Assembly: GCF_028368935.1 (NCBI RefSeq)
Contig: NZ_JAQNDK010000003.1
Span: forward strand, 1,054,001 to 1,118,000
DNA from: Sorangium aterium
GTDB lineage: Bacteria; Myxococcota_A; Polyangia; Polyangiales; Polyangiaceae
Length of the DNA stretch: 64,000 bases
Direction: 5' to 3'
Shown here: piece after piece, positions 1 to 64,000 of the stretch
Layout of the letters: every line of letters begins with the position of its first letter
Position numbering within the stretch: position 1 is the stretch's first letter
Notes under the pieces: generated by a model
What the model was told of the DNA's origin: nothing
The model's input: only the letters and a program-made list of their open reading frames with translations
Databases searched by the model: none
Made by a program: the position numbers and the translations under genes

Positions 1-1
1 C

Positions 2-2560
2 ATGCGCCACTTCGGGGCCTTGAAGCAGCAGGCCGGCGAGGCGGTGACGTTCTGCGACCTCACCGCCGTGACCAGCCTCGACGACATCTTCGTCGACGTG
101 GCGCGCGCCCTCGACGTGCCGCTCACGGACGGCGCCACCGCCGAGGACGCAACGGCGCAGCTGGGCCGCGCGATCGCCGCGCGGAGTCGCTCGTTCCTCC
201 TGCTCGACAACCTGGAGCAGGTCGTCGCGCACGCGCACGCGCCCCTGTCGAAGTGGCTCCGGGCCGCGCCGCAGACCACATTCCTCACGACCTCACGGGA
301 GGTGCTCGGTCTGGAGGAGGAGGTGCTGCTGGAGCTGCCTCCTCTCGCGCCCGAGGAAGCCGTGGAGCTGTTCCTCGATCGAGCCCGCCGCGCAGCGCCT
401 CGCGTGGCGGAGACCGAGCGCGATCTGGTCGCGCAGCTCGTCGGTCAGCTGGACTGTATCCCGCTGGCCGTGGAGCTCTCGGCGGGGCGCGCGGGCATCC
501 TGTCGGTCGCCGATATGCTGGCGCGCATCCAGGACCGCTTCGCGCTGCTGCGGTCCACACGCCGCGGAGCTCCGGCGCGCCACTCCACGCTGGAGAGCGC
601 CATCGACTGGTCCTGGAACGCGTTGACCGCGGCCGAGCGCTCGGCGCTCGCGCAGTGCGCGGTGTTCCGCGGCGGCTTCACCGTGGACGCCGCGGAGGCC
701 GTCATCGACCTCTCGGGTGCGCCGGACGCGCCGCCCCACCTCGACCTCATCCAGGCCTTGCACCAGAAGTCGCTCCTCGTCAGCTACGTCGATCCCTCCT
801 CGCGGACCTCGCGCCTCGGGCTCTACGAGATCATCCGCGCGTACGCGTCCCGCAAGCTCTCGGCCGCGGCCTTCACCCGGGCCGCGGCGTCGCACGCGCG
901 CCATCACGTCCTTGAGGCCGAGCGCCAGGCTGCGCGCGTCGACCTCGACGGGGGGAATGACGCGCTCGAATGGCTCGCGCGCGAGACCGAGAACCTGCTC
1001 GCCGTCGTCCACCGGAACGAGGTCGAGCCATCGCTGCGCGTACGTGCCGCCCTCGCGCTCGACGCGCTGTTCGAGGTGCGCGGCCCGTCGCTGACGCGGC
1101 TTTCCTTGCTGCGCGCCGTGGCTCCGGCGGTGGAAGAGGACGGCGACGCCGAGCGCACCGTTCGCCATCTGCGCGCGCAGGGCGACGCGCATCGGCAGCG
1201 CGGTCACCTCGCGGACGCGCGGCTCGACCTCGATCGGGCCATCGCCACGGCGCGGGCCGCGGGCTGCGGCGCGCTCGAGCGCAGAGCGCTCGTCACCATG
1301 GCGCTCCTCGACTACGACCTGTCGCGCTTCGACCTCATCAAGGAGAGGTACGAAGAGCTCTACGACCTCGCCCTGCGCGCGGGGGACGACGAGGCGCGGA
1401 GGATCGCCATTTGCAGCCCGGTGGGGATCGCCCGGACGGACCCCGAGGATCCGGAGACGGCGGCGCTCGGGATCCGAAACCTGCGCATTCGGGCACAGAC
1501 GCTGCTCCATCTCTGCGGCCAGCACATCTTCTTGCTGGGTGACGTCGAAGCCGGGCTCCGCTTCTCCTGGCGGGCCCTCGAGCTCGCGCGGCGCATCGGA
1601 GACCGCTTGTTCGAGCACGTGGTGCTGGGCTCGATCGGGGGGCTGGAGCTTTCGCTCGGCCGATTCGAGGCTGCGAGCGAGCATCTGGCGCTCGCCGTGC
1701 AGTCGCACCGCGAAACAGGCTCACGCCACCAGCTCGCCGACGCGCTCGTGCTGCTGGGCGGCGTCGAGAGCGCGATGGGGCGCTTCGACGAGGCTCGCGC
1801 GCTCCTCGACGAAGGCCTTCCGATCCTCGCCGAGCTCGGCGAGGAGGGGTGGGGGCGCGCTTGTGGTCTGGGGCAACGCGGCGTGCTCCACGCCATGCTC
1901 GGGCTGTTCGCGCAGGCCGAGGCGTGCGTGCGCCTGGCCCGGCGCGTGGTCGCCACGGCGCAGCCGGGCGCCCATGCGTTCGTGGATCTCTGCGCGGACC
2001 TCCTCGCGATCGCCCGCGCTCGAAATGCCGGTCAGCCGGCGAGTCAGACCGTGTGCGCGTATCTCCAGCGGCTGGAAGACGCCAGGAAGAACCCCGCGAC
2101 GCGCATCGGTGCGAGCCTCATCGAGCCCCTGGGGGAGCGGGTGCTGGCCCTGCTGCCGGGTGGCGTCGAGGATCACGGCCATGCTGCATCGGAGCCCCCG
2201 CCCGAGCCGACGCCACCCGCGGATCTGGAGGTCGGGCCCGACGCGACGTGGTTTCGCGTGCATCCATCCGCCCCGGTCAAGCTCCAGCGGCGTCGTCCCC
2301 TGCGCAGGCTGCTCGCGCGGCTGCTCGAAGCGCACCGCGACGCGCCGGACAAGCCGGCCTCGCCGATGGTCCTCGTCGAAGCCGCCTGGCCAGGCGAGCG
2401 CATGTTGCCTGACGCCGCGCTCAACCGGCTCCGGAACGCAGTGGCCGTGCTCCGCGGCATGGGCCTCAAGGGCATGCTGCTCACGCGCGACGACGGCTAC
2501 CTGCTACGCCCATCGCTCTCGGTGAGCGCCTCGCCGCACCTGCTGCTGGACGACGGATGA
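2..2560 (+). CDS. NTPase/TPR regulator with C-terminal winged helix (5'-partial)
   Basis: Large regulator of the AfsR/LuxR-like STAND type; its beginning lies outside the window. A Walker B-like strand (FLLLDN, residues 65-70 of the visible part) and a sensor-like TTSRE (96-100) show the second half of an NB-ARC-type ATPase. The Walker A loop would be upstream. Ala/Leu/Arg-rich helical pairs from about 375 to 690 look like TPR repeats. The last 90 residues, with an RRPLRRLL helix and a DGYLL hairpin near the end, resemble an OmpR/PhoB-type winged helix. This order suggests an ATP-dependent transcription factor, possibly with another domain such as a kinase at the missing N-terminus. The ATG at position 2 is probably internal. 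Substrate or signal is unknown. Confidence 0.8.
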   Translation: MRHFGALKQQAGEAVTFCDLTAVTSLDDIFVDVARALDVPLTDGATAEDATAQLGRAIAARSRSFLLLDNLEQVVAHAHAPLSKWLRAAPQTTFLTTSREVLGLEEEVLLELPPLAPEEAVELFLDRARRAAPRVAETERDLVAQLVGQLDCIPLAVELSAGRAGILSVADMLARIQDRFALLRSTRRGAPARHSTLESAIDWSWNALTAAERSALAQCAVFRGGFTVDAAEAVIDLSGAPDAPPHLDLIQALHQKSLLVSYVDPSSRTSRLGLYEIIRAYASRKLSAAAFTRAAASHARHHVLEAERQAARVDLDGGNDALEWLARETENLLAVVHRNEVEPSLRVRAALALDALFEVRGPSLTRLSLLRAVAPAVEEDGDAERTVRHLRAQGDAHRQRGHLADARLDLDRAIATARAAGCGALERRALVTMALLDYDLSRFDLIKERYEELYDLALRAGDDEARRIAICSPVGIARTDPEDPETAALGIRNLRIRAQTLLHLCGQHIFLLGDVEAGLRFSWRALELARRIGDRLFEHVVLGSIGGLELSLGRFEAASEHLALAVQSHRETGSRHQLADALVLLGGVESAMGRFDEARALLDEGLPILAELGEEGWGRACGLGQRGVLHAMLGLFAQAEACVRLARRVVATAQPGAHAFVDLCADLLAIARARNAGQPASQTVCAYLQRLEDARKNPATRIGASLIEPLGERVLALLPGGVEDHGHAASEPPPEPTPPADLEVGPDATWFRVHPSAPVKLQRRRPLRRLLARLLEAHRDAPDKPASPMVLVEAAWPGERMLPDAALNRLRNAVAVLRGMGLKGMLLTRDDGYLLRPSLSVSASPHLLLDDG

Positions 2561-2862
2561 CGGGTAACCATCACGGATCGAGCGAGCGCGAGGGGCCCGC
2601 GCCCGAGGGGCTGCAACGGATCGCGTGCGCTGGAGCGGGCGCGAGCGACAGGTCCGCGACGGATCGACTCCGCTGGAGGCGGCCAGGGCCCAGGTCTGCT
2701 GCCGCGCGACCACCGGGCCATCCGTCCACGCCGGCGCGCTTCGCACTTCCCGAGCGCACGCCGCCGTGACGAGGGCGCGCTCGAGCGACAGCGACCTCAC
2801 CTGATAGCATCGCTCCGCCGCGCATGGCGGTGTCGCGCCCGCGGCATCGGGAGGAGGGAGCC
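2561..2862. other. Intergenic region, no gene seen
   Basis: 302 bases between the regulator and the SRPBCC gene. Open frames here are short and lack recognisable protein features. A weak -10-like TAGCAT lies in the segment TGATAGCAT near 2801-2812, about 55 bases upstream of the next start. No terminator hairpin with a T-tract was found. Confidence 0.4.
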
Positions 2863-3336
2863 ATGATCGACGCGCGTTATCACGTCTACGACTCGGCGGT
2901 GCTGGATGCCCCCATCGAGGAGGTCTGGCAAGAGGTCCGCGATATCACGAAGCTCATCCCCGTCGTCTTCGGGGACAACGTCAGGGAGTACGGCTACGTG
3001 GAGGGCGGCTCCGCGGAGAAGGTGCCGTCGCGGTTCGCGTTCACGCTCGTCTCGGGGGAGAGCTCGCTGGAGGAGGTGGTCGCGCGCTCCGAGACCGAGC
3101 ACGCCGTCACCTACCGGATCCACGGGCAGATCTTCGGCATCGAACGCTACACCGGGACCTACCGGCTCCGGCGCGTCACGACCGAGCCGGACAAGACCTT
3201 CCTCGAGTTTCCACGGGAGTTCGGGGTCGCGGCAGGTCACGATCCAGCGCAGGTCGTCCCGGCCATCGCCGCGCTCACCGCGAAGGAGGTCGCGGCGATC
3301 AAGGCGTACTTCGCGAAGCGCCGCCGCGCTGCGTGA
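2863..3336 (+). CDS. SRPBCC-family (START-like/polyketide cyclase) protein
   Basis: 157-residue single-domain protein. The N-terminus has the signature of the SRPBCC fold: an initial strand (residues 5-13), then 'APIEEVWQEV', where the first helix begins, and alternating strands ending in a long C-terminal helix (about 125-153). Such proteins form a deep hydrophobic pocket and bind or process lipids or aromatic ligands; the ligand cannot be told here. The ATG at 2863 was chosen over an in-frame ATG at 2824 because a purine-rich GGAGGGAG sits directly before it and the fold begins right after. The next gene, a lipid exporter, is convergent, so the two are not an operon. Confidence 0.75.
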   Translation: MIDARYHVYDSAVLDAPIEEVWQEVRDITKLIPVVFGDNVREYGYVEGGSAEKVPSRFAFTLVSGESSLEEVVARSETEHAVTYRIHGQIFGIERYTGTYRLRRVTTEPDKTFLEFPREFGVAAGHDPAQVVPAIAALTAKEVAAIKAYFAKRRRAA

Positions 3337-3340
3337 TCCT

Positions 3341-3373
3341 GCCGCCGCGCCGCGAACATCGCGGCACGGCGGC
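3341..3373. terminator. Hairpin between convergent genes, likely bidirectional terminator
   Basis: Two 14-base arms (3341-3354 and 3360-3373) pair with one mismatch around a 5-base AACAT loop, in the 66-base gap between the convergent SRPBCC and MMPL genes. There is no T-tract, as is common in high-GC genomes. Confidence 0.55.
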
Positions 3374-3402
3374 TGCCCGAGCGCGCTACACGCCGGGCGC
3401 GC

Positions 3403-6039
3403 TCATGTCGTGGGGCGGCCGACCGCGAGGAAGGCCTCCTGGCCCTTCGGGCGCCGCCGGTCGCGCCAGACGAGCGCCGCGGGCAAGATCAGCACGGCCG
3501 CGAAGAGGCACGCGAGCTCGCCGATGACCGCGGAGACGCCAAGGCTCCTCACCGCGTAGTTCTGCGAGCGGACCAGGGCGAGGTAGCCCAGCGTCGTCGT
3601 GAGGCTGCAGAGGATCACCGCGCCGCCCGTCTCGCGCACCGCGGTCAGCGCGCCGCCGGCGCCCTCCCGCGCGTACCGCTGCACGATGTTCACGGCGTAG
3701 TCGACGCCGATGCCGAACGTCAGCGGCAAGGCGATGAAGTTCAAGAAGTTGAGCTTCACGTTCATCAGCACGAGCAACCCCGCCATCCACGAGACGCCGA
3801 CGAGCAGCGCGCCGAGCACCGCGAACGCCGGGCGGCCGCCGCGGAAGGCGACGAGCACGACGAGGACCGTCGCGGCCAGCGAGAACAGCACCGCCGGCGG
3901 CACGTCGTCGATGACCGCCGCCCACATGTCCGCGTAGATGACCGCGCGCCCCGAGCCGCGCACGACGCTGCCGTCGGGGAGCCGCGTCTCGCGGTACGCG
4001 TCCGCCCACCGGAAGAGGTAGTGCGCGTCGTGCACGCTCTCGGGCGTGATCGGGCTGATGTACACGATGCGCCCGCGCGTCCCGTCGGTCTCGGTGAAGG
4101 CGCGCGCCACGCCCGCCGGCAGATCGCCGATCCCGAACGGCGCGAGATCGTCCGGCGGGATGACCGCCTGGATGCGGCGCCAGTCCTCGTCGCCCACGAG
4201 GCCGCGCTTCCGCGCCCTGAGGACGCGATCCTTGATCTCCTGGAGCAGCGGGATCTTCGCCTCCTGATCCCGCGGGACCAGATCCTGGAGCGCGTAGATC
4301 TCCTTGAACGGCTTCGCGCCCTCGGGCGCCGCGTCGCGCCTCGCGTAGAGCGCAGCGCGGAGCGGCTCGACCTGCTCGGGCCGCTCCACGAGGATCGCCA
4401 TGCCGTCGGTGCCGACGTAGCCGGTGATCTCCTCCGCGAGCGAGCTCAGGCGGATCTGCGCCGCGCGGGCCCCCTCGTCGTTGCGGAGGTTCTGGAGGTT
4501 GTACTCCATCGGATCGGCGCGCACGTAGCTCACCGTGGCGACGAGGCCGGCTGCGGCCAGGGCGAGGCCCGCGAGCGTGAGCGTGACCGGGCTCCGCGCC
4601 GCGAGCCGCGCGAACGGCGCGCCGAACGCGACGCCGCCCTGGGCGCGCCGCCGCAGCCTGCCGAGGAGGCCCGGCGACTCCTGCTCGAGGGGGACGATCC
4701 GGTCCATCACCGCGAGGATGCTCGGCAGCGCGACGAACGTGGCGACCCAGCAGAGCACCATGCCGGCGCTGCCGATGAGGCCGAAGTCGTGGAACCCGCG
4801 GAACTCGGTGACGAGCAGCGAGCCGTAGGCGGCCGCGGCCGCGCAGCCGGCCGTGAGCGTGGGCAGCCAGGTCTCGCGGTGGGCGACGCGCACGCCCTCG
4901 AGCAGGCTCGCGCCGCCGCGGCGCGCCTCGAGGTAGCGCGCCATGTAGATGATCCCGAAGTTGATGCCGTTGCCGGCGACGATCGAGAAGAGGAACCCGG
5001 TCGCCATGTTGAGGTGGCCGAGCGCGAGCTGGGTGGCGCCGAACGTCCAGGCGACGCCGATGCCGATCGTGATCAGCATGGCGACGAGCGTGCGCAGGCG
5101 CAGGTAGTAGAGGAACACGACGGCGGCGATGAGGACCGCGCCCGAGACGCCGACGTCGGTCAGGTCCTCGTTGATCGCCGCGTACTCGGCGATCCCGGTC
5201 TGCAGATCGCCGGCGAGGCCGTGGGTGATCCCCGCGTCGAACGAGGCGGGGCGCACGCGCTCGACGACCTCGCTCACGCGCCGGATCGCCTCGGAGCCGG
5301 CGGCGAAATCGCTGGCCATCACCTTCGAGCGGATGGCGACGACGACGGTCTTGCCGTCCTTCGACTGGTAGTAGCCGTCGGGGTAGCGCCCCGTGTCGAC
5401 CCCCTGGAGGCCGAGGCTCTGCTCGATCGAGCTGGCGTTGATCTCGGGGGGCGGCTCGTCGTCGAGCAGCGCGCCCGTCGCCTTGCTGACCTCGTAGGTA
5501 TAGCGCGCCTCGATGTCGTCCCGGAGCTTGGTGAGCCTGTCGCGCTCGACGTAGAGCCCGGCGCGCGGCGAGAGGAAGCGGTAGGCCTCGTGCACCCCGT
5601 CCTCGACGCTGCCGACCCACGGGGGGCCGATCTTCTCGATCTCCGGGACGAGCGCGTCCGCGGCCCGCTGGAGCGCGGCCGTGGGGGTGCCCTCGCCGCC
5701 CTGGAGCACGACGAAGAGCGTGGACACGCCGGCCGTCTTCGCCGCGACCCGGTCGAGCTCCTGCACGCTGGGCCGCGACGCCGGCAGCAGCGACTCGAAC
5801 CCCGTCAGCACATGGAGCCGCGTCGCCAGGAAGAGGGCGATGACGGTGAGGATCCCGGTCACGAGCAGCGGCAGCGCCGGCCGCTTCACCTGGAGCTCGG
5901 CGAGGCGCGACGCGAGCCCGCCTCCGCGCGACGAGGGTGGCGGGAGCCGGGGAGAGCTCTCGCCGGAAGCTTCACGGGAGCTCTCAGGTGAAGGAGACGG
6001 GCGGGGCGCCGGAGGCGGTGGCATGTGCGGAGCGGACAT
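3403..6039 (-). CDS. MMPL/RND-superfamily lipid exporter (HpnN-like)
   Basis: 878-residue integral membrane transporter. The architecture is that of the RND superfamily, MMPL branch. A Pro/Ser-rich cytoplasmic leader (1-50) precedes TM1 (about 54-75) and a large extracytoplasmic loop of about 200 residues. A block of five hydrophobic segments follows, including 'GNGINFGIIYMARY', the counterpart of the GxxxDY motif. A second loop and a second six-TM block carry 'GIGVDYAVNIVQRY' (GxxxDY with the Asp proton relay) near residue 770. The family exports hydrophobic molecules (hopanoids, mycolates, other lipids) using the proton gradient. The first half lacks the Asp (GNGINFG), so only one relay site is complete. 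It stands alone with no adaptor gene. No strong ribosome site precedes 6039; the ATG five codons in (6024) is an alternative start. Confidence 0.88.
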   Translation of the reverse strand: MSAPHMPPPPAPRPSPSPESSREASGESSPRLPPPSSRGGGLASRLAELQVKRPALPLLVTGILTVIALFLATRLHVLTGFESLLPASRPSVQELDRVAAKTAGVSTLFVVLQGGEGTPTAALQRAADALVPEIEKIGPPWVGSVEDGVHEAYRFLSPRAGLYVERDRLTKLRDDIEARYTYEVSKATGALLDDEPPPEINASSIEQSLGLQGVDTGRYPDGYYQSKDGKTVVVAIRSKVMASDFAAGSEAIRRVSEVVERVRPASFDAGITHGLAGDLQTGIAEYAAINEDLTDVGVSGAVLIAAVVFLYYLRLRTLVAMLITIGIGVAWTFGATQLALGHLNMATGFLFSIVAGNGINFGIIYMARYLEARRGGASLLEGVRVAHRETWLPTLTAGCAAAAAYGSLLVTEFRGFHDFGLIGSAGMVLCWVATFVALPSILAVMDRIVPLEQESPGLLGRLRRRAQGGVAFGAPFARLAARSPVTLTLAGLALAAAGLVATVSYVRADPMEYNLQNLRNDEGARAAQIRLSSLAEEITGYVGTDGMAILVERPEQVEPLRAALYARRDAAPEGAKPFKEIYALQDLVPRDQEAKIPLLQEIKDRVLRARKRGLVGDEDWRRIQAVIPPDDLAPFGIGDLPAGVARAFTETDGTRGRIVYISPITPESVHDAHYLFRWADAYRETRLPDGSVVRGSGRAVIYADMWAAVIDDVPPAVLFSLAATVLVVLVAFRGGRPAFAVLGALLVGVSWMAGLLVLMNVKLNFLNFIALPLTFGIGVDYAVNIVQRYAREGAGGALTAVRETGGAVILCSLTTTLGYLALVRSQNYAVRSLGVSAVIGELACLFAAVLILPAALVWRDRRRPKGQEAFLAVGRPTT

Positions 6040-6254
6040 GAGACGGTGTGTGAATCCGGGGCGGAAAGGGAGGTTGGAAGGGGCGTTGGAAACGCCGGTG
6101 GACCACGTTCTTAGGGAACGGGATCCCCGGAGGACAGCGGTCGCGTGCGGGCAGCGACGGCGCGCGGCCGAGGTCCAGGCGGCGGCGGAGGCGCGCGGGG
6201 CAGCGATAGCAAGAAATGGGGGGCGGCGCGACCGACGGTTGCCTGCGCTCGTTC

Positions 6255-6512
6255 ATGTCACCATCGCATCCGAAGGCCGTTCTCTGGGATCTGGACGGGG
6301 AGCTGTTCGACTCCAGCGAGCTCCTTTTCATGGCCTGGCGCGAGGCGGTCGGGGCCGCGGGGGGCTCCGACGGCCACGCTGACCATGATGCGGTGTTCGG
6401 GATGCGCAACGACGATCTCGTGCGCTGACGGATCGGTCCCGAGGTCTCGGCGGCCGAGATCGCCCGCATCTCGGGGGAGAAAAAGCGGCACTTCCGGGAG
6501 CTCGTGGCGGAA
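6255..6512 (+). pseudogene. Truncated HAD-superfamily phosphatase/phosphoglucomutase gene with in-frame stop
   Basis: Starting at ATG 6255 the frame reads the HAD motif I (AVLWDLDGELFDS), with both catalytic Asp residues, and the cap start (MAWREAV, GMRNDDLVR). It then hits TGA at 6426-6428. The same frame continues with plausible HAD cap sequence (IGPEVSAAEI, ISGEKKRHFRELV) up to about 6512, so the stop interrupts a once continuous gene. The remaining roughly 130 residues of a normal HAD protein (motifs II-IV) are absent. The frame instead runs into low-complexity repeat DNA encoding alternating Asp-His. Either readthrough or an intact product is very unlikely; I call it a decayed gene. Confidence 0.8.
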
Positions 6513-6620
6513 CCTCCGGGCGGCCGAGCAGGGCAGGTCCTACGTGCTCATGGGCGCACCCCTCGGGGATGCTCCCATAGGCGTTCACCAAGCTTCGCGC
6601 CGCGCTCTCCTACATCCGAA

Positions 6621-6780
<160 letters not shown>

Positions 6781-6967
6781 TTGGTGGCCGATGATGGGGT
6801 GAATGGGGGGGCCGGGCTTCGTGCCCTGAGCGTGACCGAACGCGCTTGGTTAACGCCTATGCGGGGATGCTCTCACCTGCTCCCGGCGGCCATCGGAATG
6901 CTGCTACGTGCGCAACCCGGCCGGCGATGGATCGAGGCTTGTCTCGCCTCGGGAGCGCGATGAGCCC
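6781..6967. other. Intergenic remainder, no gene seen
   Basis: Unique sequence between the repeat block and the lipoprotein stop codon. No convincing coding frame or hairpin was found; it may be the decayed downstream part of the HAD locus. Confidence 0.35.
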
Positions 6968-7693
6968 CTAGGGGCCGGGCGGGGTCGTGCCGGCATCCGC
7001 GGCCCCCGCGCGGCGAGGCTTCGCGACGCCGCCTGCGCCCCCGTCGCGGGGCGCGCCGGCGTCCGTCGCCTTGGCGCCCGCGTCGGCCGGCGTGGCGCCG
7101 GCGTCCACCGGCGCGGCGCCCGCGTCGGCGTCGGTGCCCGCGTCCGGCGGCGTCTGCTCGGGCACCGCGGGGGGCGCGGGCGGAGGGGGCGCAGGGGGGA
7201 GCTCGCTCTCCCAGCACTCCACCTTAGGGGGCGCCGCGAAGTGGACCGTGCGCGACGCGGCGTCGCCCTTCCGGGTGACGAGCTTGTCGGTCTTGTACAC
7301 GGTCGCGTGGCCGCACGCGTACTCCGCGGTGTGCTTCGCCTCGCGCCCCACCACGTGGGTCCGAGGCGCGCGCTCGTTCTCGCACTGGGCCCACTCGATC
7401 TCGTACTCGGCGTCCTGGTCGGAGAGGAGGATGCGGCTCGGCGGATCGTCCTTGGACCGGCGCCCGGTGAGCGTCGTCCGGGTGATCGGCTCCTTGCCCT
7501 CGCGCACCGTCAGCGTGACGGGGAAGCGAAGGCTCCCGCGCATGTGGGCGCGCGAGGCGCCGACCTCGAAATCGGGGCAGATCGGCTCGCCCTCGATCGG
7601 GGACGGCGTGGGCGGGCCGCCGCACGCGGCGCTGGCGAGGATGCTGCCTAGGAAGAAGACGGCGAGGGGTCGGGCTCCGGGGCGGAGGTTCAC
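6968..7693 (-). CDS. Lipoprotein of unknown function with Ala/Asp/Gly-rich tail
   Basis: 241-residue predicted lipoprotein. The GTG at 7693 gives a short basic start, a hydrophobic stretch and the lipobox LASAAC followed by GG. The mature part (about 25-155) is an unrecognised domain with several Cys residues (in ICPDF, AQCEN, YACGH, VECWE) that could form disulfides, so it probably folds outside the cytoplasm. The last 90 residues are a Pro-rich spacer and a repetitive DAG/ADAG tail (TDAGAP, ADAGTT) typical of disordered surface-protein tails in myxobacteria. No in-frame ATG gives a signal peptide, hence the GTG choice. It lies just downstream of the EVE gene (32-base gap) and may be cotranscribed. 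Confidence 0.7.
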   Translation of the reverse strand: MNLRPGARPLAVFFLGSILASAACGGPPTPSPIEGEPICPDFEVGASRAHMRGSLRFPVTLTVREGKEPITRTTLTGRRSKDDPPSRILLSDQDAEYEIEWAQCENERAPRTHVVGREAKHTAEYACGHATVYKTDKLVTRKGDAASRTVHFAAPPKVECWESELPPAPPPPAPPAVPEQTPPDAGTDADAGAAPVDAGATPADAGAKATDAGAPRDGGAGGVAKPRRAGAADAGTTPPGP

Positions 7694-7725
7694 GCCGGGA
7701 TTACTCGTTTCCCCGGGTCCGCGCG

Positions 7726-8151
7726 TCAAGCGATCTTGGTCTTGCCCAGCTTCAGCACCCGATCGAAGTGCTCCTTCGAGACGGGCACCACGCTGAGCCG
7801 CGACCGCTTCAAGAGCGAGATCTCGGCCAGCGACTCGTCGCCGCGGATCGTGTCGAGGCTGACCTGCACCTTGAGCGGCGCGACCGGCTCGATGTCCACC
7901 ACGCTCCAGTCCTCGTCGGCGTCGGCCGTCGGATCCGGGTACGCTTCGCGCTTGACGCGCGCCACGCCCGCGACCGCCTTGCCCTCGCTCGAGTGATAGA
8001 AGAGCACGAGATCCCCCTGCTTCATGCCCCGCATGTTGTTGCGGGCCTCGAAGTTCCGGACGCCGTCCCAGATCGTCTGGCCGTCGCGCACGAGCTGCGC
8101 GAACGAATATTTCTGAGGCTCGCTCTTCATCAGCCAGTAACGGCGAGACAT
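7726..8151 (-). CDS. EVE-domain protein
   Basis: 141-residue protein made of one EVE domain (PUA-like fold). Hallmarks are the N-terminal 'RRYWLMKSEP' strand, 'WDGVRNFEARNNMR' and 'GDLVLFYHSS', which line the base-binding pocket. The family reads modified nucleobases (5-methyl- or hydroxymethyl-cytosine in DNA, modified RNA), and in some bacteria it is linked to restriction. No restriction gene is adjacent here. The start ATG at 8151 has GGAG at 8160-8163 (reading the minus strand). Length matches the family. Confidence 0.9.
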   Translation of the reverse strand: MSRRYWLMKSEPQKYSFAQLVRDGQTIWDGVRNFEARNNMRGMKQGDLVLFYHSSEGKAVAGVARVKREAYPDPTADADEDWSVVDIEPVAPLKVQVSLDTIRGDESLAEISLLKRSRLSVVPVSKEHFDRVLKLGKTKIA

Positions 8152-8256
8152 GCACGATCTCCAGGGCAGGCGCGAGGGCGGCGCCGGCTTGGCCGTCGCG
8201 CTCTCATCCTCGACGGACAGCCCGTCGATTTGACCGGCTACCCTAGCACCGCCCGT

Positions 8257-8865
8257 TCAGTCGGTGATCACGATCTTGGCGCCGTCCGGCGTTCGTCGCG
8301 CGATCTCGTCAATCTCGTCGTCGTCGAGGGCGATGCAGCCGAGCGTCCAGTCGCTCTCCTTGTGCACGCCCGCGAGCTGCGCGCTGCCGACGCCGTGGAT
8401 GCCGATGCTGTGCCCGACGCCGCGGCCCGGCGGGACCTCGCCGCGCCGCTTGAGCTCGGTGAAGCGCGCGCGGTCTTCGTCGTTCGGGTAGCTGACGATC
8501 AGGAACCGATGGAACAGGCCGTCGATGCGGCCCGCGACGCGGTACGTGCCGACGGGGGTGCGCTTGTCGCCCTCGTAGCGCTTCGGCCCCGGCCCGCCAG
8601 GCCCGAGGGCGACCCGGTAGGACCGGACGATCTTGCCGCCCGCGACGAGATCGAGCGTGTGTTCGCTCTTGTCGATCCGGATCTCGGTGACCGGCGGCGA
8701 GGCAGCGGCCCTCGGAGCGCGCCGCGCGGCCGTGGCGGGCGGCGTTCGCTGGGACGGCGCCGCACGAGGGGCACCGCCTGAGCCGGCCGTCAGGGAGGGG
8801 GCCGTGTGGGTGAGGGAAGCGGCGAGCAACGCCGCGGCAAGGACGAGAGGGGGCCTGAGGAGCAT
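8257..8865 (-). CDS. L,D-transpeptidase (YkuD domain), exported
   Basis: 202-residue exported enzyme. An N-terminal hydrophobic segment (1-25), probably a cleaved signal peptide, is followed by an Ala/Pro/Arg-rich linker to about residue 58. The YkuD domain follows: 'EIRIDKSEHTLDL', 'GDKRTPVGTYRV', the 'GIHGVG' strand with His157, and 'SDWTLGCIAL' with the catalytic Cys177 (usually S-x-GC). Such enzymes make or remodel 3-3 crosslinks in peptidoglycan or attach lipoproteins to it. A neighbouring OmpA-like lipoprotein and the membrane-anchored sigma-like gene fit an envelope theme. Start at ATG 8865; the next gene is divergent and shares a symmetric promoter region. Confidence 0.88.
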   Translation of the reverse strand: MLLRPPLVLAAALLAASLTHTAPSLTAGSGGAPRAAPSQRTPPATAARRAPRAAASPPVTEIRIDKSEHTLDLVAGGKIVRSYRVALGPGGPGPKRYEGDKRTPVGTYRVAGRIDGLFHRFLIVSYPNDEDRARFTELKRRGEVPPGRGVGHSIGIHGVGSAQLAGVHKESDWTLGCIALDDDEIDEIARRTPDGAKIVITD

Positions 8866-8890
8866 GCCCGACCGTCGGCGCCGCGCCGGA

Positions 8891-8944
8891 GAGTGTGACG
8901 CCCGGCCGGGGCCTGCAGTATTCTCGATCGGGCGCGTCACACTC
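8891..8944. promoter_or_regulatory. Symmetric divergent promoter/operator region
   Basis: In the 105-base gap between the divergent transpeptidase and sigma-like genes, GAGTGTGACG (8891-8900) and its exact complement CGTCACACTC (8935-8944) are placed 34 bases apart, around AGTATTCTCG. Each half could be a -35 element for one direction, sharing the AT-richer centre as -10. A regulator dyad is the other reading. Confidence 0.5.
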
Positions 8945-8970
8945 CGCGGCCGCGGCGCGATGCAGGGTCG

Positions 8971-10047
8971 ATGAGCACGCCGATGACCACCGAGGACCGC
9001 ACCCCCGCGACGAACCCCCTGGCAGAGCCGGGGCTCCGCCGAGCCCTCGAGGATTTCGTGCGGCGGCGGGTCCCGAGCGGCGAGGTCGACGACGTGGTGC
9101 AAACCGTCCTCTGCGACGCGCTCGCTTCGCCGGGGCGCCCGGTCGACCCGACGGAGCTCCGGCGCTGGCTCCTCGGGATCGCGCGCCACAAGGTGGCCGA
9201 CCATCACCGGCGCTCGGCGCGGGAGGCCGCGACGGAGCTGCCCGATCTGCCGGTCAGCCCGCCGCCCATCGAGGCGCGGGAGCTGGCGCGCTGGGCGGAA
9301 GAGCAGGCCTCCGCGAGCCGCGACGCCCGGCAGACGCTGTCGTGGATGGCCCGCGAAGGCGAAGGCGAGAAGCTCGAGAGCATCGCCGCCGAGGAGCAGG
9401 TGCCCGCCGCCCGGGTGCGGCAGCGCGTGTCGCGGATGCGGCGATGGATGCGGGAGCGCTGGATGGCCGAGCTCGCCGCGGTCGCGGCGCTGGCCATCCT
9501 CGCGATCCTCATCGCCCGGCTCCTCCGGTCGACGAGCGAAGCGCCGATGATCGCGCCGCTGCCCGAGCCGCAGCCGAGCGCGCCGCCCGACGGGCCTCCG
9601 CCGCCGGTCGCACCGCCTTCGCCGCTCGACGCGCTGGAGCGCGCGAGGTCGCTCCGGGCCGAGGCGCTGCGCGCGTGCGACGAGGCGGCCTTCCGCCGGT
9701 GCCTGGACCAGCTCGACGAGGCGGATCGGCTCGACCCGGCGGGCCGCGACGCGCCGGAGATCGCCGCGGCGCGCGAGCGCGCGCTCGAGGCGCTCCGCGC
9801 GCCGACGGAGAAGGCCCCGGCGCCGGGGCCCGTCCACGAGAAGCTCGACAAGAAGGACGAGAGCAACTCGCGCCCCGCGCCGAAGCCGCGCCCGAAGGTG
9901 GCGCCGCCGCCCGCACAGAAGCCCACCTCGTCGGTGCCCGCGGAGCAGATGCTCAAGGAACAGATGCTCAAGTCGAGGAAAGCAGCGCCGAAATCGAAGG
10001 CGGGCGGCGGGCTCGACGAGATGGATTTGCCGTCGGGGAAGCTCTAG
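8971..10047 (+). CDS. Membrane-anchored ECF sigma factor-like protein
   Basis: 358 residues. The N-terminal part resembles an ECF sigma factor. Region 2 lies at about 20-80 ('DDVVQTVLCDAL', 'RRWLLGIARHKVADHHRR'). A region 4-like helix-turn-helix lies at about 118-165 ('EKLESIAAEEQVPAARVRQRVSRMRRWM'). A clear transmembrane helix (about 167-185, AAVAALAILAIL) follows at once, then a Pro-rich stretch (190-215), a TPR-like helical hairpin ('ALRACDEAAFRRCLDQLDEADRL', 230-275) and a Lys/Pro-rich tail. Sigma factors are normally soluble, so this would tether the DNA-binding part to the inner membrane, with the tail outside. No separate anti-sigma gene is adjacent; the C-terminal half may do that job. 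Confidence 0.72.
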   Translation: MSTPMTTEDRTPATNPLAEPGLRRALEDFVRRRVPSGEVDDVVQTVLCDALASPGRPVDPTELRRWLLGIARHKVADHHRRSAREAATELPDLPVSPPPIEARELARWAEEQASASRDARQTLSWMAREGEGEKLESIAAEEQVPAARVRQRVSRMRRWMRERWMAELAAVAALAILAILIARLLRSTSEAPMIAPLPEPQPSAPPDGPPPPVAPPSPLDALERARSLRAEALRACDEAAFRRCLDQLDEADRLDPAGRDAPEIAAARERALEALRAPTEKAPAPGPVHEKLDKKDESNSRPAPKPRPKVAPPPAQKPTSSVPAEQMLKEQMLKSRKAAPKSKAGGGLDEMDLPSGKL

Positions 10048-10251
10048 CCGCTCGCGCCGAGGAGCAAACGACGCGCCGAGATCGCGCCGATCGCGGCGGC
10101 GCGCCGTCGCCTCCGGAGCGGGGGGCCGACGCGCTCTCGAGGGGGAGCGGGGCGCGCCGCCGTACGAATCCATCTCGCAGTTTCCGGCGTAGTCGTCTAA
10201 ACACGCTGGCGCTCGGCGCCATCAACGACGCCAAGGAGAGGAGCCCAGGAG

Positions 10252-11304
10252 ATGCGAACGACGAGATGGCTTGGAATGGCATTCGCAGTGTCGCTGCTCG
10301 CGGCGAACGCCGGCTGCGCGGTCGAGCCCCAGCAGCAGACCGCGAAGGCGCCGGCACCGCCGCCCGCGCCGCCGCCGCCTGCGCCGCCTGCGCCGCCCCC
10401 TGACGCGGACGCGGATGGGGTGCTCGACGATGGCACCGACAAGTGCGTCGCCGAGAAGGAAGACGGCCTGCCGCCCGACGCCAAGGACGGCTGCAAGTCG
10501 ACCGACCCGGACGGAGACGGCTTCGTTGCCGACGCCGACAAGTGCCCGACCGAGGCCGAGGTCAAGAACGGCTACAAGGACGACGACGGTTGTCCTGACG
10601 TCCCGCCGGTCGCCGTGCTCGGCAACGAGGTGAAGCTCAACGAGAAGATCGCCTTTGTCGCCGGCAAGCCCGATATCGAGCCCGCCTCGCAGGGACTCCT
10701 CGCGAACATCGCGCAGGTCCTCAAGGACCATCCGCAGATCCAGTTCGTCGAGGTCGCGGCCTACTCCGAGAAGCTCGCCAACGACGCCGCCGCCGTGACG
10801 CTCACGAAGAAGCGCGCCGAGGCGGTGGTGAAGGCGCTCACCGCGCTCGGGGTCGAGAAGAACCGCGTGCGGGCCGCCGGCTACGGGGCGCACTGCGCGA
10901 CCGATCCGGGCGAGACCGAGGAGGCGAAGGAGAAGAATCGCCGCGTCGAGATCAAGATCATGCGGCTCGACGGCAAGGACACCGGCGTCGAGCTCGCCTG
11001 CGCCGCGGCCGCCACCAAGGGCCTCAAGCCGGCCGGCGTGCCCGCGACCGCGCCGAAGGGCGCCGCGAAGGCCTCCGACGCGAAGCCGGTGGACCCGAAG
11101 GCCGCCGCCAAGCCCGCGGAGGCGAAGCCCGCCGCTGCGCCTGCCGCACCGGCGCCCGCCGCTGCGCCGCCGGCCGCTGCGCAGCCCGCCGCCGCGCCTG
11201 CCGCCGCCGCGCCCGCCGCTGCGAAGCCCGGGGACACGAAGCCGGCCGCTGCGAAGCCTGCGGACACGAAGCCGGCCGAGACGAAGCCTGCCAGCGTGAA
11301 GTAG
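10252..11304 (+). CDS. OmpA-family lipoprotein with thrombospondin type 3 repeats
   Basis: 350-residue outer-membrane lipoprotein. The signal ends in LLAANAGC (Cys22). After a Pro/Ala linker come calcium-binding TSP3-type repeats (DADADGVLDDGTDKC, DPDGDGFVADADKC, about 45-110). An OmpA-like peptidoglycan-binding domain follows (about 122-245: 'FVAGKPDIEPASQGLL', 'RVRAAGYGAHC', 'NRRVEIKIM'). The tail (246-350) is an Ala/Lys/Pro-rich repeat and probably disordered. OmpA domains bind diaminopimelate in the cell wall, so it likely links outer membrane and peptidoglycan. AGGAGAGGAG just upstream of ATG 10252 is a strong ribosome site. It follows the sigma-like gene by 204 bases. Confidence 0.9.
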   Translation: MRTTRWLGMAFAVSLLAANAGCAVEPQQQTAKAPAPPPAPPPPAPPAPPPDADADGVLDDGTDKCVAEKEDGLPPDAKDGCKSTDPDGDGFVADADKCPTEAEVKNGYKDDDGCPDVPPVAVLGNEVKLNEKIAFVAGKPDIEPASQGLLANIAQVLKDHPQIQFVEVAAYSEKLANDAAAVTLTKKRAEAVVKALTALGVEKNRVRAAGYGAHCATDPGETEEAKEKNRRVEIKIMRLDGKDTGVELACAAAATKGLKPAGVPATAPKGAAKASDAKPVDPKAAAKPAEAKPAAAPAAPAPAAAPPAAAQPAAAPAAAAPAAAKPGDTKPAAAKPADTKPAETKPASVK

Positions 11305-11352
11305 GCGCGCGGCGCCGGGGGTGAAGGAGCTCCCGGCCCTGCGGCCATGATG

Positions 11353-11432
11353 GAACCGCCAAGGCGCCATCAGACGCCAAGAAAAACACAAGAATCATGG
11401 CGTCTTATGGCGTCTTGGCGTCTTGGCGGTTC
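11353..11432. repeat. Intergenic inverted-repeat element, also candidate terminator
   Basis: Near-palindromic element: GAACCGCCAAG near the left end (11353) and CTTGGCGGTTC at the right end (to 11432), with inner GACGCCA/TGGCGTC repeats and an A-rich centre (GAAAAACACAAGAATC). It sits between the convergent OmpA and giant-lipoprotein genes, where it can terminate both. A close relative is at 57582-57640. Confidence 0.75.
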
Positions 11433-11482
11433 AAGAGCCCCCACCTCCGCCGGAATGACCCCGGCGCCGGGCAGCGGGCAGG

Positions 11483-14400
11483 CTAGCGAGCCTGTCCGCG
11501 CGCGGCGGCGAGCAGGTTGGTGAGCGCCTCCAGCGCGGCCTGCCGGCGCTGCGGCTCGGGCAGCGCGCCCGGGCGCAGGCGCTGGATCTCGGCGCACAGC
11601 GCGGCGCGATCGCCGGCGAGAGCCTCGCCGCACGGCGCGGCGCGCGCGCCGTCTCCGGGGGCGTCGCGCGGCGCAGGCTCGCCGGAGAGCACGGCCGCGG
11701 CGGCCTCGATGAGGCGCGCCGTCGTCGCGGCGCTCTCGCTCTCACCCCGGAAGCGGCCGACGAAGTCGGGCTGCTTCGAGAGCCGCGAGAGGACGTCCCA
11801 GCGCTGCTCGCGCACGGCGAGCTCCGTCGCGAAGAGCACGACCTTCAGGTTGCGGCCGAGGTCGGGGAGGGCGCGCGTCTCGGCGTCGAGCGCCATGAGA
11901 TCGTCGACGACGCTCGCGTCGAGCGCCGCGGCCGCGCAGCGCACCGCGACGCTGAGCAGATCCGCGCGCAGCGCGGGGCCGAGCGAGGGAGCGCGGCCGA
12001 GCGCGCGCGCTGCGGCGAGCACGACGGGGCCGCAGTGCCCCTCGCGGCGCTGCCGCGCCAGCATGACGCCGGCGTCGTAGAGCCGGCCGCTCTGCCGCAG
12101 CGCCTCCACGGCCGCCGAGAACGCGTCGGGGTCGTACGTCCCCCGCTCCGCCGCCGTGAGGAAGCCGTCGAGGCTGCGCAGGGCAGGGCACGCGGCCGCG
12201 CTGCCCGCGCGCCGGAGGTGCGGCAGCTTGCCGAGGACGTCGGCGATGCGCAGCGAGAGCGCGAGGGGGTAGGCGTCGCAGGCGGGCTCCTCGTAGCCGC
12301 CGAGCTCGACCCTGGCCTCGGTGCACGCGAGCGGTCTGGCGACCGCGGCGAGCGAGCGCGCGGTCCTCGCGACGAGCGGGTCGAGCCCAGGGACCGCGGC
12401 GAGGCCGGTCGGGAGCGGAGCGAGGAGCGCCGCGACCGCGGCGTCGTCCGCGTCCGGCGGCAGGAGGCCGCGGACGAGCGTCCAGAGGTCGCCCGCGAGG
12501 AAGGGGTGACCGGCCTCGGCCGCGAGCTGGGCGTCGATCGCGAGCAGCGCGCGGGCGTCCCGGCCCCAGGCGAGCGGCTGATCCGGGCGCAGCCCCCGCC
12601 GCCCGAACCGGAGGCCGAACGAGAGCGCGGCGATCGCCCGGCGCGCCGCGGCGGTGCCGCGCTCGGCGTCGCCCTCGAGGAAGTGGTAGGCGGCCGCGAG
12701 CGCGGCGGCGCTGACGTAGGCGCGCGCCGCGTCCTCGTCGCTCCGGGGCGAGCCCTCGGGCGCGAGCGCCGCGGTGAGGGAGCCCTCGGGCTCGCCGCGG
12801 GTGCGGAGGCCGAGGCCGAGCTGGAAGCTGTTCGCCCCTTCGAGGAGCCCGGCGCCGTACGAGACGTCGAAGCTGAGCGAGAAGACGCGGGTCGCGGTCT
12901 TCTCCTCGTAGCGGTAGGTCATGCGCGGCACGCGCAGGCCGCGGGCGTCGGCGGCGGCGAGGACGCTGTCGAGGGCGTCGCGCGCCTCGGCGCGCCGGCC
13001 GCCGGCGAAGTCGCGCACGGCGCCGACGAGGGCGAGCACGTCGCCCGTGTCGGCCGCCTGGCAGGCGTCGTCCGACGCCTTGCTCATGGCGCTTGCATAG
13101 GTCGACGGATCCGGGGCAATGCCGGCGCGGGCCTTCGCGATCTCGCCGAGGTACGAGAGCGCCCAGGCGACCCGGCTGCCGCTGTCGTTCGCGAGCGCGA
13201 TGGCGTCCGGCGACGGCGGCCCACCCAGCACGGCGGCGCCGAGGAGCGAGGCGAGCAGCGCGAGGTCGGCCTGGTCGCGCAGCCCGAGGGCCGAGAACGC
13301 GCGGGCGTAGCCGACGAACAGGCCCCTGAGGTCGCCGCCGTCCCGCGCGGCGGGGAGCGACGCGAGCGCGTCGAGCAGCGCGCCGTCGGCGGGGCCTCGT
13401 CCGGCGCCGCCGCGCCGCGCCGGATCGTCGCGGAACGCCGCGGAGAGCCCGCGGAGCACCCGGCCGAGCGGGGCGCCGCTCCGCTCGGCGAAGCGCTCCG
13501 CGGTGGACGACTCGAGGAGCGCGCGGGCGAGCGCGTAGCCGCCGGTGAGCGCGTCGGCGAGGTCGCGGTCGACCCAGCCGGAGAGGCCTGCGGCGACGGT
13601 GGCCTCGGCGTCCGCGGTCGGGAGGGTGAAGCGCGGCGGAGCGACGCGCTCCGCCGCGCCGGCGGCGCGCGGCGCGCGTGCGGGCGCCGAGAGGAGATCG
13701 ATCGCGTCGGAGAGGAGCGTCACGAGGAGCCGCGCCCGGCGCGCCCACGGGCCGTCGCCCTGCCTGTACCGAGGCGCGAGCAGGATCCGCCGGCGGACGT
13801 CGCCGAGCCGCGCGAGGGCGCGGCGGGCCTCGGGGCTCGGCCCGCGCCCGGCGGCGCAGGCGGCCCCGGCCGGCGGCGGCTTGCGCGAGCGCTCGGTGAG
13901 GAGCACGGCGAGGACGCCGTCGGCCAGCGCGGTGACGTCCTCGACGAGCTGGGGCGGCGGCGCCTCCGCGGCGTCGGCCGCGCCGGCGTCGGCATCGCGC
14001 GCCGCGAGCCCAGCGACGGCGCGCCGGAGCGCGTCGCGCGCCTGCCGGCGCTCCGGGGGGAACCTGGCTGCGTCGGTCGCCTGCGGATCCAGCCCGCCGG
14101 CGGCGCCGAGCGCGGCGTAGCGGGAGAGGCTCGCGGCGAGCGCCGCGAGGCCGGGGTAGGGCAGCGCCGGGGCGGACGCGAGCGCGCGCTCGATCTGCGC
14201 GGACGAGAACGCGAGATCCGGCGCCTGACCCGAGGCGAGCCGGTACAGCGCGTCGGCGGCATAGAGGCCGGCGACGCCCCAGCCGGCCTGCTCGGTGAGC
14301 TCGCCGCGGAGCTTGGCGGTGAGCGCGCCCTGCAGGGCGAGGAAGTGCGGGGGCTGCACCTCGGGCGGGTACGCCATGCCCGCGAAGACGCCGGCGAGCG

Positions 14401-15880
14401 CCGCGCCGAGGACGGCCTCCGGGTCGTGCGCCTCGGCCATGCGGCGCTGCACGGTGACCTGCGTGAGATCGACGATGGCGTCGCGGAGGGGCTCGTCGGC
14501 GAGCACCCCGGGGCTGTAGGCGAGGGGGATCAGCGCGAGCGCGCGGTAGCGGCGCGGCGCGGCCTCCGCGAGGGCGCGCAGCGCCGCGAGGTGCGCGAGC
14601 CCCAGCTCGGTGGCGCGCCGGTGGACGGCGCTGCCCGCCTGGCCTGCGGCGGGCGCGGGGCCGCGCTCGTGGAGCAGGCTGGGCGCGAGGGCCCACGTGG
14701 TGCTCGTCTGGTCGACGGCGCGGACGAGCGCCTCGTAGCGCGGCAGCCACGCGTCGAGCGGGAGCCGTCGTCCCGGCGCCGCCGCGGTGCTCGCGGGCGC
14801 AGCGCCAGGGTCGCCCGGGGCGAGGGCGCCGGCGAGCGCCGCGGCGAACACGAGGTCGCGCGGGCCTTCCATGGGGGGCGCGAGGTCCCGGCCGCAGCCG
14901 GGCGCCTTGCCGAGCAGGTCGTCGAGCGCGTCGCGCCGGTCCGCGGGGACGGCCCGCAGCACGGCCGCGCCGCGGGCGCGCCACGCCGCGCGGCCGTCGC
15001 GGGCCGTGCGCACGCGGAGGAGGTCGCCGTAAGGCATGTCGCCCGGCGCGGGCGGGGGGTCGAGCCGGGGGGCCGAGGACGCGAAGGGAGCGTCGTCCTC
15101 GGGCTCCTCGAGCGCGACGCCGGCGGTCGCGAGCAGCTGCAGCGCGTAGCGGCCGCGCAGGACCGGCTCGTCGTTCGGGTCGCGCCCCTTCACCGCGGCC
15201 GCGAGGGCGTCGGCCGCGGCCGCGGCCTCGACGTAGCGGAAGCGGCCGGCGGCGCCGAAGGCGCGGCGGACGAGCGTGGCGAGCGCGATGTCGTCCGCGA
15301 CCCGCGAGAGCGACGCGTCGCCGCGCGCGATCGGCGCGAGGCCGGCCATGAACGGCGCGAGCGGATCGGCCGGAAAGAGCTGGACCGCGCCGTGGCGGGC
15401 GTGCGCGTGGACGAGGTGCTCGTACCCGAGGGCCTCACCGAGCGCGAGGAGCAGCGCGTCGGCGCCGAGGGCTCCGGGGGGCGGCAGCGGCGCGGAACGG
15501 AGCCATTTCGCCGCGTCCGCACGCGCTCGCGCCGTGGCGGAGGGCTCCGCGCCCGCCTCGACGATGACCGCGGCGCGGGGGCCGGTCCCGCCGCGCCGGT
15601 CGAGGTCGCGGAGCAAGAGCGCCCACGGGTCGTCGGCGTCGCGGAAGGCGCGGGCCGCGACATAGCCGAGGGCAAGCTCGCGCGGGGGCCGGCCCTCCGC
15701 GAGGGCCGAGGCGAGGGCGCGCTCGCACGCGTCGAGGTGCGCAGGATCGCACTGAGCGGCCTGCGGCGGCGTGGCGGCCGGGGAGGCCGCGCCCCCGCAG
15801 CCGGCGGCGAGCAGCGCGAGGAGCACCGCGGAGCAGAGCGGGAGAGCGCGCGGCGAGGAGGACACGCGATCGTGCAGCAT
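11483..15880 (-). CDS. Giant lipoprotein of unknown function (1465 residues)
   Basis: Very long predicted lipoprotein: basic start, hydrophobic core and lipobox LLAAGC (Cys28). The rest is an Ala/Leu/Arg/Asp-rich, almost entirely helical sequence with no recognised domain. Irregular helix pairs (for example 'HLDACERALASALAEGRP' early on and 'ALRQSGRLYDAGVMLARQRREG' late) resemble degenerate TPR or solenoid repeats. Scattered Cys residues occur. Base composition and codon use match neighbouring real genes, and the signal sequence is convincing, although the opposite strand also contains a long open frame. It is monocistronic, divergent from the toxin-antitoxin operon. A surface scaffold or a myxobacterial lineage-specific protein is my guess only. 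Confidence 0.75.
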   Translation of the reverse strand: MLHDRVSSSPRALPLCSAVLLALLAAGCGGAASPAATPPQAAQCDPAHLDACERALASALAEGRPPRELALGYVAARAFRDADDPWALLLRDLDRRGGTGPRAAVIVEAGAEPSATARARADAAKWLRSAPLPPPGALGADALLLALGEALGYEHLVHAHARHGAVQLFPADPLAPFMAGLAPIARGDASLSRVADDIALATLVRRAFGAAGRFRYVEAAAAADALAAAVKGRDPNDEPVLRGRYALQLLATAGVALEEPEDDAPFASSAPRLDPPPAPGDMPYGDLLRVRTARDGRAAWRARGAAVLRAVPADRRDALDDLLGKAPGCGRDLAPPMEGPRDLVFAAALAGALAPGDPGAAPASTAAAPGRRLPLDAWLPRYEALVRAVDQTSTTWALAPSLLHERGPAPAAGQAGSAVHRRATELGLAHLAALRALAEAAPRRYRALALIPLAYSPGVLADEPLRDAIVDLTQVTVQRRMAEAHDPEAVLGAALAGVFAGMAYPPEVQPPHFLALQGALTAKLRGELTEQAGWGVAGLYAADALYRLASGQAPDLAFSSAQIERALASAPALPYPGLAALAASLSRYAALGAAGGLDPQATDAARFPPERRQARDALRRAVAGLAARDADAGAADAAEAPPPQLVEDVTALADGVLAVLLTERSRKPPPAGAACAAGRGPSPEARRALARLGDVRRRILLAPRYRQGDGPWARRARLLVTLLSDAIDLLSAPARAPRAAGAAERVAPPRFTLPTADAEATVAAGLSGWVDRDLADALTGGYALARALLESSTAERFAERSGAPLGRVLRGLSAAFRDDPARRGGAGRGPADGALLDALASLPAARDGGDLRGLFVGYARAFSALGLRDQADLALLASLLGAAVLGGPPSPDAIALANDSGSRVAWALSYLGEIAKARAGIAPDPSTYASAMSKASDDACQAADTGDVLALVGAVRDFAGGRRAEARDALDSVLAAADARGLRVPRMTYRYEEKTATRVFSLSFDVSYGAGLLEGANSFQLGLGLRTRGEPEGSLTAALAPEGSPRSDEDAARAYVSAAALAAAYHFLEGDAERGTAAARRAIAALSFGLRFGRRGLRPDQPLAWGRDARALLAIDAQLAAEAGHPFLAGDLWTLVRGLLPPDADDAAVAALLAPLPTGLAAVPGLDPLVARTARSLAAVARPLACTEARVELGGYEEPACDAYPLALSLRIADVLGKLPHLRRAGSAAACPALRSLDGFLTAAERGTYDPDAFSAAVEALRQSGRLYDAGVMLARQRREGHCGPVVLAAARALGRAPSLGPALRADLLSVAVRCAAAALDASVVDDLMALDAETRALPDLGRNLKVVLFATELAVREQRWDVLSRLSKQPDFVGRFRGESESAATTARLIEAAAAVLSGEPAPRDAPGDGARAAPCGEALAGDRAALCAEIQRLRPGALPEPQRRQAALEALTNLLAAARGQAR

Positions 15881-15969
15881 GGCGCGCGCGCGACCTTACA
15901 CGAAGACCGCGGCATGGCCGCGATCGTCTCGCGGACGGAGGAGCTCGGCCGCCCTGCACCCCGCCAGGT

Positions 15970-16030
15970 TGCGGTGTCCCCGAGGATCCGTTACCAGATC
16001 ATTGTACCTCGACGCGACAGGGGCACCGCA
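15970..16030. promoter_or_regulatory. Inverted repeat at the toxin-antitoxin promoter/start
   Basis: TGCGGTG-T-CCCC (15970-15981) and GGGGCACCGCA (16020-16030) are complementary apart from one bulged T. The right arm covers the ribosome site and the A of the antitoxin ATG. A smaller CGAGG/CCTCG pair is nested inside. The layout fits a Phd-type autoregulatory operator or an RNA fold hiding the start. Confidence 0.5.
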
Positions 16031-16308
16031 TGGCGATTTCTCCCGAGGACATCGTTCCGCTGAGCCAGGCGGAGGCCCGGCTCACGGAGCTCGCAGACGA
16101 GGTTCGCGCGGGTCACGAGAAGATCCTCACGCGGAACGGGGAGGGGTACATCGCCCTCGTCGACGCACGCAGGCTGGACCACTATCACCGCCTCGAACGC
16201 GAGCACATTCACCTCACGCTCCTGGAGGAGGTGGATCGGGGCCTCGACGATATCGAGGCCGGGCGCACGATGAGTGTGGAGGAGCTCCGCGCCAAGTACC
16301 GCCGATGA
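16030..16308 (+). CDS. Type II antitoxin, Phd/YefM family
   Basis: 92-residue protein. The N-terminal half carries the Phd/YefM fold: 'IVPLSQAEARLTELADEVRAG' followed by 'KILTRNGEGYIALVD', the hairpin that dimerises and binds operator DNA. The C-terminal half (about 55-92, acidic/helical, 'EELRAKYRR') is the flexible arm that wraps around and blocks the toxin. Antitoxins of this family repress their own promoter as toxin complexes, and an inverted repeat overlaps the start. The stop codon overlaps the toxin ATG (ATGA), indicating translational coupling. Confidence 0.9.
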   Translation: MAISPEDIVPLSQAEARLTELADEVRAGHEKILTRNGEGYIALVDARRLDHYHRLEREHIHLTLLEEVDRGLDDIEAGRTMSVEELRAKYRR

Positions 16309-16682
16309 GCCGCCGCGCCACTGTTCGGGTCACCGAGAACTTCGAGCGGAACCTGGACGAGATCCGGCGGTTTCTGGAGGAGGCGGGGCTCTCTTCCGCT
16401 TTCGGCGATCTTCTGGATCTCGTCTTCGAGGACGTGATCCCGAGCCTGGAAGTCTCGCCCCTGCTCGGATTCGACTTCCTTGCGCGTGCGCCACAGTCCG
16501 CGGAGGTCGAGGCGCGGATCCTGGCGCTGAAGCGCCGCCTCGGCTCCGACTCGTCGCTGCGGGAGTACATCGCTGGTGAGTACCTGTTGCTCTACGCGCT
16601 CAGCGGTGAGCGGATCCATCTGCTGGCCATCAAGCACCATCGCCAGCTCTCGTTCGATTTGCAGGCGCTCTGGCGCCGGTGA
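16305..16682 (+). CDS. Type II toxin, RelE/ParE superfamily
   Basis: 125-residue basic protein translated from the ATG overlapping the antitoxin stop. The pattern is RelE/ParE-like: N-terminal 'VRVTENFERNLDEIRRFLEE' helix pair, a central basic helix ('EARILALKRRLG'), then strands 'EYIAGEYLLLYALSGERIHLLAIKHHRQLSFDL' ending in the conserved hydrophobic-basic-His pattern. RelE members cut mRNA at the ribosome and ParE members poison gyrase; which applies here is not decidable from sequence. It is somewhat longer than typical RelE proteins (about 85-100 residues). Confidence 0.85.
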   Translation: MSRRATVRVTENFERNLDEIRRFLEEAGLSSAFGDLLDLVFEDVIPSLEVSPLLGFDFLARAPQSAEVEARILALKRRLGSDSSLREYIAGEYLLLYALSGERIHLLAIKHHRQLSFDLQALWRR

Positions 16683-16851
16683 TCGCACACCGGTCGCCGA
16701 CTTTCCTTGCTGTCGTCGATCGCTCGTGCCGTCTGGGACGCGTTCCGCGGAGCCTTGCCGTGCCTCGCGGGAGGGCGCGTATCTCCGGTGCGGCGCCCGG
16801 ACCGGGCAACCCTGTCTTCCTGCCCCCGGAGCGCCATGCTACTTGCGCGAT

Positions 16852-19308
16852 ATGCAACGGGCTTCGGAGCGACGAGGTGCCGGCGGCGCGGGGGGCGGCG
16901 GGAGCGTCGGTTGCGGGGCGCGCGGCGCCGCCGCGGCGCTCGGGCTCGTGATCCTCGCGCTCTCGGCGTGCAGCGAGGGCGAAGGCGGGTATGCCGGGAC
17001 GACCGCGCGCGTCGGCAAGGACACAGAGACGCTCTACATCAACAACGGCAGCGAGCCCGAGTACCTGGATCCAGGGAAATCCAACGACTCGGCGAGCTCC
17101 ACGCTCGTGCAGCAGATGTTCGAGGGGCTGACGACCTACGGCGCCGGCGACCTCCGCCCGGTGCAGGGGGTCGCGACCCACTGGGAGCAGAGCGACGACA
17201 ACCGGCTCTTCCGGTTCCACCTGCGGCCGGAGGCGCGCTGGTCGGACGGCAAGCCGGTGACGGCGCACGACTTCGAGTACGCGTGGAAGCGGGTGCTGCG
17301 CCCCTCCACGGCCTCGCTCGCCGCGACGAACCTCTACGTCCTGAAGAACGGCGAGCTGTTCAGCCTCGGCAAGCTCAAGGCGCTGCGGGAGGCCGCGCCC
17401 CTCCGCGCGGCCCCCCGGCCCGACGCGCCGTCCGCGCTCGATCTGCCGAAGGGGGCGTTCGTCGTGGTGCTGGCGCGCTCGCCGATCCAGGTGGACACAG
17501 CGATCGCGCCCCTCGCGGCGCTGCCGGAGGGCTCCGCCGCCGTGACGTTCGCGAAGGGCGACGCGAAGGGCGGCGCAGGCGATCGGCTCTCGTTCGGCGC
17601 AGCGGGAGGCGGCTCAGCAGGAGGCGGCGCGGCAGGGGGCGACGCGGCCGCTGGCGGCGCGGCGCCGCTCGGCTCGGCGCCCGGCGGCGGCTGGCAGGGC
17701 GCCGTCGTCGACATCGTCCGCGTGGGCCCGCCGTGCAAGTGCAACGGCGCCGCCGACCGGTGGTTCGAGATCGAGCGGGGCGGCGCGCGCGGCTTCCTCC
17801 CGGGCTGCGCGCTCGTCCCCCCCGCGGGCAACGGCAACCCGGGCAAGGAGAGCGCGGGCGGCGCGCCGCGGTCGGAGGCGTACGCCGTCGTCACGCCGCA
17901 CACGAGCCTCCCCACGTACGAACCCGCGGCGCCGCCCTCCGGCAGCGCCGCGCAAGGCGACCCCCCCGTGGGCTTCGTGCCCGACGCGCTGCTCGTCGAG
18001 GACGACGGCGCTGTCGGCGTCCGGGCAACGGACGACCTGACGCTCGACGTGCAGCTGGAACAGCCCACGCCCTACTTCACCGATCTCACCAGCTACGTGA
18101 CGCTCTTCCCCGTGCGCAAGGACGTGATCGAGGCGTTCGAGAAGCGCGGCGAGCCCGAGCTCTGGTTCCGCCCCGAGAACATCGTGGTCAACGGCCCTTA
18201 CACGCTCGATGAGTGGAAGTTCCGTTACGAGATCACGATGAAGCGGAATCCGATGTACTGGAACCACGACAAGCTGAAGATCCACCGCGTCGTGTGGCTG
18301 GAGGTCGAGCTCTACAACGCCACGATGAACATCTACAAGGCGGGGGATCTCGACTACCTGGGCGACAACACCTCGCTGCCCGCCGAGCACATGGACTGGC
18401 TGTCGACCAAGCGGGATTTCCAGCGGTACCCGTACCTCTCCATCTACTGGTTCGAGTTCAACACGAAGAAGCCGCCGGTCGACGACGCCCGCGTCCGCTG
18501 GGCGCTCAACCTCGCGGTCGACAAGCGGCAGATCGTCGAGAAGGTCACGCGGGCGGGGCAGATGCCGGCCACGCACTACGTCCCGGACTACACAGGATCG
18601 GGCTATGACGAGGCGGTCGCCGAGGACAGGAAGCTCGGGGTCGATCCGTTCTCGTCGCCGGACGTCTCGTTCAACCCCGAGCGCGCCCGCGCGATGCTCG
18701 CCGAGGCGGGGTACGAGGTCGTCCGGGAGGGCGACGGGTACCGGGCGAAGAGCTTCCCGGCGCTCGAGCTCCTCTACAACACGAGCGAGGGCCACAAGCA
18801 GATCGCTGTCGCGGTCCAGGACATGTGGAAGCGTCACCTCGGCATCTCGGTCACGCTGCGGAACGAGGAGTGGAAGGTGATGCTCAAGAACGTGCGCGAC
18901 GGTCACTACCAGGTCGTGCGGTTCGGCTGGATCGGCGAGTACAACCACCCGGCGACGTGGCTCGGCACGCTGCTCTCGTACAGCCCGCAGAACCGGACCG
19001 GATGGGCCGACCAGGAGTTCGACGATCTGATGCGCGCCGCCGCGGCGACGGCCGATCCGAAGGAGAGCATCCGCGCGTTCCGCAAGGCGGAGAAGCGGGC
19101 CCTCGACGGCATGCCCAAGCTGCCGCTCTACTTCTACACGAAGTCGACGCTGGTGAAGCCGTGGGTCAAGGGGTTCAAGGGCAACTCGCGCGGCCTTCAG
19201 CTCGTCAAGTGGCTGTGGAACGACCCGAGCTGGCGCGACAACCCGTCGAACGAGACCGCGTCTCCGGAGCTCGAGTTCCCGACGCCGGGGCGGCTCGGCG
19301 CGCCCTGA
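16852..19308 (+). CDS. Oligopeptide-binding lipoprotein (SBP family 5) with large insertion, copy 1
   Basis: 818-residue ABC-type solute-binding lipoprotein of the OppA/DppA class. The lipobox is LALSAC (Cys40). The SBP_bac_5 fold begins with 'NNGSEPEYLDPGKSND' and 'LVQQMFEGLTTY', continues to 'FEYAWKRVLRPSTAS', and resumes at about 387 with 'VRATDDLTLDVQLEQPTPYF', where OppA proteins would continue directly. Between about 180 and 387 is an extra block of some 205 residues with Gly/Ala-rich linkers and strands resembling SH3-like modules ('PKGAFVVVL', 'RWFEIERGGARGFLPGC'). Later hallmarks include 'VRWALNLAVDKRQIVEKV' and 'WIGEYNHPATWLG'. ATG 16852 gives the signal peptide. The nearest permease genes are at 35.8 kb. 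Confidence 0.9.
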   Translation: MQRASERRGAGGAGGGGSVGCGARGAAAALGLVILALSACSEGEGGYAGTTARVGKDTETLYINNGSEPEYLDPGKSNDSASSTLVQQMFEGLTTYGAGDLRPVQGVATHWEQSDDNRLFRFHLRPEARWSDGKPVTAHDFEYAWKRVLRPSTASLAATNLYVLKNGELFSLGKLKALREAAPLRAAPRPDAPSALDLPKGAFVVVLARSPIQVDTAIAPLAALPEGSAAVTFAKGDAKGGAGDRLSFGAAGGGSAGGGAAGGDAAAGGAAPLGSAPGGGWQGAVVDIVRVGPPCKCNGAADRWFEIERGGARGFLPGCALVPPAGNGNPGKESAGGAPRSEAYAVVTPHTSLPTYEPAAPPSGSAAQGDPPVGFVPDALLVEDDGAVGVRATDDLTLDVQLEQPTPYFTDLTSYVTLFPVRKDVIEAFEKRGEPELWFRPENIVVNGPYTLDEWKFRYEITMKRNPMYWNHDKLKIHRVVWLEVELYNATMNIYKAGDLDYLGDNTSLPAEHMDWLSTKRDFQRYPYLSIYWFEFNTKKPPVDDARVRWALNLAVDKRQIVEKVTRAGQMPATHYVPDYTGSGYDEAVAEDRKLGVDPFSSPDVSFNPERARAMLAEAGYEVVREGDGYRAKSFPALELLYNTSEGHKQIAVAVQDMWKRHLGISVTLRNEEWKVMLKNVRDGHYQVVRFGWIGEYNHPATWLGTLLSYSPQNRTGWADQEFDDLMRAAAATADPKESIRAFRKAEKRALDGMPKLPLYFYTKSTLVKPWVKGFKGNSRGLQLVKWLWNDPSWRDNPSNETASPELEFPTPGRLGAP

Positions 19309-19341
19309 CGTGGACTGACGTGGCGGACGTGCCCTGACGTG
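19306..19341. repeat. Clustered TGACGTG direct repeats between peptide-binding gene and galE
   Basis: Three exact TGACGTG copies (19306-19312, 19317-19323, 19335-19341) plus one variant GGACGTG (19325-19331). The first overlaps the stop codon of the binding-protein gene. They could be an operator upstream of galE or simple local duplication. Confidence 0.55.
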
Positions 19342-19446
19342 ACTGCGGCGCCGGGCCGGCCGCGCCCTGAGGTCCCCGTTGACGCGGCGGCCTGTGCCGT
19401 GGCCTCATCGACGCGAGCGCGGTACAGACCCTCTCGGGAGAACGAC

Positions 19447-20463
19447 ATGAGCAAGACGATCCTGGTCACCGGAGGCGCGGGCTACATCGGCTCGCACACC
19501 TGCGTGGAGCTCCTCCACGCGGGCTACCGGGTGGTGATCCTCGACAACCTCTGCAACAGCCGCAAGGCGGCGGTGGAGCGGGTGGAGCGGATCGCCGGGA
19601 AGCCGGTGACATTCATCCAGGGCGACATCCGCGACGCGGCGCTCCTGGATCGGCTGCTCACCGAGCACCCGATCGACGCGACGATCCACTTCGCGGGGCT
19701 GAAGGCCGTCGGCGAGTCGGTCGAGAAGCCGCTCTCGTACTACGAGAACAACGTCGCGGGGACCGTGTGCCTGCTCAAGGCGCTCGACGCGCGGGGCGCG
19801 CGAAAGCTGGTGTTCAGCTCGTCCGCCACCGTCTACGGCGATCCCGAGCGCGTGCCGCTCGACGAGGGGAGCCGGCTCGGGCCGACCAACCCCTACGGGC
19901 AGTCCAAGTTCATGGTGGAGCAGATCCTCCGCGACGTGGCGGCCACCGGGGGCTGGTCGCTCGGGTCGCTGCGCTACTTCAACCCCGTGGGCGCCCACGA
20001 GAGCGGGCTCATCGGGGAGGATCCGAACGGGATCCCGAACAACCTCACGCCGTTCATCACCCAGGTCCTCGTGGGGCGGCGCGACAAGCTCCGGGTGTTC
20101 GGGGGCGACTGGCCGACGCCGGACGGCACCGGCGTGCGCGACTACATCCACGTGGTCGACCTCGCGCTCGGGCACCTCGCCGCCCTGAACCGCATCTTCA
20201 CCGTCGGCGATAGCTTCACCGTCAACCTCGGCACCGGGCGGGGACACTCCGTGCTGGAGATGGTCGCCGCGTTCGAGAAGGTCAGCGGGAGGCGCGTCGC
20301 CCACGAGATCGTGGCGCGCCGCCCCGGGGACGTTGCCTCGGTGTACGCGGATCCGGCGCGCGCGGTGAAGCTCCTCGGCTGGCGCGCGGAGCGAGATCTC
20401 GAGACCATGTGCCGCGACAGCTGGCGCTGGCAGGAGCAGAACCCGAAGGGGTTCGCCGATTAG
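19447..20463 (+). CDS. galE: UDP-glucose 4-epimerase
   Basis: 338-residue extended SDR enzyme that interconverts UDP-glucose and UDP-galactose in the Leloir pathway, supplying galactosyl units for exopolysaccharide or lipopolysaccharide. It has the NAD-binding loop GGAGYIGSH (9-17), the 'ILDNLCNS' specificity strand (31-38), Ser in FSSSATVYG (near 124-126), and catalytic Tyr150/Lys154 in NPYGQSK. Length equals that of E. coli GalE. The ATG at 19447 is preceded by CGGGAG. It is sandwiched between two homologous peptide-binding proteins, 138 bases after the first and 19 bases before the second, so it is probably cotranscribed with the second. The link between galactose metabolism and peptide uptake is not obvious. 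Confidence 0.96.
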   Translation: MSKTILVTGGAGYIGSHTCVELLHAGYRVVILDNLCNSRKAAVERVERIAGKPVTFIQGDIRDAALLDRLLTEHPIDATIHFAGLKAVGESVEKPLSYYENNVAGTVCLLKALDARGARKLVFSSSATVYGDPERVPLDEGSRLGPTNPYGQSKFMVEQILRDVAATGGWSLGSLRYFNPVGAHESGLIGEDPNGIPNNLTPFITQVLVGRRDKLRVFGGDWPTPDGTGVRDYIHVVDLALGHLAALNRIFTVGDSFTVNLGTGRGHSVLEMVAAFEKVSGRRVAHEIVARRPGDVASVYADPARAVKLLGWRAERDLETMCRDSWRWQEQNPKGFAD

Positions 20464-20482
20464 GGCCGCGGATCTATCCCTT

Positions 20483-22798
20483 GTGCCCTCGCGCCGCTGC
20501 GGCGCGCTGCTGCTCGCAGCCCTCTCGTGCCCGCTCGCGGCCTGCGCGGGCGAGGCCGAGGGCTACGTCGGGACGACGGCGCGCGTCGGCAAGGACGTCA
20601 CGACCTTCTACGTCAACAACGCCGACGAGCCGGAGTACCTCGATCCCGGCAAGGCCGCCGACACGGTGAGCATGACGCTGCTCCACCAGATGTTCGAGGG
20701 GCTGACCAGCTACGCGCCTGGCGATCTCCACGCGGCGCAGGGGGTCGCGACGCGCTGGGAGCGCAGCGACGACAACCGGTTCTTCCGGTTCCACCTGCGG
20801 CCGGAGGCGCGCTGGTCCGACGGCAAACCGGTGACGGCGCACGACTTCGAGTACGCGTGGAAGCGGGTGCTGCGCCCCTCCACGGCCTCGCTCGCCGCGA
20901 CGAACCTGCACGTCCTGAAGAACGGCGAGCTGTTCAACCTGGGCAAGCTGAAGGCGCTGCGCGAGGACGCGACGCTGCGCCGCGCGCCTCGGCCCGACGC
21001 GCCGCCCGCGCTGTCGTTGCCGCGGGGCGCGTTCGTCGTCGTGCTCGGCCAGTCGCCCGCCCGGGTGACGTCGGCGGTGGCGCCCCTCGCGGCGCCGCCT
21101 CCCGGGGTGACCTCGGTGACGTACGCCGAGCCCGACGAGGCGACCGGCGTTGGCGAGCGGCTCTCGTTCGACGCGGCCGGCGCGGCCCCGCCGCCCGCGC
21201 CGCGCGACGCCACCCCTGGCGGCGGGTGGCGGGGCGCCGAGGTCGCCCTCCTCGCGGCCGGTCCGCCGGTCGCTTGCAACGGCGCGGCCGACCGCTGGTT
21301 CGAGATCGAGGGGCCAGCGGGCCGCGGCTTCCTCCCGGGCTGCCTGCTCGCCCCCGTGGACGCCGCCGCCTACGCGCTGGTCGCGCCCCACGCGGATCTC
21401 CCCACGTACGACCCCGCCGCGCCTCGGCGCGACGCGCCTCCTTCCGGCTCCGGCGGGGCGACCGGCTTCGTCGCCTCGTCGTCGCTCGTGGAGGACGACG
21501 CCGCCGTGGGCGTGCGGGCCCGCGACGACCTGACCCTCGACGTCGAGCTCGAGAAGCCGACCCCGTACTTCACCGATCTCACGAGCTTCGTCACCCTGTT
21601 CCCGGTGCGCCGCGACGTCGTCGAGCCGTTCGAGGCGCGCGGCGAGCCGGAGCTCTGGTTTCGCCCCGAGAACATCGTGGTCAACGGGCCTTATCGGCTC
21701 GACGAGTGGAAGTTCCGGTACGAGATCACGATGGACCGGAACCCTTTGTACTGGGGCCATGACGCGCTCCGGATCCACCGGATCGTCTGGATGGAGATCG
21801 CCCAGTACAACGCCACCCTGCAGCTCTACAAGGCGGGGGACATCGACTACCTGGGAGACAACTGCGAGCTCCCTTATGACCACCTCGGCTGGCTGTCCGG
21901 GAAGAAGGATCTCCGGCGCACCGAGTTCCTCTCCACGGTGTATTACGAGCTCAACACGAGGAAGCCGCCGGTCGACGATCCGCGCGTCCGGTGGGCGCTG
22001 AACCTCGCGATCGACAAGCGGGAGCTCGTCGAGAAGATCACGCGGCTCGGGAAGCCGGCGACCCACTACGTGCCCGACATCACCGGATCTGGCTATGCCG
22101 AGCAGGCGGCGGAGGACAGGGCGCGCGGCGCGGATCCGTTCTCGAGCCCCGAGGTCGGCCACGACCCGGCGCGCGCCCGCGCGCTGCTCGCCGAGGCGGG
22201 GTACGAGGTCGTCCGCGAGGGAGACGAGCTGCGGGCGAAGGGGTTTCCGCCGCTCGAGATCCTCTACAACACGGGGGAGGGGCACGCGCAGGTCGCCGTG
22301 GCCATCCAGGACATGTGGAAGCGCCACCTCGGGGTCTCCGCGGCGCTGCGGAGCGAGGAGTGGCGCGTGATGCTCAAGGACCTCCGTGACGGCAACTTCC
22401 AGGTGATCCGGCTGGGCTGGCTGGCCGACTACAACCATCCGCAGACGTGGCTCGGGACGTTCCTGTCCCAGAGCCCCCAGAACCGGAGCGGCTGGGCGGA
22501 CGCGGAGTTCGACAAGGCGGTCGCCGAGGCGGCCGCGACGGCCGATCTCGGGGAGAGCATCCGGCGCTTCCGGGCGGCCGAGCGGCGGGCGCTCGACGGG
22601 ATGTGCAGGATACCGCTCTACTTCGAGGAGAAGCCGACCCTGGTGAAGCCGTGGGTGAGGGGGTACATCCCCAACGCGCGGAACACGCAGCTCATCAAAT
22701 GGCTCTGGATCGACCCGGACTGGCAGAAGGGGCCGGCCGGAGAGCCGCCGCCCGTGCTGGAGCTGCCGCCGCCGGGGCGGCTGGGCGGGGGGCAGTGA
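20483..22798 (+). CDS. Oligopeptide-binding lipoprotein (SBP family 5) with large insertion, copy 2
   Basis: 771-residue paralog of the protein at 16852, colinear over its whole length; long stretches are identical (for example 'FEYAWKRVLRPSTASLAATN'). The GTG start at 20483 gives MPSRRCGALL and the lipobox PLAAC (Cys21). It carries the same insertion, about 185 residues here (roughly 158-345), with matching 'RWFEIEGPAGRGFLPGC'. The fold then resumes at 'VRARDDLTLDVELEKPTPYF' and contains 'WLADYNHPQTWLG' and 'FEEKPTLVKPWVRGY'. The shorter Gly/Ala linker accounts for most of the length difference. It begins 19 bases after galE. Two diverged copies suggest different peptide specificities feeding one permease. 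Confidence 0.9.
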   Translation: MPSRRCGALLLAALSCPLAACAGEAEGYVGTTARVGKDVTTFYVNNADEPEYLDPGKAADTVSMTLLHQMFEGLTSYAPGDLHAAQGVATRWERSDDNRFFRFHLRPEARWSDGKPVTAHDFEYAWKRVLRPSTASLAATNLHVLKNGELFNLGKLKALREDATLRRAPRPDAPPALSLPRGAFVVVLGQSPARVTSAVAPLAAPPPGVTSVTYAEPDEATGVGERLSFDAAGAAPPPAPRDATPGGGWRGAEVALLAAGPPVACNGAADRWFEIEGPAGRGFLPGCLLAPVDAAAYALVAPHADLPTYDPAAPRRDAPPSGSGGATGFVASSSLVEDDAAVGVRARDDLTLDVELEKPTPYFTDLTSFVTLFPVRRDVVEPFEARGEPELWFRPENIVVNGPYRLDEWKFRYEITMDRNPLYWGHDALRIHRIVWMEIAQYNATLQLYKAGDIDYLGDNCELPYDHLGWLSGKKDLRRTEFLSTVYYELNTRKPPVDDPRVRWALNLAIDKRELVEKITRLGKPATHYVPDITGSGYAEQAAEDRARGADPFSSPEVGHDPARARALLAEAGYEVVREGDELRAKGFPPLEILYNTGEGHAQVAVAIQDMWKRHLGVSAALRSEEWRVMLKDLRDGNFQVIRLGWLADYNHPQTWLGTFLSQSPQNRSGWADAEFDKAVAEAAATADLGESIRRFRAAERRALDGMCRIPLYFEEKPTLVKPWVRGYIPNARNTQLIKWLWIDPDWQKGPAGEPPPVLELPPPGRLGGGQ

Positions 22799-22803
22799 GC
22801 GAT

Positions 22804-22838
22804 CCCGGCGCGCCCCCCTTGAAGTAGCGGCGGGCCGG
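22804..22838. terminator. Hairpin between convergent genes, likely terminator
   Basis: CCCGGCGCGCC (22804-22814) pairs with GGCGGGCCGGG (22828-22838) with one mismatch and a 13-base loop, in the 44-base gap between the peptide-binding gene and the convergent hydrolase. Confidence 0.5.
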
Positions 22839-22842
22839 GCGC

Positions 22843-23436
22843 TCAGCGCTCCAGCAGCTCTGCCACCGAGTCGAGCACCCGCCGGTCCGAGAGCATCCAG
22901 CGGTGCAGCGCGACCGGCACGGCGCGCGTTGTGCGGGCGCCGGGGAGCTCGCTGGAGCGGGCGGGGACGATCATCACGTCGAAAGGCGTGTAGAGCACGT
23001 GCACCTCGACCGGGCCCCAGGGATCCGGGTCCGCAGCGAGGTCGCGCAGAAGAGGGCTGCCCGGGCGCATCTGCTGCACGCCCTCGTGGGGCAGCCACAT
23101 GGCGTTGAGCGTGCCGCGGTGCGGGCCCGAGATGGAGACGAAGCGCCGGACGCGCGCGCGGCCGCGGCCGCGCTGGATGTAAAAGCGTGTCACAAGGGCG
23201 CCCATGCTGAAGCCGACCACGTCCACCGCCCCGCAGGGCGCCCCGGCGAGCGTGGACTCCACGGCGGCGTCGAGCTGGGCGGCGAGGCGCTCGATGGACG
23301 CACGGCCGTCGTTGGGGACGAGATCGAAGGCGCGGGCGCGATCGACGCCGCGAGCCGCAAGCCCGGCGCGCAGGCAGTCGATGCGCGCCGCCGAATCCCA
23401 GATGCCGTGCACCAGCAGGACGGGCGGCTTGCTCAT
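22843..23436 (-). CDS. Alpha/beta-hydrolase, triacylglycerol lipase-like
   Basis: 197-residue alpha/beta-hydrolase. It has the oxyanion-hole motif 'PVLLVHGIWDS' at the start, the nucleophile elbow GFSMG with Ser77, 'VSISGPHRGT' as in bacterial lipases of the LipA/EstA type, and a late His in 'VALHRWMLSD' as the probable catalytic base. No signal peptide is evident, so it may be cytoplasmic. ATG 23436 (MSKPPVLLVHG) was preferred over a TTG twelve codons earlier. Substrate is unknown; carboxylic esters or lipids are expected for the family. Confidence 0.8.
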   Translation of the reverse strand: MSKPPVLLVHGIWDSAARIDCLRAGLAARGVDRARAFDLVPNDGRASIERLAAQLDAAVESTLAGAPCGAVDVVGFSMGALVTRFYIQRGRGRARVRRFVSISGPHRGTLNAMWLPHEGVQQMRPGSPLLRDLAADPDPWGPVEVHVLYTPFDVMIVPARSSELPGARTTRAVPVALHRWMLSDRRVLDSVAELLER

Positions 23437-23689
23437 GTCGTCGAGGAGTACGGCGCGGGCGGGCGCCGTCAAGGCCGCGCGACCGCAGAAGCGCGCGTAA
23501 CTCGGCGTAGCCTGCGGGCGGTGCGGGTCGAAATGACAGGATCCAGACCCGGGACGCCCTTCGCGGCGCCAGCCGATTCGCCTGCTTCGGCGGGCGCCAG
23601 GTCAACAAGGGAAGGACCCACCGAGACGGCATCTCGGCGGTTCACGGGCGATCGTGGCGACGACGGCCAGGCCCGGGTAGATTCGCGCG

Positions 23690-26083
23690 ATGCACCTCAC
23701 CGACGCCTCGATCGGCGCGACTCACGTGCTCCTCTCCGGCGCCCGCGCCGCGATCGAGATCCGCTGTCCAGGCCCCGGCGTCCTGCGTGTGCGCCACGCC
23801 CCCTCGTCCGCCGTGACGAGCTTCACGCACCCCGAGCTGCCTCCCAAGCGCTCCTTCGCTGTGGTGGCCGAAGGCGCGTTGCCGCTCTCCGCCCGTCGCG
23901 AGGGCGACGCGCTCCACGTGAGCGCCGACGACGTCTCTCTCGAGGTATCGCTCACCTCGGGCACATGGATCTTCAGCGACGGACAGGGCCGCATCCAGGC
24001 GCGGTGCGAGGCGGTCTCCGGAGAGGTCCGGCCGGCGTTCCCCGTGGACGAGCTCCGCTCCCGGCTCTCGCTCGCGGCGCCGCCGGGCGAGGCCTACCTC
24101 GGGTTCGGCGAGAAGGTCGGCCCGCTCGACAAGCGCGGCCTGCGATTCACCTTCTGGAACACCGATGCTTTTCCGCCGCACGTGGAGTCCGACCCGCTCT
24201 ACGCCTCGATTCCTTTCTTCATCGCCCTCCGCGGCGGGGTGGCCTGGGGCCTCTTCCTCGACGAGCCGTGGCGCTCGGAGGTCGATATCGCCCTCGACGA
24301 TCCCACGCGCATCGAATGGGAGTCGCGGGGCCCCGAGCTCGACGTCTACCTCCTGGCCGGCCCGCACCCGGCCGACGTCCTGAGGCGCTACGCCGCGCTC
24401 ACCGGGCGCCCGGCCATGCCGCCCCTCTGGAGCCTCGGGGCGCACCAGTCGCGCTGGGGCTACGAGACCGAGGACGACGTGCGCGGCGTCGTCCGCGGCT
24501 ACCGATCGCGCGGCCTCCCGCTCGACGTTGTTCACCTCGATATCGATTACATGGATGCTTATCGGGTCTGGACCTGGGACCGCTCTCGCTTCCCCGACCC
24601 GGCGCGGCTCGCGCGCGAGCTCGCGGCCGAGGGCGTCAGGCTGGTGACGATCGTCGATCCGGGGATCAAGGCCGATGAGGGATATGCCGTCTACGAGGAG
24701 GCGAGAGAGAGAGACTACCTCGTCCGGCTGCCTCGCGGCGGCCCCCTCGTGGGAGAGGTCTGGCCCGACCCGGCGGTCTTCCCGGATCTCACACGCGAGG
24801 AGGTGCAGCGCTGGTGGGGCGATCTGCAGAAGCCCTTCGTCGACGCGGGCATCGCCGGCATCTGGAACGACATGAACGAGCCTGCGTGCTTCTCCGTCCG
24901 CCCGGACAGGGGCCTGCCGGCGCCGAGCGGCGGGCGCACCGCGGGCCTCGGCCCCATCGAGGGCAGCACGCTCCCCGACGACGCGCGCCACGGCGCCCGG
25001 CGCCACCTCGAGGTCCACAACGTCTACGGACTCGGCATGTCGCGCGCCGCCCACGAGGGCCTCGCGCGCCACGCGCCGGGGCGGCGCCCCTTCGTGCTGA
25101 CGCGCGCCGCCTTCGCCGGCATCCAGCGCTACGCCGCTGTGTGGACGGGCGATTTCGCCAGCAACTTCACGCACCTGGAGGCGTCCATCCCGATGCTGAT
25201 CGGCCTCGGCCTCTCGGGCGTGCCGTTCGTGGGCGCGGACATCCCGGGCTTCACGGGGCGCGCGAACGGCGAGCTGCTCGTGCGCTGGATGCAGGCGGGG
25301 CTGTTCTATCCGCTGATGCGCAACCACGCGGCGAGGGGCAGGCCGGCGCAGGAGCCCTGGCGCTTCGGCGAGCCGTACCTCGGCCTCGCGCGCGCGGCGC
25401 TCGAGCGGCGCTACCGGCTCCTGCCGACCCTGTACACGCTCATGCACGAGGCGGCGGAGACGGGGATACCCGTCCTGCGGCCGCTGTCCTTCGCGGCGCC
25501 GGACGACCCCGAGGCGCTCCACGCCTCCGATCAGCTCCTGTTCGGCGGCGATCTGCTCGTGGCGCCCGTGGTGCGGCCAGGGCAGTCGAAGCGGCTGGCG
25601 TACCTGCCCGCCGGCGCATGGATGGATTTCGCCAACCTGGAGCGCGCGGGGAGCGTGGATCAGGGCGGGCGCCACGTGATCGCCGATGCGCCGCTCGGCG
25701 TGGTCCCCGTGTGGCTGCGCGCCGGAGGCGCGGTGGCGCTCACCGCGCCTCGGATGCACACGACGAGCGCCAGCTGGGAGGAGATCACGTGGCACGTCCA
25801 CGCGGCGGAGCGCGTGAGCGGCCGCCTAGTCGAGGACGAGGGCGACGGCCACGGCGCGTCGCGCGTCACGCGGCTCGAGGGCGGCCTCGACGGCGCCGCG
25901 TTCGCGCTCGAGCGCAGCGCGACGGGCGATCTGCCGCTGGCGCGCGAGGTGGAGGTTATCCGCGTCCACGGCGTGCCGGCGCCGCGCTCCGTGGTCGGGG
26001 CCAGGTCGCACCGCGCGATCGACGGGGGCGTCGAGATCGAGGTCGCGGCCGACTGGCAGCGGATCGAGCTCCAGCTGTCCTGA
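23690..26083 (+). CDS. Glycoside hydrolase family 31 alpha-glucosidase-like enzyme
   Basis: 797-residue retaining glycosidase of GH31. Order: N-terminal beta-sandwich (1-210, with 'YLGFGEKVGPLDKRG' and 'FWNTDAF', the typical GH31 lead-in), (beta/alpha)8 barrel (about 230-590), then C-terminal beta-domains. The catalytic nucleophile is Asp394 in GIWNDMNEPA. The likely acid/base is Asp488 in WTGDFASNF. 'VHLDIDYMDAYRVWTWD' and 'RNHAARGRPAQEPW' are further GH31 hallmarks. There is no signal peptide, so the substrate (probably alpha-linked glucose or xylose oligomers) is met in the cytoplasm. It precedes a convergent LysR gene and is not in an evident sugar operon. Confidence 0.92.
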   Translation: MHLTDASIGATHVLLSGARAAIEIRCPGPGVLRVRHAPSSAVTSFTHPELPPKRSFAVVAEGALPLSARREGDALHVSADDVSLEVSLTSGTWIFSDGQGRIQARCEAVSGEVRPAFPVDELRSRLSLAAPPGEAYLGFGEKVGPLDKRGLRFTFWNTDAFPPHVESDPLYASIPFFIALRGGVAWGLFLDEPWRSEVDIALDDPTRIEWESRGPELDVYLLAGPHPADVLRRYAALTGRPAMPPLWSLGAHQSRWGYETEDDVRGVVRGYRSRGLPLDVVHLDIDYMDAYRVWTWDRSRFPDPARLARELAAEGVRLVTIVDPGIKADEGYAVYEEARERDYLVRLPRGGPLVGEVWPDPAVFPDLTREEVQRWWGDLQKPFVDAGIAGIWNDMNEPACFSVRPDRGLPAPSGGRTAGLGPIEGSTLPDDARHGARRHLEVHNVYGLGMSRAAHEGLARHAPGRRPFVLTRAAFAGIQRYAAVWTGDFASNFTHLEASIPMLIGLGLSGVPFVGADIPGFTGRANGELLVRWMQAGLFYPLMRNHAARGRPAQEPWRFGEPYLGLARAALERRYRLLPTLYTLMHEAAETGIPVLRPLSFAAPDDPEALHASDQLLFGGDLLVAPVVRPGQSKRLAYLPAGAWMDFANLERAGSVDQGGRHVIADAPLGVVPVWLRAGGAVALTAPRMHTTSASWEEITWHVHAAERVSGRLVEDEGDGHGASRVTRLEGGLDGAAFALERSATGDLPLAREVEVIRVHGVPAPRSVVGARSHRAIDGGVEIEVAADWQRIELQLS

Positions 26084-26084
26084 T

Positions 26085-26099
26085 CGCGGCAGCGCCGCG
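26085..26099. terminator. Short hairpin between convergent genes
   Basis: CGCGGC (26085-26090) and GCCGCG (26094-26099) with a 3-base loop, directly after the GH31 stop and before the convergent LysR stop. Small and without T-tract. Confidence 0.35.
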
Positions 26100-26110
26100 C
26101 GCCGGGGCGG

Positions 26111-26989
26111 TCAGCGGTGCTTCATCACCCAGTCGATCGCCAGCCGCACCCGCGTGGAGAGCAGCCGCCGTGACGGGTACACAGCGAAGAGCTCGCGGGG
26201 CTCGACGGTGCGCCCCGTGACCGTGAGCTCGACGAGCGCCTTGCCCTGCTGCTCGATCACCTCGCGGGGGGCGCAGACCACGCCGAGCCCCTGCGCCGCG
26301 GCCGTGATCGCCACCCGCGGGTCGTTCACGCAGAGCTTCGCGCGCGGCCGGACCTCCTCGATGGAGCCGTCCCGCCGGCGAAGGCGCCACGCAGCGCCCG
26401 GGTGGCTCAGGACCGCGGGCACGGACCCGAGCGACGCGCGCGCGAGCCGCGAACGGCCCTCGAGCGCGTCCTGCACGAGGCGCGGCGACGCGGCCAGCGC
26501 GTACGGGAGCGACCACATCCGCCGCGCCACGAGGTCGGCGTCCTGAACGGGCCCGGCGCGGAAGGCGAGGTCGATGCCCTCCTCGACAAGGGGGACGACC
26601 GCGTTCGTGAGCGTGAGCTCCAGCGACAGGCGCGGGTGCCGGGCGGCGAAGGAGAACAACGCCGGCGCGATCCGCTGCGCGCCCGTCATCACGGGCGCCG
26701 TCACCCGGAGCCTGCCCGCGGGCTCGTCCTCCCGATCCGCGGCCCTGTCGAGCACCGAGCCGAGCTCGTCGAGCAGGGGCCCGGCGCGCTCGATCAGCCG
26801 CGCGCCCTCGCCGGTGAGGCCGACGCGGCGGGAGGTGCGCTGGAGCAGCCGCACCCCGAGCGCCTCCTCCAGCTGCGCCACCCGGCGGCTCACGGTGCTC
26901 GTGGGCACCCCCATGCGCCGCGCGGCCTCCACGAAGCTCAGGTGGTGAGCGACGGCCGCGAAGAGCCGCACGTCCTCGAGGGAGATCAT
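26111..26989 (-). CDS. LysR-family transcriptional regulator
   Basis: 292-residue LysR regulator. The N-terminal winged HTH (about 1-60: 'MISLEDVRLFAAVAHHLSFVEAARRMGVPTSTVSRRVAQLEEALGVRLL' in register with family consensus) is followed by the linker helix and a periplasmic-binding-like effector domain (about 90-290). It belongs to the AaeR/DmlR-like branch by its 'LRVTAPVMTGAQRIAPAL' start of the effector domain. ATG 26989 was chosen because the HTH begins at once and a perfect dyad then lies wholly upstream; ATG 26998 is an in-frame alternative. It is divergent from an SDR gene, the classic LysR-target arrangement, so it probably controls that gene and itself. Confidence 0.93.
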   Translation of the reverse strand: MISLEDVRLFAAVAHHLSFVEAARRMGVPTSTVSRRVAQLEEALGVRLLQRTSRRVGLTGEGARLIERAGPLLDELGSVLDRAADREDEPAGRLRVTAPVMTGAQRIAPALFSFAARHPRLSLELTLTNAVVPLVEEGIDLAFRAGPVQDADLVARRMWSLPYALAASPRLVQDALEGRSRLARASLGSVPAVLSHPGAAWRLRRRDGSIEEVRPRAKLCVNDPRVAITAAAQGLGVVCAPREVIEQQGKALVELTVTGRTVEPRELFAVYPSRRLLSTRVRLAIDWVMKHR

Positions 26990-26995
26990 CCCGCT

Positions 26996-27026
26996 CATGG
27001 GATGGAGCATGCCACAACATCCCATG
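26996..27026. promoter_or_regulatory. Perfect 9-base dyad in LysR/SDR divergent promoter
   Basis: CATGGGATG (26996-27004) and CATCCCATG (27018-27026) are exact inverted repeats with a 13-base spacer, in the intergenic region of the divergent LysR and SDR genes. Size and symmetry suit a LysR-type recognition site. Confidence 0.65.
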
Positions 27027-27059
27027 GTTTGCCCGAGGCGCGCGCGCTACCCCTCGCTC

Positions 27060-27776
27060 ATGAACCTTGAAGATCAGCATGTGGTCGTCATCGGCGGCTC
27101 GTCGGGCATCGGCCTCGGCGTGGCCAGGGCCTGCCTCGAGCGCGGCGCGTCGCTGACGCTCGTGAGCCGCTCGCGCGAGCGCCTCGCGCGCGCCGCGGCC
27201 GAGCTCGGCGAGCCACGCCGGGTGCGCACCTTCGCGGCCGACGCGACGCAGGAGGCCGAGATGCAGAGTCTGTTCGACGAACATCCGCCGGCGCGCCATG
27301 TGGTGGTGACGGCGGTGGAGGGGCATTATCAGCCGATTCGCGCGCTGGACATCGCCGCGGCGCGCCGCGTGATCGACTCGAAGCTCGTGGCGGCCCTCCA
27401 CGTCGCCAAGCACGCGCGGATCGAGCCGGGCGGCTCGCTCACGTTCACGGCGGGGATCGCGGCGGAGCGGCCGGGGCCCAGCGGGGCGGTCGTGGCCGCG
27501 GTGAACGGGGCGCTCATGGCGCTCGCGCGCGCCCTGGCCGTGGAGCTCGCGCCGGTGCGCGTGAACGCGCTGTCGCCGGGCTGGGTCGACACGCCGGTCT
27601 GGGACTCCCTCGCGGGCGGCGCCAAGCAGGAGCGCTTCGAGCAGCACGCGCGCCGCCTCCCCGTCGGCCGTGTCGGCGCGCCCGCGGACATCGCCCACGC
27701 CGCGCTCTTCCTCATGGGGAACGGGTTCACCACCGGCGAGGTGCTGCGCGTCGACGGGGGACACCGCCTCGTCTGA
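27060..27776 (+). CDS. Short-chain dehydrogenase/reductase lacking the Tyr-Lys pair
   Basis: 238-residue classical-length SDR. The cofactor loop is GGSSGIGLG (12-20, normally TGxxxGIG), with 'SRSRERL' suggesting NADP preference. The C-terminal 'PVRVNALSPGWVDTPVW' (166-180) is typical. Where YxxxK should stand (about 143-150) the sequence reads AVVAAVNGA, and the usual upstream Ser strand reads SLTFTAGIAAE. The canonical catalytic Tyr and Lys are therefore missing. Related divergent SDRs exist, but activity cannot be assumed. It is divergently paired with the LysR gene, 70 bases apart, which probably regulates it. Confidence 0.88.
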   Translation: MNLEDQHVVVIGGSSGIGLGVARACLERGASLTLVSRSRERLARAAAELGEPRRVRTFAADATQEAEMQSLFDEHPPARHVVVTAVEGHYQPIRALDIAAARRVIDSKLVAALHVAKHARIEPGGSLTFTAGIAAERPGPSGAVVAAVNGALMALARALAVELAPVRVNALSPGWVDTPVWDSLAGGAKQERFEQHARRLPVGRVGAPADIAHAALFLMGNGFTTGEVLRVDGGHRLV

Positions 27777-27977
27777 GCGTGAGCCCGCCCAGGGAGGTGG
27801 CCGGATTCGATACGTGCGAAACCGGGGAAGGCAAGCGCGGGAGGCGTGGGAAGCACGAAAAGCGCGGGAGGCGCGGGACGTGCGGGGAAGAGCCGTGGCC
27901 ACCGCCTGTTCCATCGAACAAGGCATGTTCCACGAGCTTGCCGCAGCGCTTCACCACGCGATCGCCATGAGACGTGG

Positions 27978-28007
27978 TTGACAAAAGCCGCGAAGTATGG
28001 TTGTGCT
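27978..28007 (+). promoter_or_regulatory. Candidate sigma70-type promoter of the fibro-slime gene
   Basis: Perfect -35 TTGACA (27978-27983) with a weak -10 (TGTGCT, 28002-28007) 18 bases later, ending about 20 bases before the ATG at 28029. Confidence 0.4.
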
Positions 28008-28028
28008 ACTGCTCCCTAGGAGTGCACC

Positions 28029-28967
28029 ATGTACCCTCGTTCTTTCTTTCTTCTGACGTTCGCAGCCGCGGCCCTGGCGTGCTCTTCGGCGCCCGACGAG
28101 AGCAGCGGCCCCACCTCCGGATCCGGCGGCAGCAGCGGGACGCCCGCGAGCAGCAGCGGGACGCCGACGAGCGGCGTTAGCAGCTCGACCGGCGACGACT
28201 TCGGGACCATCACGGGGGGCAACGTGACCACCGGCGCCGGCGGCGGCGGCGGCGGCGATTGCAAGAGCGTCCTCGACGTCACCTATCGCGACTTCAAGGA
28301 GACGCACCCCGACTTCGAGATGGCCAGCTTCAGGGGCGACGAACCCCGTCGCCAGCTCATCGAGCCGACGCTCGACGGCGATCGGAAGCCGGTGTTCCTC
28401 GACTCGGTAGGCTGCTTCGCGCAGCTGCCGGCCCCGCTCGGCTGCAGGGACGGGGTCGGCACCCAGAAGACCATCACGAGCGAGGAAAGCTTCAACCAGT
28501 GGTACCGGGACGTGCCGGGCGTGAACATGACGTTCCCCAAGGAGCTCGCGCTCCAGGAGTCGCCGCCCGGATCGGGGCAGTACGTGTTCGACAGCGCGGA
28601 TTTCTTCCCGCTGGCGCCGGAGGAGGGGTTCGGGATCACCCCGCCCAACAACGGCAAGAGACAGAACTTCCTCTTCACCACCGAGATCCACCTGATGTTC
28701 GGATACGTCGCCGGTCAGAAGTTCACCTTCCGGGGCGACGACGACATCTGGATCTTCATCAACGGCAAGCTCGCGCTCGACCTCGGCAGCATGCACGGGC
28801 CCGCGGAGAGCGTCATCGACTTCGATGCTCAGGCCCAGGATCTCGGCATCTTCCCGGGCAACAGCTACGCGATGGACATCTTCCACGCGGAGCGCCACAC
28901 CGACGGATCGAACTTCCGCATCGAGACCAACATCTCCTGCTTCGTGCCCGTCGACATCCCCCTGTGA
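28029..28967 (+). CDS. Fibro-slime domain lipoprotein
   Basis: 312-residue exported protein. The lipobox is ALAC (Cys18), followed by a Ser/Gly/Thr-rich spacer (20-75). The rest matches the fibro-slime domain first noted in Dictyostelium/Fibrobacter-type adhesion proteins: 'DVTYRDFKETHPDFEM' (about 80-96), 'NFLFTTEIHLMFGYVAGQKFTFRGDDDIWIFING' (about 212-244), 'LALDLGSMHG', and 'YAMDIFHAERHTDGSNF' near the end. The DDDxWxFING segment is related to PA14-type carbohydrate-binding domains. A cell-surface adhesion or carbohydrate-binding role is likely. AGGAG (28018-28022) precedes the start. It stands alone in the transcription direction. Confidence 0.88.
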   Translation: MYPRSFFLLTFAAAALACSSAPDESSGPTSGSGGSSGTPASSSGTPTSGVSSSTGDDFGTITGGNVTTGAGGGGGGDCKSVLDVTYRDFKETHPDFEMASFRGDEPRRQLIEPTLDGDRKPVFLDSVGCFAQLPAPLGCRDGVGTQKTITSEESFNQWYRDVPGVNMTFPKELALQESPPGSGQYVFDSADFFPLAPEEGFGITPPNNGKRQNFLFTTEIHLMFGYVAGQKFTFRGDDDIWIFINGKLALDLGSMHGPAESVIDFDAQAQDLGIFPGNSYAMDIFHAERHTDGSNFRIETNISCFVPVDIPL

Positions 28968-28974
28968 GGCATCC

Positions 28975-29009
28975 GGGCTCGGGCCGCGCCCTCCCGCAGG
29001 CCTGAGCCC
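28975..29009. terminator. Hairpin after fibro-slime gene
   Basis: GGGCTCGGGCC (28975-28985) and GGCCTGAGCCC (28999-29009) pair with one mismatch around a 13-base loop. It lies between convergent genes and can serve both. Confidence 0.6.
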
Positions 29010-29029
29010 AATTCGCCCGCCACGCGGAT

Positions 29030-29434
29030 TCAGACGTCGAGCGCGATGTTGTTGGGGTTGGCGGCGTCGATCTTGACCGGCACGACCAGGCCCGGCTGCA
29101 CGCGCGGGATCGCCATCTGATGGATGACGGCGAGGATGGCCGCGCGGTACGGGGGCGCGTTCGGGCGATACACCTCGAGGTCGACACGGCACTGCGGCTG
29201 GTAGTTGATCATCGTGCCGGTGGGCTGGACGATGAGCACGCGGGCCTGCGCGGGCAGGCCCGTCATGCGGAGGTTGGCCGCCGCTGTCTGCGCCTGGATC
29301 ATCTCGTTCGCGCCCGCGAGCATCTTGTTCGCGTTCTTCATCATGGGCAGAAAGACGGTGACGAACACCACGGCCATGACGCCCAGCACGACGAGGGTGA
29401 TCACGATTCCTAAGAGGGGACCAGCGATCGACAT
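29030..29434 (-). CDS. Small single-span membrane protein of unknown function
   Basis: 134 residues: an N-terminal transmembrane helix ('GPLLGIVITLVVLGVMAVVFVTVFL', about 4-31), a short helix, then a compact beta-rich domain with 'PAQARVLIVQPTGTMINYQPQCRVDLEVYRP' and 'PGLVVPVKIDAANPNNIALDV'. Proteins with this tail pattern (bound strands ending in PGxxxPVKxDxxNPxxxxLD) are widespread but uncharacterised. The ATG at 29434 is preceded by GGAGGC. The signal-anchor orientation is unclear. Unknown function. Confidence 0.75.
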   Translation of the reverse strand: MSIAGPLLGIVITLVVLGVMAVVFVTVFLPMMKNANKMLAGANEMIQAQTAAANLRMTGLPAQARVLIVQPTGTMINYQPQCRVDLEVYRPNAPPYRAAILAVIHQMAIPRVQPGLVVPVKIDAANPNNIALDV

Positions 29435-29736
29435 GGGAGCCTCCACACGACTGCGTTGACGGGCCGGCGGTCGGCGGAGCGTGGGGGAGGACCCCGAGCT
29501 GCGCGTCGCGCCGGCGAGGGAGCGACCGATGTCACGGGCTCCTCCGCGATCACCAGGGGAGCACGAAAGGGAGCCAGCGACAATCCTGCGGAGCGCGCCG
29601 CCCTCGGCGTGGCGTGGCCGCGGGGGAGGTGCGGCGATCGAAAAAGAGGCCAGATCCACCGAAAGCGCCGCCAGTGACGCGCTCCTCGGGCGGTGACAGG
29701 CTCGTCTCCCATGATCGATGACAAGAGGACTGGCCG
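29435..29736. other. Divergent intergenic region, nothing recognised
   Basis: 302 bases between the small membrane protein and the divergent methyltransferase. Promoters for both must lie here. An AT-richer GATCGAAAAAG occurs near 29637, but no confident -35/-10 pair or dyad was found. Confidence 0.35.
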
Positions 29737-30570
29737 ATGACCAACCGCGTTGAACCACTCAACTTCAGCGATGAAGCGCGCTGGACCGCCCTGGCGGCCA
29801 GCTACGAGCGCTGGGCCGAGCCGTTGACGGCGGGCTTCGCGCGCGCGGCGCTGTCGCTCGCGGGCGGGATCGGGCACGGCGTGCGCGTGCTCGACGTCGC
29901 CGCAGGGACGGGCGCCCTGACCTTGGCCGCGGCCGAGGCGGGCGCGCGCGTGCTCGCGACAGACATCTCGCGCGGCATGTCGGCGCGCCTGCGCGAGCGA
30001 TTGCAGCCCTTCGCAGGGAGCGAGGCGCGGGTGATGGACGGGCAGGCGCTGGAGGTCGAGGACGGGACCTTCGACGTGAGCTGCTCCGTCTTCGGCGTCA
30101 TGATGTTTCCCGACTGGCGCCGCGGCATGGCCGAGCTCGTCCGCGCGACCCGGCCCGGGGGCCGGATCATCGTGGCGACCTGGTCGAGCCCGGAGGGGGC
30201 AGGCCCGGCGCCGCTCTTCCTGCAGGCCTATCGCCGCACCTTCCCGGACGCGCCGATCCATCCGCCGCCCCAGGGCATGACCGTGCTGTGCTCGCCGGAG
30301 GGCCTGAAGGCCGAGATGCTCGGGGCCGGGTGCGGCGAGGTCGCCGTGCACGCGGTCGAGGGCGCATGGGGCGGAGCTTCGGTGGACCAGCTCATGGAGG
30401 ATCTCGACGAGATCCTGCGCTTCATGCCCCTCTACGTCGCGCTGGACGGCGATGGGCGCGCTCGGCTGCGCGGCCCGCTGCGCGCCGTCATCGAGCCCTT
30501 CGCCGAACCAGGCGGGGCCGTGCGTGTCCCGGTGACGGCGAACATCGCGATCGGCCGCAAACCCGGCTGA
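29737..30570 (+). CDS. Class I SAM-dependent methyltransferase (UbiE-like)
   Basis: 277-residue methyltransferase with a Rossmann-type fold. Motif I is 'VLDVAAGTGALTLAAAEAG' (about 50-68), the acidic cofactor residue lies in 'VLATDISRGM', motif II-like is 'DGQALEVEDGTFDVSCSVFGVMMFPD' and motif III is 'RPGGRIIVATWS'. The pattern is nearest to the UbiE/MenG and small-molecule O/C-methyltransferase branch. Substrate is not predictable. AGAGGA lies upstream of ATG 29737. No biosynthetic partner is next to it. Confidence 0.88.
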   Translation: MTNRVEPLNFSDEARWTALAASYERWAEPLTAGFARAALSLAGGIGHGVRVLDVAAGTGALTLAAAEAGARVLATDISRGMSARLRERLQPFAGSEARVMDGQALEVEDGTFDVSCSVFGVMMFPDWRRGMAELVRATRPGGRIIVATWSSPEGAGPAPLFLQAYRRTFPDAPIHPPPQGMTVLCSPEGLKAEMLGAGCGEVAVHAVEGAWGGASVDQLMEDLDEILRFMPLYVALDGDGRARLRGPLRAVIEPFAEPGGAVRVPVTANIAIGRKPG

Positions 30571-30574
30571 CCAT

Positions 30575-30616
30575 GGAATGCAGCGCGACCCGTCCTGTCG
30601 GGGCGCGCTGCGTTCC
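30575..30616. terminator. Hairpin between convergent genes
   Basis: GGAATGCAGCGCG (30575-30587) and CGCGCTGCGTTCC (30604-30616) form a 13-base stem with one G-T pair, followed by TTCT. Strong terminator candidate for the methyltransferase and the convergent beta-propeller gene. Confidence 0.65.
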
Positions 30617-30693
30617 TTCTCGACGCGACGCCCGACGGGCCGCGCTGCCGTCCATGGAGAAGGGACCACATCCCGGCGCCGAGCCGGGCGTGG

Positions 30694-32196
30694 TCACCGG
30701 GTGAGCTTCACGACGATCATCGATTCAGACGCTTCGGGGCTCGAGATCGGTCCGGCGCCGAAATCGATCGTGCCCTTGAACTTCCCGACGGCGACAAGGG
30801 CTCCGTTCGGGCCGACGGCAATCTGGGATAGTCCTCCGTACTCGGACGGTTCGAACGCGACGTTGCAGAAGTCCTCGCCGCGCGGGTCGAGCCCGGCGAC
30901 GAAGAGGCCCAAGAAATTCGTGGGCATCGTACCGCAACCGAGGTCCGTTCCCTCGAGGAAGGTGCCGGCGAGCCAGGTGTTGCCGGCGGCGTCGGCGGCG
31001 ATCGCTTGCGCTCTCGCGGAGCTCCTGGCGAACATCGCGGAGCCACCGGCGGAGAGCCTGGCGACGGACACGTTGCTCCCGTCGCCCGTCAGCGTGGTGT
31101 CACCGACCGAGAACGTCTCGAAGAAGGAGCTGAGCGTGACCACGCCGCCTGCCCCGTCCAGGACCGTGCCGACGTGATCGTCACCGTCGACGCCGCCGAG
31201 CCTATGGCTCCATCGGTGCTCGCCGGCTGGATCGAGCGAGGCGACGAAGACGTCGGACGCCCCGTTCTCCGGGAGCCCCGCGGCGAGGAGCGGGCCGCCG
31301 CCGAAGTCGATGGAGCCATGGAAGCTCCCCCCGACGGCGATATTCCCCGCCGCGTCCAGGGCGAGGGTCTCGGCGATCGCGCCCCCCGGCCCGCCGAAGC
31401 TCTTGCTCCAGAGGTGGCCGCCCGACGCATCGAACCTGGCGACGAAGGCGGTTTGCGTCGTCACGTCGGGCAAGGGCCCGCCGCCGAGATCCATGGTTCG
31501 CACGTAGTCACCGGCGACGACGACGCCGCCCGCCGGATGGAAGCCGACGCTGCGGACCGCCACGGACTCCTCTCCGAAGTGCTTGCTCCAGACGTGCTGT
31601 CCCGAAGCGTCGAGCAGGACGACGAAGCCGCTCGAGTTCCACCCGTTCTGCACGGGGCCGCCGCCGAGATCGGTCGCTCCACCGAACCGGCCCCCGACAG
31701 CGATATTCCCCGACGCGTCGGCCGCGATGGCCAACCCGACCTGGGTCTCGATCCCGGAGAGATCGCCGAACCGCCGGCTCCAGAGGTGGTTGCCGAGCGG
31801 ATCGAGCTTGAGGACGAACGCGTCGACGTCGCCCGTGCCCACGAGAGGACCGCCCCCGAAGTCGACGGTGCCATCGAAGCCTCCCGTCACGAGGATGTTG
31901 CCCTGAGCATCGACGGCGAGGGCGTGGGGCTCGACGTTGTCGAACTGGCGGGCGAAATCGAGCGCGAGGCAACCCGCCTCGCACACGGGAGCGCTGCCGC
32001 CCACGCCGACGCTGCTGCTGCTGGCGCTGATGCTGCTGCTGGCGCTGATGCTGCTGCTGGCGCCGCCTTCCCCTGTGTCCGGGCCGCTCCCAGACGTCTC
32101 TTCCCCATCGTCGACGCTGACGCTGACGTTGCATCCGAGCGTGGCCAGCACGGCCGCGAGAGAAAGATGCCTCAAATAAGACGCGATTCTGTTCAT
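30694..32196 (-). CDS. SBBP-type beta-propeller lipoprotein
   Basis: 500-residue exported protein. ATG 32196, with GGGAGGCAGGG upstream, gives a signal ending in ATLGC (Cys22). A Ser/Gly-rich linker with 'SISASSSISASSS' repeats follows. The mature part has six or seven repeats of about 60 residues with the pattern 'xxDxGGGPxxxxxxxxFVxxLDxxGxHxWSxxFG' and 'AxDAxGNIxVxGxF', typical of SBBP-like beta-propeller blades found in surface proteins of myxobacteria and relatives. A binding or scaffold role at the cell surface is likely; no catalytic residues are apparent. The last blade is shortened and carries two Cys residues (LGCGT, DFCN). Confidence 0.82.
   Translation of the reverse strand: MNRIASYLRHLSLAAVLATLGCNVSVSVDDGEETSGSGPDTGEGGASSSISASSSISASSSSVGVGGSAPVCEAGCLALDFARQFDNVEPHALAVDAQGNILVTGGFDGTVDFGGGPLVGTGDVDAFVLKLDPLGNHLWSRRFGDLSGIETQVGLAIAADASGNIAVGGRFGGATDLGGGPVQNGWNSSGFVVLLDASGQHVWSKHFGEESVAVRSVGFHPAGGVVVAGDYVRTMDLGGGPLPDVTTQTAFVARFDASGGHLWSKSFGGPGGAIAETLALDAAGNIAVGGSFHGSIDFGGGPLLAAGLPENGASDVFVASLDPAGEHRWSHRLGGVDGDDHVGTVLDGAGGVVTLSSFFETFSVGDTTLTGDGSNVSVARLSAGGSAMFARSSARAQAIAADAAGNTWLAGTFLEGTDLGCGTMPTNFLGLFVAGLDPRGEDFCNVAFEPSEYGGLSQIAVGPNGALVAVGKFKGTIDFGAGPISSPEASESMIVVKLTR
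32008..32063. repeat. 18-base tandem repeat inside beta-propeller gene
   Basis: About three copies of CTGCTGCTGGCGCTGATG (plus strand), encoding the SISASS linker of the lipoprotein on the minus strand. In-frame unit length means copy-number change would only lengthen or shorten the linker. Confidence 0.7.
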
Positions 32197-32376
32197 CCCT
32201 GCCTCCCTCGCCGCGACGATATCATCGTTCGAAGAGGGCACGGATGAGGCCCTCGGGAAAGCCGGATATCGACGCCGGTGCGCCCTCGGGACGCGCTTTG
32301 GGCCGGAGGTGCGACGGGCCGCGGCGCAGCGCGGCGGGGGGGCCGCGCGGCCCGGTATGGGATCGGGCCGCCGGGA

Positions 32377-33888
32377 TCAGCCGGTCACGTTGTCCCACGC
32401 GACGGCGGTCGGCCCGAGGAGCGAGCGTCCGCCGCTCGCGATGACCTCTCGGTACCAGGAGAACGAATCCTTCGGGATCCGTCGCTGCGTGGCGTAATCG
32501 ACGTAGACCAGGCCGAAGCGATCTTTATAGCCCTCGGCCCACTCGAAGTTGTCGAGGAGCGACCAGGCCCAGTACCCGACGACCGGAACGCCCTCCTGGA
32601 CGGCCCGCGCCAGGCCGAGCAGGTACCGGTGCATGACGTCGATGCGCTTCGGGTCGTGCACCTTGCCGTCGAGGAAGACCTGGTCCCGCGTCGCCAGGCC
32701 GTGCTCGGTGATCCCGATGGGCAGCTTGTACCGCTCCCAGAAGTACCTCGAGCCCCAGTAGAGCGTGCTGGGGACGATCTGCAGCCAGTCGAGCGTCCCG
32801 CGCGGGTAGCCCGGCGGGGAGACGACGCGCTCCGGCCTGCCGTCCTTGCCCTGCCGCCACGTGCCCGCCGAGTACATGTTGAGCCCGAGGTAGTCGATCG
32901 GCCGCTTGATCTGGTCGAAGTCGCTGGCGGGGAACTCGGGCATGTCGTCGCCGAAGAGCCGGAGGCCGCTCTCCGGATACCGCCCCTCGAGCACCGGACA
33001 GATCCACCAGGCGTTGTTCCACGGGTTCCTGTCGTAGACCGAGAAGATCGCCTCGCGCGCCGCCTCGATGTCTCCCGGATCCTCGGTCGCCGGGCGCTGC
33101 ACCTGGGTGGCGAGCACGTAGCCGATCTTCGCGGCCTTGGTCGCGGCGCGCAGGGCGTCCACCTGCTTGCCGTGCGCCCGCATCTGGTTGTGGGCGGCGG
33201 TCAGGTACTCCCGGTAGGGGAGCTTGAGCCCGGGGGCGAAGACGCCGTTGAGGAGCGCGTTGCCGATGAACGCCTGCGGCTCGTTCTGCGTCACCCACCA
33301 GGGCACGCGATCGCCGAGCCGCCGGGCGACGACGGTCGTGTAGTCCGCGAACCAGTCGGCGACGTCGCGCTGGAGGAACCCGCCGCGATCCTGGAGCGCC
33401 TGGGGGAAGTCCCAGTGGAACAGCGTGCACATGGGCACGATGCCGGCGCGGAGGAGCTCGTCGACGAGGCGATCGTAGAAGTCGAGCCCCTTCGGGTTGA
33501 CCTTGCCCGTGCCGTCCGGGAGGATCCGCGTCCACGAGACGCTGAAGCGGTAGCTCTTGACCCCGAGCTCCGAGAGGAGCCCGACATCCTCCTTGTAGCG
33601 GTGGTAGTGGTCGCACGCGACGTCTCCTGTGTGCCCTTCGAAGACCTTCCCAGGGGTCTTCGAGAAGACGTCCCACACGGAGGGCGTCCGGCCGTCCTCG
33701 CTCGCGGCGCCTTCGATCTGGTAGGCCGCGGTGGCCGTGCCCCACAGGAAGTCCGCGGGAAACGGCGCGGCCGTCGCGTCTGCTCGGCCTAGGCCAGCCG
33801 AGGCGGCGGTCACAGGCGGGGGCGCGGAGGACGGCGAGGCGGGAGAGGCGTTGCTCGCGGAGAGCGACTCGGAAGGATGGAGGGCCAT
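32377..33888 (-). CDS. Glycoside hydrolase family 1 beta-glucosidase
   Basis: 503-residue retaining beta-glycosidase. After a Ser/Ala/Pro-rich N-terminal extension of about 45 residues, without signal peptide, the GH1 barrel starts at 'PADFLWGTATAAYQIEGA' and runs through 'YRFSVSWTRILPDG', acid/base Glu203 in VTQNEPQAF, 'YLGLNMYS', nucleophile Glu395 in GITEHGLAT and 'GYWAWSLLDNFEWAEGYKDRFGLVYVDY'. The nucleophile motif is normally TENG; His replaces Asn here. The expected activity is hydrolysis of cellobiose and other beta-glucosides, consistent with a cellulolytic lifestyle if this is Sorangium (inference). ATG 33888 was preferred over a GTG five codons earlier. Confidence 0.94.
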   Translation of the reverse strand: MALHPSESLSASNASPASPSSAPPPVTAASAGLGRADATAAPFPADFLWGTATAAYQIEGAASEDGRTPSVWDVFSKTPGKVFEGHTGDVACDHYHRYKEDVGLLSELGVKSYRFSVSWTRILPDGTGKVNPKGLDFYDRLVDELLRAGIVPMCTLFHWDFPQALQDRGGFLQRDVADWFADYTTVVARRLGDRVPWWVTQNEPQAFIGNALLNGVFAPGLKLPYREYLTAAHNQMRAHGKQVDALRAATKAAKIGYVLATQVQRPATEDPGDIEAAREAIFSVYDRNPWNNAWWICPVLEGRYPESGLRLFGDDMPEFPASDFDQIKRPIDYLGLNMYSAGTWRQGKDGRPERVVSPPGYPRGTLDWLQIVPSTLYWGSRYFWERYKLPIGITEHGLATRDQVFLDGKVHDPKRIDVMHRYLLGLARAVQEGVPVVGYWAWSLLDNFEWAEGYKDRFGLVYVDYATQRRIPKDSFSWYREVIASGGRSLLGPTAVAWDNVTG

Positions 33889-33999
33889 GGGGGCATCATC
33901 CACGGCGTGCGCGGGACATCAATGGGTTCGATGCGCGTCGGCTTCGATGCGGGTCGATGATCGCGCCGGTCGCTTGACGGCCCAGCGCGGCTCGACAAC

Positions 34000-34977
34000 A
34001 TGGGCAGCATGCTCGCGATCCGACCGAAAGCCGCTGGCGGCCCCGAGGTGATGACGCTGGAGGAGCTCCCGACGCCCACGCCGGGCCCGGGGGAAGCCGT
34101 GGTCCGCGTCGAGGCCGCGGGGGTGAACTTCATCGACATCTACCAGCGGAGCGGCCTGTACACGCTCGAGCCGCCCATCCCGCTCGGCCTCGAGGGCGCG
34201 GGGCGCGTCGAGGCGGTGGGGCCGTCCGTCACCGAGGTGAGGGTAGGGGACGAGGTCGCGTGGACCGGCGGCCCCGGCTCGTACGCGACGCACGTCCGGA
34301 TCCCGGCCGCGAAGCTCGTCCCCGTGCCCGCGGGCGTCGGCGCGAAGCGCGCCGCGGCCGCGATGCTCCAGGGCATCACGGCGCAGTACCTCGTGCGCTC
34401 CACGTTCCCGCTCGGGCCCGGCCACACGTGCCTCATCCACGCGGCCGCGGGCGGGGTCGGCCTCCTCCTGTGCCAGATGGCGAAGCGGCTCGGCGCGCGC
34501 GTGATCGGCACCGTCTCGACCGAGGAGAAGGCGCGCCTCGCGCGAGACGCGGGCGCCGACGAGGTGATCCTGTACACGAAGGCCGATTTCGAGGCGGAGG
34601 CGCGCCGGCTCACGGGCGGCGCCGGCGTCCACGTCGTCTACGACGGCGTCGGGAGCGACACGTTCGCGAAGGGCCTGGGCGCGCTCCGCCCGCGCGGCAC
34701 GATGGTGCTCTTCGGCCAGTCGAGCGGCCCGGTGCCGCCGTTCGACCCGCAGATCCTGAGCCAGAAGGGGTCGATCTACCTCGCGCGGCCGAGCCTCGTC
34801 CACTACACCGCGACGCGCGAGGAGCTGCTCGAGCGCGCCGCCGACGTGCTCGGCGCGATCGCGCGCGGCGAGCTCGCGATCTCGATCGGCGCCACATACC
34901 CCCTCGCCGAGGCGGCGGAGGCGCACCGCGCGCTCGCCGGGCGGGCGACGACGGGGAAGGTGCTGCTCATCCCGTAG
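34000..34977 (+). CDS. Quinone oxidoreductase (MDR superfamily, QOR-like)
   Basis: 325-residue zinc-free medium-chain dehydrogenase. The substrate domain begins '[35 protein letters not shown]' and '[13 protein letters not shown]', and the nucleotide domain has '[32 protein letters not shown]' (AAxGGVG loop, around 147-155), both diagnostic of NADPH:quinone reductase. There are no zinc-binding Cys clusters. It reduces quinones or enones with NADPH in the cytoplasm. Start at ATG 34000 (a second ATG lies three codons later). It is divergent from the GH1 gene; the 111-base gap contains a 16-base-period direct repeat (TTCGATGCG at 33927 and 33943). Confidence 0.93.
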
Positions 34978-35176
34978 CGGACGGAACCGTCGCGCGGAGG
35001 TTCGATTCGAGGCGCGGAGGAGCTGGGGAGTGCAGCCCGGCTGCGGGCGCTCCGTGTCTCCACGTCCTCTCTCGGGCGTGCAGACCTGCGCTGTACTCGA
35101 GCCGTGCCTGGCCGATCCGGCCGTTGACCGTGTCGTCTTCGGGCCGGTACGCTGCCGGCGCGGAGGTGCTCATTCC

Positions 35177-35536
35177 ATGGCAGAACGTCCCACGCTTGCT
35201 CCCGAGAATGTCTCGGACACGGTGAAATCGCAGCTCGCCGGCTTTCATCGGTCCATCATCGACGAGGTCGCGGCCGCGGTGAGCCGCGACCGGGTGGTCG
35301 TCGTCGGGATGGCCCAGAATCCCTTCGTGAAGAAGGCGCGCCAGCTGCTCGACGGAGAGGGCGTGAAATATACCTATTTGGAGTACGGGAGTTACCTCTC
35401 CAGGTGGAAGGAGCGGCTCGCCATCAAGCTCTGGGCTGGCTTTCCGACGTTCCCCATGGTGTTCGTCGGCGGCGTCCTCGAAGGCGGCTACGCGGAGCTC
35501 GTGAAGCTCCGCGACCAGGGCAAGCTCAAGGGGTAG
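35177..35536 (+). CDS. Glutaredoxin-like protein without cysteines
   Basis: 119 residues with a glutaredoxin (thioredoxin-fold) pattern: 'RVVVVGMAQNPFVKKARQLL' (39-58) occupies the place of the strand and CPYC active-site helix, 'FPTFPMVFVGG' (89-99) is the cis-Pro (TVP) strand, and 'GGYAELVKLRDQGKL' is the terminal GG-helix. The two active-site Cys positions read Asn48 and Val51, and the protein contains no Cys at all, so thiol-disulfide exchange is impossible. ATG 35177 starts the fold; GGAGG lies near 35162. It may be a structural, ligand-binding or Fe-S-independent relic of the monothiol family. Confidence 0.8.
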   Translation: MAERPTLAPENVSDTVKSQLAGFHRSIIDEVAAAVSRDRVVVVGMAQNPFVKKARQLLDGEGVKYTYLEYGSYLSRWKERLAIKLWAGFPTFPMVFVGGVLEGGYAELVKLRDQGKLKG

Positions 35537-35799
35537 CCGTGATCAGGCGCGGGTGAACGCCGGGCACAGCGCGCGGGCCGCCTCGGCCGCGGCGCTCCAC
35601 GCGTCACGTCGCGCCGCGCGAAACGCCGCGGTCGACCGGCGGTTCCGTGATATGCGGGAAGGCGCGGCGCGCCCTCGCGGCGGTCGCCGCGCTGAAGGAA
35701 GGCAGCACGGAGGCACCTCGTGACATCGCTCGGGATCCACGGAAGGCGGCGGGATGACGAGGCGAACGGCGCGGCTCGACGGCCGGGAGGCGGCGCGCC

Positions 35800-36720
35800 G
35801 TGAGCACCTACGCCATCAAGCGGCTGCTCTCCATCATTCCCACGCTCTTCCTCGTCGCCACCCTCGTGTTCATCCTGGTGCGCATCGTTCCGGGAGGCCC
35901 GTTCGACCAGGAGCGGGCCGTGCCCGTCGAGGTCCAGCGGCAGCTCGACGCCAAGTACCACCTGAACGATCCGGTGCTGAAGCAGTATGGCGACTGGCTC
36001 CTTGCGCTCGTCACCAGAGGCGATCTGGGCCCGACGTTCAAGTACCCGAACCGCACCGTCAACGAGATCATCGCCCTCAGCCTGCCCGTGTCGATGCAGC
36101 TCGGCTTCTGGGCGATGCTCTTCGCGCTCGCGATGGGCATCCCGCTCGGCATCGTCGGCGCGATCCGCCAGAACACCTGGAAGGACACGGCGGCCATGGG
36201 GGTCGCCATGGTCGGCCTCAGCGTGCCGCGGTACGTGCTGGCCCCGCTGCTCATGCTCGTCTTCTCGCTCAAGCTCTACTGGTTCCCTGTGGCGCGCTGG
36301 GAGACGTGGCGGCACATGGTGCTGCCGGTCATCTGCGCCGGGCTCCCGGTCGCGGCCTACATCGCCCGGCTGACGCGCGGCGGGATGCTCGAGGTGATCC
36401 GCTCGGATTTCATCCGCACCGCGCGCGCCAAGGGGCTCTCCGAGCGCAAGGTCGTCCTGAAGCACGCGCTCCGGGGCGGGCTGCTCCCGGTCGTGAGCTT
36501 CCTCGGCCCCGGCTTCAGCGGCCTGCTCGTCGGCTCCCTCGTCGTGGAGAAGATCTTCAACATCCCCGGCATGGGCCGCTATTTCGTCGAGGCGGCCACG
36601 AACCGCGACTACAACCTCGTGATGGGGGTCATGCTCGTTTACGGCTTCCTGCTCATGCTCTTCAACGCGATCGTCGACGTGGCGTACGCCTTCATCGACC
36701 CGCGCGTGGAGCTGCGCTGA
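35800..36720 (+). CDS. oppB: Opp/Dpp-type ABC transporter permease B
   Basis: 306-residue inner-membrane permease. TM1 (about 9-30) is followed by the large periplasmic loop ('PGGPFDQERAVPVEVQRQLDAKYHL', typical of OppB/DppB). Five further TM helices follow, with the EAA loop 'IRTARAKGLSERKVVLKHALRGG' that docks on the ATPases, and 'VEKIFNIPGMGRYF' near the end. The GTG at 35800 is preceded by GGGAGG. It is the first gene of a tight operon: two bases separate it from the C permease. It forms the translocation pore with OppC. Confidence 0.95.
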   Translation: MSTYAIKRLLSIIPTLFLVATLVFILVRIVPGGPFDQERAVPVEVQRQLDAKYHLNDPVLKQYGDWLLALVTRGDLGPTFKYPNRTVNEIIALSLPVSMQLGFWAMLFALAMGIPLGIVGAIRQNTWKDTAAMGVAMVGLSVPRYVLAPLLMLVFSLKLYWFPVARWETWRHMVLPVICAGLPVAAYIARLTRGGMLEVIRSDFIRTARAKGLSERKVVLKHALRGGLLPVVSFLGPGFSGLLVGSLVVEKIFNIPGMGRYFVEAATNRDYNLVMGVMLVYGFLLMLFNAIVDVAYAFIDPRVELR

Positions 36721-36722
36721 CC

Positions 36723-37775
36723 ATGCTCCACGCCGCCCTCCCGCAGCCCGCCGCCCCCGGCGATCCGCCCGCTGTCCCCGGCGGCGCGGGCGGCGCGGCG
36801 CCAAGCCCTGCCGGCCCGCTGCGGCTCGACGCGCTGGAGCAGGGATCGAGCCTCGGTCGCGACGCGTGGCGGAGGCTCCGGAAGAACCGCGCCGCGGTCG
36901 CCTGCGGCGTCGTGCTCATCGCGATGATCCTCGCCTGCATCCTCGTCCCCGAGCTGTCGAGCTACCGGTACGACAAGGCGGATCTCAAGCTCGGCGCGCA
37001 GCCCCCGTCGCTCGCCCACTGGATGGGCACCGACTACTTCGGCCGCGACCTGATGGCCCGCGTCTTCTTCGGCGGGCGCATCTCGTTCGCGGTCGGCATC
37101 GTCGCGACGCTCGTGAGCTTCGTCATCGGCGTGAGCTGGGGCGGGGTAGCCGGCTACTTCGGCGGCAAGGTCGACGCGATCATGATGCGCATCGTGGACG
37201 TGCTCTACACGTTCCCGTTCCTGATCCTCGTCATCCTGCTCATGGTCTTCTTCGCGAACGACCAGACGGTCCTCTACCGCGCCTGGAAGGTCGCGCTCGG
37301 CCTCTTCGTCAAGGAGCCGTCGGACCCGAGCTACTTCCCCGTCTTCCAGATCGTCGTCGTCTTCGCGGCCCTCGGCGGCATCTCCTGGCTCACGATGGCC
37401 CGCATCGTCCGCGGCCAGGTCATCGCGCTGCGCGGACAGCCGTTCATCGAGTCGGCGCGCTCGATCGGCGTCGGGCACGCCGCGCTGATCTTCCGGCACC
37501 TCGTTCCGAACGCGGTCGGCCCGATCATCGTCTACACGACGCTCACCATCCCCGAGGTGATGATGACCGAGGCGTTCCTCAGCTTCCTCGGCCTCGGCAC
37601 GCAGGAGCCGCTGTCGAGCTGGGGCCTGCTCGCGTCCACAGGCGCCGACGCGATGGACCTCTTCCCCTGGCAGCTCATCTTCCCGGCGCTGATGCTCGCG
37701 CTCACGCTGATCTGCTTCAACTTCCTCGGTGACGGGCTCCGCGACGCCCTGGATCCTCGCATCCGAAAGGACTGA
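36723..37775 (+). CDS. oppC: Opp/Dpp-type ABC transporter permease C
   Basis: 350-residue permease. The first 45 residues are Ala/Pro/Gly-rich and disordered, then 'WRRLRKNRAAVACGVVLIAMILACI' gives TM1, the typical OppC start. 'HWMGTDYFGRDLMARVFFGGRISFAVG' is the conserved OppC periplasmic motif, and the EAA loop reads 'IESARSIGVGHAALIFRHLVPN'. The C-terminus 'FNFLGDGLRDALDPRIRKD' is diagnostic. An unusual stretch of about 40 residues between TM helices (with 'YRAWKVALGLFVKEPSDPSYFPVF') lengthens it compared with E. coli OppC/DppC (about 300). It starts two bases after the B gene. Confidence 0.95.
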   Translation: MLHAALPQPAAPGDPPAVPGGAGGAAPSPAGPLRLDALEQGSSLGRDAWRRLRKNRAAVACGVVLIAMILACILVPELSSYRYDKADLKLGAQPPSLAHWMGTDYFGRDLMARVFFGGRISFAVGIVATLVSFVIGVSWGGVAGYFGGKVDAIMMRIVDVLYTFPFLILVILLMVFFANDQTVLYRAWKVALGLFVKEPSDPSYFPVFQIVVVFAALGGISWLTMARIVRGQVIALRGQPFIESARSIGVGHAALIFRHLVPNAVGPIIVYTTLTIPEVMMTEAFLSFLGLGTQEPLSSWGLLASTGADAMDLFPWQLIFPALMLALTLICFNFLGDGLRDALDPRIRKD

Positions 37776-37824
37776 AGGGCGGCGCGCCCCTCCCGGGACG
37801 CGCGCCGGCACGGACCATGCTGCC

Positions 37825-38834
37825 ATGCTGATCGAGGTCAAGAACCTGAAGACCCACTTCTTCACCGAGGAGGGGGTGGTCCGCGCGGTCGACGGCATCT
37901 CCTTCAGCCTCGATCGCGGCGAGGTCCTCGGCATCGTCGGCGAGTCCGGCTCGGGCAAGAGCGTGACGAGCCTCTCGCTCCTGCGGCTCATCCCCGACCC
38001 GCCGGGCAGGATCGTCGGCGGCCAGATCCTGCTCGAGTCCGAGGGCGGCGTCGTCGAGGACCTCGTGGAGGCGAGCGAGGCGCGGATGGAGCGCGTCCGA
38101 GGCGACCGGATCGCGATGATCTTCCAGGACCCGATGACGTCGCTGAACCCCTACCTCCGGGTGAGCGAGCAGCTCATCGAGGTGCTGGAGCTCCACCGCG
38201 GCATGGGCCGCGCCGAGGCGCGCCGGCGCTGCGTCGAGATGCTGCAGGCGGTCGGGATCCCCGCGGCGGCGTCGCGGATCGACGACTACCCGCACCAGCT
38301 CTCGGGCGGGATGCGGCAGCGCGTGATGATCGCGATGGCGCTCCTGTGCGACCCGGATCTGCTGATCGCGGACGAGCCGACGACGGCGCTCGACGTCACG
38401 ATCCAGGCGCAGATCCTCGACCTGATCGGGGAGCGGAAGGAGGCGCTCGGCGCGGCCGTCCTCCTCATCACGCACGATCTCGGCGTCGTGGCGAAGATGG
38501 CCGATCGCGTCGCGGTCATGTACGCCGGGCGCATCGTCGAGGAGGGCCCCGTCGGCGCCATCTTCCACGCCGCCCGGCACCCGTACACGATCGGCCTGTC
38601 GCGCTCGATCCCGCGGCTCGACGACGCGCGCGGCGCGGACCTGGTGCCCATCCCCGGGATGCCGCCCTCGCTCGCGCGCCTGCCGTCGGGCTGCCCGTTC
38701 CACCCGCGCTGCGCGCACGCGATCGCGGCGTGCCGGGAGGAGGCGCCGCCGCCGCGCGTCGTCTCGGGCGAAGGCAACAGGAAGGCGCTGCACGTCGTGC
38801 GGTGCCACGTCGAGGACGTCGCAGGACGAGCGCC

Positions 38835-38838
<4 letters not shown>
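37825..38838 (+). CDS. oppD: Opp/Dpp-type ABC transporter ATPase D
   Basis: 337-residue ATPase. Walker A GESGSGKS (39-46), Q-loop in '[16 protein letters not shown]', signature LSGGMRQRV (about 155), Walker [13 protein letters not shown], and switch His in 'LITHDLGVV'. The C-terminal oligo_HPY region ('[21 protein letters not shown]') carries the clustered Cys residues that in DppD/OppD homologs bind an iron-sulfur cluster. It powers import with the F subunit. The start ATG at 37825 follows the C gene by 49 bases, and its stop overlaps the next ATG. Confidence 0.95.
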
Positions 38839-39851
<1,013 letters not shown>

Positions 39852-39976
39852 TGTGATCCGGCGGCGCGCAATACCCCACATCGGCTGAGCTCGTTGTCCA
39901 GACATGACGTGGAATGTCCGATGACAGGATTTTCCTGACCTCTGCGTGCGGCAGGGGGGTTAGGATCCCTGGACCG

Positions 39977-41437
39977 ATGCCGCGAATCTCCGACGCCACG
40001 CTTCGCGCCCAGATCCCGACGGCCCTCCTCATCGGCGGCGATCAGGCGTTGCTCCAGCGCTGCCAGACGGCGGCGATGGATGTGGGGATCATCGTCAAGG
40101 CGTGCCCTGTATCGATGGCCGCCGCGCTCGCGGAAGAGCGTCGTCCGGTGGTCATCGTGGTCACGTCGTCGACTTACGCGCTCGCTCCCGAGGCGTTCGA
40201 GGAGATCGCGCGCGACGTGGTCAGCACGCTCGTGCGGGTCGACGAGGCGATGGTGGAGGACGAACTCGGGGCGATGCTGGCCACGGCGGCGCGCGAGAGC
40301 CGCAAGCAGCGCTCGCGGCAGCAGACGCCCGGTCGCTACTCGATGATGCCTGCGGACGAGGGCGCGTCGGTGCCGCGCTCGGAGCGCATGACCATCGGGG
40401 TGATGAAGGCGGCCCCGTCGTCGCGGCGCGACCCCGAGGCGACGCCGCTGCCGCGCTCCGGGCCGCGCAGCGCGGGCGCGCAGGAGCCGCGCAGCGCAGG
40501 CGCGCAGGAGCTCGCGTACCGCGAGCGCGTGGCGGCTGCCGTGGCTGCGCAGCGGCCGGAGCGCTCACGCGCGGAGGCGCCGGGGGAGGCGGCGTACCGC
40601 GCCCGCGAGGCGCCCGTGCCGCGCTCGGAGCGCCTGGGGGTCATGGTGGGGCCGCCCTCGTCGCGCGCGCGCCGTGAGCTGCCCGCTCCGACGCCTCTCC
40701 CGCCGCCGCCGGCTGCCGGCCCGGTGGTTGCGCGCCGGGACGCGTCTGCGCCGCCCTCGGTGAGGGGGGGCGCCCATGCGCGGCGGGATGTGCCGGTGCA
40801 GGCATCGCCGGCGGCTGGAGCCTACGTGCGGCGGGATACGCCGCTGGCGGGCTCGCATCCGGTCGAGGCCTACGTGCGGCGGGATACACCGGTGGCTGGC
40901 TCGCAGCAGGCCGGGGCGTACGCGCATCGGGAGGCGCCGGCCGCGACGTCTGCACGGCGGGAGACGTCCGCGCAACAGGCCGTTCCGAGCTCGCGGCAGC
41001 AGGCCGGGGTGGCTCCACGCCGGGATACGCCGGCGGCGCATGCGCTTCCGCGGCAGGTGCCTCCGTCGCCTGCCGCGCAGCCGTGGGAGCAGCGCGACCT
41101 GCAGCCGTGGGAGCAGCGCGACGCGCAGCCGTGGGAGCAGCGCGACGCGCAGCCGTGGGAGGAGAACATCGGCCCGCAGCCAGGCGCGGCATCCCCGCAG
41201 CGGGATGTGCTCGCGATGGGCTCGCAGGACGGCGAGGCGCACCGCGGTCACTCCGCGCCGTCGCCGAGCTCCCACCGCGCGCCGCCGAGCTCCCACCGCG
41301 CGCCGCCGAGCTCCCATCAAGCGCCGCCGAGCTCCCATCAGGCGCCGCCGTCCTCTCGCAGGGCGCAGTTCCACGTCGACATCGCTCTCCTGTTCGATGA
41401 GCGAGGTCTGCCGCGCGCCGATCCCCAGGCGAAGTGA
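39977..41437 (+). CDS. Receiver-like N-domain with long disordered repeat tail
   Basis: 486-residue protein of unknown function. The first 105 residues look like a receiver/CheY-like alpha/beta domain ('IPTALLIGGDQALLQRCQTAAMDVG', 'RPVVIVVTSSTYAL', then a long helix), but the phosphorylatable Asp is not obvious. Everything after about 115 is Pro/Ala/Ser/Arg-rich low complexity with repeated 'YVRRDTPVAGS', 'PWEQRDAQ' and 'SSHRAPP' units. The final 20 residues ('FHVDIALLFDERGLPRADP') are again ordered-looking. Many Ser residues follow Arg, so regulation by phosphorylation is possible (guess). ATG 39977 is preferred; an in-frame ATG at 39914 is the alternative. Confidence 0.65.
   Translation: MPRISDATLRAQIPTALLIGGDQALLQRCQTAAMDVGIIVKACPVSMAAALAEERRPVVIVVTSSTYALAPEAFEEIARDVVSTLVRVDEAMVEDELGAMLATAARESRKQRSRQQTPGRYSMMPADEGASVPRSERMTIGVMKAAPSSRRDPEATPLPRSGPRSAGAQEPRSAGAQELAYRERVAAAVAAQRPERSRAEAPGEAAYRAREAPVPRSERLGVMVGPPSSRARRELPAPTPLPPPPAAGPVVARRDASAPPSVRGGAHARRDVPVQASPAAGAYVRRDTPLAGSHPVEAYVRRDTPVAGSQQAGAYAHREAPAATSARRETSAQQAVPSSRQQAGVAPRRDTPAAHALPRQVPPSPAAQPWEQRDLQPWEQRDAQPWEQRDAQPWEENIGPQPGAASPQRDVLAMGSQDGEAHRGHSAPSPSSHRAPPSSHRAPPSSHQAPPSSHQAPPSSRRAQFHVDIALLFDERGLPRADPQAK
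41082..41350. repeat. Two in-frame 21-base tandem repeat arrays
   Basis: About 3.5 copies of a 21-base unit starting CAGCCGTGGGAGCAGCGCGA (41088-41164), encoding QPWEQRD, and four copies of GAGCTCCCACCGCGCGCCGC-type 21-mers (about 41269-41350), encoding SSHRAPP. Both keep the frame open at any copy number. Confidence 0.75.
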
Positions 41438-41560
41438 CGCTCGACCGGGGCGCGCCGTGCGGCTCATCCGTTGGCGGGGCGCCGGGCGATCCCTTTGTCG
41501 GCGAGCGGCCGCGTCGCACGGGTGACCGGCGGCGCGGCGGAGGGTAAGCTTCGCGCGGCC

Positions 41561-41911
41561 ATGACGACAGGGACGAAGCAGGAGTCGATCCACGGCAAGC
41601 TCGTTCGCGCGCTCGATCCCGTGCACATCGAGGTGGAGAACGAGAGCCGCATGCACAGCGTGCCGGTGGGCTCGGAGACCCACTTCAAGGTGCTCGTGGT
41701 GAGCGAGGCATTCCGGGGCCTGAGCCCGCTCGATCGCCACCGCCGCGTCAACGACGTGGTGCGCGAGGAGTTCCGCGCCGGGCTGCACGCCCTGACGATC
41801 CGCGCGATGACACCGGACGAGTGGGAGCGGCAGGGGGGCGCGGACTTCCGCTCTCCCGCGTGCCTGGGCGGCTCCAAGGCGGCGCCGGAGCCCGGCGCCA
41901 AGTCGGGCTGA
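41561..41911 (+). CDS. bolA: BolA-family protein
   Basis: 116-residue protein with the BolA/class II KH-like fold: 'IHGKLVRALDPVHIEVENESRMHS' (11-34), 'SETHFKVLVVSEAFRGLSPLDRHRRVNDVVREEF' (41-75) and 'GLHALTIRAMTPDEW'. The conserved His in HS and in THFKV may ligate a shared [2Fe-2S] cluster with a monothiol glutaredoxin, the usual partner. The cysteine-free glutaredoxin-like protein in this window could not ligate via Cys. BolA proteins regulate iron and envelope stress responses. Fifteen bases or fewer separate it from the metallophosphoesterase gene, implying cotranscription. The C-terminal 25 residues are a non-conserved tail. Confidence 0.93.
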   Translation: MTTGTKQESIHGKLVRALDPVHIEVENESRMHSVPVGSETHFKVLVVSEAFRGLSPLDRHRRVNDVVREEFRAGLHALTIRAMTPDEWERQGGADFRSPACLGGSKAAPEPGAKSG

Positions 41912-41925
41912 GCGGCGAGGCGCGC

Positions 41926-42738
41926 ATGGAGCTCGTCGTCGCGCTCGTCTCGGACCTTCACTTCGGCCCGGAGGCATCGTTCGGGGGCAAGCTGCGCAAG
42001 CTCACCGGCGAGGCGCCCGCCCTGACCCGCGCCTTCGTGAGGCGGATGAACGAGGTCACGCGGCCCGATCTCGTCGTGAATCTGGGCGACGACATCGAGG
42101 ACGAGGGGCCCGAGGCCGATCGGGAGCGCTACGGCGCCTGCATGGCCGCGCTCGGCGGCCTGAAGGCCGAGCTCTTCCACGTCGCCGGCAACCACGACGT
42201 GATCCACCTGAGCGAGGCCGAGCTGCTGTCTGCCTGGGGCAGACCCGAGGCGACGCGGCTCCACTACGCCTTCGACCGCGGCGGCTTCCATTTCACGGTC
42301 CTCCACACGCGCGAGCGCAAGGATCACGACATCTCGCTCGGGCCAGAGCAGCTCGCCTGGCTCGGAGAGGACCTCGCGGCGTCCTCGCTGCCGAAGATCG
42401 TGCTGATGCACCACAGCGCGGCCGATCAGGATCTCCGGGGCAACCGCTGGTTCGAGGGGAGCCCGCACATCTGCCTCGTGCGCGAGCGGCGCGCGATGCG
42501 GAAGATCTTCGAGGAGCACGGCGTGCTCGCCGTCTTCAACGGTCATCTGCACTGGAACCACCTCGACGTGATCCGCGGCATCCCGTACGTGACGCTCCAG
42601 AGCCTGATCGAGAACCTCGACGACGACGCGCCGGGTCGCCCCGCCGCGGCGCACGCGGTCGTGCGGCTCGGCCCGAAGCGCATCGTCGTGGAGATCGAGG
42701 GCGCCGAGCGGGCGCGCTACCAGTTCGACCGGCGGTAG
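41926..42738 (+). CDS. Calcineurin-like metallophosphoesterase
   Basis: 270-residue metal-dependent phosphoesterase with all five motifs in order: SDLH (9-12), NLGDD (52-56), GNHD (88-91), 'VLMHHSA' and 'FNGHLHWN'. Two metal ions, bound by these Asp/His/Asn residues, activate water to cleave phosphoesters. The sequence is closest in layout to 3',5'-cyclic nucleotide phosphodiesterase (CpdA/Icc-like) and related families; substrate is not certain. There is no signal peptide, so it is cytoplasmic. It starts 14 bases after bolA. Confidence 0.9.
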   Translation: MELVVALVSDLHFGPEASFGGKLRKLTGEAPALTRAFVRRMNEVTRPDLVVNLGDDIEDEGPEADRERYGACMAALGGLKAELFHVAGNHDVIHLSEAELLSAWGRPEATRLHYAFDRGGFHFTVLHTRERKDHDISLGPEQLAWLGEDLAASSLPKIVLMHHSAADQDLRGNRWFEGSPHICLVRERRAMRKIFEEHGVLAVFNGHLHWNHLDVIRGIPYVTLQSLIENLDDDAPGRPAAAHAVVRLGPKRIVVEIEGAERARYQFDRR

Positions 42739-42770
42739 GGGGCGGAGCGCGCCCGAGCGGCAGATTGAAC

Positions 42771-42821
42771 GGGGAGACGGGGAAGCGGGGAGATGGGTGG
42801 GATTTCACTCCCCGTCTCCCC
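42771..42821. terminator. Hairpin after metallophosphoesterase gene
   Basis: GGGGAGACGGGGA (42771-42783) and its exact complement TCCCCGTCTCCCC (42809-42821), 25-base loop, 33 bases after the stop. Likely terminator; the run of GGGGAGA-like units suggests a dispersed repeat. The rest of the 302-base gap (42739-43040) holds the promoter noted next and no gene. Confidence 0.55.
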
Positions 42822-42996
42822 ACCTCCCTGTGAACTTCACGAGAAATTGGAGGGGATTCTTCAGCCGGCGCCCGCCGATTCAGCCGATGTCGTGAGCGCG
42901 GCGCGTCGCCGGCCCGGCCGGGAATCGGCCGAGAGATCCGCGCCATTGCCCGGTTCCGATCGTCGGTTTCAGGCGTGCGTCGGCTCGGAACTCCAA

Positions 42997-43025
42997 TTGA
43001 CACCTCATTCCGGGGCACTTTAGCG
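42997..43025 (+). promoter_or_regulatory. Candidate sigma70-type promoter of the Cys-rich operon
   Basis: TTGACA (42997-43002), 17-base spacer, TTAGCG (43020-43025), ending 15 bases before the ATG at 43041. No Shine-Dalgarno sequence lies between, so the message would have a very short leader. Confidence 0.45.
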
Positions 43026-43040
43026 TTATTCTCGACTTTC

Positions 43041-45224
43041 ATGCGTCGCAACGACTCACGCCTCCGCCCCGCTCTCCTCCTCGCGCTCGCCTTGTTCGGC
43101 GCCGATTGCGGTGACGACGCCATCTGTTCGCCAGGCGCCCTGTCCGCCTGTTTCCTCGCCGACGGGTCGCTCGGCGCGCAGCAGTGCAACGCGGATGGCA
43201 CCGCGTTCGGCGCGTGTGCCCCCGTGGCGAGCGGGTCTCGACGAGGGTGCGAACACCTCGACGAAGCGTGCTGCCCCGCGCTCCCCGAAGAGCTCGTCGC
43301 GGGCTGCCACGCCGCAGCGAGCCAGGAGAACGACGCCGCGTGCGACGATTTCCTCGCGAGCGCCAACGCGGTCGATCTCTGCACCGGAGGGCCCGGCGAG
43401 GGCGGCGCGCCGGTGGTCCCTTATGGCCCGAGCTGCGCCGGCCTGCTCGACGCGTGCTGCGCGGCGCTGCCGGCGCAGCTCAGAGAAGCGTGCCACGCGA
43501 CCGGATTCCGGGGCAACGAGCAGCTGTGTCACCGGTTCCTGGAGAGCGACGCCAAGGACAACGGCTTTTGCGCCGACGTCGACCCCGCGGCCGAGAGCTG
43601 CGGTTATCTGTCGGAGCGGTGCTGTCCCTCGCTCCCCGAGGGGGCGCGCGAGCGCTGCGCCGCCCTCGCGGGGGAGTCCGACGCGGCGCGGTGCCTCGAC
43701 TACCTCGGCGGCGCAGCGGACGCGGGCCGCTGTCCGAGGCTCGCCCCGGACGAGCCGTTCAGCGCGGCTCCGTGCGAGGCGCTGCTCGATACGTGCTGCG
43801 CGACGCTCGATCCTGAGCTCGCGGTCGAGTGCGATCTGGCCGCGATGTCGGGGGGCCATGCCCGCTGCGCGGCGTTCACCAGCTCGATCCGCGCGTTCGG
43901 CCTCTGCCTCGACGGCGACGGCGCGGGGGGCGGCGGCGACGGCTGCGGGGACACGTCGAGCGACGTGGACAACTGCGGATTCTGCGGCAACGTCTGCGGC
44001 GACCAGCACGCGACGCCCTCGTGCGCGGCCGGCAGGTGCTCGCTCGCGTGCGACCTCGGCCACGCCGACTGCGACGGCGAGCCTGCGAACGGCTGCGAGG
44101 CAGACGTCGAAGGCGACGCGAACAACTGTGGGGCCTGCGGCAACACCTGCAGCGCGCTCCACGCCGCCGCGACCTGCGTCGCGGGCGCCTGCGAAGCCGT
44201 GTGCGACGCCGGGTACGCCGACTGCGACGGCCAGCCTGCGAACGGCTGCGAGGTCGCGCTCGCCTCGGACCCGTTCAACTGCGGCGCGTGCGGCAACGAC
44301 TGCGCGGGCGGCCTCTGCAGCGCCGGCGGGTGCGCCCCGGGCGCCACCTCGCTCGCCTCGGGCCTCGCGGTGCCTTCGGCGCTCGTCCTCGACAACAGCG
44401 CCCTTTACCTGGTCGGCTTCCAGCACGCCGGCGGCATCGCCGTCCGCGTCGACAAGGTCTCCGGCGGCGCGACGTGCCTCGCCAACGGGGCTCCTCCCGG
44501 GGTCGTGGGCTGCAGCGCCGACCGCTTCGAGGACATCGCGCTCCTCGGCGCCGACGCCGTCGTCACCGGCTCGTCCGGCGTGGTCCGGTACCCCTTGTCC
44601 GGCGGCGCCGCGATCCCCCTCACCACAGAGATCCCCGACCCCTGGGCCGTCGTCACCGACGGCAGCGAGGTCTGGTTCACCTCGCTCTCCCAGGGCGGGA
44701 TCTACCGCGTCGACGCCCTCGCGAGCGGACAGCGCGCGCAGGAGATCACCGGCGTGTTCTCCGAGCCCGGGGGCGCGCTCGCGAGCGACGCGGAGCACCT
44801 CTACTGGTCCCGGATCGACGGCACCGTCGTGAAGCTCCGCAAGGACGGCACCGAGCGGCGCCAGATCGCGTCCGGACAGGTGGTGGACACGACGAACCTC
44901 ACGCCTCACACCCTCGCCGTCGACGCCGGACACCTCTTCTGGAGCAGCCCGAACGGGTTCGTGTTCCGGCTCGCCAAGGACGGCGCCGACCTCACGGTGC
45001 TCGCCGACGACCAGCCGAACCCCGCCGGGATCGCCGTCGATCCCGGCGACGGCGGCGCTGTCTACTGGGCCAACCGCGTCGGCTCGATCCGCAAGGTCCC
45101 GAAGGCCGGAGGCGCCGTGACGACGCTCGCCGTCGGCCAGCGCGACGCGATCGCGATCGCCGTCGACGAGGCGTTCGTCTACTGGGCGACCCGGGCGGGG
45201 GACGTCCGCAAGATCGCGAAGTGA
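43041..45224 (+). CDS. Cys-rich lipoprotein with NCGACGN repeats and beta-propeller
   Basis: 727-residue exported protein. The signal ends in FGADC (Cys20). Residues 30-290 contain four Cys-rich modules of about 60 residues with the pattern 'C..LLDxCCxxLPxxxxxxCxxxxxxxxxxxCxxFLxS'. From about 300 to 430 there are three myxobacterial Cys repeats (VDNCGFCGNVC, ANNCGACGNTC, PFNCGACGNDC, each with 'CDxGxADCDGxPANGCE'). The remaining 300 residues form a beta-propeller with 'VYWANRVGSIRKVPKAGG'-like blades (VYWATRAGDVRKIAK at the end). Dozens of paired Cys imply disulfide-rich folding outside the cytoplasm. It probably acts as a surface binding protein. It is followed after 18 bases by another Cys-rich exported protein. 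Confidence 0.82.
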   Translation: MRRNDSRLRPALLLALALFGADCGDDAICSPGALSACFLADGSLGAQQCNADGTAFGACAPVASGSRRGCEHLDEACCPALPEELVAGCHAAASQENDAACDDFLASANAVDLCTGGPGEGGAPVVPYGPSCAGLLDACCAALPAQLREACHATGFRGNEQLCHRFLESDAKDNGFCADVDPAAESCGYLSERCCPSLPEGARERCAALAGESDAARCLDYLGGAADAGRCPRLAPDEPFSAAPCEALLDTCCATLDPELAVECDLAAMSGGHARCAAFTSSIRAFGLCLDGDGAGGGGDGCGDTSSDVDNCGFCGNVCGDQHATPSCAAGRCSLACDLGHADCDGEPANGCEADVEGDANNCGACGNTCSALHAAATCVAGACEAVCDAGYADCDGQPANGCEVALASDPFNCGACGNDCAGGLCSAGGCAPGATSLASGLAVPSALVLDNSALYLVGFQHAGGIAVRVDKVSGGATCLANGAPPGVVGCSADRFEDIALLGADAVVTGSSGVVRYPLSGGAAIPLTTEIPDPWAVVTDGSEVWFTSLSQGGIYRVDALASGQRAQEITGVFSEPGGALASDAEHLYWSRIDGTVVKLRKDGTERRQIASGQVVDTTNLTPHTLAVDAGHLFWSSPNGFVFRLAKDGADLTVLADDQPNPAGIAVDPGDGGAVYWANRVGSIRKVPKAGGAVTTLAVGQRDAIAIAVDEAFVYWATRAGDVRKIAK

Positions 45225-45242
45225 GCTGAGAGCAGCCGGGAG

Positions 45243-48008
45243 ATGCAGCGCATGCACGATCGCGTCGAGGGCAGTCCGTCGCACCGAAGCCCTGTCTCGA
45301 GCCACCTCCGGCGTGTGCCGGCGGTGCGCCTCCTCGGGACGCTCGCCGTGCTGCTCGCCGCCGGGGTGGTGGCCGGCATGGGCTGCGGCAGGGAGCCGCC
45401 CCCGCCCGCCGTCGCGGCGCCGCCCCTGGGCGCGCAGGCGAACGACGACGCGTGCGCGTGCAGCGGCGGCTTTTATTACAACGGCGAGGCGATCCCGATC
45501 GAGGACACCCGGTGTGACAGCTTCGTGTGCGGGCGCGACCTCATCGCCTATCACTGCGTCGACCTCGGCGCGAACGACAACTGGCGCAGCTTCCCGGGGA
45601 ACAGGTGCGGCGATCTCTCCTGTCCTGGCGCAGGGACCTTCTGCGGCGCGGACGTCGTGAACGGCGAGCCCGCGGCCCTGTACCAGTGCGCGGGCGCGGG
45701 GCAGATCCCGCTCGAGTGGACGATCTGCGAGGGGGGCTGCCGGCGCGGGGCGTGCACCGAAGCCGCGACCAGCGAGTGCCCATGCGAGGTCCCGCCCGTG
45801 GCCGGCGGCGAGCACATCCCGCGCACCTGCGGGCAACGCGTGTGTTTCCCGACCGGCGCTGGCAGCGACGGGGTGAAGATGGTGTGCACCGCGGATGGGT
45901 GGCAGAGCCTGGGGCTCTCGTGCACGCAGCGCGCGGGCACCTGCAGCGCCTGCCGCGGGGTGCAGGACAGCTTCGACAACGAGGTGACCACGACCGCGTG
46001 CGGCGAGACGATCTGCGGCCTCGGGCACGGCAACCGCAGCGAATGGATCTGCGGAGAAGCGGGGTGGCTCGACCTCAATCGCCCCTGCGAACCGGGCGAG
46101 CCGGAGGACGAGGGCGCGGAGTTCGGCCGCTGCCCGGAGCAGTTCCAGGACAAGGACGGGAAATGGAAGTCGGTCGAGCAAGGCCAGACCTTCTGCGGTG
46201 ATCAGGTCTTTCGCAGCCCCTGGAACAACGACCTGGCGCGGAGCTTTGGCGAGCCCTTGATCCGCATCAAGGGAGAGGCGACGCAGCTCTTCGCCTGCCC
46301 CGGGCCGGGCGCCCGCCCTGTGCCTTATCGCGACTGCTCCGCGCTCGGCGGCAGCGGCGAGTGCAAGCCCGTGCGGGAGCTGCCGGGCATGCACTACCAC
46401 GAGGTCACCGGCGAGCAGCCCCAGGACGGCGCCAGGACGATCCGCGACTGGGACCGCTGCGACGAGGGGTGCCCCGCGGTCCCCGACGTGGTGTACGCCA
46501 TGGCGGGGCCGGACGGCAACCGCTTCTGCCGCCATCTGTTCTGCGGGCAGCACGGGGTCACCGGTCGCGTCGGGACCTTGTACCAGTGCGCCTACGACGA
46601 TTGGTCGTTCTGTCCACCGCCGGCGCAGTCCACGAGCGCCGTCGTGGGCCGCCCGGTGCCGTACGAGGAGTGTTCCGCGGCGTGTCTTCCGCGCGACGCC
46701 AAGACCCAGCACGACGTGTGTGATGCCACCTCGGATCAAGAGCCGTTCGGGATCCCGGATCCGGCGCCGGATCCGAGCCCTTCCTCGCGATGCGATGCGA
46801 TCGTCGATTACCAGGGGAACGAGGTCCCTCTGTCGTCGCGGCGGCGGGGCGCGAGCGTCTGCGGCCGCGGCGGGCAGGTGTTCGAGTGCCGCGATCGGCA
46901 GCTCTACCGCCCCGACGGCTGGCACGCCACGGGCGTCTCCTGCGGCACGGCGTGCGGGATCTGTGGCCCCGATCCGTACGGGACCCAGTCCTCGTTCTGC
47001 GAGTCGGTCACGGACTTCTTCGGCAACGCGTGCAGCGATATCACCGCCGATCCGGGGGCGATCCTCTGCAACAACGTCGAGAACGTGGGGTTCAACGAGC
47101 CAGCGTACTGCGGCCACAACCCAGACCTGCACGCCCCGGGCGACCCGTGGATGCTCTACCACTGCAAGGCGTACTGCGAGCGCCAGGACGGGGCCGAGAC
47201 CCGCCTCGTGCCGTGCGAGGGGAGCGAGGGTTATGACCCGACCGGGCGAGAGAAGAAGCGCCACTACCTCTTCGACCACGCGACCTACTGCCCGCTGGGG
47301 TGCATGATCAACGAAAGGGTGAACGACGCGTGCCTCGCGCCGACAGGGACCCTCCAGTTCCCCTTTCCCGATCACAGGATGATCCAGAACATCGGTCACA
47401 AGCCGGACTGGCAAGATGGACGGCACCTCGGCGAGGACATCGGCAAGGTGAGCGGCCGGACGGACGGCACCTACGTGTTCCCGATCGCTCCGGGCAAGCT
47501 CCTCCGGGCCGGGATCAACTGCTCGCAGTACCTCGGCATCGCGCTCGTCGAGCATCGCTTCAAGGAGAACGGCGAAGAGAAGCGGTTCTGCTCGTTCTAC
47601 GGGCACCTCGACGTCGATGAGCTGGCGACGGCCCTCGTGGGACAGGACGTCGGCACGGAGACGCCGCTCGGGAAGATCGCCTATTGGGACGACATCCCGA
47701 GGCAACACAACATCCATTGCGCGGAGAAGTGGACGGAGTGCCCGTCAGAGGACAGCTTCCCCTGCGACGCGGGCAACTCGCACCTGCACTACACCGTGCT
47801 CTCCGACGCCGAGTGCGGGCGCTTCGACGACGGCGGCGGCGCGCCGCCCGGGTACGATGGGTGCGACAAGGAATCGGCGGTCGGCTACCTCGACACGGAG
47901 ACGCGGATCGAGTCCTATACCGCGCTCGACGCCACCTGCGAGACCACCATCTCCCAGCCCGACGGATACATCTCCCCGGAGTGGTTCGTGACCTCTCGTC
48001 TGCATTGA
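45243..48008 (+). CDS. Cys-rich exported protein with C-terminal M23 peptidase-like domain
   Basis: 921 residues. After a basic start, a hydrophobic helix (28-47) ends in AGMGC, a lipobox-like site. The next 650 residues are a run of Cys-rich modules ('CACSGGFYYNGEAIPIEDTRCDSFVCG', 'CGETICGLGHGN', 'VCGRGGQVFECRD') that I do not recognise. The last 210 residues resemble an M23 (LytM) metallopeptidase: zinc motif HLGED (His728, Asp732) and HLH (847-849), with 'YVFPIAPGKLLRAG', 'SFYGHLDVDEL' and 'DVGTETPLGKIAYWDD' as in lysostaphin-like enzymes. M23 enzymes cut peptidoglycan cross-bridges or secreted peptides. GGGAG precedes ATG 45243, and it is almost certainly cotranscribed with the preceding Cys-rich gene. 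Confidence 0.78.
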   Translation: MQRMHDRVEGSPSHRSPVSSHLRRVPAVRLLGTLAVLLAAGVVAGMGCGREPPPPAVAAPPLGAQANDDACACSGGFYYNGEAIPIEDTRCDSFVCGRDLIAYHCVDLGANDNWRSFPGNRCGDLSCPGAGTFCGADVVNGEPAALYQCAGAGQIPLEWTICEGGCRRGACTEAATSECPCEVPPVAGGEHIPRTCGQRVCFPTGAGSDGVKMVCTADGWQSLGLSCTQRAGTCSACRGVQDSFDNEVTTTACGETICGLGHGNRSEWICGEAGWLDLNRPCEPGEPEDEGAEFGRCPEQFQDKDGKWKSVEQGQTFCGDQVFRSPWNNDLARSFGEPLIRIKGEATQLFACPGPGARPVPYRDCSALGGSGECKPVRELPGMHYHEVTGEQPQDGARTIRDWDRCDEGCPAVPDVVYAMAGPDGNRFCRHLFCGQHGVTGRVGTLYQCAYDDWSFCPPPAQSTSAVVGRPVPYEECSAACLPRDAKTQHDVCDATSDQEPFGIPDPAPDPSPSSRCDAIVDYQGNEVPLSSRRRGASVCGRGGQVFECRDRQLYRPDGWHATGVSCGTACGICGPDPYGTQSSFCESVTDFFGNACSDITADPGAILCNNVENVGFNEPAYCGHNPDLHAPGDPWMLYHCKAYCERQDGAETRLVPCEGSEGYDPTGREKKRHYLFDHATYCPLGCMINERVNDACLAPTGTLQFPFPDHRMIQNIGHKPDWQDGRHLGEDIGKVSGRTDGTYVFPIAPGKLLRAGINCSQYLGIALVEHRFKENGEEKRFCSFYGHLDVDELATALVGQDVGTETPLGKIAYWDDIPRQHNIHCAEKWTECPSEDSFPCDAGNSHLHYTVLSDAECGRFDDGGGAPPGYDGCDKESAVGYLDTETRIESYTALDATCETTISQPDGYISPEWFVTSRLH

Positions 48009-48095
48009 CCCACCGTCCGCGCCAGCGTCGGGCGCCGCGCGGGGAGGCAGGTGTCCTCGGTCCCGCTCGCGCCTCGCGCCGGCGGGCGCGCGACG

Positions 48096-48512
48096 TCAGG
48101 CGGTGGTCGGCGGGAGCGGCATCACGCACTCCACGAAATAGCGCAGGATGTCCTGCGGGGTGATGATCCCGACGAGGCGCCCCTCGCGCACGACCGGCAG
48201 GTGGTGGATCCGGTTCGCGCGCAGCAGGGTCATCACCTCGTCCGTGGGCATGAACTCGTCCACGCAGATGGGCGGGGTGCTCATCACGTCTGCAGCCGTC
48301 ATGCCTGCGTACTCCTTGCGCAGGAGCACGCCCAGGAGATCCGTCTCGCTGACGAACCCGATGATGCGGTGCCCCTCGTCGATGACCGGCGCGCCGCTCA
48401 GGCGATGGTTGGCGAACAGCTGCAACATGTCGAGGACCGGCGTGCCGTGCTCCAAAGCGATCACGCGCTCGGTCATCAGATTGCGCGCATGGCCCTTCAT
48501 GGTCCGGGGCAT
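48096..48512 (-). CDS. CBS-domain pair protein
   Basis: 138-residue protein of two CBS motifs: 'ARNLMTERVIALEHGTPVLDMLQLFANHRLSGAPVIDEGHRIIGFVSETDLL' (about 9-60) and 'AADVMSTPPICVDEFMPTDEVMTLLRANRIHHLPVVREGRLVGIITPQDILR' (about 73-125). Stand-alone CBS pairs bind adenosine nucleotides and relay energy status, but the partner is unknown. ATG 48512 was used; an upstream TTG nine codons earlier is possible. Convergent with the Cys-rich operon. Confidence 0.9.
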   Translation of the reverse strand: MPRTMKGHARNLMTERVIALEHGTPVLDMLQLFANHRLSGAPVIDEGHRIIGFVSETDLLGVLLRKEYAGMTAADVMSTPPICVDEFMPTDEVMTLLRANRIHHLPVVREGRLVGIITPQDILRYFVECVMPLPPTTA

Positions 48513-49274
48513 GTAATGCTCGGCACGCAGCGGCGTCAAGTGCGCGCCGACGCACCGCGCCGAGCAGCCCGTTCAGCCGCCGTCCTTTCCACGTCCCACG
48601 TCTCACGCCGATCCATGCCCACGCCGGGCCTCGCGCACGCCCTCCGTCGAGCGACCGCTGCGGACGGCCGGGAGGCGCGACGCACCGGTCGGCTCGGCGC
48701 TCGGCCGGCCTCGGCGCCTCCTGCCGGCCGCCCCGGCGGCCCGCAGGTCCGCCGAGGGAGCTCAGGACGCCGACCGCGGGGGCCCGGGAGGCGCAGGCCC
48801 AGGCCGTCGTCCGCTCGGATGGAGCGAGCCCACCGAGCGCCTTCGGGGCGCCTCCCGGCCGGAAGGTTGGCTGTCAGCTACAGGCCATCATGTCGCCGCC
48901 AATCGCACTTCGACCTCGCCCCATCGCTCCTCCGTCCCCGGTGCCAGCATCGCTGTCCATGATGCCTTGGACAGAGCGGGAGTCTCGCGCCGACAGCGCC
49001 AACAGAGCGATCGCACCCCGACACAAAAAAAGCGACCCTTGCGTGCGCGTCGGTCTTTGCCCGGCGGTGTATCAGTGACATCTTTCCATTTGTTGCTGTA
49101 GCGGAGATGGCCCCATCGGCCGCTCCGACTCGTGGGCTTCTTCGCGGCTCGTGCATCTGAACAAGATCACGCACCGGCGTTCGATGCGCGCACCCCTTGG
49201 CCCGCGCCTCGGCGCCGGTCGTTTCGGGAGCCCGTGGGCCACGCGCTCATGGGCATCCCAGGGGGGCGTTATCC
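48513..49274. other. Long non-coding gap, no gene recognised
   Basis: 762 bases between the CBS gene and the repeat lipoprotein. Open frames on both strands lack protein-like composition, ribosome sites or conserved motifs. The first half (48600-48880) is extremely GC-rich with many local inverted repeats (for example GGCGCC/GGCCGG clusters near 48700-48740), the second is more mixed, with a short A-run (CACAAAAAAAGCG, 49020-49032). A structured RNA or a decayed gene is possible, but I cannot assign either. Confidence 0.4.
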
Positions 49275-50108
49275 ATGGAGCATTCGCCGAAGCTGGCTGC
49301 ACTCCTCCTGGCCATCGCGGCGCTCTTCGCGAGCGCGTGCGCGGTGGCGCTCGATCCGGACGCTCCGGCCGAGGACGCCGGGGACGCCGCGTCCCAGGCC
49401 GCTCAGACGGCGAACGCGCTGACGTCGAACGCGTTGACGTCGAACGCGCTGACGTCGAACGCGCTGACGTCGAAGGCGCTGATCTCGAACGCGCTCACGG
49501 CCGAGGCGCTCTCCGGCCACCCGCTCACGGCCGAGGCGCTCCGTGACCCGGCCGCGCGCACCCTGCTGAAGTACGTCGCGGGATGCGCGCTCCCCGCGGG
49601 CGAAGGCTTCACCGTCGCCGTCGGCGACGACGAGTTCTCCTTCCCGGGGGAGCTCGGGCTCGCGGCGAGCTGGGGTGAGGAGGGCGGCGCCTGCGACGAA
49701 GCTTGCCGGTCCTGGGTCAGCGGCTGCGTCCTCGCCCGCGTCAACTATCTCGGGCACAGGGTGAGCATCTCCGTCCGCGGGGATCGCAAGGAGCTCCGGG
49801 CCGACAAGGGCGAGCGCGCGGCCTACCCGAGGCGCGAGGCCACCTACTACGGCAACATCTTCGCGCCGCAGCGCCGCTACCACGCGTGCCTCCCCCCCGA
49901 GCCTTCGTCGCTCGTGCGATCCTGCGGGCCGTCGCTCGAGACGTGCGCGATCCAGGTCGCCGGCTCGTGCGGCAGCCTGTGCGACGCGCCGAACAGCGAC
50001 GGGAGCTTCCCGAACTGCCGCGGCAAGATCCGCAGCAACTCGGGCAAGCTCATCGTCGAGAAGACGCCGAACCTCGGCTCCGTCACCGTGTTCCTCATGG
50101 ACGACTGA
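49275..50108 (+). CDS. Lipoprotein with NALTS pentapeptide repeats
   Basis: 277-residue predicted lipoprotein. ATG 49275 gives a signal ending in LFASAC (Cys22). Residues 47-93 are a striking run of NALTS repeats (five exact or near copies, then KALIS, NALTA, EALSG, PLTA). After this comes a globular domain with paired Cys ('AGCALPAGEGF', 'GGACDEACRSWVSGCVLARVNYLG', 'ACLPPEPSSLVRSCGPSLETC', 'GSCGSLCDAPNSDG') and no known family. Lipoproteins with such repeats recur in myxobacteria, to my recollection; their function is not known to me. The stop codon is one base before the start of the kinase gene, which makes coupling very likely. Confidence 0.82.
   Translation: MEHSPKLAALLLAIAALFASACAVALDPDAPAEDAGDAASQAAQTANALTSNALTSNALTSNALTSKALISNALTAEALSGHPLTAEALRDPAARTLLKYVAGCALPAGEGFTVAVGDDEFSFPGELGLAASWGEEGGACDEACRSWVSGCVLARVNYLGHRVSISVRGDRKELRADKGERAAYPRREATYYGNIFAPQRRYHACLPPEPSSLVRSCGPSLETCAIQVAGSCGSLCDAPNSDGSFPNCRGKIRSNSGKLIVEKTPNLGSVTVFLMDD
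49413..49487 (+). repeat. 15-base tandem repeat encoding NALTS
   Basis: Five near-exact copies of AACGCGCTGACGTCG inside the lipoprotein gene, each adding one pentapeptide. Slipped-strand changes would alter the length of the linker between the lipid anchor and the Cys domain without breaking the frame. Confidence 0.8.
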
Positions 50109-50109
50109 C

Positions 50110-54282
<4,173 letters not shown>

Positions 54283-54629
54283 CCGCCCCGAGGGCTCGCG
54301 CCCTCCGCCTCGCCCGCCCGCGTGTCCCCGGCCCTCGCCGCGACATGGGGGGTTGGGCGCCCCTGCGCTGATGCCCTGTCGCGCCGCCTGGACCGACGTG
54401 ACCGGTGGAGGGGAGGACACCGGCCTGCCGATTGTCCAGGATACGCGAGGTGCTTGTTGCGCTGAGAGCCTGTGAGTTCTGCTTGATTCGAATTAAAAAA
54501 ATACTCTATCAGAGGTGACAGGTGATCAGACGAGCTCATTCCTCCAGCACGCGCGCCGCACTCCCCACCGCCCTCACACCCGCTCGAAATCAGGAGAGAG
54601 TCGAGAGAAAACGATGGGCCGGGCGCCGA
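54283..54629 (+). promoter_or_regulatory. Intergenic region with AT-rich promoter of the lipase operon
   Basis: 347 bases between the kinase stop and the lipase start. The segment 54480-54510 is by far the most AT-rich stretch of the window: TTGATT (54483-54488), 16-base spacer, TCTATC (54505-54510), a plausible sigma70-type promoter. AGAGGTG follows, then GTG 54522 in frame with the lipase; AGGAGAGAG at 54592-54600 is a second purine-rich site. Confidence 0.45.
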
Positions 54630-55613
54630 ATGTGGATTGACGCATTGCGGTGCACGGCGGGAGCCGTCGTGATGCTGCTCTCGCAAGGATGCGTCGCGTC
54701 GATGGACGAGCCGGCGGACGCGGAGCGCGCCGAGGTCGGCGAGGGCGCGCTGGCGATGAAGAGCTATGCACAGACGCGGTATCCAATCGTGCTCTGTCAC
54801 GGAATGGCCGGCTTCAAGGCGATGTTCGGGGTGATCGACTACTTCGGTGGGATCGCGGCGGCGCTGCGCGCCGGCGGAGCGGAGGTGTATGCCACCGAGG
54901 TGCCCCAGTTCGACAGCACCGAGGCGCGGGGGGAGGCGCTGCTCGCGCAGGTCGAGGATATCGTCGCGCGCACCGGGAGCGGGAAGGTCAACCTGGTCGG
55001 GCACAGCCATGGCGGGCTCGACGCCCGGTATGTCGCCGCGGTGCGGCCGGATCTCATTGCCTCGGTGACCACCATCGGGTCTCCGCATCAGGGGGCCGAG
55101 CTCGCCAGTTTCCTCCAGGAGAACCTGCGGGAGGGCGGGTTCGCGGAGGGGGCGCTCTCGTTCCTCGCCAACAGCCTCGGCGCGGTGCTCAGCCTGCTCA
55201 GCGGGCACACGGCGCCCCAGGACGCGATCGCCGCCGTCAGGTCGCTCTCCGCCGCCGGGATGCGCGAGTTCAACGCGCGTTACCCGGCCGGGCTGCCCGA
55301 CGGCCGGTGCGGGCAGGGCCCCGCCGAGGAGGGCGGCGTGCGCTTCTTCTCGTGGTCGGGGACATCGATCGTCACGAGCCTCATCGATCCGACCGACCTG
55401 ACGCTCGGGCTCATCTCCAAGCTGTATTCGGAGTCGAACGACGGGATGGTGGGCAGGTGCAGCTCCCATTTCGGGGTGGTGCTCCGCGACGACTATGGGA
55501 TGAACCACCTCGACGAGGTCAATCAGCTCTTCGGGTTTATCAACCTGTCTGGGCCGAACCCGAAGTCCGTGTTCCGGTCGCACGCGAGCCGGCTGAAGGG
55601 CATCGGTCTCTAG
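54630..55613 (+). CDS. Family I triacylglycerol lipase, predicted lipoprotein
   Basis: 327 residues from ATG 54630. A hydrophobic start ends in LLSQGC (Cys21), a lipobox. The alpha/beta-hydrolase domain has 'YPIVLCHGMAGF' (oxyanion hole), nucleophile Ser126 in GHSHGG, Asp271 in 'SESNDGMVG' and His293 in 'MNHLDEVNQ', as in Pseudomonas/Burkholderia lipases. Cys227 and Cys277 match the conserved disulfide, and 'SPHQGAELA' and 'IDPTDLTLGLI' are family I.1/I.2 hallmarks. Such lipases need a foldase, and the next gene encodes one. The true start is uncertain: GTG 54522 would add 36 residues and a more basic N-terminus. Family members are normally secreted freely; a lipid anchor would be unusual. 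Confidence 0.93.
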   Translation: MWIDALRCTAGAVVMLLSQGCVASMDEPADAERAEVGEGALAMKSYAQTRYPIVLCHGMAGFKAMFGVIDYFGGIAAALRAGGAEVYATEVPQFDSTEARGEALLAQVEDIVARTGSGKVNLVGHSHGGLDARYVAAVRPDLIASVTTIGSPHQGAELASFLQENLREGGFAEGALSFLANSLGAVLSLLSGHTAPQDAIAAVRSLSAAGMREFNARYPAGLPDGRCGQGPAEEGGVRFFSWSGTSIVTSLIDPTDLTLGLISKLYSESNDGMVGRCSSHFGVVLRDDYGMNHLDEVNQLFGFINLSGPNPKSVFRSHASRLKGIGL

Positions 55614-55630
55614 CCTCCTGGGGGCCCTTC

Positions 55631-56677
55631 GTGGTGCGTCGTCGCAGGACAGCTCTACTCGTGGCCATGGCGCTCGTCGCGACGATCGGCGTGGGGCGCC
55701 TCGTCTCGGGGGAGCGGCACCGGCAGGCCGCGCCCTCCGGCCGGTCGAACGGGGCCGCGCGCGTCGGTCGGAAGGAGACGCTGCCCGCGCTCTCGGTCGC
55801 GCCGTCCCCCGCGCGCCTCCGGCAGGCGCTGTCGGTCTCGCGGCCCCCCGCGGCGCCGCGCCCGCCGACGAACGCCGCGCCGCCCTCGCTCCGCGGCACG
55901 GACGTCGACGGCGCGGTGACCGTCGACGAGCGCGGCGATCTGGTCGTCGGCCCGGAGCTGCTCGGGCTGTTCGACTACTTCCTCAGCGCCACCGGCGAGG
56001 AGCCGGCGCCGGCGATCAGGGCCCGCATCGTCGCGGCGATCCGCGAGCGGGCCGCGGGGCCCGCCGCGGAGCAGGCGATCGCGCTCCTCGACCGGTACCT
56101 CGGCTACCGCGAGGCGGCCGGCGGGGCGCGCGTGGAGCAGGAGGCCGATCCGGCGGCGCGCCTCGCCGCGCTGCGCGAGATCCGGCGCGCATGGTTCGGC
56201 GAGGAGGCCGCGGAGCGGCTGTTCGGCGACGAGGAGCGGGAGATCGACGCGGCGATCGAGGAGTCCCGCATCCTCACGGACGAGGCCCTCTCGCCGGAGG
56301 AGCGCGACGCGCGGATCGCGGACGTCGAGGCGGCGCTCCCGGAGCCCGTCCGCGAGGCGCGCGAGGCGGCGACGCGCCCGCTCGCGCAGCAGGCCGAGGA
56401 GCAGGCGCTCCGGGAAGCGGGCGCCTCGGACGAGGAGATGCACGCGCACCGGGTCGCGACGGTGGGCCCCGAGGCCGCGGACCGGCTCGCGGAGCTCGAT
56501 CGGCAGCGGGCGGCCTGGCGGCAGCGCCTCGACGCCTTCGCCGGCGCGCGCGCGGACATCGAGGCGACGGCGGCCGATCCCGACGCGCGGCGCGCCGCCG
56601 AGGAGGCGCTCCTCGAGCGCTCGTTCACGCCCGAGGAGCGGCTGCGCGTGGGGGCGATCCTGGGTCTCGCCCGGTGA
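55631..56677 (+). CDS. lifO: Lipase-specific foldase (lipase chaperone) LifO
   Basis: 348-residue membrane-anchored steric chaperone. GTG 55631 (or 55634) gives a basic start and a TM helix (about 7-24), then a variable Ala/Pro-rich segment (30-85). The folding domain follows: 'SLRGTDVDGAVTVDERGDLVVGPELLGLFDYFLSATGEE' holds the FDYFLSA part of the foldase motif RxxFDY. Long helical scaffolds with 'YLGYREAA', 'LREIRRAWFGEEAAERLFGDEE' and 'LSPEERDARIADVEAALP' wrap around the lipase in known complexes. The motif Arg is replaced by Leu111. It begins 17 bases after the lipase stop, so the pair is cotranscribed. Confidence 0.93.
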   Translation: MVRRRRTALLVAMALVATIGVGRLVSGERHRQAAPSGRSNGAARVGRKETLPALSVAPSPARLRQALSVSRPPAAPRPPTNAAPPSLRGTDVDGAVTVDERGDLVVGPELLGLFDYFLSATGEEPAPAIRARIVAAIRERAAGPAAEQAIALLDRYLGYREAAGGARVEQEADPAARLAALREIRRAWFGEEAAERLFGDEEREIDAAIEESRILTDEALSPEERDARIADVEAALPEPVREAREAATRPLAQQAEEQALREAGASDEEMHAHRVATVGPEAADRLAELDRQRAAWRQRLDAFAGARADIEATAADPDARRAAEEALLERSFTPEERLRVGAILGLAR

Positions 56678-56686
56678 CGGCCGCGC

Positions 56687-57364
56687 CTACATCGATCCGC
56701 TGATCGAGAGCCCGAGCCCGCCGGGGGTGACGAGCGGGGCTGCGCCCACCTGGAGGACCTGGCCGCGCTGCAGCGGCACGCGCAGCTGCCGAGGCATGGC
56801 GACGCCGCCGAGCAGCATCCCCAGGCCGACGGCTTGCCCTGCGCCGAGGAGGGAGAGGCCGACCGCGCTGGCCGCCGTCGGCCGCCCCGTGCCGAGGTGG
56901 ATCCACGGACCCGCGAGGGGGATCAGCAGCGAGGCGGGGTTGGCCGAGGTGCGTTCGAGGCGCCGGACGAGGAAGCAGGCGCCCTGGGAGCACTGCGGCA
57001 CCAGCCGGATCCGCACCTCCGGCTGTCCGAGGGAGAGGGCGGCGCCGCGGACGGCCGACGCGGCCCAGAAGCCGCCCAGGGTCGACGCGCCCGCGATGAT
57101 CCAGCGCGCCCTCCGCGGGTTCTCGACGTAGGTGACGCTCGCGGCCCGCTGCGGGGCGCGCTGCGTGACGGTCGCGGTCCGCTGCGGCGGCGCGGCACGA
57201 CCCTGCGCCGGGGCCTGAGGCGAGACGGCCTGGGTCGTGCCAGCAGCGGAAGCGCTGGAGACGCCGAGACAGAGGCCGATCCCGAGAAGCCCGGCGAGCC
57301 CTTGGACGACGCCTTTCCCCCTTGTTGACCTACCGCTGGTTCTCCCCGTCTTCGAAGTCCACAT
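56687..57364 (-). CDS. Membrane protein of unknown function
   Basis: 225-residue protein. A basic start with an N-terminal hydrophobic helix (about 15-40, 'GLAGLLGIGLCLGVSSASAAG') is probably a signal peptide cut after ASA. A Pro/Gln/Arg linker follows ('AQGRAAPPQRTATVTQRAPQR'). Two further hydrophobic segments ('WIIAGASTLGGFWAASAVRG' and 'ASAVGLSLLGAGQAVGLGMLLGG') flank a region with two Cys (VPQCSQGACFL). GGGAGGGG lies before the ATG at 57364. The C-terminus is Gly/Leu/Pro-rich. Unrecognised family. Its stop lies 9 bases from the convergent foldase stop. Confidence 0.65.
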   Translation of the reverse strand: MWTSKTGRTSGRSTRGKGVVQGLAGLLGIGLCLGVSSASAAGTTQAVSPQAPAQGRAAPPQRTATVTQRAPQRAASVTYVENPRRARWIIAGASTLGGFWAASAVRGAALSLGQPEVRIRLVPQCSQGACFLVRRLERTSANPASLLIPLAGPWIHLGTGRPTAASAVGLSLLGAGQAVGLGMLLGGVAMPRQLRVPLQRGQVLQVGAAPLVTPGGLGLSISGSM

Positions 57365-57581
57365 GCGCCCCTCCCGGTGCCATCGACCGCACCTGCGCTG
57401 GAGAGAGCAAGCCACGGGCCTCCTCCGGGACATGCCTTTCGCCCCCGTCGATCGAGCGCCCGGCATCCGGCCAGGGAGGTGCAGTGAGCACAGAGGGCAA
57501 GGAGCGCACAGCGATTCTCTGCGATCGGCTGGGATTCCTTGGTGCTCCTGGAACACCGATCAGCTTGGAAACCAGAGGAAT

Positions 57582-57640
57582 GAACCGCCAAGACGCCAGA
57601 AGACGCCAAGAAAACAACAAGAATCTGGCGTCTTTGGGGG
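57582..57640. repeat. Second copy of intergenic inverted-repeat element
   Basis: GAACCGCCAAGACGCCAGAA at 57582-57601 followed by GACGCCAAGAAAACAACAAG and a shorter right arm, TGGCGTCTTTGGGGG. Closely resembles the element at 11353-11432 in left arm and A-rich centre, so the two belong to one family. Confidence 0.7.
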
Positions 57641-57789
57641 TTTCGGCTTCTCGCTGTTTGCGTGAGACTTCAACCCGTTTGTCGCTCCAGGATTCCGCTT
57701 CCTGCGGGACGAGGTGCCGAGTCCCGCGTCCCGGGAGGACGTCGCAGACGAGGAGCGTCTGACAGGGGCAGGCCCCGCGATCCGCCACG

Positions 57790-57838
57790 CTCTCCGTCTC
57801 TCTGTCTCTCTGTCTCTCTATCTCTCCGTCTCTCCCGC
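57790..57838. repeat. Pyrimidine-rich CTCTGTCT microsatellite
   Basis: About 49 bases made almost only of C and T: repeated TCTCTCTGTC units with TCCG variants. It lies 32-80 bases downstream of the thioesterase stop, on the other strand an uninterrupted purine run. Could slip in copy number or form a triplex. The remainder of 57365-57869 shows no gene. Confidence 0.7.
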
Positions 57839-57869
57839 CTTCGTGCGCTGCGGGCATCGCGGGCGGCGC

Positions 57870-58364
57870 TCACCGCAGGATCAGGCACGTCGTGGTGGCG
57901 TGGGCGTAGAGGGTGCCGTCGGCGTCGCGCAGCGTCCCGTCGGCGGTCGCGTGGCGCTTGCCGAGGTGGACGACCCGGCCCTCGGCGATGAGCTCGGGCC
58001 CGCCGGCGCGCGGGGCCTTCACGAAGCTGACCTGGAGCGAGACGGTCGTGTAGCCGACCCCCGCCTCCAGCGACGCGTGCACGGCGCAGCCCATCGCGGA
58101 GTCGAGCATCGTGCTCAGATAGCCGCCGTGGACCATCGCGATCGGATTGTGGTGCTGCTCGCCGGGAGATCCGGTGATGACGACCCGGCCGGCCTCCACC
58201 GCCGCGACCCGCAGCCCGAGGAGGCTCGCGATGGGCGCCATCGGCAGCTCGCCGTTCATCATGGCCGTGAGGTAGGCGAGGCCGGACATCGATCTCACCC
58301 TCTCCACGGCCGGCGCAGGATCTTGCCACGTCACCACCAGCTGTCGTTCCTGATTCGTCGTCAT
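57870..58364 (-). CDS. PaaI-family hotdog thioesterase
   Basis: 164-residue acyl-CoA thioesterase of the hotdog fold. The core helix motif is 'NPIAMVHGGYLSTMLDSAMGCAVHASL' (about 74-100), with the HGG turn and catalytic acidic residue as in PaaI. 'YTTVSLQVSFVKAPRAGG' and 'GRVVHLGKRHATADGTLRDADGTLYAHATTTCLIL' form the remaining strands. An N-terminal helix (1-55) is common in these homologs. It cleaves acyl- or aryl-CoA thioesters in the cytoplasm. ATG 58364. Neighbouring remnants of lipid-modifying genes suggest a lipid locus. Confidence 0.9.
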   Translation of the reverse strand: MTTNQERQLVVTWQDPAPAVERVRSMSGLAYLTAMMNGELPMAPIASLLGLRVAAVEAGRVVITGSPGEQHHNPIAMVHGGYLSTMLDSAMGCAVHASLEAGVGYTTVSLQVSFVKAPRAGGPELIAEGRVVHLGKRHATADGTLRDADGTLYAHATTTCLILR

Positions 58365-58457
58365 GACTCCCTCTCTCCCTGTTCCTGAATCTGACGTTCG
58401 CGACGTCCGTGACGCCCGTGACGTCCGCGCGAGCCCGAGATCGATGATCCTCGGAGC
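58365..58457. other. Short gap with GACGTCCGTGAC repeats
   Basis: Contains GACGTCCGTGACGCCCGTGACGTCC-type direct repeats at about 58408-58432. Local duplication; no gene. Confidence 0.4.
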
Positions 58458-59162
58458 CTATCCGTGCAAGGCAGCGAGCTCAAGGCCACCGCCGTCCTTC
58501 CGCCCGGCGCGGCGCGCGCCGGCGTCGGAGATCGCGACGCGCGCGGCCTGCACCTCCTCGTCGCAGATCACCGCGCGGACCATCTCGGTGATCCGCCTCC
58601 AGACGGAGTCCCTGCGGTACGGGAGCCCGACCTCGCGGCACAGCGCCTCGACCTCCCTCGCGACCTCGGGGTATTGCCGGAGCGGCAGGTCCGGCCAGAG
58701 GTGATGCTCGATCTGATACCCCATGTAGCCGTGCAGGAAGTCGGCGGCGCTGCCGGGGCTCTCGTAGTTCACCGAGCCGACGATCTGCCGGACGTAGTAC
58801 TCCTCGCGGCTGCGCGCGGCGCCCTCGAAGATGGGGATATCCAGGCCGGTGTGGGTCGGCGCGATCACCGCGAAGCTGTGCAGGTTCGACAGGAGCTCCG
58901 CCGCCACGCTGTTGACGAGCACGCCGAGCGCTGCCCCGCGGCCGAGCGGCAGGAACGCGAGCGGCAGGAGGACGAAGTGCACAAGGGCATACGGCAGGTA
59001 CGAGCGGAGCAGCATCTCGCGGTCGAGCAGCACGCTGGGCGACCAGGCCGCGCGCTCGCGCCCCTCCGTCGAGGCCTCGGCCGCGCGCTCGCGCCGCTTG
59101 CGCAGGGCGCTCCGGGTGGCCGGGCCATAGTAGAGCCACTTCCACGTGCACGCGGCCAGCCT
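58458..59162 (-). pseudogene. 5'-truncated fatty acid desaturase gene
   Basis: The open frame runs from 59162 (stop just upstream at 59163-59165) to 58458 and reads 'WKWLYYGP', then helices 'YLPYALVHFVLLPLAFLPLG' and the third His box 'HGYMGYQIEHHLWPDLP', typical of the C-terminal half of membrane acyl-lipid desaturases. The first two His boxes (HxxxxH and HxxHH) and the N-terminal helices are missing, and no other frame upstream supplies them. A GTG at 59033 could start a 191-residue product, but it could not bind both irons. I call it a remnant. Confidence 0.75.
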
Positions 59163-59385
59163 TCAGCTGGAGGTCCCGGCCTCCATGGGAGGAACGCCCC
59201 CGCGGCGCCGCGTGAGCGCTCCGGACGCCGAACAGCGGCTCCGGGCGGGCGGCGTCGAGGCGCGGCCGGCTGGCACCGCGGTTGCCATGCACGAACCGGC
59301 ATCGACGACGGCATCACGGCCGCGCTGCTCGCCGGCCGCGCCAGCGTCCCTTGCAGACCGCAGGTCTGCGCGAAGGAGCATACCC

Positions 59386-60088
59386 ATGAATCCCGTGGCA
59401 ATGTCTACAGGGGCTCTCCAGATCGTGGCAGGTGTTGTGATCGGTTATCTCACCGTCTCCATGGCAGAGTCGTTTCTCCACCGGAACGCGCTGCACGCGA
59501 CCCTCAAGGTCCGCCGCGCGGCGAAGCGGCTCGGCTTCGTGGGCCGCCCCCTCTTGCGCGCGCATACGAGTCACTCGGTCGTGCATCACGGCAAGACCTA
59601 CCGCGTGAGTCACGTGCGGCAGTTCGAGAGCCGCGAGGAGCAGGAGCGGCTGGATCGCTGGATCGTCGAGACCCAGGGCGACCGGCGGATGATCCGCGAG
59701 CAATACGGCGTCTCGCTGGCCGGCCTGGGGATCCTCGCGTTCGCCGCCCCCCGTGCTGCCGTTCTTCGCGCTGTACGCCCTCTTCCTCCCGGCGCAGGTG
59801 GTCATCGGCGCCTTGCTACCGCTCGTGATCTACCCGCTGTCGTCGCTGGTCCTCCACCCGTACCTGCACATGCCGCGGGCCGAGGCCATGGCCCGCGCGT
59901 CCCGGCCGATGCGGTGGCTGCTCGGCACGCGCTACGTGCGCTTCATCTCCCGCCACCACTACCTGCACCACCGGTACATGCACTGCAATTACAACCTCCT
60001 CTGGCTCGGCGACCTGCTCCTCGGGCGGCACCGCCGGCCGAGCGACGAGGATCTCGCCGAGATGCGCGGCCAGGGGATGATCTGCTGA
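59386..60088 (+). pseudogene. Fatty-acid/sterol hydroxylase-like membrane gene with frameshift
   Basis: ATG 59386 with GAAGGAG upstream starts a protein with a TM helix, 'ESFLHRNALHA', and 'HTSHSVVHHGKTYRVSH'. At the C6 run 59747-59752 the frame breaks. Removing one C joins it to the +1 frame: 'FAAPVLPFFALYALFLPAQVVIGALLPLVIYPL', then 'ISRHHYLHHRYMHCNYNLLWLGDLLLG', ending at 60088. The combined protein of about 233 residues has the His clusters of the FA_hydroxylase superfamily, which bind two irons. Either a real mutation, a phase-variable tract or a sequencing error is possible. Confidence 0.75.
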
Positions 60089-60120
60089 TACCGCAGGTCA
60101 GACATCCTGACATGGCTCTG

Positions 60121-60134
60121 CCCCGCGAGCGGGG
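60121..60134. terminator. Short G/C hairpin
   Basis: CCCCGC-GA-GCGGGG followed by AGATATTC, 33 bases after the hydroxylase stop. Confidence 0.4.
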
Positions 60135-60140
60135 AGATAT

Positions 60141-60217
60141 TCAACGCAAAGGCGCCAGGTGCGCAAAGGCGCAAAAAAAAAATAAGCAAGGTGTCTGTCC
60201 TTGGTTGCGCCTTCGCG
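60141..60217. repeat. Inverted-repeat element with A10 centre
   Basis: CGCAAAGGCGCCAGG and GCGCAAAGGCGCA on the left, an A-run (60173-60182), and TTGGTTGCGCCTTCGCG on the right, partly complementary. Resembles the elements at 11.4 and 57.6 kb in layout (GCC-rich arms, A-rich centre) though not in exact sequence. The rest of the 414-base gap to 60502 shows no gene. Confidence 0.6.
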
Positions 60218-60502
60218 GAAGAGTGGCTCCGGGGGTTCACGAAGCTGGACGCCTGCCGTAACGGAAAATTACACCACAGCGCGCTACTGGCAGGGAGAAC
60301 CGTCGTGACCGGCTCGGCGACGGGATGCGCCGGGCAAGAATGCGCGGCCGCGTCCCTGACGACGCGCTGCGATTTTCCTGCTCCGATGAATGCGTAGCCC
60401 GTTCACCGCATCGTAGTCGCCGAGCCGCTGAGGGCGTGGGGGACGGGCGTGTCCTGGAGACGTTCAGGTTCGTGGGGCTCACTTGTCTTGCGGAGGTAAC
60501 CT

Positions 60503-61915
60503 ATGAGGTGTGCGCGACGCGGCAGCGGACGCATGTGGGTAGCTTGTTGTTTGCTTGTCGGATTCGGCTCGGGGTGCGAGAGCTCGGTTGTCGTTCCCGA
60601 GCCATCTTCCCAGAGCGACTCGGTCGATCCGCCGCAGGACGAAGAGGCGGCTGACGTCGGCTCGCCAGACAGGCCCGTTGCCCAGCCGGGGACGGCCGAG
60701 CGCGTCGTCGATGTGCCGACCGGCGGTGGCGCGTATGTGCCGACCGGCGGCGGCGCGGGCGATCGATGCGCGGGCCCGTTCCCTGGCGAGGAGCCGAGCG
60801 ACGGCAGCGGCTACTACCTGAAGCCCGGCCTCCTCTATCCCGCGGAGTCCTCTGGCGTGTACATGGGTCAGCTGTCGCTGGGCGACATCGACGGGGACAG
60901 GCGCTTCGACTTCGTGAGCACGGATCGCAGAGCGCTGTACTTGCAGACGCATCCGCGGGTACGGGAACTGAACGGCGAAGTCATCTACACCCCTTCCACG
61001 GCGGCCAACTCGGTCGAAGACACGTTGCTGCTCGACGCGGACCACGACGGCGCGCTCGACATCGTCGCCGCGCAGCAGGGAGGGCTCGTCTTCCTCCACA
61101 ACCGGGGCGGCGGCGCGTTCGAGCCCCCGAGGACGATCGCCGGGCCAACCACGTTCTCCCCGACCGCCGTGGACCATGACGGGGATGGCGTCCTCGACAT
61201 CGTCGGGCTCGGGTACAATAGCAAGATCCTCGTCTACCGGGGCGACGGCGGCGGCGGCTTCGAGCTGGATCACGAGCTGCCGGCCGGCGTGTTCATGTCC
61301 GGCATCGTCACCGGTGACGTGACCGGGGACGGGTACCCCGACGCGGTGATCGCGATGAACGGCGTGGGCGCGGGCATCGCCGTCTTTCCGCACGACGTCG
61401 AGCGGGGGTTCGACACGACCGGGCAGCAGATCTTCTTCGAGACCACGCCGCCGAGCTCAGGTGTCTCGTTCGTCACGGTCGCGGTGGGCGATGTGAACAA
61501 CGACGGACGCCAGGACGTCGCCGCCGTCACGCACGAGTACACCGACGGGCCGATGCGGGTCTGGATCCTGCTGCAAGACGACCTCGGCCACCTGACGACG
61601 CCGCAGCCGCTGCTGACCATCGATGATCACCAGTACTTCGTCTCCGGGGGCCTGCAGATCGCCGATCTGAACCTCGATGGGCGGAGCGATCTCGTCGCGG
61701 TCAGCCGAAACACCGCCGAGATGTGGTCGTTCCTCCAGACGCCGGAGGGCGCGTTCGAGGCCCAGCCGGCGCCATTCCCTGGCACCTTCGAGAACATCGA
61801 CGGTTTCGGCGTAGGCATCACCGATTTTGACTGCAATGGGTGCCCTGACGTCGTGGGCGTCCAGCTCGACGGTCTGGTCGTCTTCCGCGGTCGCGGCTGC
61901 GCAACGGCGCCTTGA
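60503..61915 (+). CDS. FG-GAP/VCBS repeat lipoprotein
   Basis: 470-residue exported protein. Signal with lipobox FGSGC (Cys25); GGAGG (60491-60495) precedes ATG 60503. After an acidic Pro/Gly linker come seven FG-GAP/VCBS blades with calcium-loop motifs: GDIDGDRRFDFV, DADHDGALDIV, DHDGDGVLDIV, GDVTGDGYPDAV, GDVNNDGRQDVA, DLNLDGRSDLV and DFDCNGCPDVV. They form a seven-bladed beta-propeller, like integrin alpha heads. Likely cell-surface binding; the last blade has a CxxC that could form a disulfide. No neighbour suggests a ligand. Confidence 0.88.
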   Translation: MRCARRGSGRMWVACCLLVGFGSGCESSVVVPEPSSQSDSVDPPQDEEAADVGSPDRPVAQPGTAERVVDVPTGGGAYVPTGGGAGDRCAGPFPGEEPSDGSGYYLKPGLLYPAESSGVYMGQLSLGDIDGDRRFDFVSTDRRALYLQTHPRVRELNGEVIYTPSTAANSVEDTLLLDADHDGALDIVAAQQGGLVFLHNRGGGAFEPPRTIAGPTTFSPTAVDHDGDGVLDIVGLGYNSKILVYRGDGGGGFELDHELPAGVFMSGIVTGDVTGDGYPDAVIAMNGVGAGIAVFPHDVERGFDTTGQQIFFETTPPSSGVSFVTVAVGDVNNDGRQDVAAVTHEYTDGPMRVWILLQDDLGHLTTPQPLLTIDDHQYFVSGGLQIADLNLDGRSDLVAVSRNTAEMWSFLQTPEGAFEAQPAPFPGTFENIDGFGVGITDFDCNGCPDVVGVQLDGLVVFRGRGCATAP

Positions 61916-61916
61916 G

Positions 61917-61980
61917 CGCTCCCGCGGGCGGCGTCTCCTGCCCCTCGTCCAGCCCGTCCTGAGCTCGTCCCGCCGGGAGC
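61917..61980. terminator. Bulged inverted repeat between convergent genes
   Basis: CGCTCCCGCGGG (61917-61928) and CCCGCCGGGAGCG (61968-61980) pair with one bulge and a 39-base loop, just after the FG-GAP gene; convergent with the transporter gene. Confidence 0.35.
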
Positions 61981-62189
61981 GGGGTGTGCCATGATGCGGC
62001 CGCCATGTCGGAGCCGTTCCTGATTCGTGCAATCCGACCGTACGAGCTCACTGACAGAACTGGCCCTATGCGATCAGGCAGGTCTTCCACGCCCGAAACG
62101 CCTGGGATCACCGCGACGTAGCACCAGGCGGAAGGCATCCTACCGTAGAGCTGTGCGCTAGTGGCTTCGGGCTCCCTGGCGGTTCTTTT

Positions 62190-63188
62190 TTACGGGATCT
62201 CGCGAGGCCGTCGGCCATCTCGACGTGGGGCCCCGGCAGGAACGCGGCCAGCGCCTCCTCGCCGCTCGCGTCCACCGGAACCATGGATGCTCCACCACGC
62301 GCCGGCGAGCACGACGCACACGCCGACCATCTCCAGGCCCGAGGGACGCTCGCTCGTCAGCAGGATGGCCAGAAAGAGCGCTCCTACCGTTTCACCTGGG
62401 GATACCAGCGCGATCAACGAGGGCTTCACGTGGGGGGTCGCCCACTGCACGATCGTGTGCCCGCCGAGGGTCGGGACAAGACCGAGTCCCAGAATGGCGA
62501 GCGCCGCCCCGCCGGACAGATGGAAGCTCGCGCCCCGAAAGAAGGCCGCGACGCCCAGCAGGATGGCCGCGGCGAAGAAGACGATCGCGCCGAGCGCGCT
62601 CGGCCGCTCGACATGGCCGTTCGCCCGCACCGCGGCGAGGTAAAAACCCCAGAGAAAGACGGACACGAGCACCAGCAAGTCCCCCGATACGCGGTGATCG
62701 CCCGTGCCGCCGCCGCCCATGACCAGCAGGGTCAGGGTCCCCGCGACCGCGACGCCGAGCCCAACCCACTCGTGCCGCTTGGGCGTGCACGACGACAGCA
62801 GCCACGCAGTCAGGACCACGCCGAACGGCTCGAGCGACACCAGCGTCACAGCTGCGGCGATGGACGTCTTCGCCAGGCCCATCAGGAAAAAACCGAAATG
62901 GGCCGCGAGCAAGAGCCCCGCCCCTGCCATGAGGGCGATCTGCCTCGCCGTTGCCCGCGTGAGGAGCCTAAGGACCTCCAGCGGGCTCGCGAGGAGCAGG
63001 ACTGCGGAGGCGATCGCGCACCTCGCCGCTGCGACGAGCACCGGATCCGTCGAGGAGGCGAGCCGGGCCAGCGGGGCCCCTGCGCCCAGGCAAAGCGAGG
63101 CCATGAGGATGAGCGCGACCCCTCGCGACCGTGTCCATGGCCGCCCGTCCGACGCCCGAGCAGCGCGTGACATTGGTTGCTCTTCCAT
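62190..63188 (-). CDS. DMT-superfamily (EamA) transporter
   Basis: 332-residue inner-membrane protein with two EamA repeats, ten predicted TM helices in all: 'GVALILMASLCLGAGAPLARLAS' opens repeat one, 'LLLASPLEVL' and 'FGFFLMGLAKTSIAAAVTLVSLEPFGVVL' follow, and 'LVLVSVFLWGFYLAAVRANG' opens repeat two, closing with 'TSERPSGLEMVGVCVVLAGAWWSIHG'. The family exports metabolites (amino acids, sugars, nucleosides) by exchange or proton gradient; substrate unknown. The tail (315-332) is basic and Gly-rich. ATG 63188. The upstream region carries a perfect palindrome. Confidence 0.9.
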   Translation of the reverse strand: MEEQPMSRAARASDGRPWTRSRGVALILMASLCLGAGAPLARLASSTDPVLVAAARCAIASAVLLLASPLEVLRLLTRATARQIALMAGAGLLLAAHFGFFLMGLAKTSIAAAVTLVSLEPFGVVLTAWLLSSCTPKRHEWVGLGVAVAGTLTLLVMGGGGTGDHRVSGDLLVLVSVFLWGFYLAAVRANGHVERPSALGAIVFFAAAILLGVAAFFRGASFHLSGGAALAILGLGLVPTLGGHTIVQWATPHVKPSLIALVSPGETVGALFLAILLTSERPSGLEMVGVCVVLAGAWWSIHGSGGRERRGGAGRVPAGAPRRDGRRPREIP

Positions 63189-63310
63189 GTGCTTCCTGCC
63201 CGGTGCCCTGCAGCCCCTGTGCCGGTACGCGGGGTTTTATCGTCGCGACGAGGTCCGAAGTCCGTTCGCGCCTCAGCGCCCCGGCGATCCCATGAGGCCC
63301 ATTTGCATGA

Positions 63311-63330
63311 GCGCGCAAGGACTTGCGCGC
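63311..63330. promoter_or_regulatory. Perfect palindrome upstream of the DMT transporter
   Basis: GCGCGCAAG-GA-CTTGCGCGC, nine-base arms and a two-base centre, 123 bases upstream of the transporter start. Size and symmetry fit a TetR- or MarR-type operator. Confidence 0.55.
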
Positions 63331-63461
63331 AACACAGCGCCGAAAGCGAGCGGCTTGGGCCCTTGCGCGTCATGGATCGCAGCCCTGTGGTTTGCCCTCC
63401 CTCGGCGCCGCCCGTGGCGCGGTGGTTGCTATTGGATGTCGGAAAGAAGGAGGACGACGAT

Positions 63462-63479
63462 GGACATCATCAAATAATC
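63462..63479 (+). other. Possible five-codon leader ORF with strong ribosome site
   Basis: AAGGAGGA (63448-63455) lies seven bases before ATG 63462, which opens a frame of only five codons (MDIIK, stop at 63477-63479). A hairpin follows at 63505. It could be an attenuation leader or a relic. Confidence 0.3.
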
Positions 63480-63504
63480 ATCGCTCATCAAATGGTTCGT
63501 GACG

Positions 63505-63544
63505 GCGGAGGTACGGCGGGCGCTCGACGCCCGGGTACCTCCGC
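63505..63544. promoter_or_regulatory. Strong hairpin upstream of the last gene
   Basis: GCGGAGGTAC (63505-63514) pairs exactly with GTACCTCCGC (63535-63544), then an inner CGGGCG/CGCCCG stem with CTCGA loop. It contains a ribosome-site-like GGAGG that would be hidden when folded. The region 63545-63600 is AT-richer (AATAATCAATAGATAGAAAG) and may hold the promoter. Confidence 0.5.
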
Positions 63545-63608
63545 GTTCTGCGACGACACGCACAGAAATAATCAATAGATAGAAAGCCAGCAGCGGAGGG
63601 ACGATCCC

Positions 63609-64000
63609 ATGGCGATTCCAGGTGATTTCAAGCGCCGCGTCGAGGACGCGATGCGGCTCGAGGTGGACGCGTTTTTTCGTACGGTTCACTATGCGTCTCA
63701 CCTCGCCGAAGGCGAGGAGGCGCTCGATGAGGCGTACTATATCCGCCACCGGGTCGAGACCGTGCGGCGTATCCGCATGACGAGCCGCACGGACGCGCTC
63801 GCGCTCGCGGCGATGATCGGTGAGGATTACGACGCCGCCCGCGCGTGGGCGCGGTATACGGCGCAGGAGCTCAACCACGATCTCCTCTATCTACAGGACC
63901 TGCGGCGGCATGGCTTCACGGGCGAGCAGGTCATCGCGACGCCACCGCTGCCGGCGACCGTAGCGCTGCTCGACTATCTTGAGCGCGGCATCGCGCGCGT
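63609..64000 (+). CDS. Heme-oxygenase-fold (TenA/PqqC-like) protein, 3'-partial
   Basis: First 130 residues of a helical protein running off the window. ATG 63609 follows CGGAGGGA. The sequence is all-helical and His/Glu-containing: 'DFKRRVEDAMRLEVDAFFRTVHYASHLAEGEEALDEAYYIRHRVETVRRIRMTSRTDALALAAMIGEDYDAARAWARYTAQELNHDLLYLQDLRRHGF'. The 'AQELNHDLLYLQDLRRHG' helix with His and the 'HYASHL' helix resemble heme-oxygenase-like iron proteins (haem_oxygenas_2, PqqC, diiron oxidases). Function uncertain until the rest is seen. Confidence 0.55.
   Translation, partial: MAIPGDFKRRVEDAMRLEVDAFFRTVHYASHLAEGEEALDEAYYIRHRVETVRRIRMTSRTDALALAAMIGEDYDAARAWARYTAQELNHDLLYLQDLRRHGFTGEQVIATPPLPATVALLDYLERGIAR

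Follow-up and report, generated by a model that had tools for sequence, protein, structure and literature searches.

The window analysed here, a 64,000-nucleotide stretch of the Sorangium aterium genome, holds a gene whose 358-aa product combines sigma factor domains with a transmembrane (TM) helix and which is referred to below as the sigma-TM gene. It is divergent from a gene for an exported YkuD-fold protein, and the genes surrounding it encode, by Pfam, EVE, YkuD and OmpA proteins and a 1465-aa protein that matches no family. The features of the locus, with the evidence for each in brackets, are as follows:

8257..8865, minus strand: exported YkuD-fold protein, DpaA/Csd6-like, with a GCIA catalytic loop; predicted target (Pfam YkuD, NCBIfam, PDB matches)
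8873..8899, minus strand: predicted promoter of the YkuD gene, GTCACACT-N14-CGACG, 7 nt before the ATG (motif comparison)
8936..8962, plus strand: predicted promoter of the sigma gene, GTCACACT-N14-CGATG, 8 nt before the ATG (motif comparison)
8971..10047, plus strand: gene for a predicted membrane-anchored ECF sigma factor, 358 aa (ATG start, uninterrupted ORF, Pfam, AlphaFold2 model)
9037..9222, plus strand: sigma region 2, residues 23-84 (Pfam Sigma70_r2)
9319..9465, plus strand: sigma region 4 with helix-turn-helix, about residues 117-165 (model helices, profile alignment to 161-163, Foldseek)
9469..9525, plus strand: transmembrane helix, residues 167-185, continuous with the region 4 recognition helix (hydropathy, model, charge balance in the family)
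9526..9621, plus strand: Pro-rich linker, residues 186-217 (sequence, low pLDDT)
9622..9798, plus strand: periplasmic helical hairpin, residues 218-276, with conserved Cys236 and Cys244 (model, family alignment)
9799..10044, plus strand: disordered Pro/Lys-rich tail ending in GKL (model, sequence)

Pfam places Sigma70_r2 on residues 23-84 of the 358-aa ORF with a score of 27.6 bits, against a cut-off of 24, and the sigma-70 profiles of NCBIfam cover both regions 2 and 4 (residues 24-163); among the latter, TIGR02989 aligns to residues 24-161 with 41 bits, which is below its own cut-off of 124.55. In an AlphaFold2 model built from 37 homologues, pLDDT exceeds 90 across most of both sigma domains, and region 4 consists of helices 117-130, 135-142 and 146-187, the last of which is unbroken, the recognition helix running on into the TM helix. 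Profiles, model and Foldseek all leave regions 1.1 and 3 missing and place the region 4 helix-turn-helix soon after region 2. The region 2-like and region 4-like helices of the original prediction are borne out by the Pfam region 2 match above cut-off and by the confident two-domain model, and a comparison of the sigma part with the ECF fold agrees with it as well, the best PDB matches found by Foldseek being the ECF sigma factors sigmaE, SigL and SigH (probability 0.97-1.00, E 0.003-0.07).

The TM helix, which had been placed at residues 167-185, holds up equally well: the mean Kyte-Doolittle hydropathy is 2.37 over the 19 residues starting at 167, and the value of this segment exceeds 1.4 in 95 of 96 relatives. 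Lys and Arg number on average 6.1 in the 15 residues preceding the TM helix of these 96 relatives versus 2.4 following it, and this excess predicts an N-in, C-out topology. Past the linker, the model shows a hairpin of two helices (218-237 and 241-254) and a disordered tail. Together, profiles and model identify the 358-aa ORF as an ECF sigma factor predicted to be anchored in the inner membrane by its own TM helix.

Pfam searches revealed no anti-sigma domain between region 4 and the TM helix or elsewhere in the protein, and no match to a FecR-type anti-sigma domain up to E = 1. The same searches returned no zinc-finger, SnoaL or TPR match, and the TM helix follows directly after region 4 in the model. 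A strict sigma-anti-sigma fusion, one of the two forms in which the protein had initially been conceived, is not supported, as Pfam detects no such domain. The statement that no anti-sigma factor is encoded nearby was confirmed, as none of the neighbour genes tested gave an anti-sigma match in Pfam. A protein search of the same genome found no other copy of the sigma-TM architecture, the remaining matches being short sigma matches.

A conserved core with different periplasmic parts

Of the taxonomic family's 108 genomes, 75 gave a match to the sigma-TM family, although a few of these, among the lowest-scoring, are plain sigma domains. Two other families of the order also contain members; in the rest of the class, the protein gave only short sigma matches. 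The recurrence of the architecture across the family argues against a chance arrangement. No relatives of the gene were found on plasmid records. In regions 2 and 4, the core residues do not vary within the sigma-TM family. In three genomes of one genus of the same taxonomic family (G079, G080, G081), several sigma-TM homologues carry in-frame TAG or TGA codons and may be pseudogenes, assembly errors or cases of recoding.

In a tree of 96 members, built on residues 1-185, clade A (77 rows), to which the window protein belongs, separates from clade B (19 rows) with 100% SH-aLRT support. The periplasmic part of clade A is mostly a hairpin that contains a pair of Cys residues (39 of the first 41 members) followed by a Pro/Lys-rich tail, Cys236 and Cys244 of the hairpin being nearly invariant in the family. 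That of clade B is a lipocalin-like beta-barrel which aligns to FABP-like and lipocalin-like structures with Z of about 10-11 over 94-114 residues (rmsd 2.4-4.6); for this predicted barrel the likeness is one of fold only and does not imply a ligand. Since the two clades differ in their periplasmic part, the sigma-TM core is a module that carries different periplasmic parts.

The genes around the core vary more widely: across 41 sigma-TM loci, a divergent YkuD gene was found 11 times, an EVE gene 15 times and an OmpA gene three times, all OmpA cases lying within the genus. The proposed pairing with envelope genes therefore stands in part. The promoter region shared with the divergent YkuD gene speaks for it, and this is the pairing that matters; conservation is only partial, however, and a functional pairing with OmpA was rejected, OmpA being a neighbour within the genus only. 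The unmatched 1465-aa protein (11483-15880, minus strand), which has no Pfam match above cut-off, is probably exported and is encoded near the sigma gene in several genera.

A bipartite promoter motif and its predicted targets

In most of some 30 genera, clade A genes are preceded by a bipartite motif, GTCACACT-N14-CGA[T/C]G, which is common to the upstream DNA of distant genera despite unrelated neighbours and is often found 7-8 nt ahead of the start codon, a position that predicts a leaderless mRNA. No housekeeping promoter of the sigma-70 type was found at the sigma-TM gene. The window's own genome has exactly four exact sites, which precede the sigma gene, the divergent YkuD gene and two genes for exported proteins, and zero matches to the reversed pattern. 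An ATG follows at 7-8 nt in four out of four exact sites versus none of 17 one-mismatch sites; the latter, none of which has a start codon at this distance, were taken as chance occurrences, and two of them, on contig C4, are matches without the T.

Three correlations connect the motif with the sigma factor. The motif is present in 59 of the 69 genomes that have the sigma gene versus 11 of the 37 that lack it (Fisher p = 1.4e-8, in a comparison that counts the sigma gene's own sites and ignores kinship among genomes). Exceptions thus run both ways, with the exact motif missing from 10 of the 69 and at least one copy present in 11 of the 37, and some of them are probably due to chance or assembly gaps. 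Outside the order but within the class, a hand count gave about 26 motif sites versus about 25 for the reversed-pattern control. Finally, the spacer tracks the clade: 67 clade A rows have GTCAC-N17-CGA, whereas 15 of the 17 readable clade B rows have N16, a spacer one base shorter. From the co-occurrence across genomes, the control-level counts elsewhere in the class and the clade-following spacer, we infer that GTCACACT-N14-CGAYG is the putative recognition sequence of the clade A sigma factor.

To these sites a set of candidate targets can be attached. The 60 regions read around sites not belonging to the sigma gene, plus the three targets of the window's own genome, provided 64 non-self sites, 41 of which are followed at 5-10 nt by the start of an ORF of at least 100 aa, compared with 7.8% of random positions. 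Simple rules, rather than a trained predictor, class 37 of these 41 ORFs as exported-looking versus 32% of the genes in the sigma loci (p = 2e-13) and detect a lipobox-like motif in 25 of them versus 11%. Recurrent families include DUF3160 (7), YkuD (3), C39-like peptidases (3), DUF1570 (3), and alpha/beta hydrolases and M23-like peptidases (2). In the window's own genome, the two exact sites outside the window's divergent pair lie before genes for an exported protein without Pfam match and for a lipoprotein-like protein that has a cytochrome c domain. Judged from the encoded proteins, the predicted target set is an envelope regulon, and the sigma factor most likely reads the promoters of its own gene, of the cell-wall enzyme gene next to it and of a few genes for exported envelope proteins.

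Two groups of exported proteins stand out behind the motif. The DUF3160 proteins are the commonest Pfam family there (loci L198, L200, L208, L213, L222, L229 and L247). A further exported family, recognizable by a motif around PLC...CGS...NLYWGA, occupies this position in six loci (L214, L221, L225, L231, L237 and L251), and the one member tested has no Pfam match.

Proposed anchoring and release of the sigma factor

The activity of most ECF sigma factors is governed by anti-sigma factors that are proteins of their own. Single-chain membrane sigma factors for which both the mode of inactivation and the sensed signal have been established are, to our knowledge, very few. As a kind, such proteins are nevertheless already known, from IutY as well as from groups ECF48, ECF52 and ECF53 (PMC8999054, PMC5826349). 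The exact order of domains, which the original prediction had put forward as the new point, accordingly has a precedent in IutY of P. putida, an ECF243 member of 374 aa involved in cell-surface signalling, in which one chain comprises a sigma domain up to around residue 168, a TM helix and a periplasmic part, and release is by Prc and then RseP (PMC5411451). The sigma-TM protein resembles IutY in length and in uniting sigma domain, single TM helix and periplasmic part within one polypeptide. It differs in its hairpin and tail, which give no anti-sigma match, in the absence (by Pfam) of a siderophore receptor gene among the adjacent genes in the window, and in belonging to a family that is spread across the myxobacterial order and whose predicted targets are exported envelope proteins.

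The actinobacterial groups ECF48, ECF52 and ECF53 (e.g. SCO4117) likewise consist of an ECF sigma factor fused to a TM segment, with a Pro-rich extracytoplasmic extension in ECF52, and autoregulation has been suggested for them (PMC5826349, PMC8999054). While the fusion and the Pro-rich extension recall the sigma-TM protein, the zinc-finger anti-sigma-like domain that these groups have between sigma domain and TM segment, and the carbohydrate-binding module of ECF52, were not found in it. Both IutY and ECF52 own recognizable extracytoplasmic sensor domains, whereas the window protein has only a small hairpin and a disordered tail. In ECF41 and ECF42, control rests with a C-terminal extension of the sigma factor, and no separate anti-sigma factor is involved (PMC8999054), as we propose for the sigma-TM protein; there, however, the extension is SnoaL-like (ECF41) or a TPR domain (ECF42) and not a TM helix with a periplasmic module. 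Our literature search found no description of the myxobacterial family, which the main ECF classification (2021), outside that search, may list as a group. New, as far as we have checked, are the lack of any recognizable anti-sigma domain, the two periplasmic modules that can replace each other, the promoter with a spacing that depends on the clade, and the exported regulon. One sigma-TM core with at least two periplasmic modules, a predicted promoter and a small target set per genome makes recognition, release and sensing amenable to testing.

We consider it likely that the protein is a membrane-held ECF sigma factor with a periplasmic sensing part, which is released by proteolysis and directs a GTCACACT-N14-CGAYG regulon. 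Computation provides the sigma domains, the TM helix, the conserved family, the promoter motif with its link to this family, and the exported targets; the reading of the motif by this sigma factor, the topology in vivo, the sensing and the proteolytic release are what we infer. The protein would sit N-in, C-out, and its periplasmic sensing part would stand in for a separate anti-sigma factor. In the resting state, the -35-binding helix would be continuous with the TM helix, and confinement to the membrane would restrain the sigma part. An envelope change felt at the hairpin or tail would open the protein to site-1 and then site-2 proteolysis, which would free the sigma part, as in IutY, to guide RNA polymerase to promoters of the above type. 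The output would be mostly leaderless transcripts, of the sigma gene itself, the divergent gene for the DpaA-like YkuD protein and a few exported proteins. By analogy with IutY, whose arrangement it matches, the sigma-TM protein would keep its sigma part at the membrane until proteolysis sets it free; site-2 protease homologues are present in the window's own genome, and no site-1 cleavage site was identified in the sigma-TM protein. Of the function first proposed, a one-protein, membrane-tethered ECF sigma factor that reads the state of the envelope is thus the part retained as the best explanation, the predicted targets being mostly exported.

The main rival to release by proteolysis is that the sigma factor acts while membrane-bound, a periplasmic change altering the sigma part or its clustering such that RNA polymerase and promoter DNA are recruited with no cleavage. 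CadC and ToxR are one-component regulators in which a single TM segment is joined directly to the DNA-binding domain, a plan that the sigma-TM protein shares, and Pfam detects no anti-sigma domain that would need to be removed. Against this mode, which we hold to be unlikely, the recognition helix passes without a break into the TM helix in the model, leaving little room for the -35 element, and IutY, the closest studied plan, needs RseP unless its TM segment is absent (PMC5411451).

It is also conceivable, though quite unlikely, that another regulator reads GTCACACT-N14-CGAYG, the sigma-TM gene being merely one of its targets and the protein reading some other promoter. What ties the motif to the sigma factor is correlation, and some genomes have the motif without the gene; yet the spacer shifts with the sigma clade, which another regulator reading both forms would not by itself explain, the motif falls to control level outside the order, and autoregulation is common in ECF systems (PMC5826349). 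Finally, the modest region 2 score (27.6 bits versus a cut-off of 24) would suit a sigma-like domain that is no longer a sigma factor, in a protein with a structural or scaffold role in the membrane. This we find barely credible given the invariant core residues of regions 2 and 4 in the family, the match of the model to ECF sigma factors and the family-specific promoter of the gene.

The YkuD neighbour and the C-terminal lysine

The divergent YkuD protein shares with DpaA (YafK) of E. coli the YkuD fold and an Ala after the catalytic Cys. Its best NCBIfam match is LdtF/DpaA/YafK, with 32.1 bits, far below the cut-off of 365, and in the PDB it matches a YkuD-domain protein and the carboxypeptidase Csd6, two respects in which the assignment to DpaA is qualified. 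The Ala in its GCIA loop lies two residues past the catalytic Cys, as it does in DpaA, where many LD-transpeptidases have Arg (PMC10653827); the five other YkuD proteins of the same genome in which the motif was found read SHGC[IV]N or SSGCVN, with Asn at this position. Since the Ala is shared with DpaA and the other YkuD proteins of the genome have Asn, the neighbour is more likely a hydrolase than a cross-linking enzyme.

Terminal Lys is found in 43 of 60 clade A members (genus average 65%), with 23% and 9% at the next two positions, in tails that are otherwise unalignable. The frequency is 32 of 463 (6.9%) among the other genes of the loci and 2 of 57 among predicted targets, and a general habit of these genomes was on these grounds rejected as the sole cause; in a small control, 5 of 19 other proteins with low-complexity tails end in Lys. 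The window protein itself, with its GKL terminus, ends in Lys-Leu and has no terminal Lys. The OmpA-family lipoprotein encoded next to it (10276-11304, plus strand) has a Lys/Ala/Pro-rich tail that does end in Lys, a feature shared by its relatives in the genus.

A C-terminal Lys joins Lpp, and likewise OutB, an inner membrane protein of Dickeya dadantii, to peptidoglycan (PMC12274547). Like Braun lipoprotein and OutB, most clade A members have a C-terminal Lys on an extended periplasmic tail, although the window protein ends in Lys-Leu and attachment in clade A is hypothetical. By this analogy one might imagine, as a possible but doubtful extension of the model, that in most of clade A the terminal Lys is tied to peptidoglycan by LD-transpeptidases, and that loss or hydrolysis of the tie would report the state of the wall and free the sigma factor. 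The latter would then induce itself and, in the window genome and nearby genera, the DpaA-like YkuD hydrolase, which might cut such ties. For the window member the idea is weak, since a protein ending in GKL would need trimming. If the tail were wall-bound, it would link peptidoglycan attachment directly to transcription.

Two further features of the window deserve mention. Overlapping genes at 16030-16308 and 16305-16682 (plus strand) encode a Phd/YefM antitoxin and a ParE-type toxin and form a type II toxin-antitoxin pair. At 6620-6768, tandem arrays of an 18-bp unit (3.6 copies, 100% match) and of the 6-bp unit ACGACC (8.5 copies) sit between a gene of the MMPL family and a gene for an unmatched exported protein.
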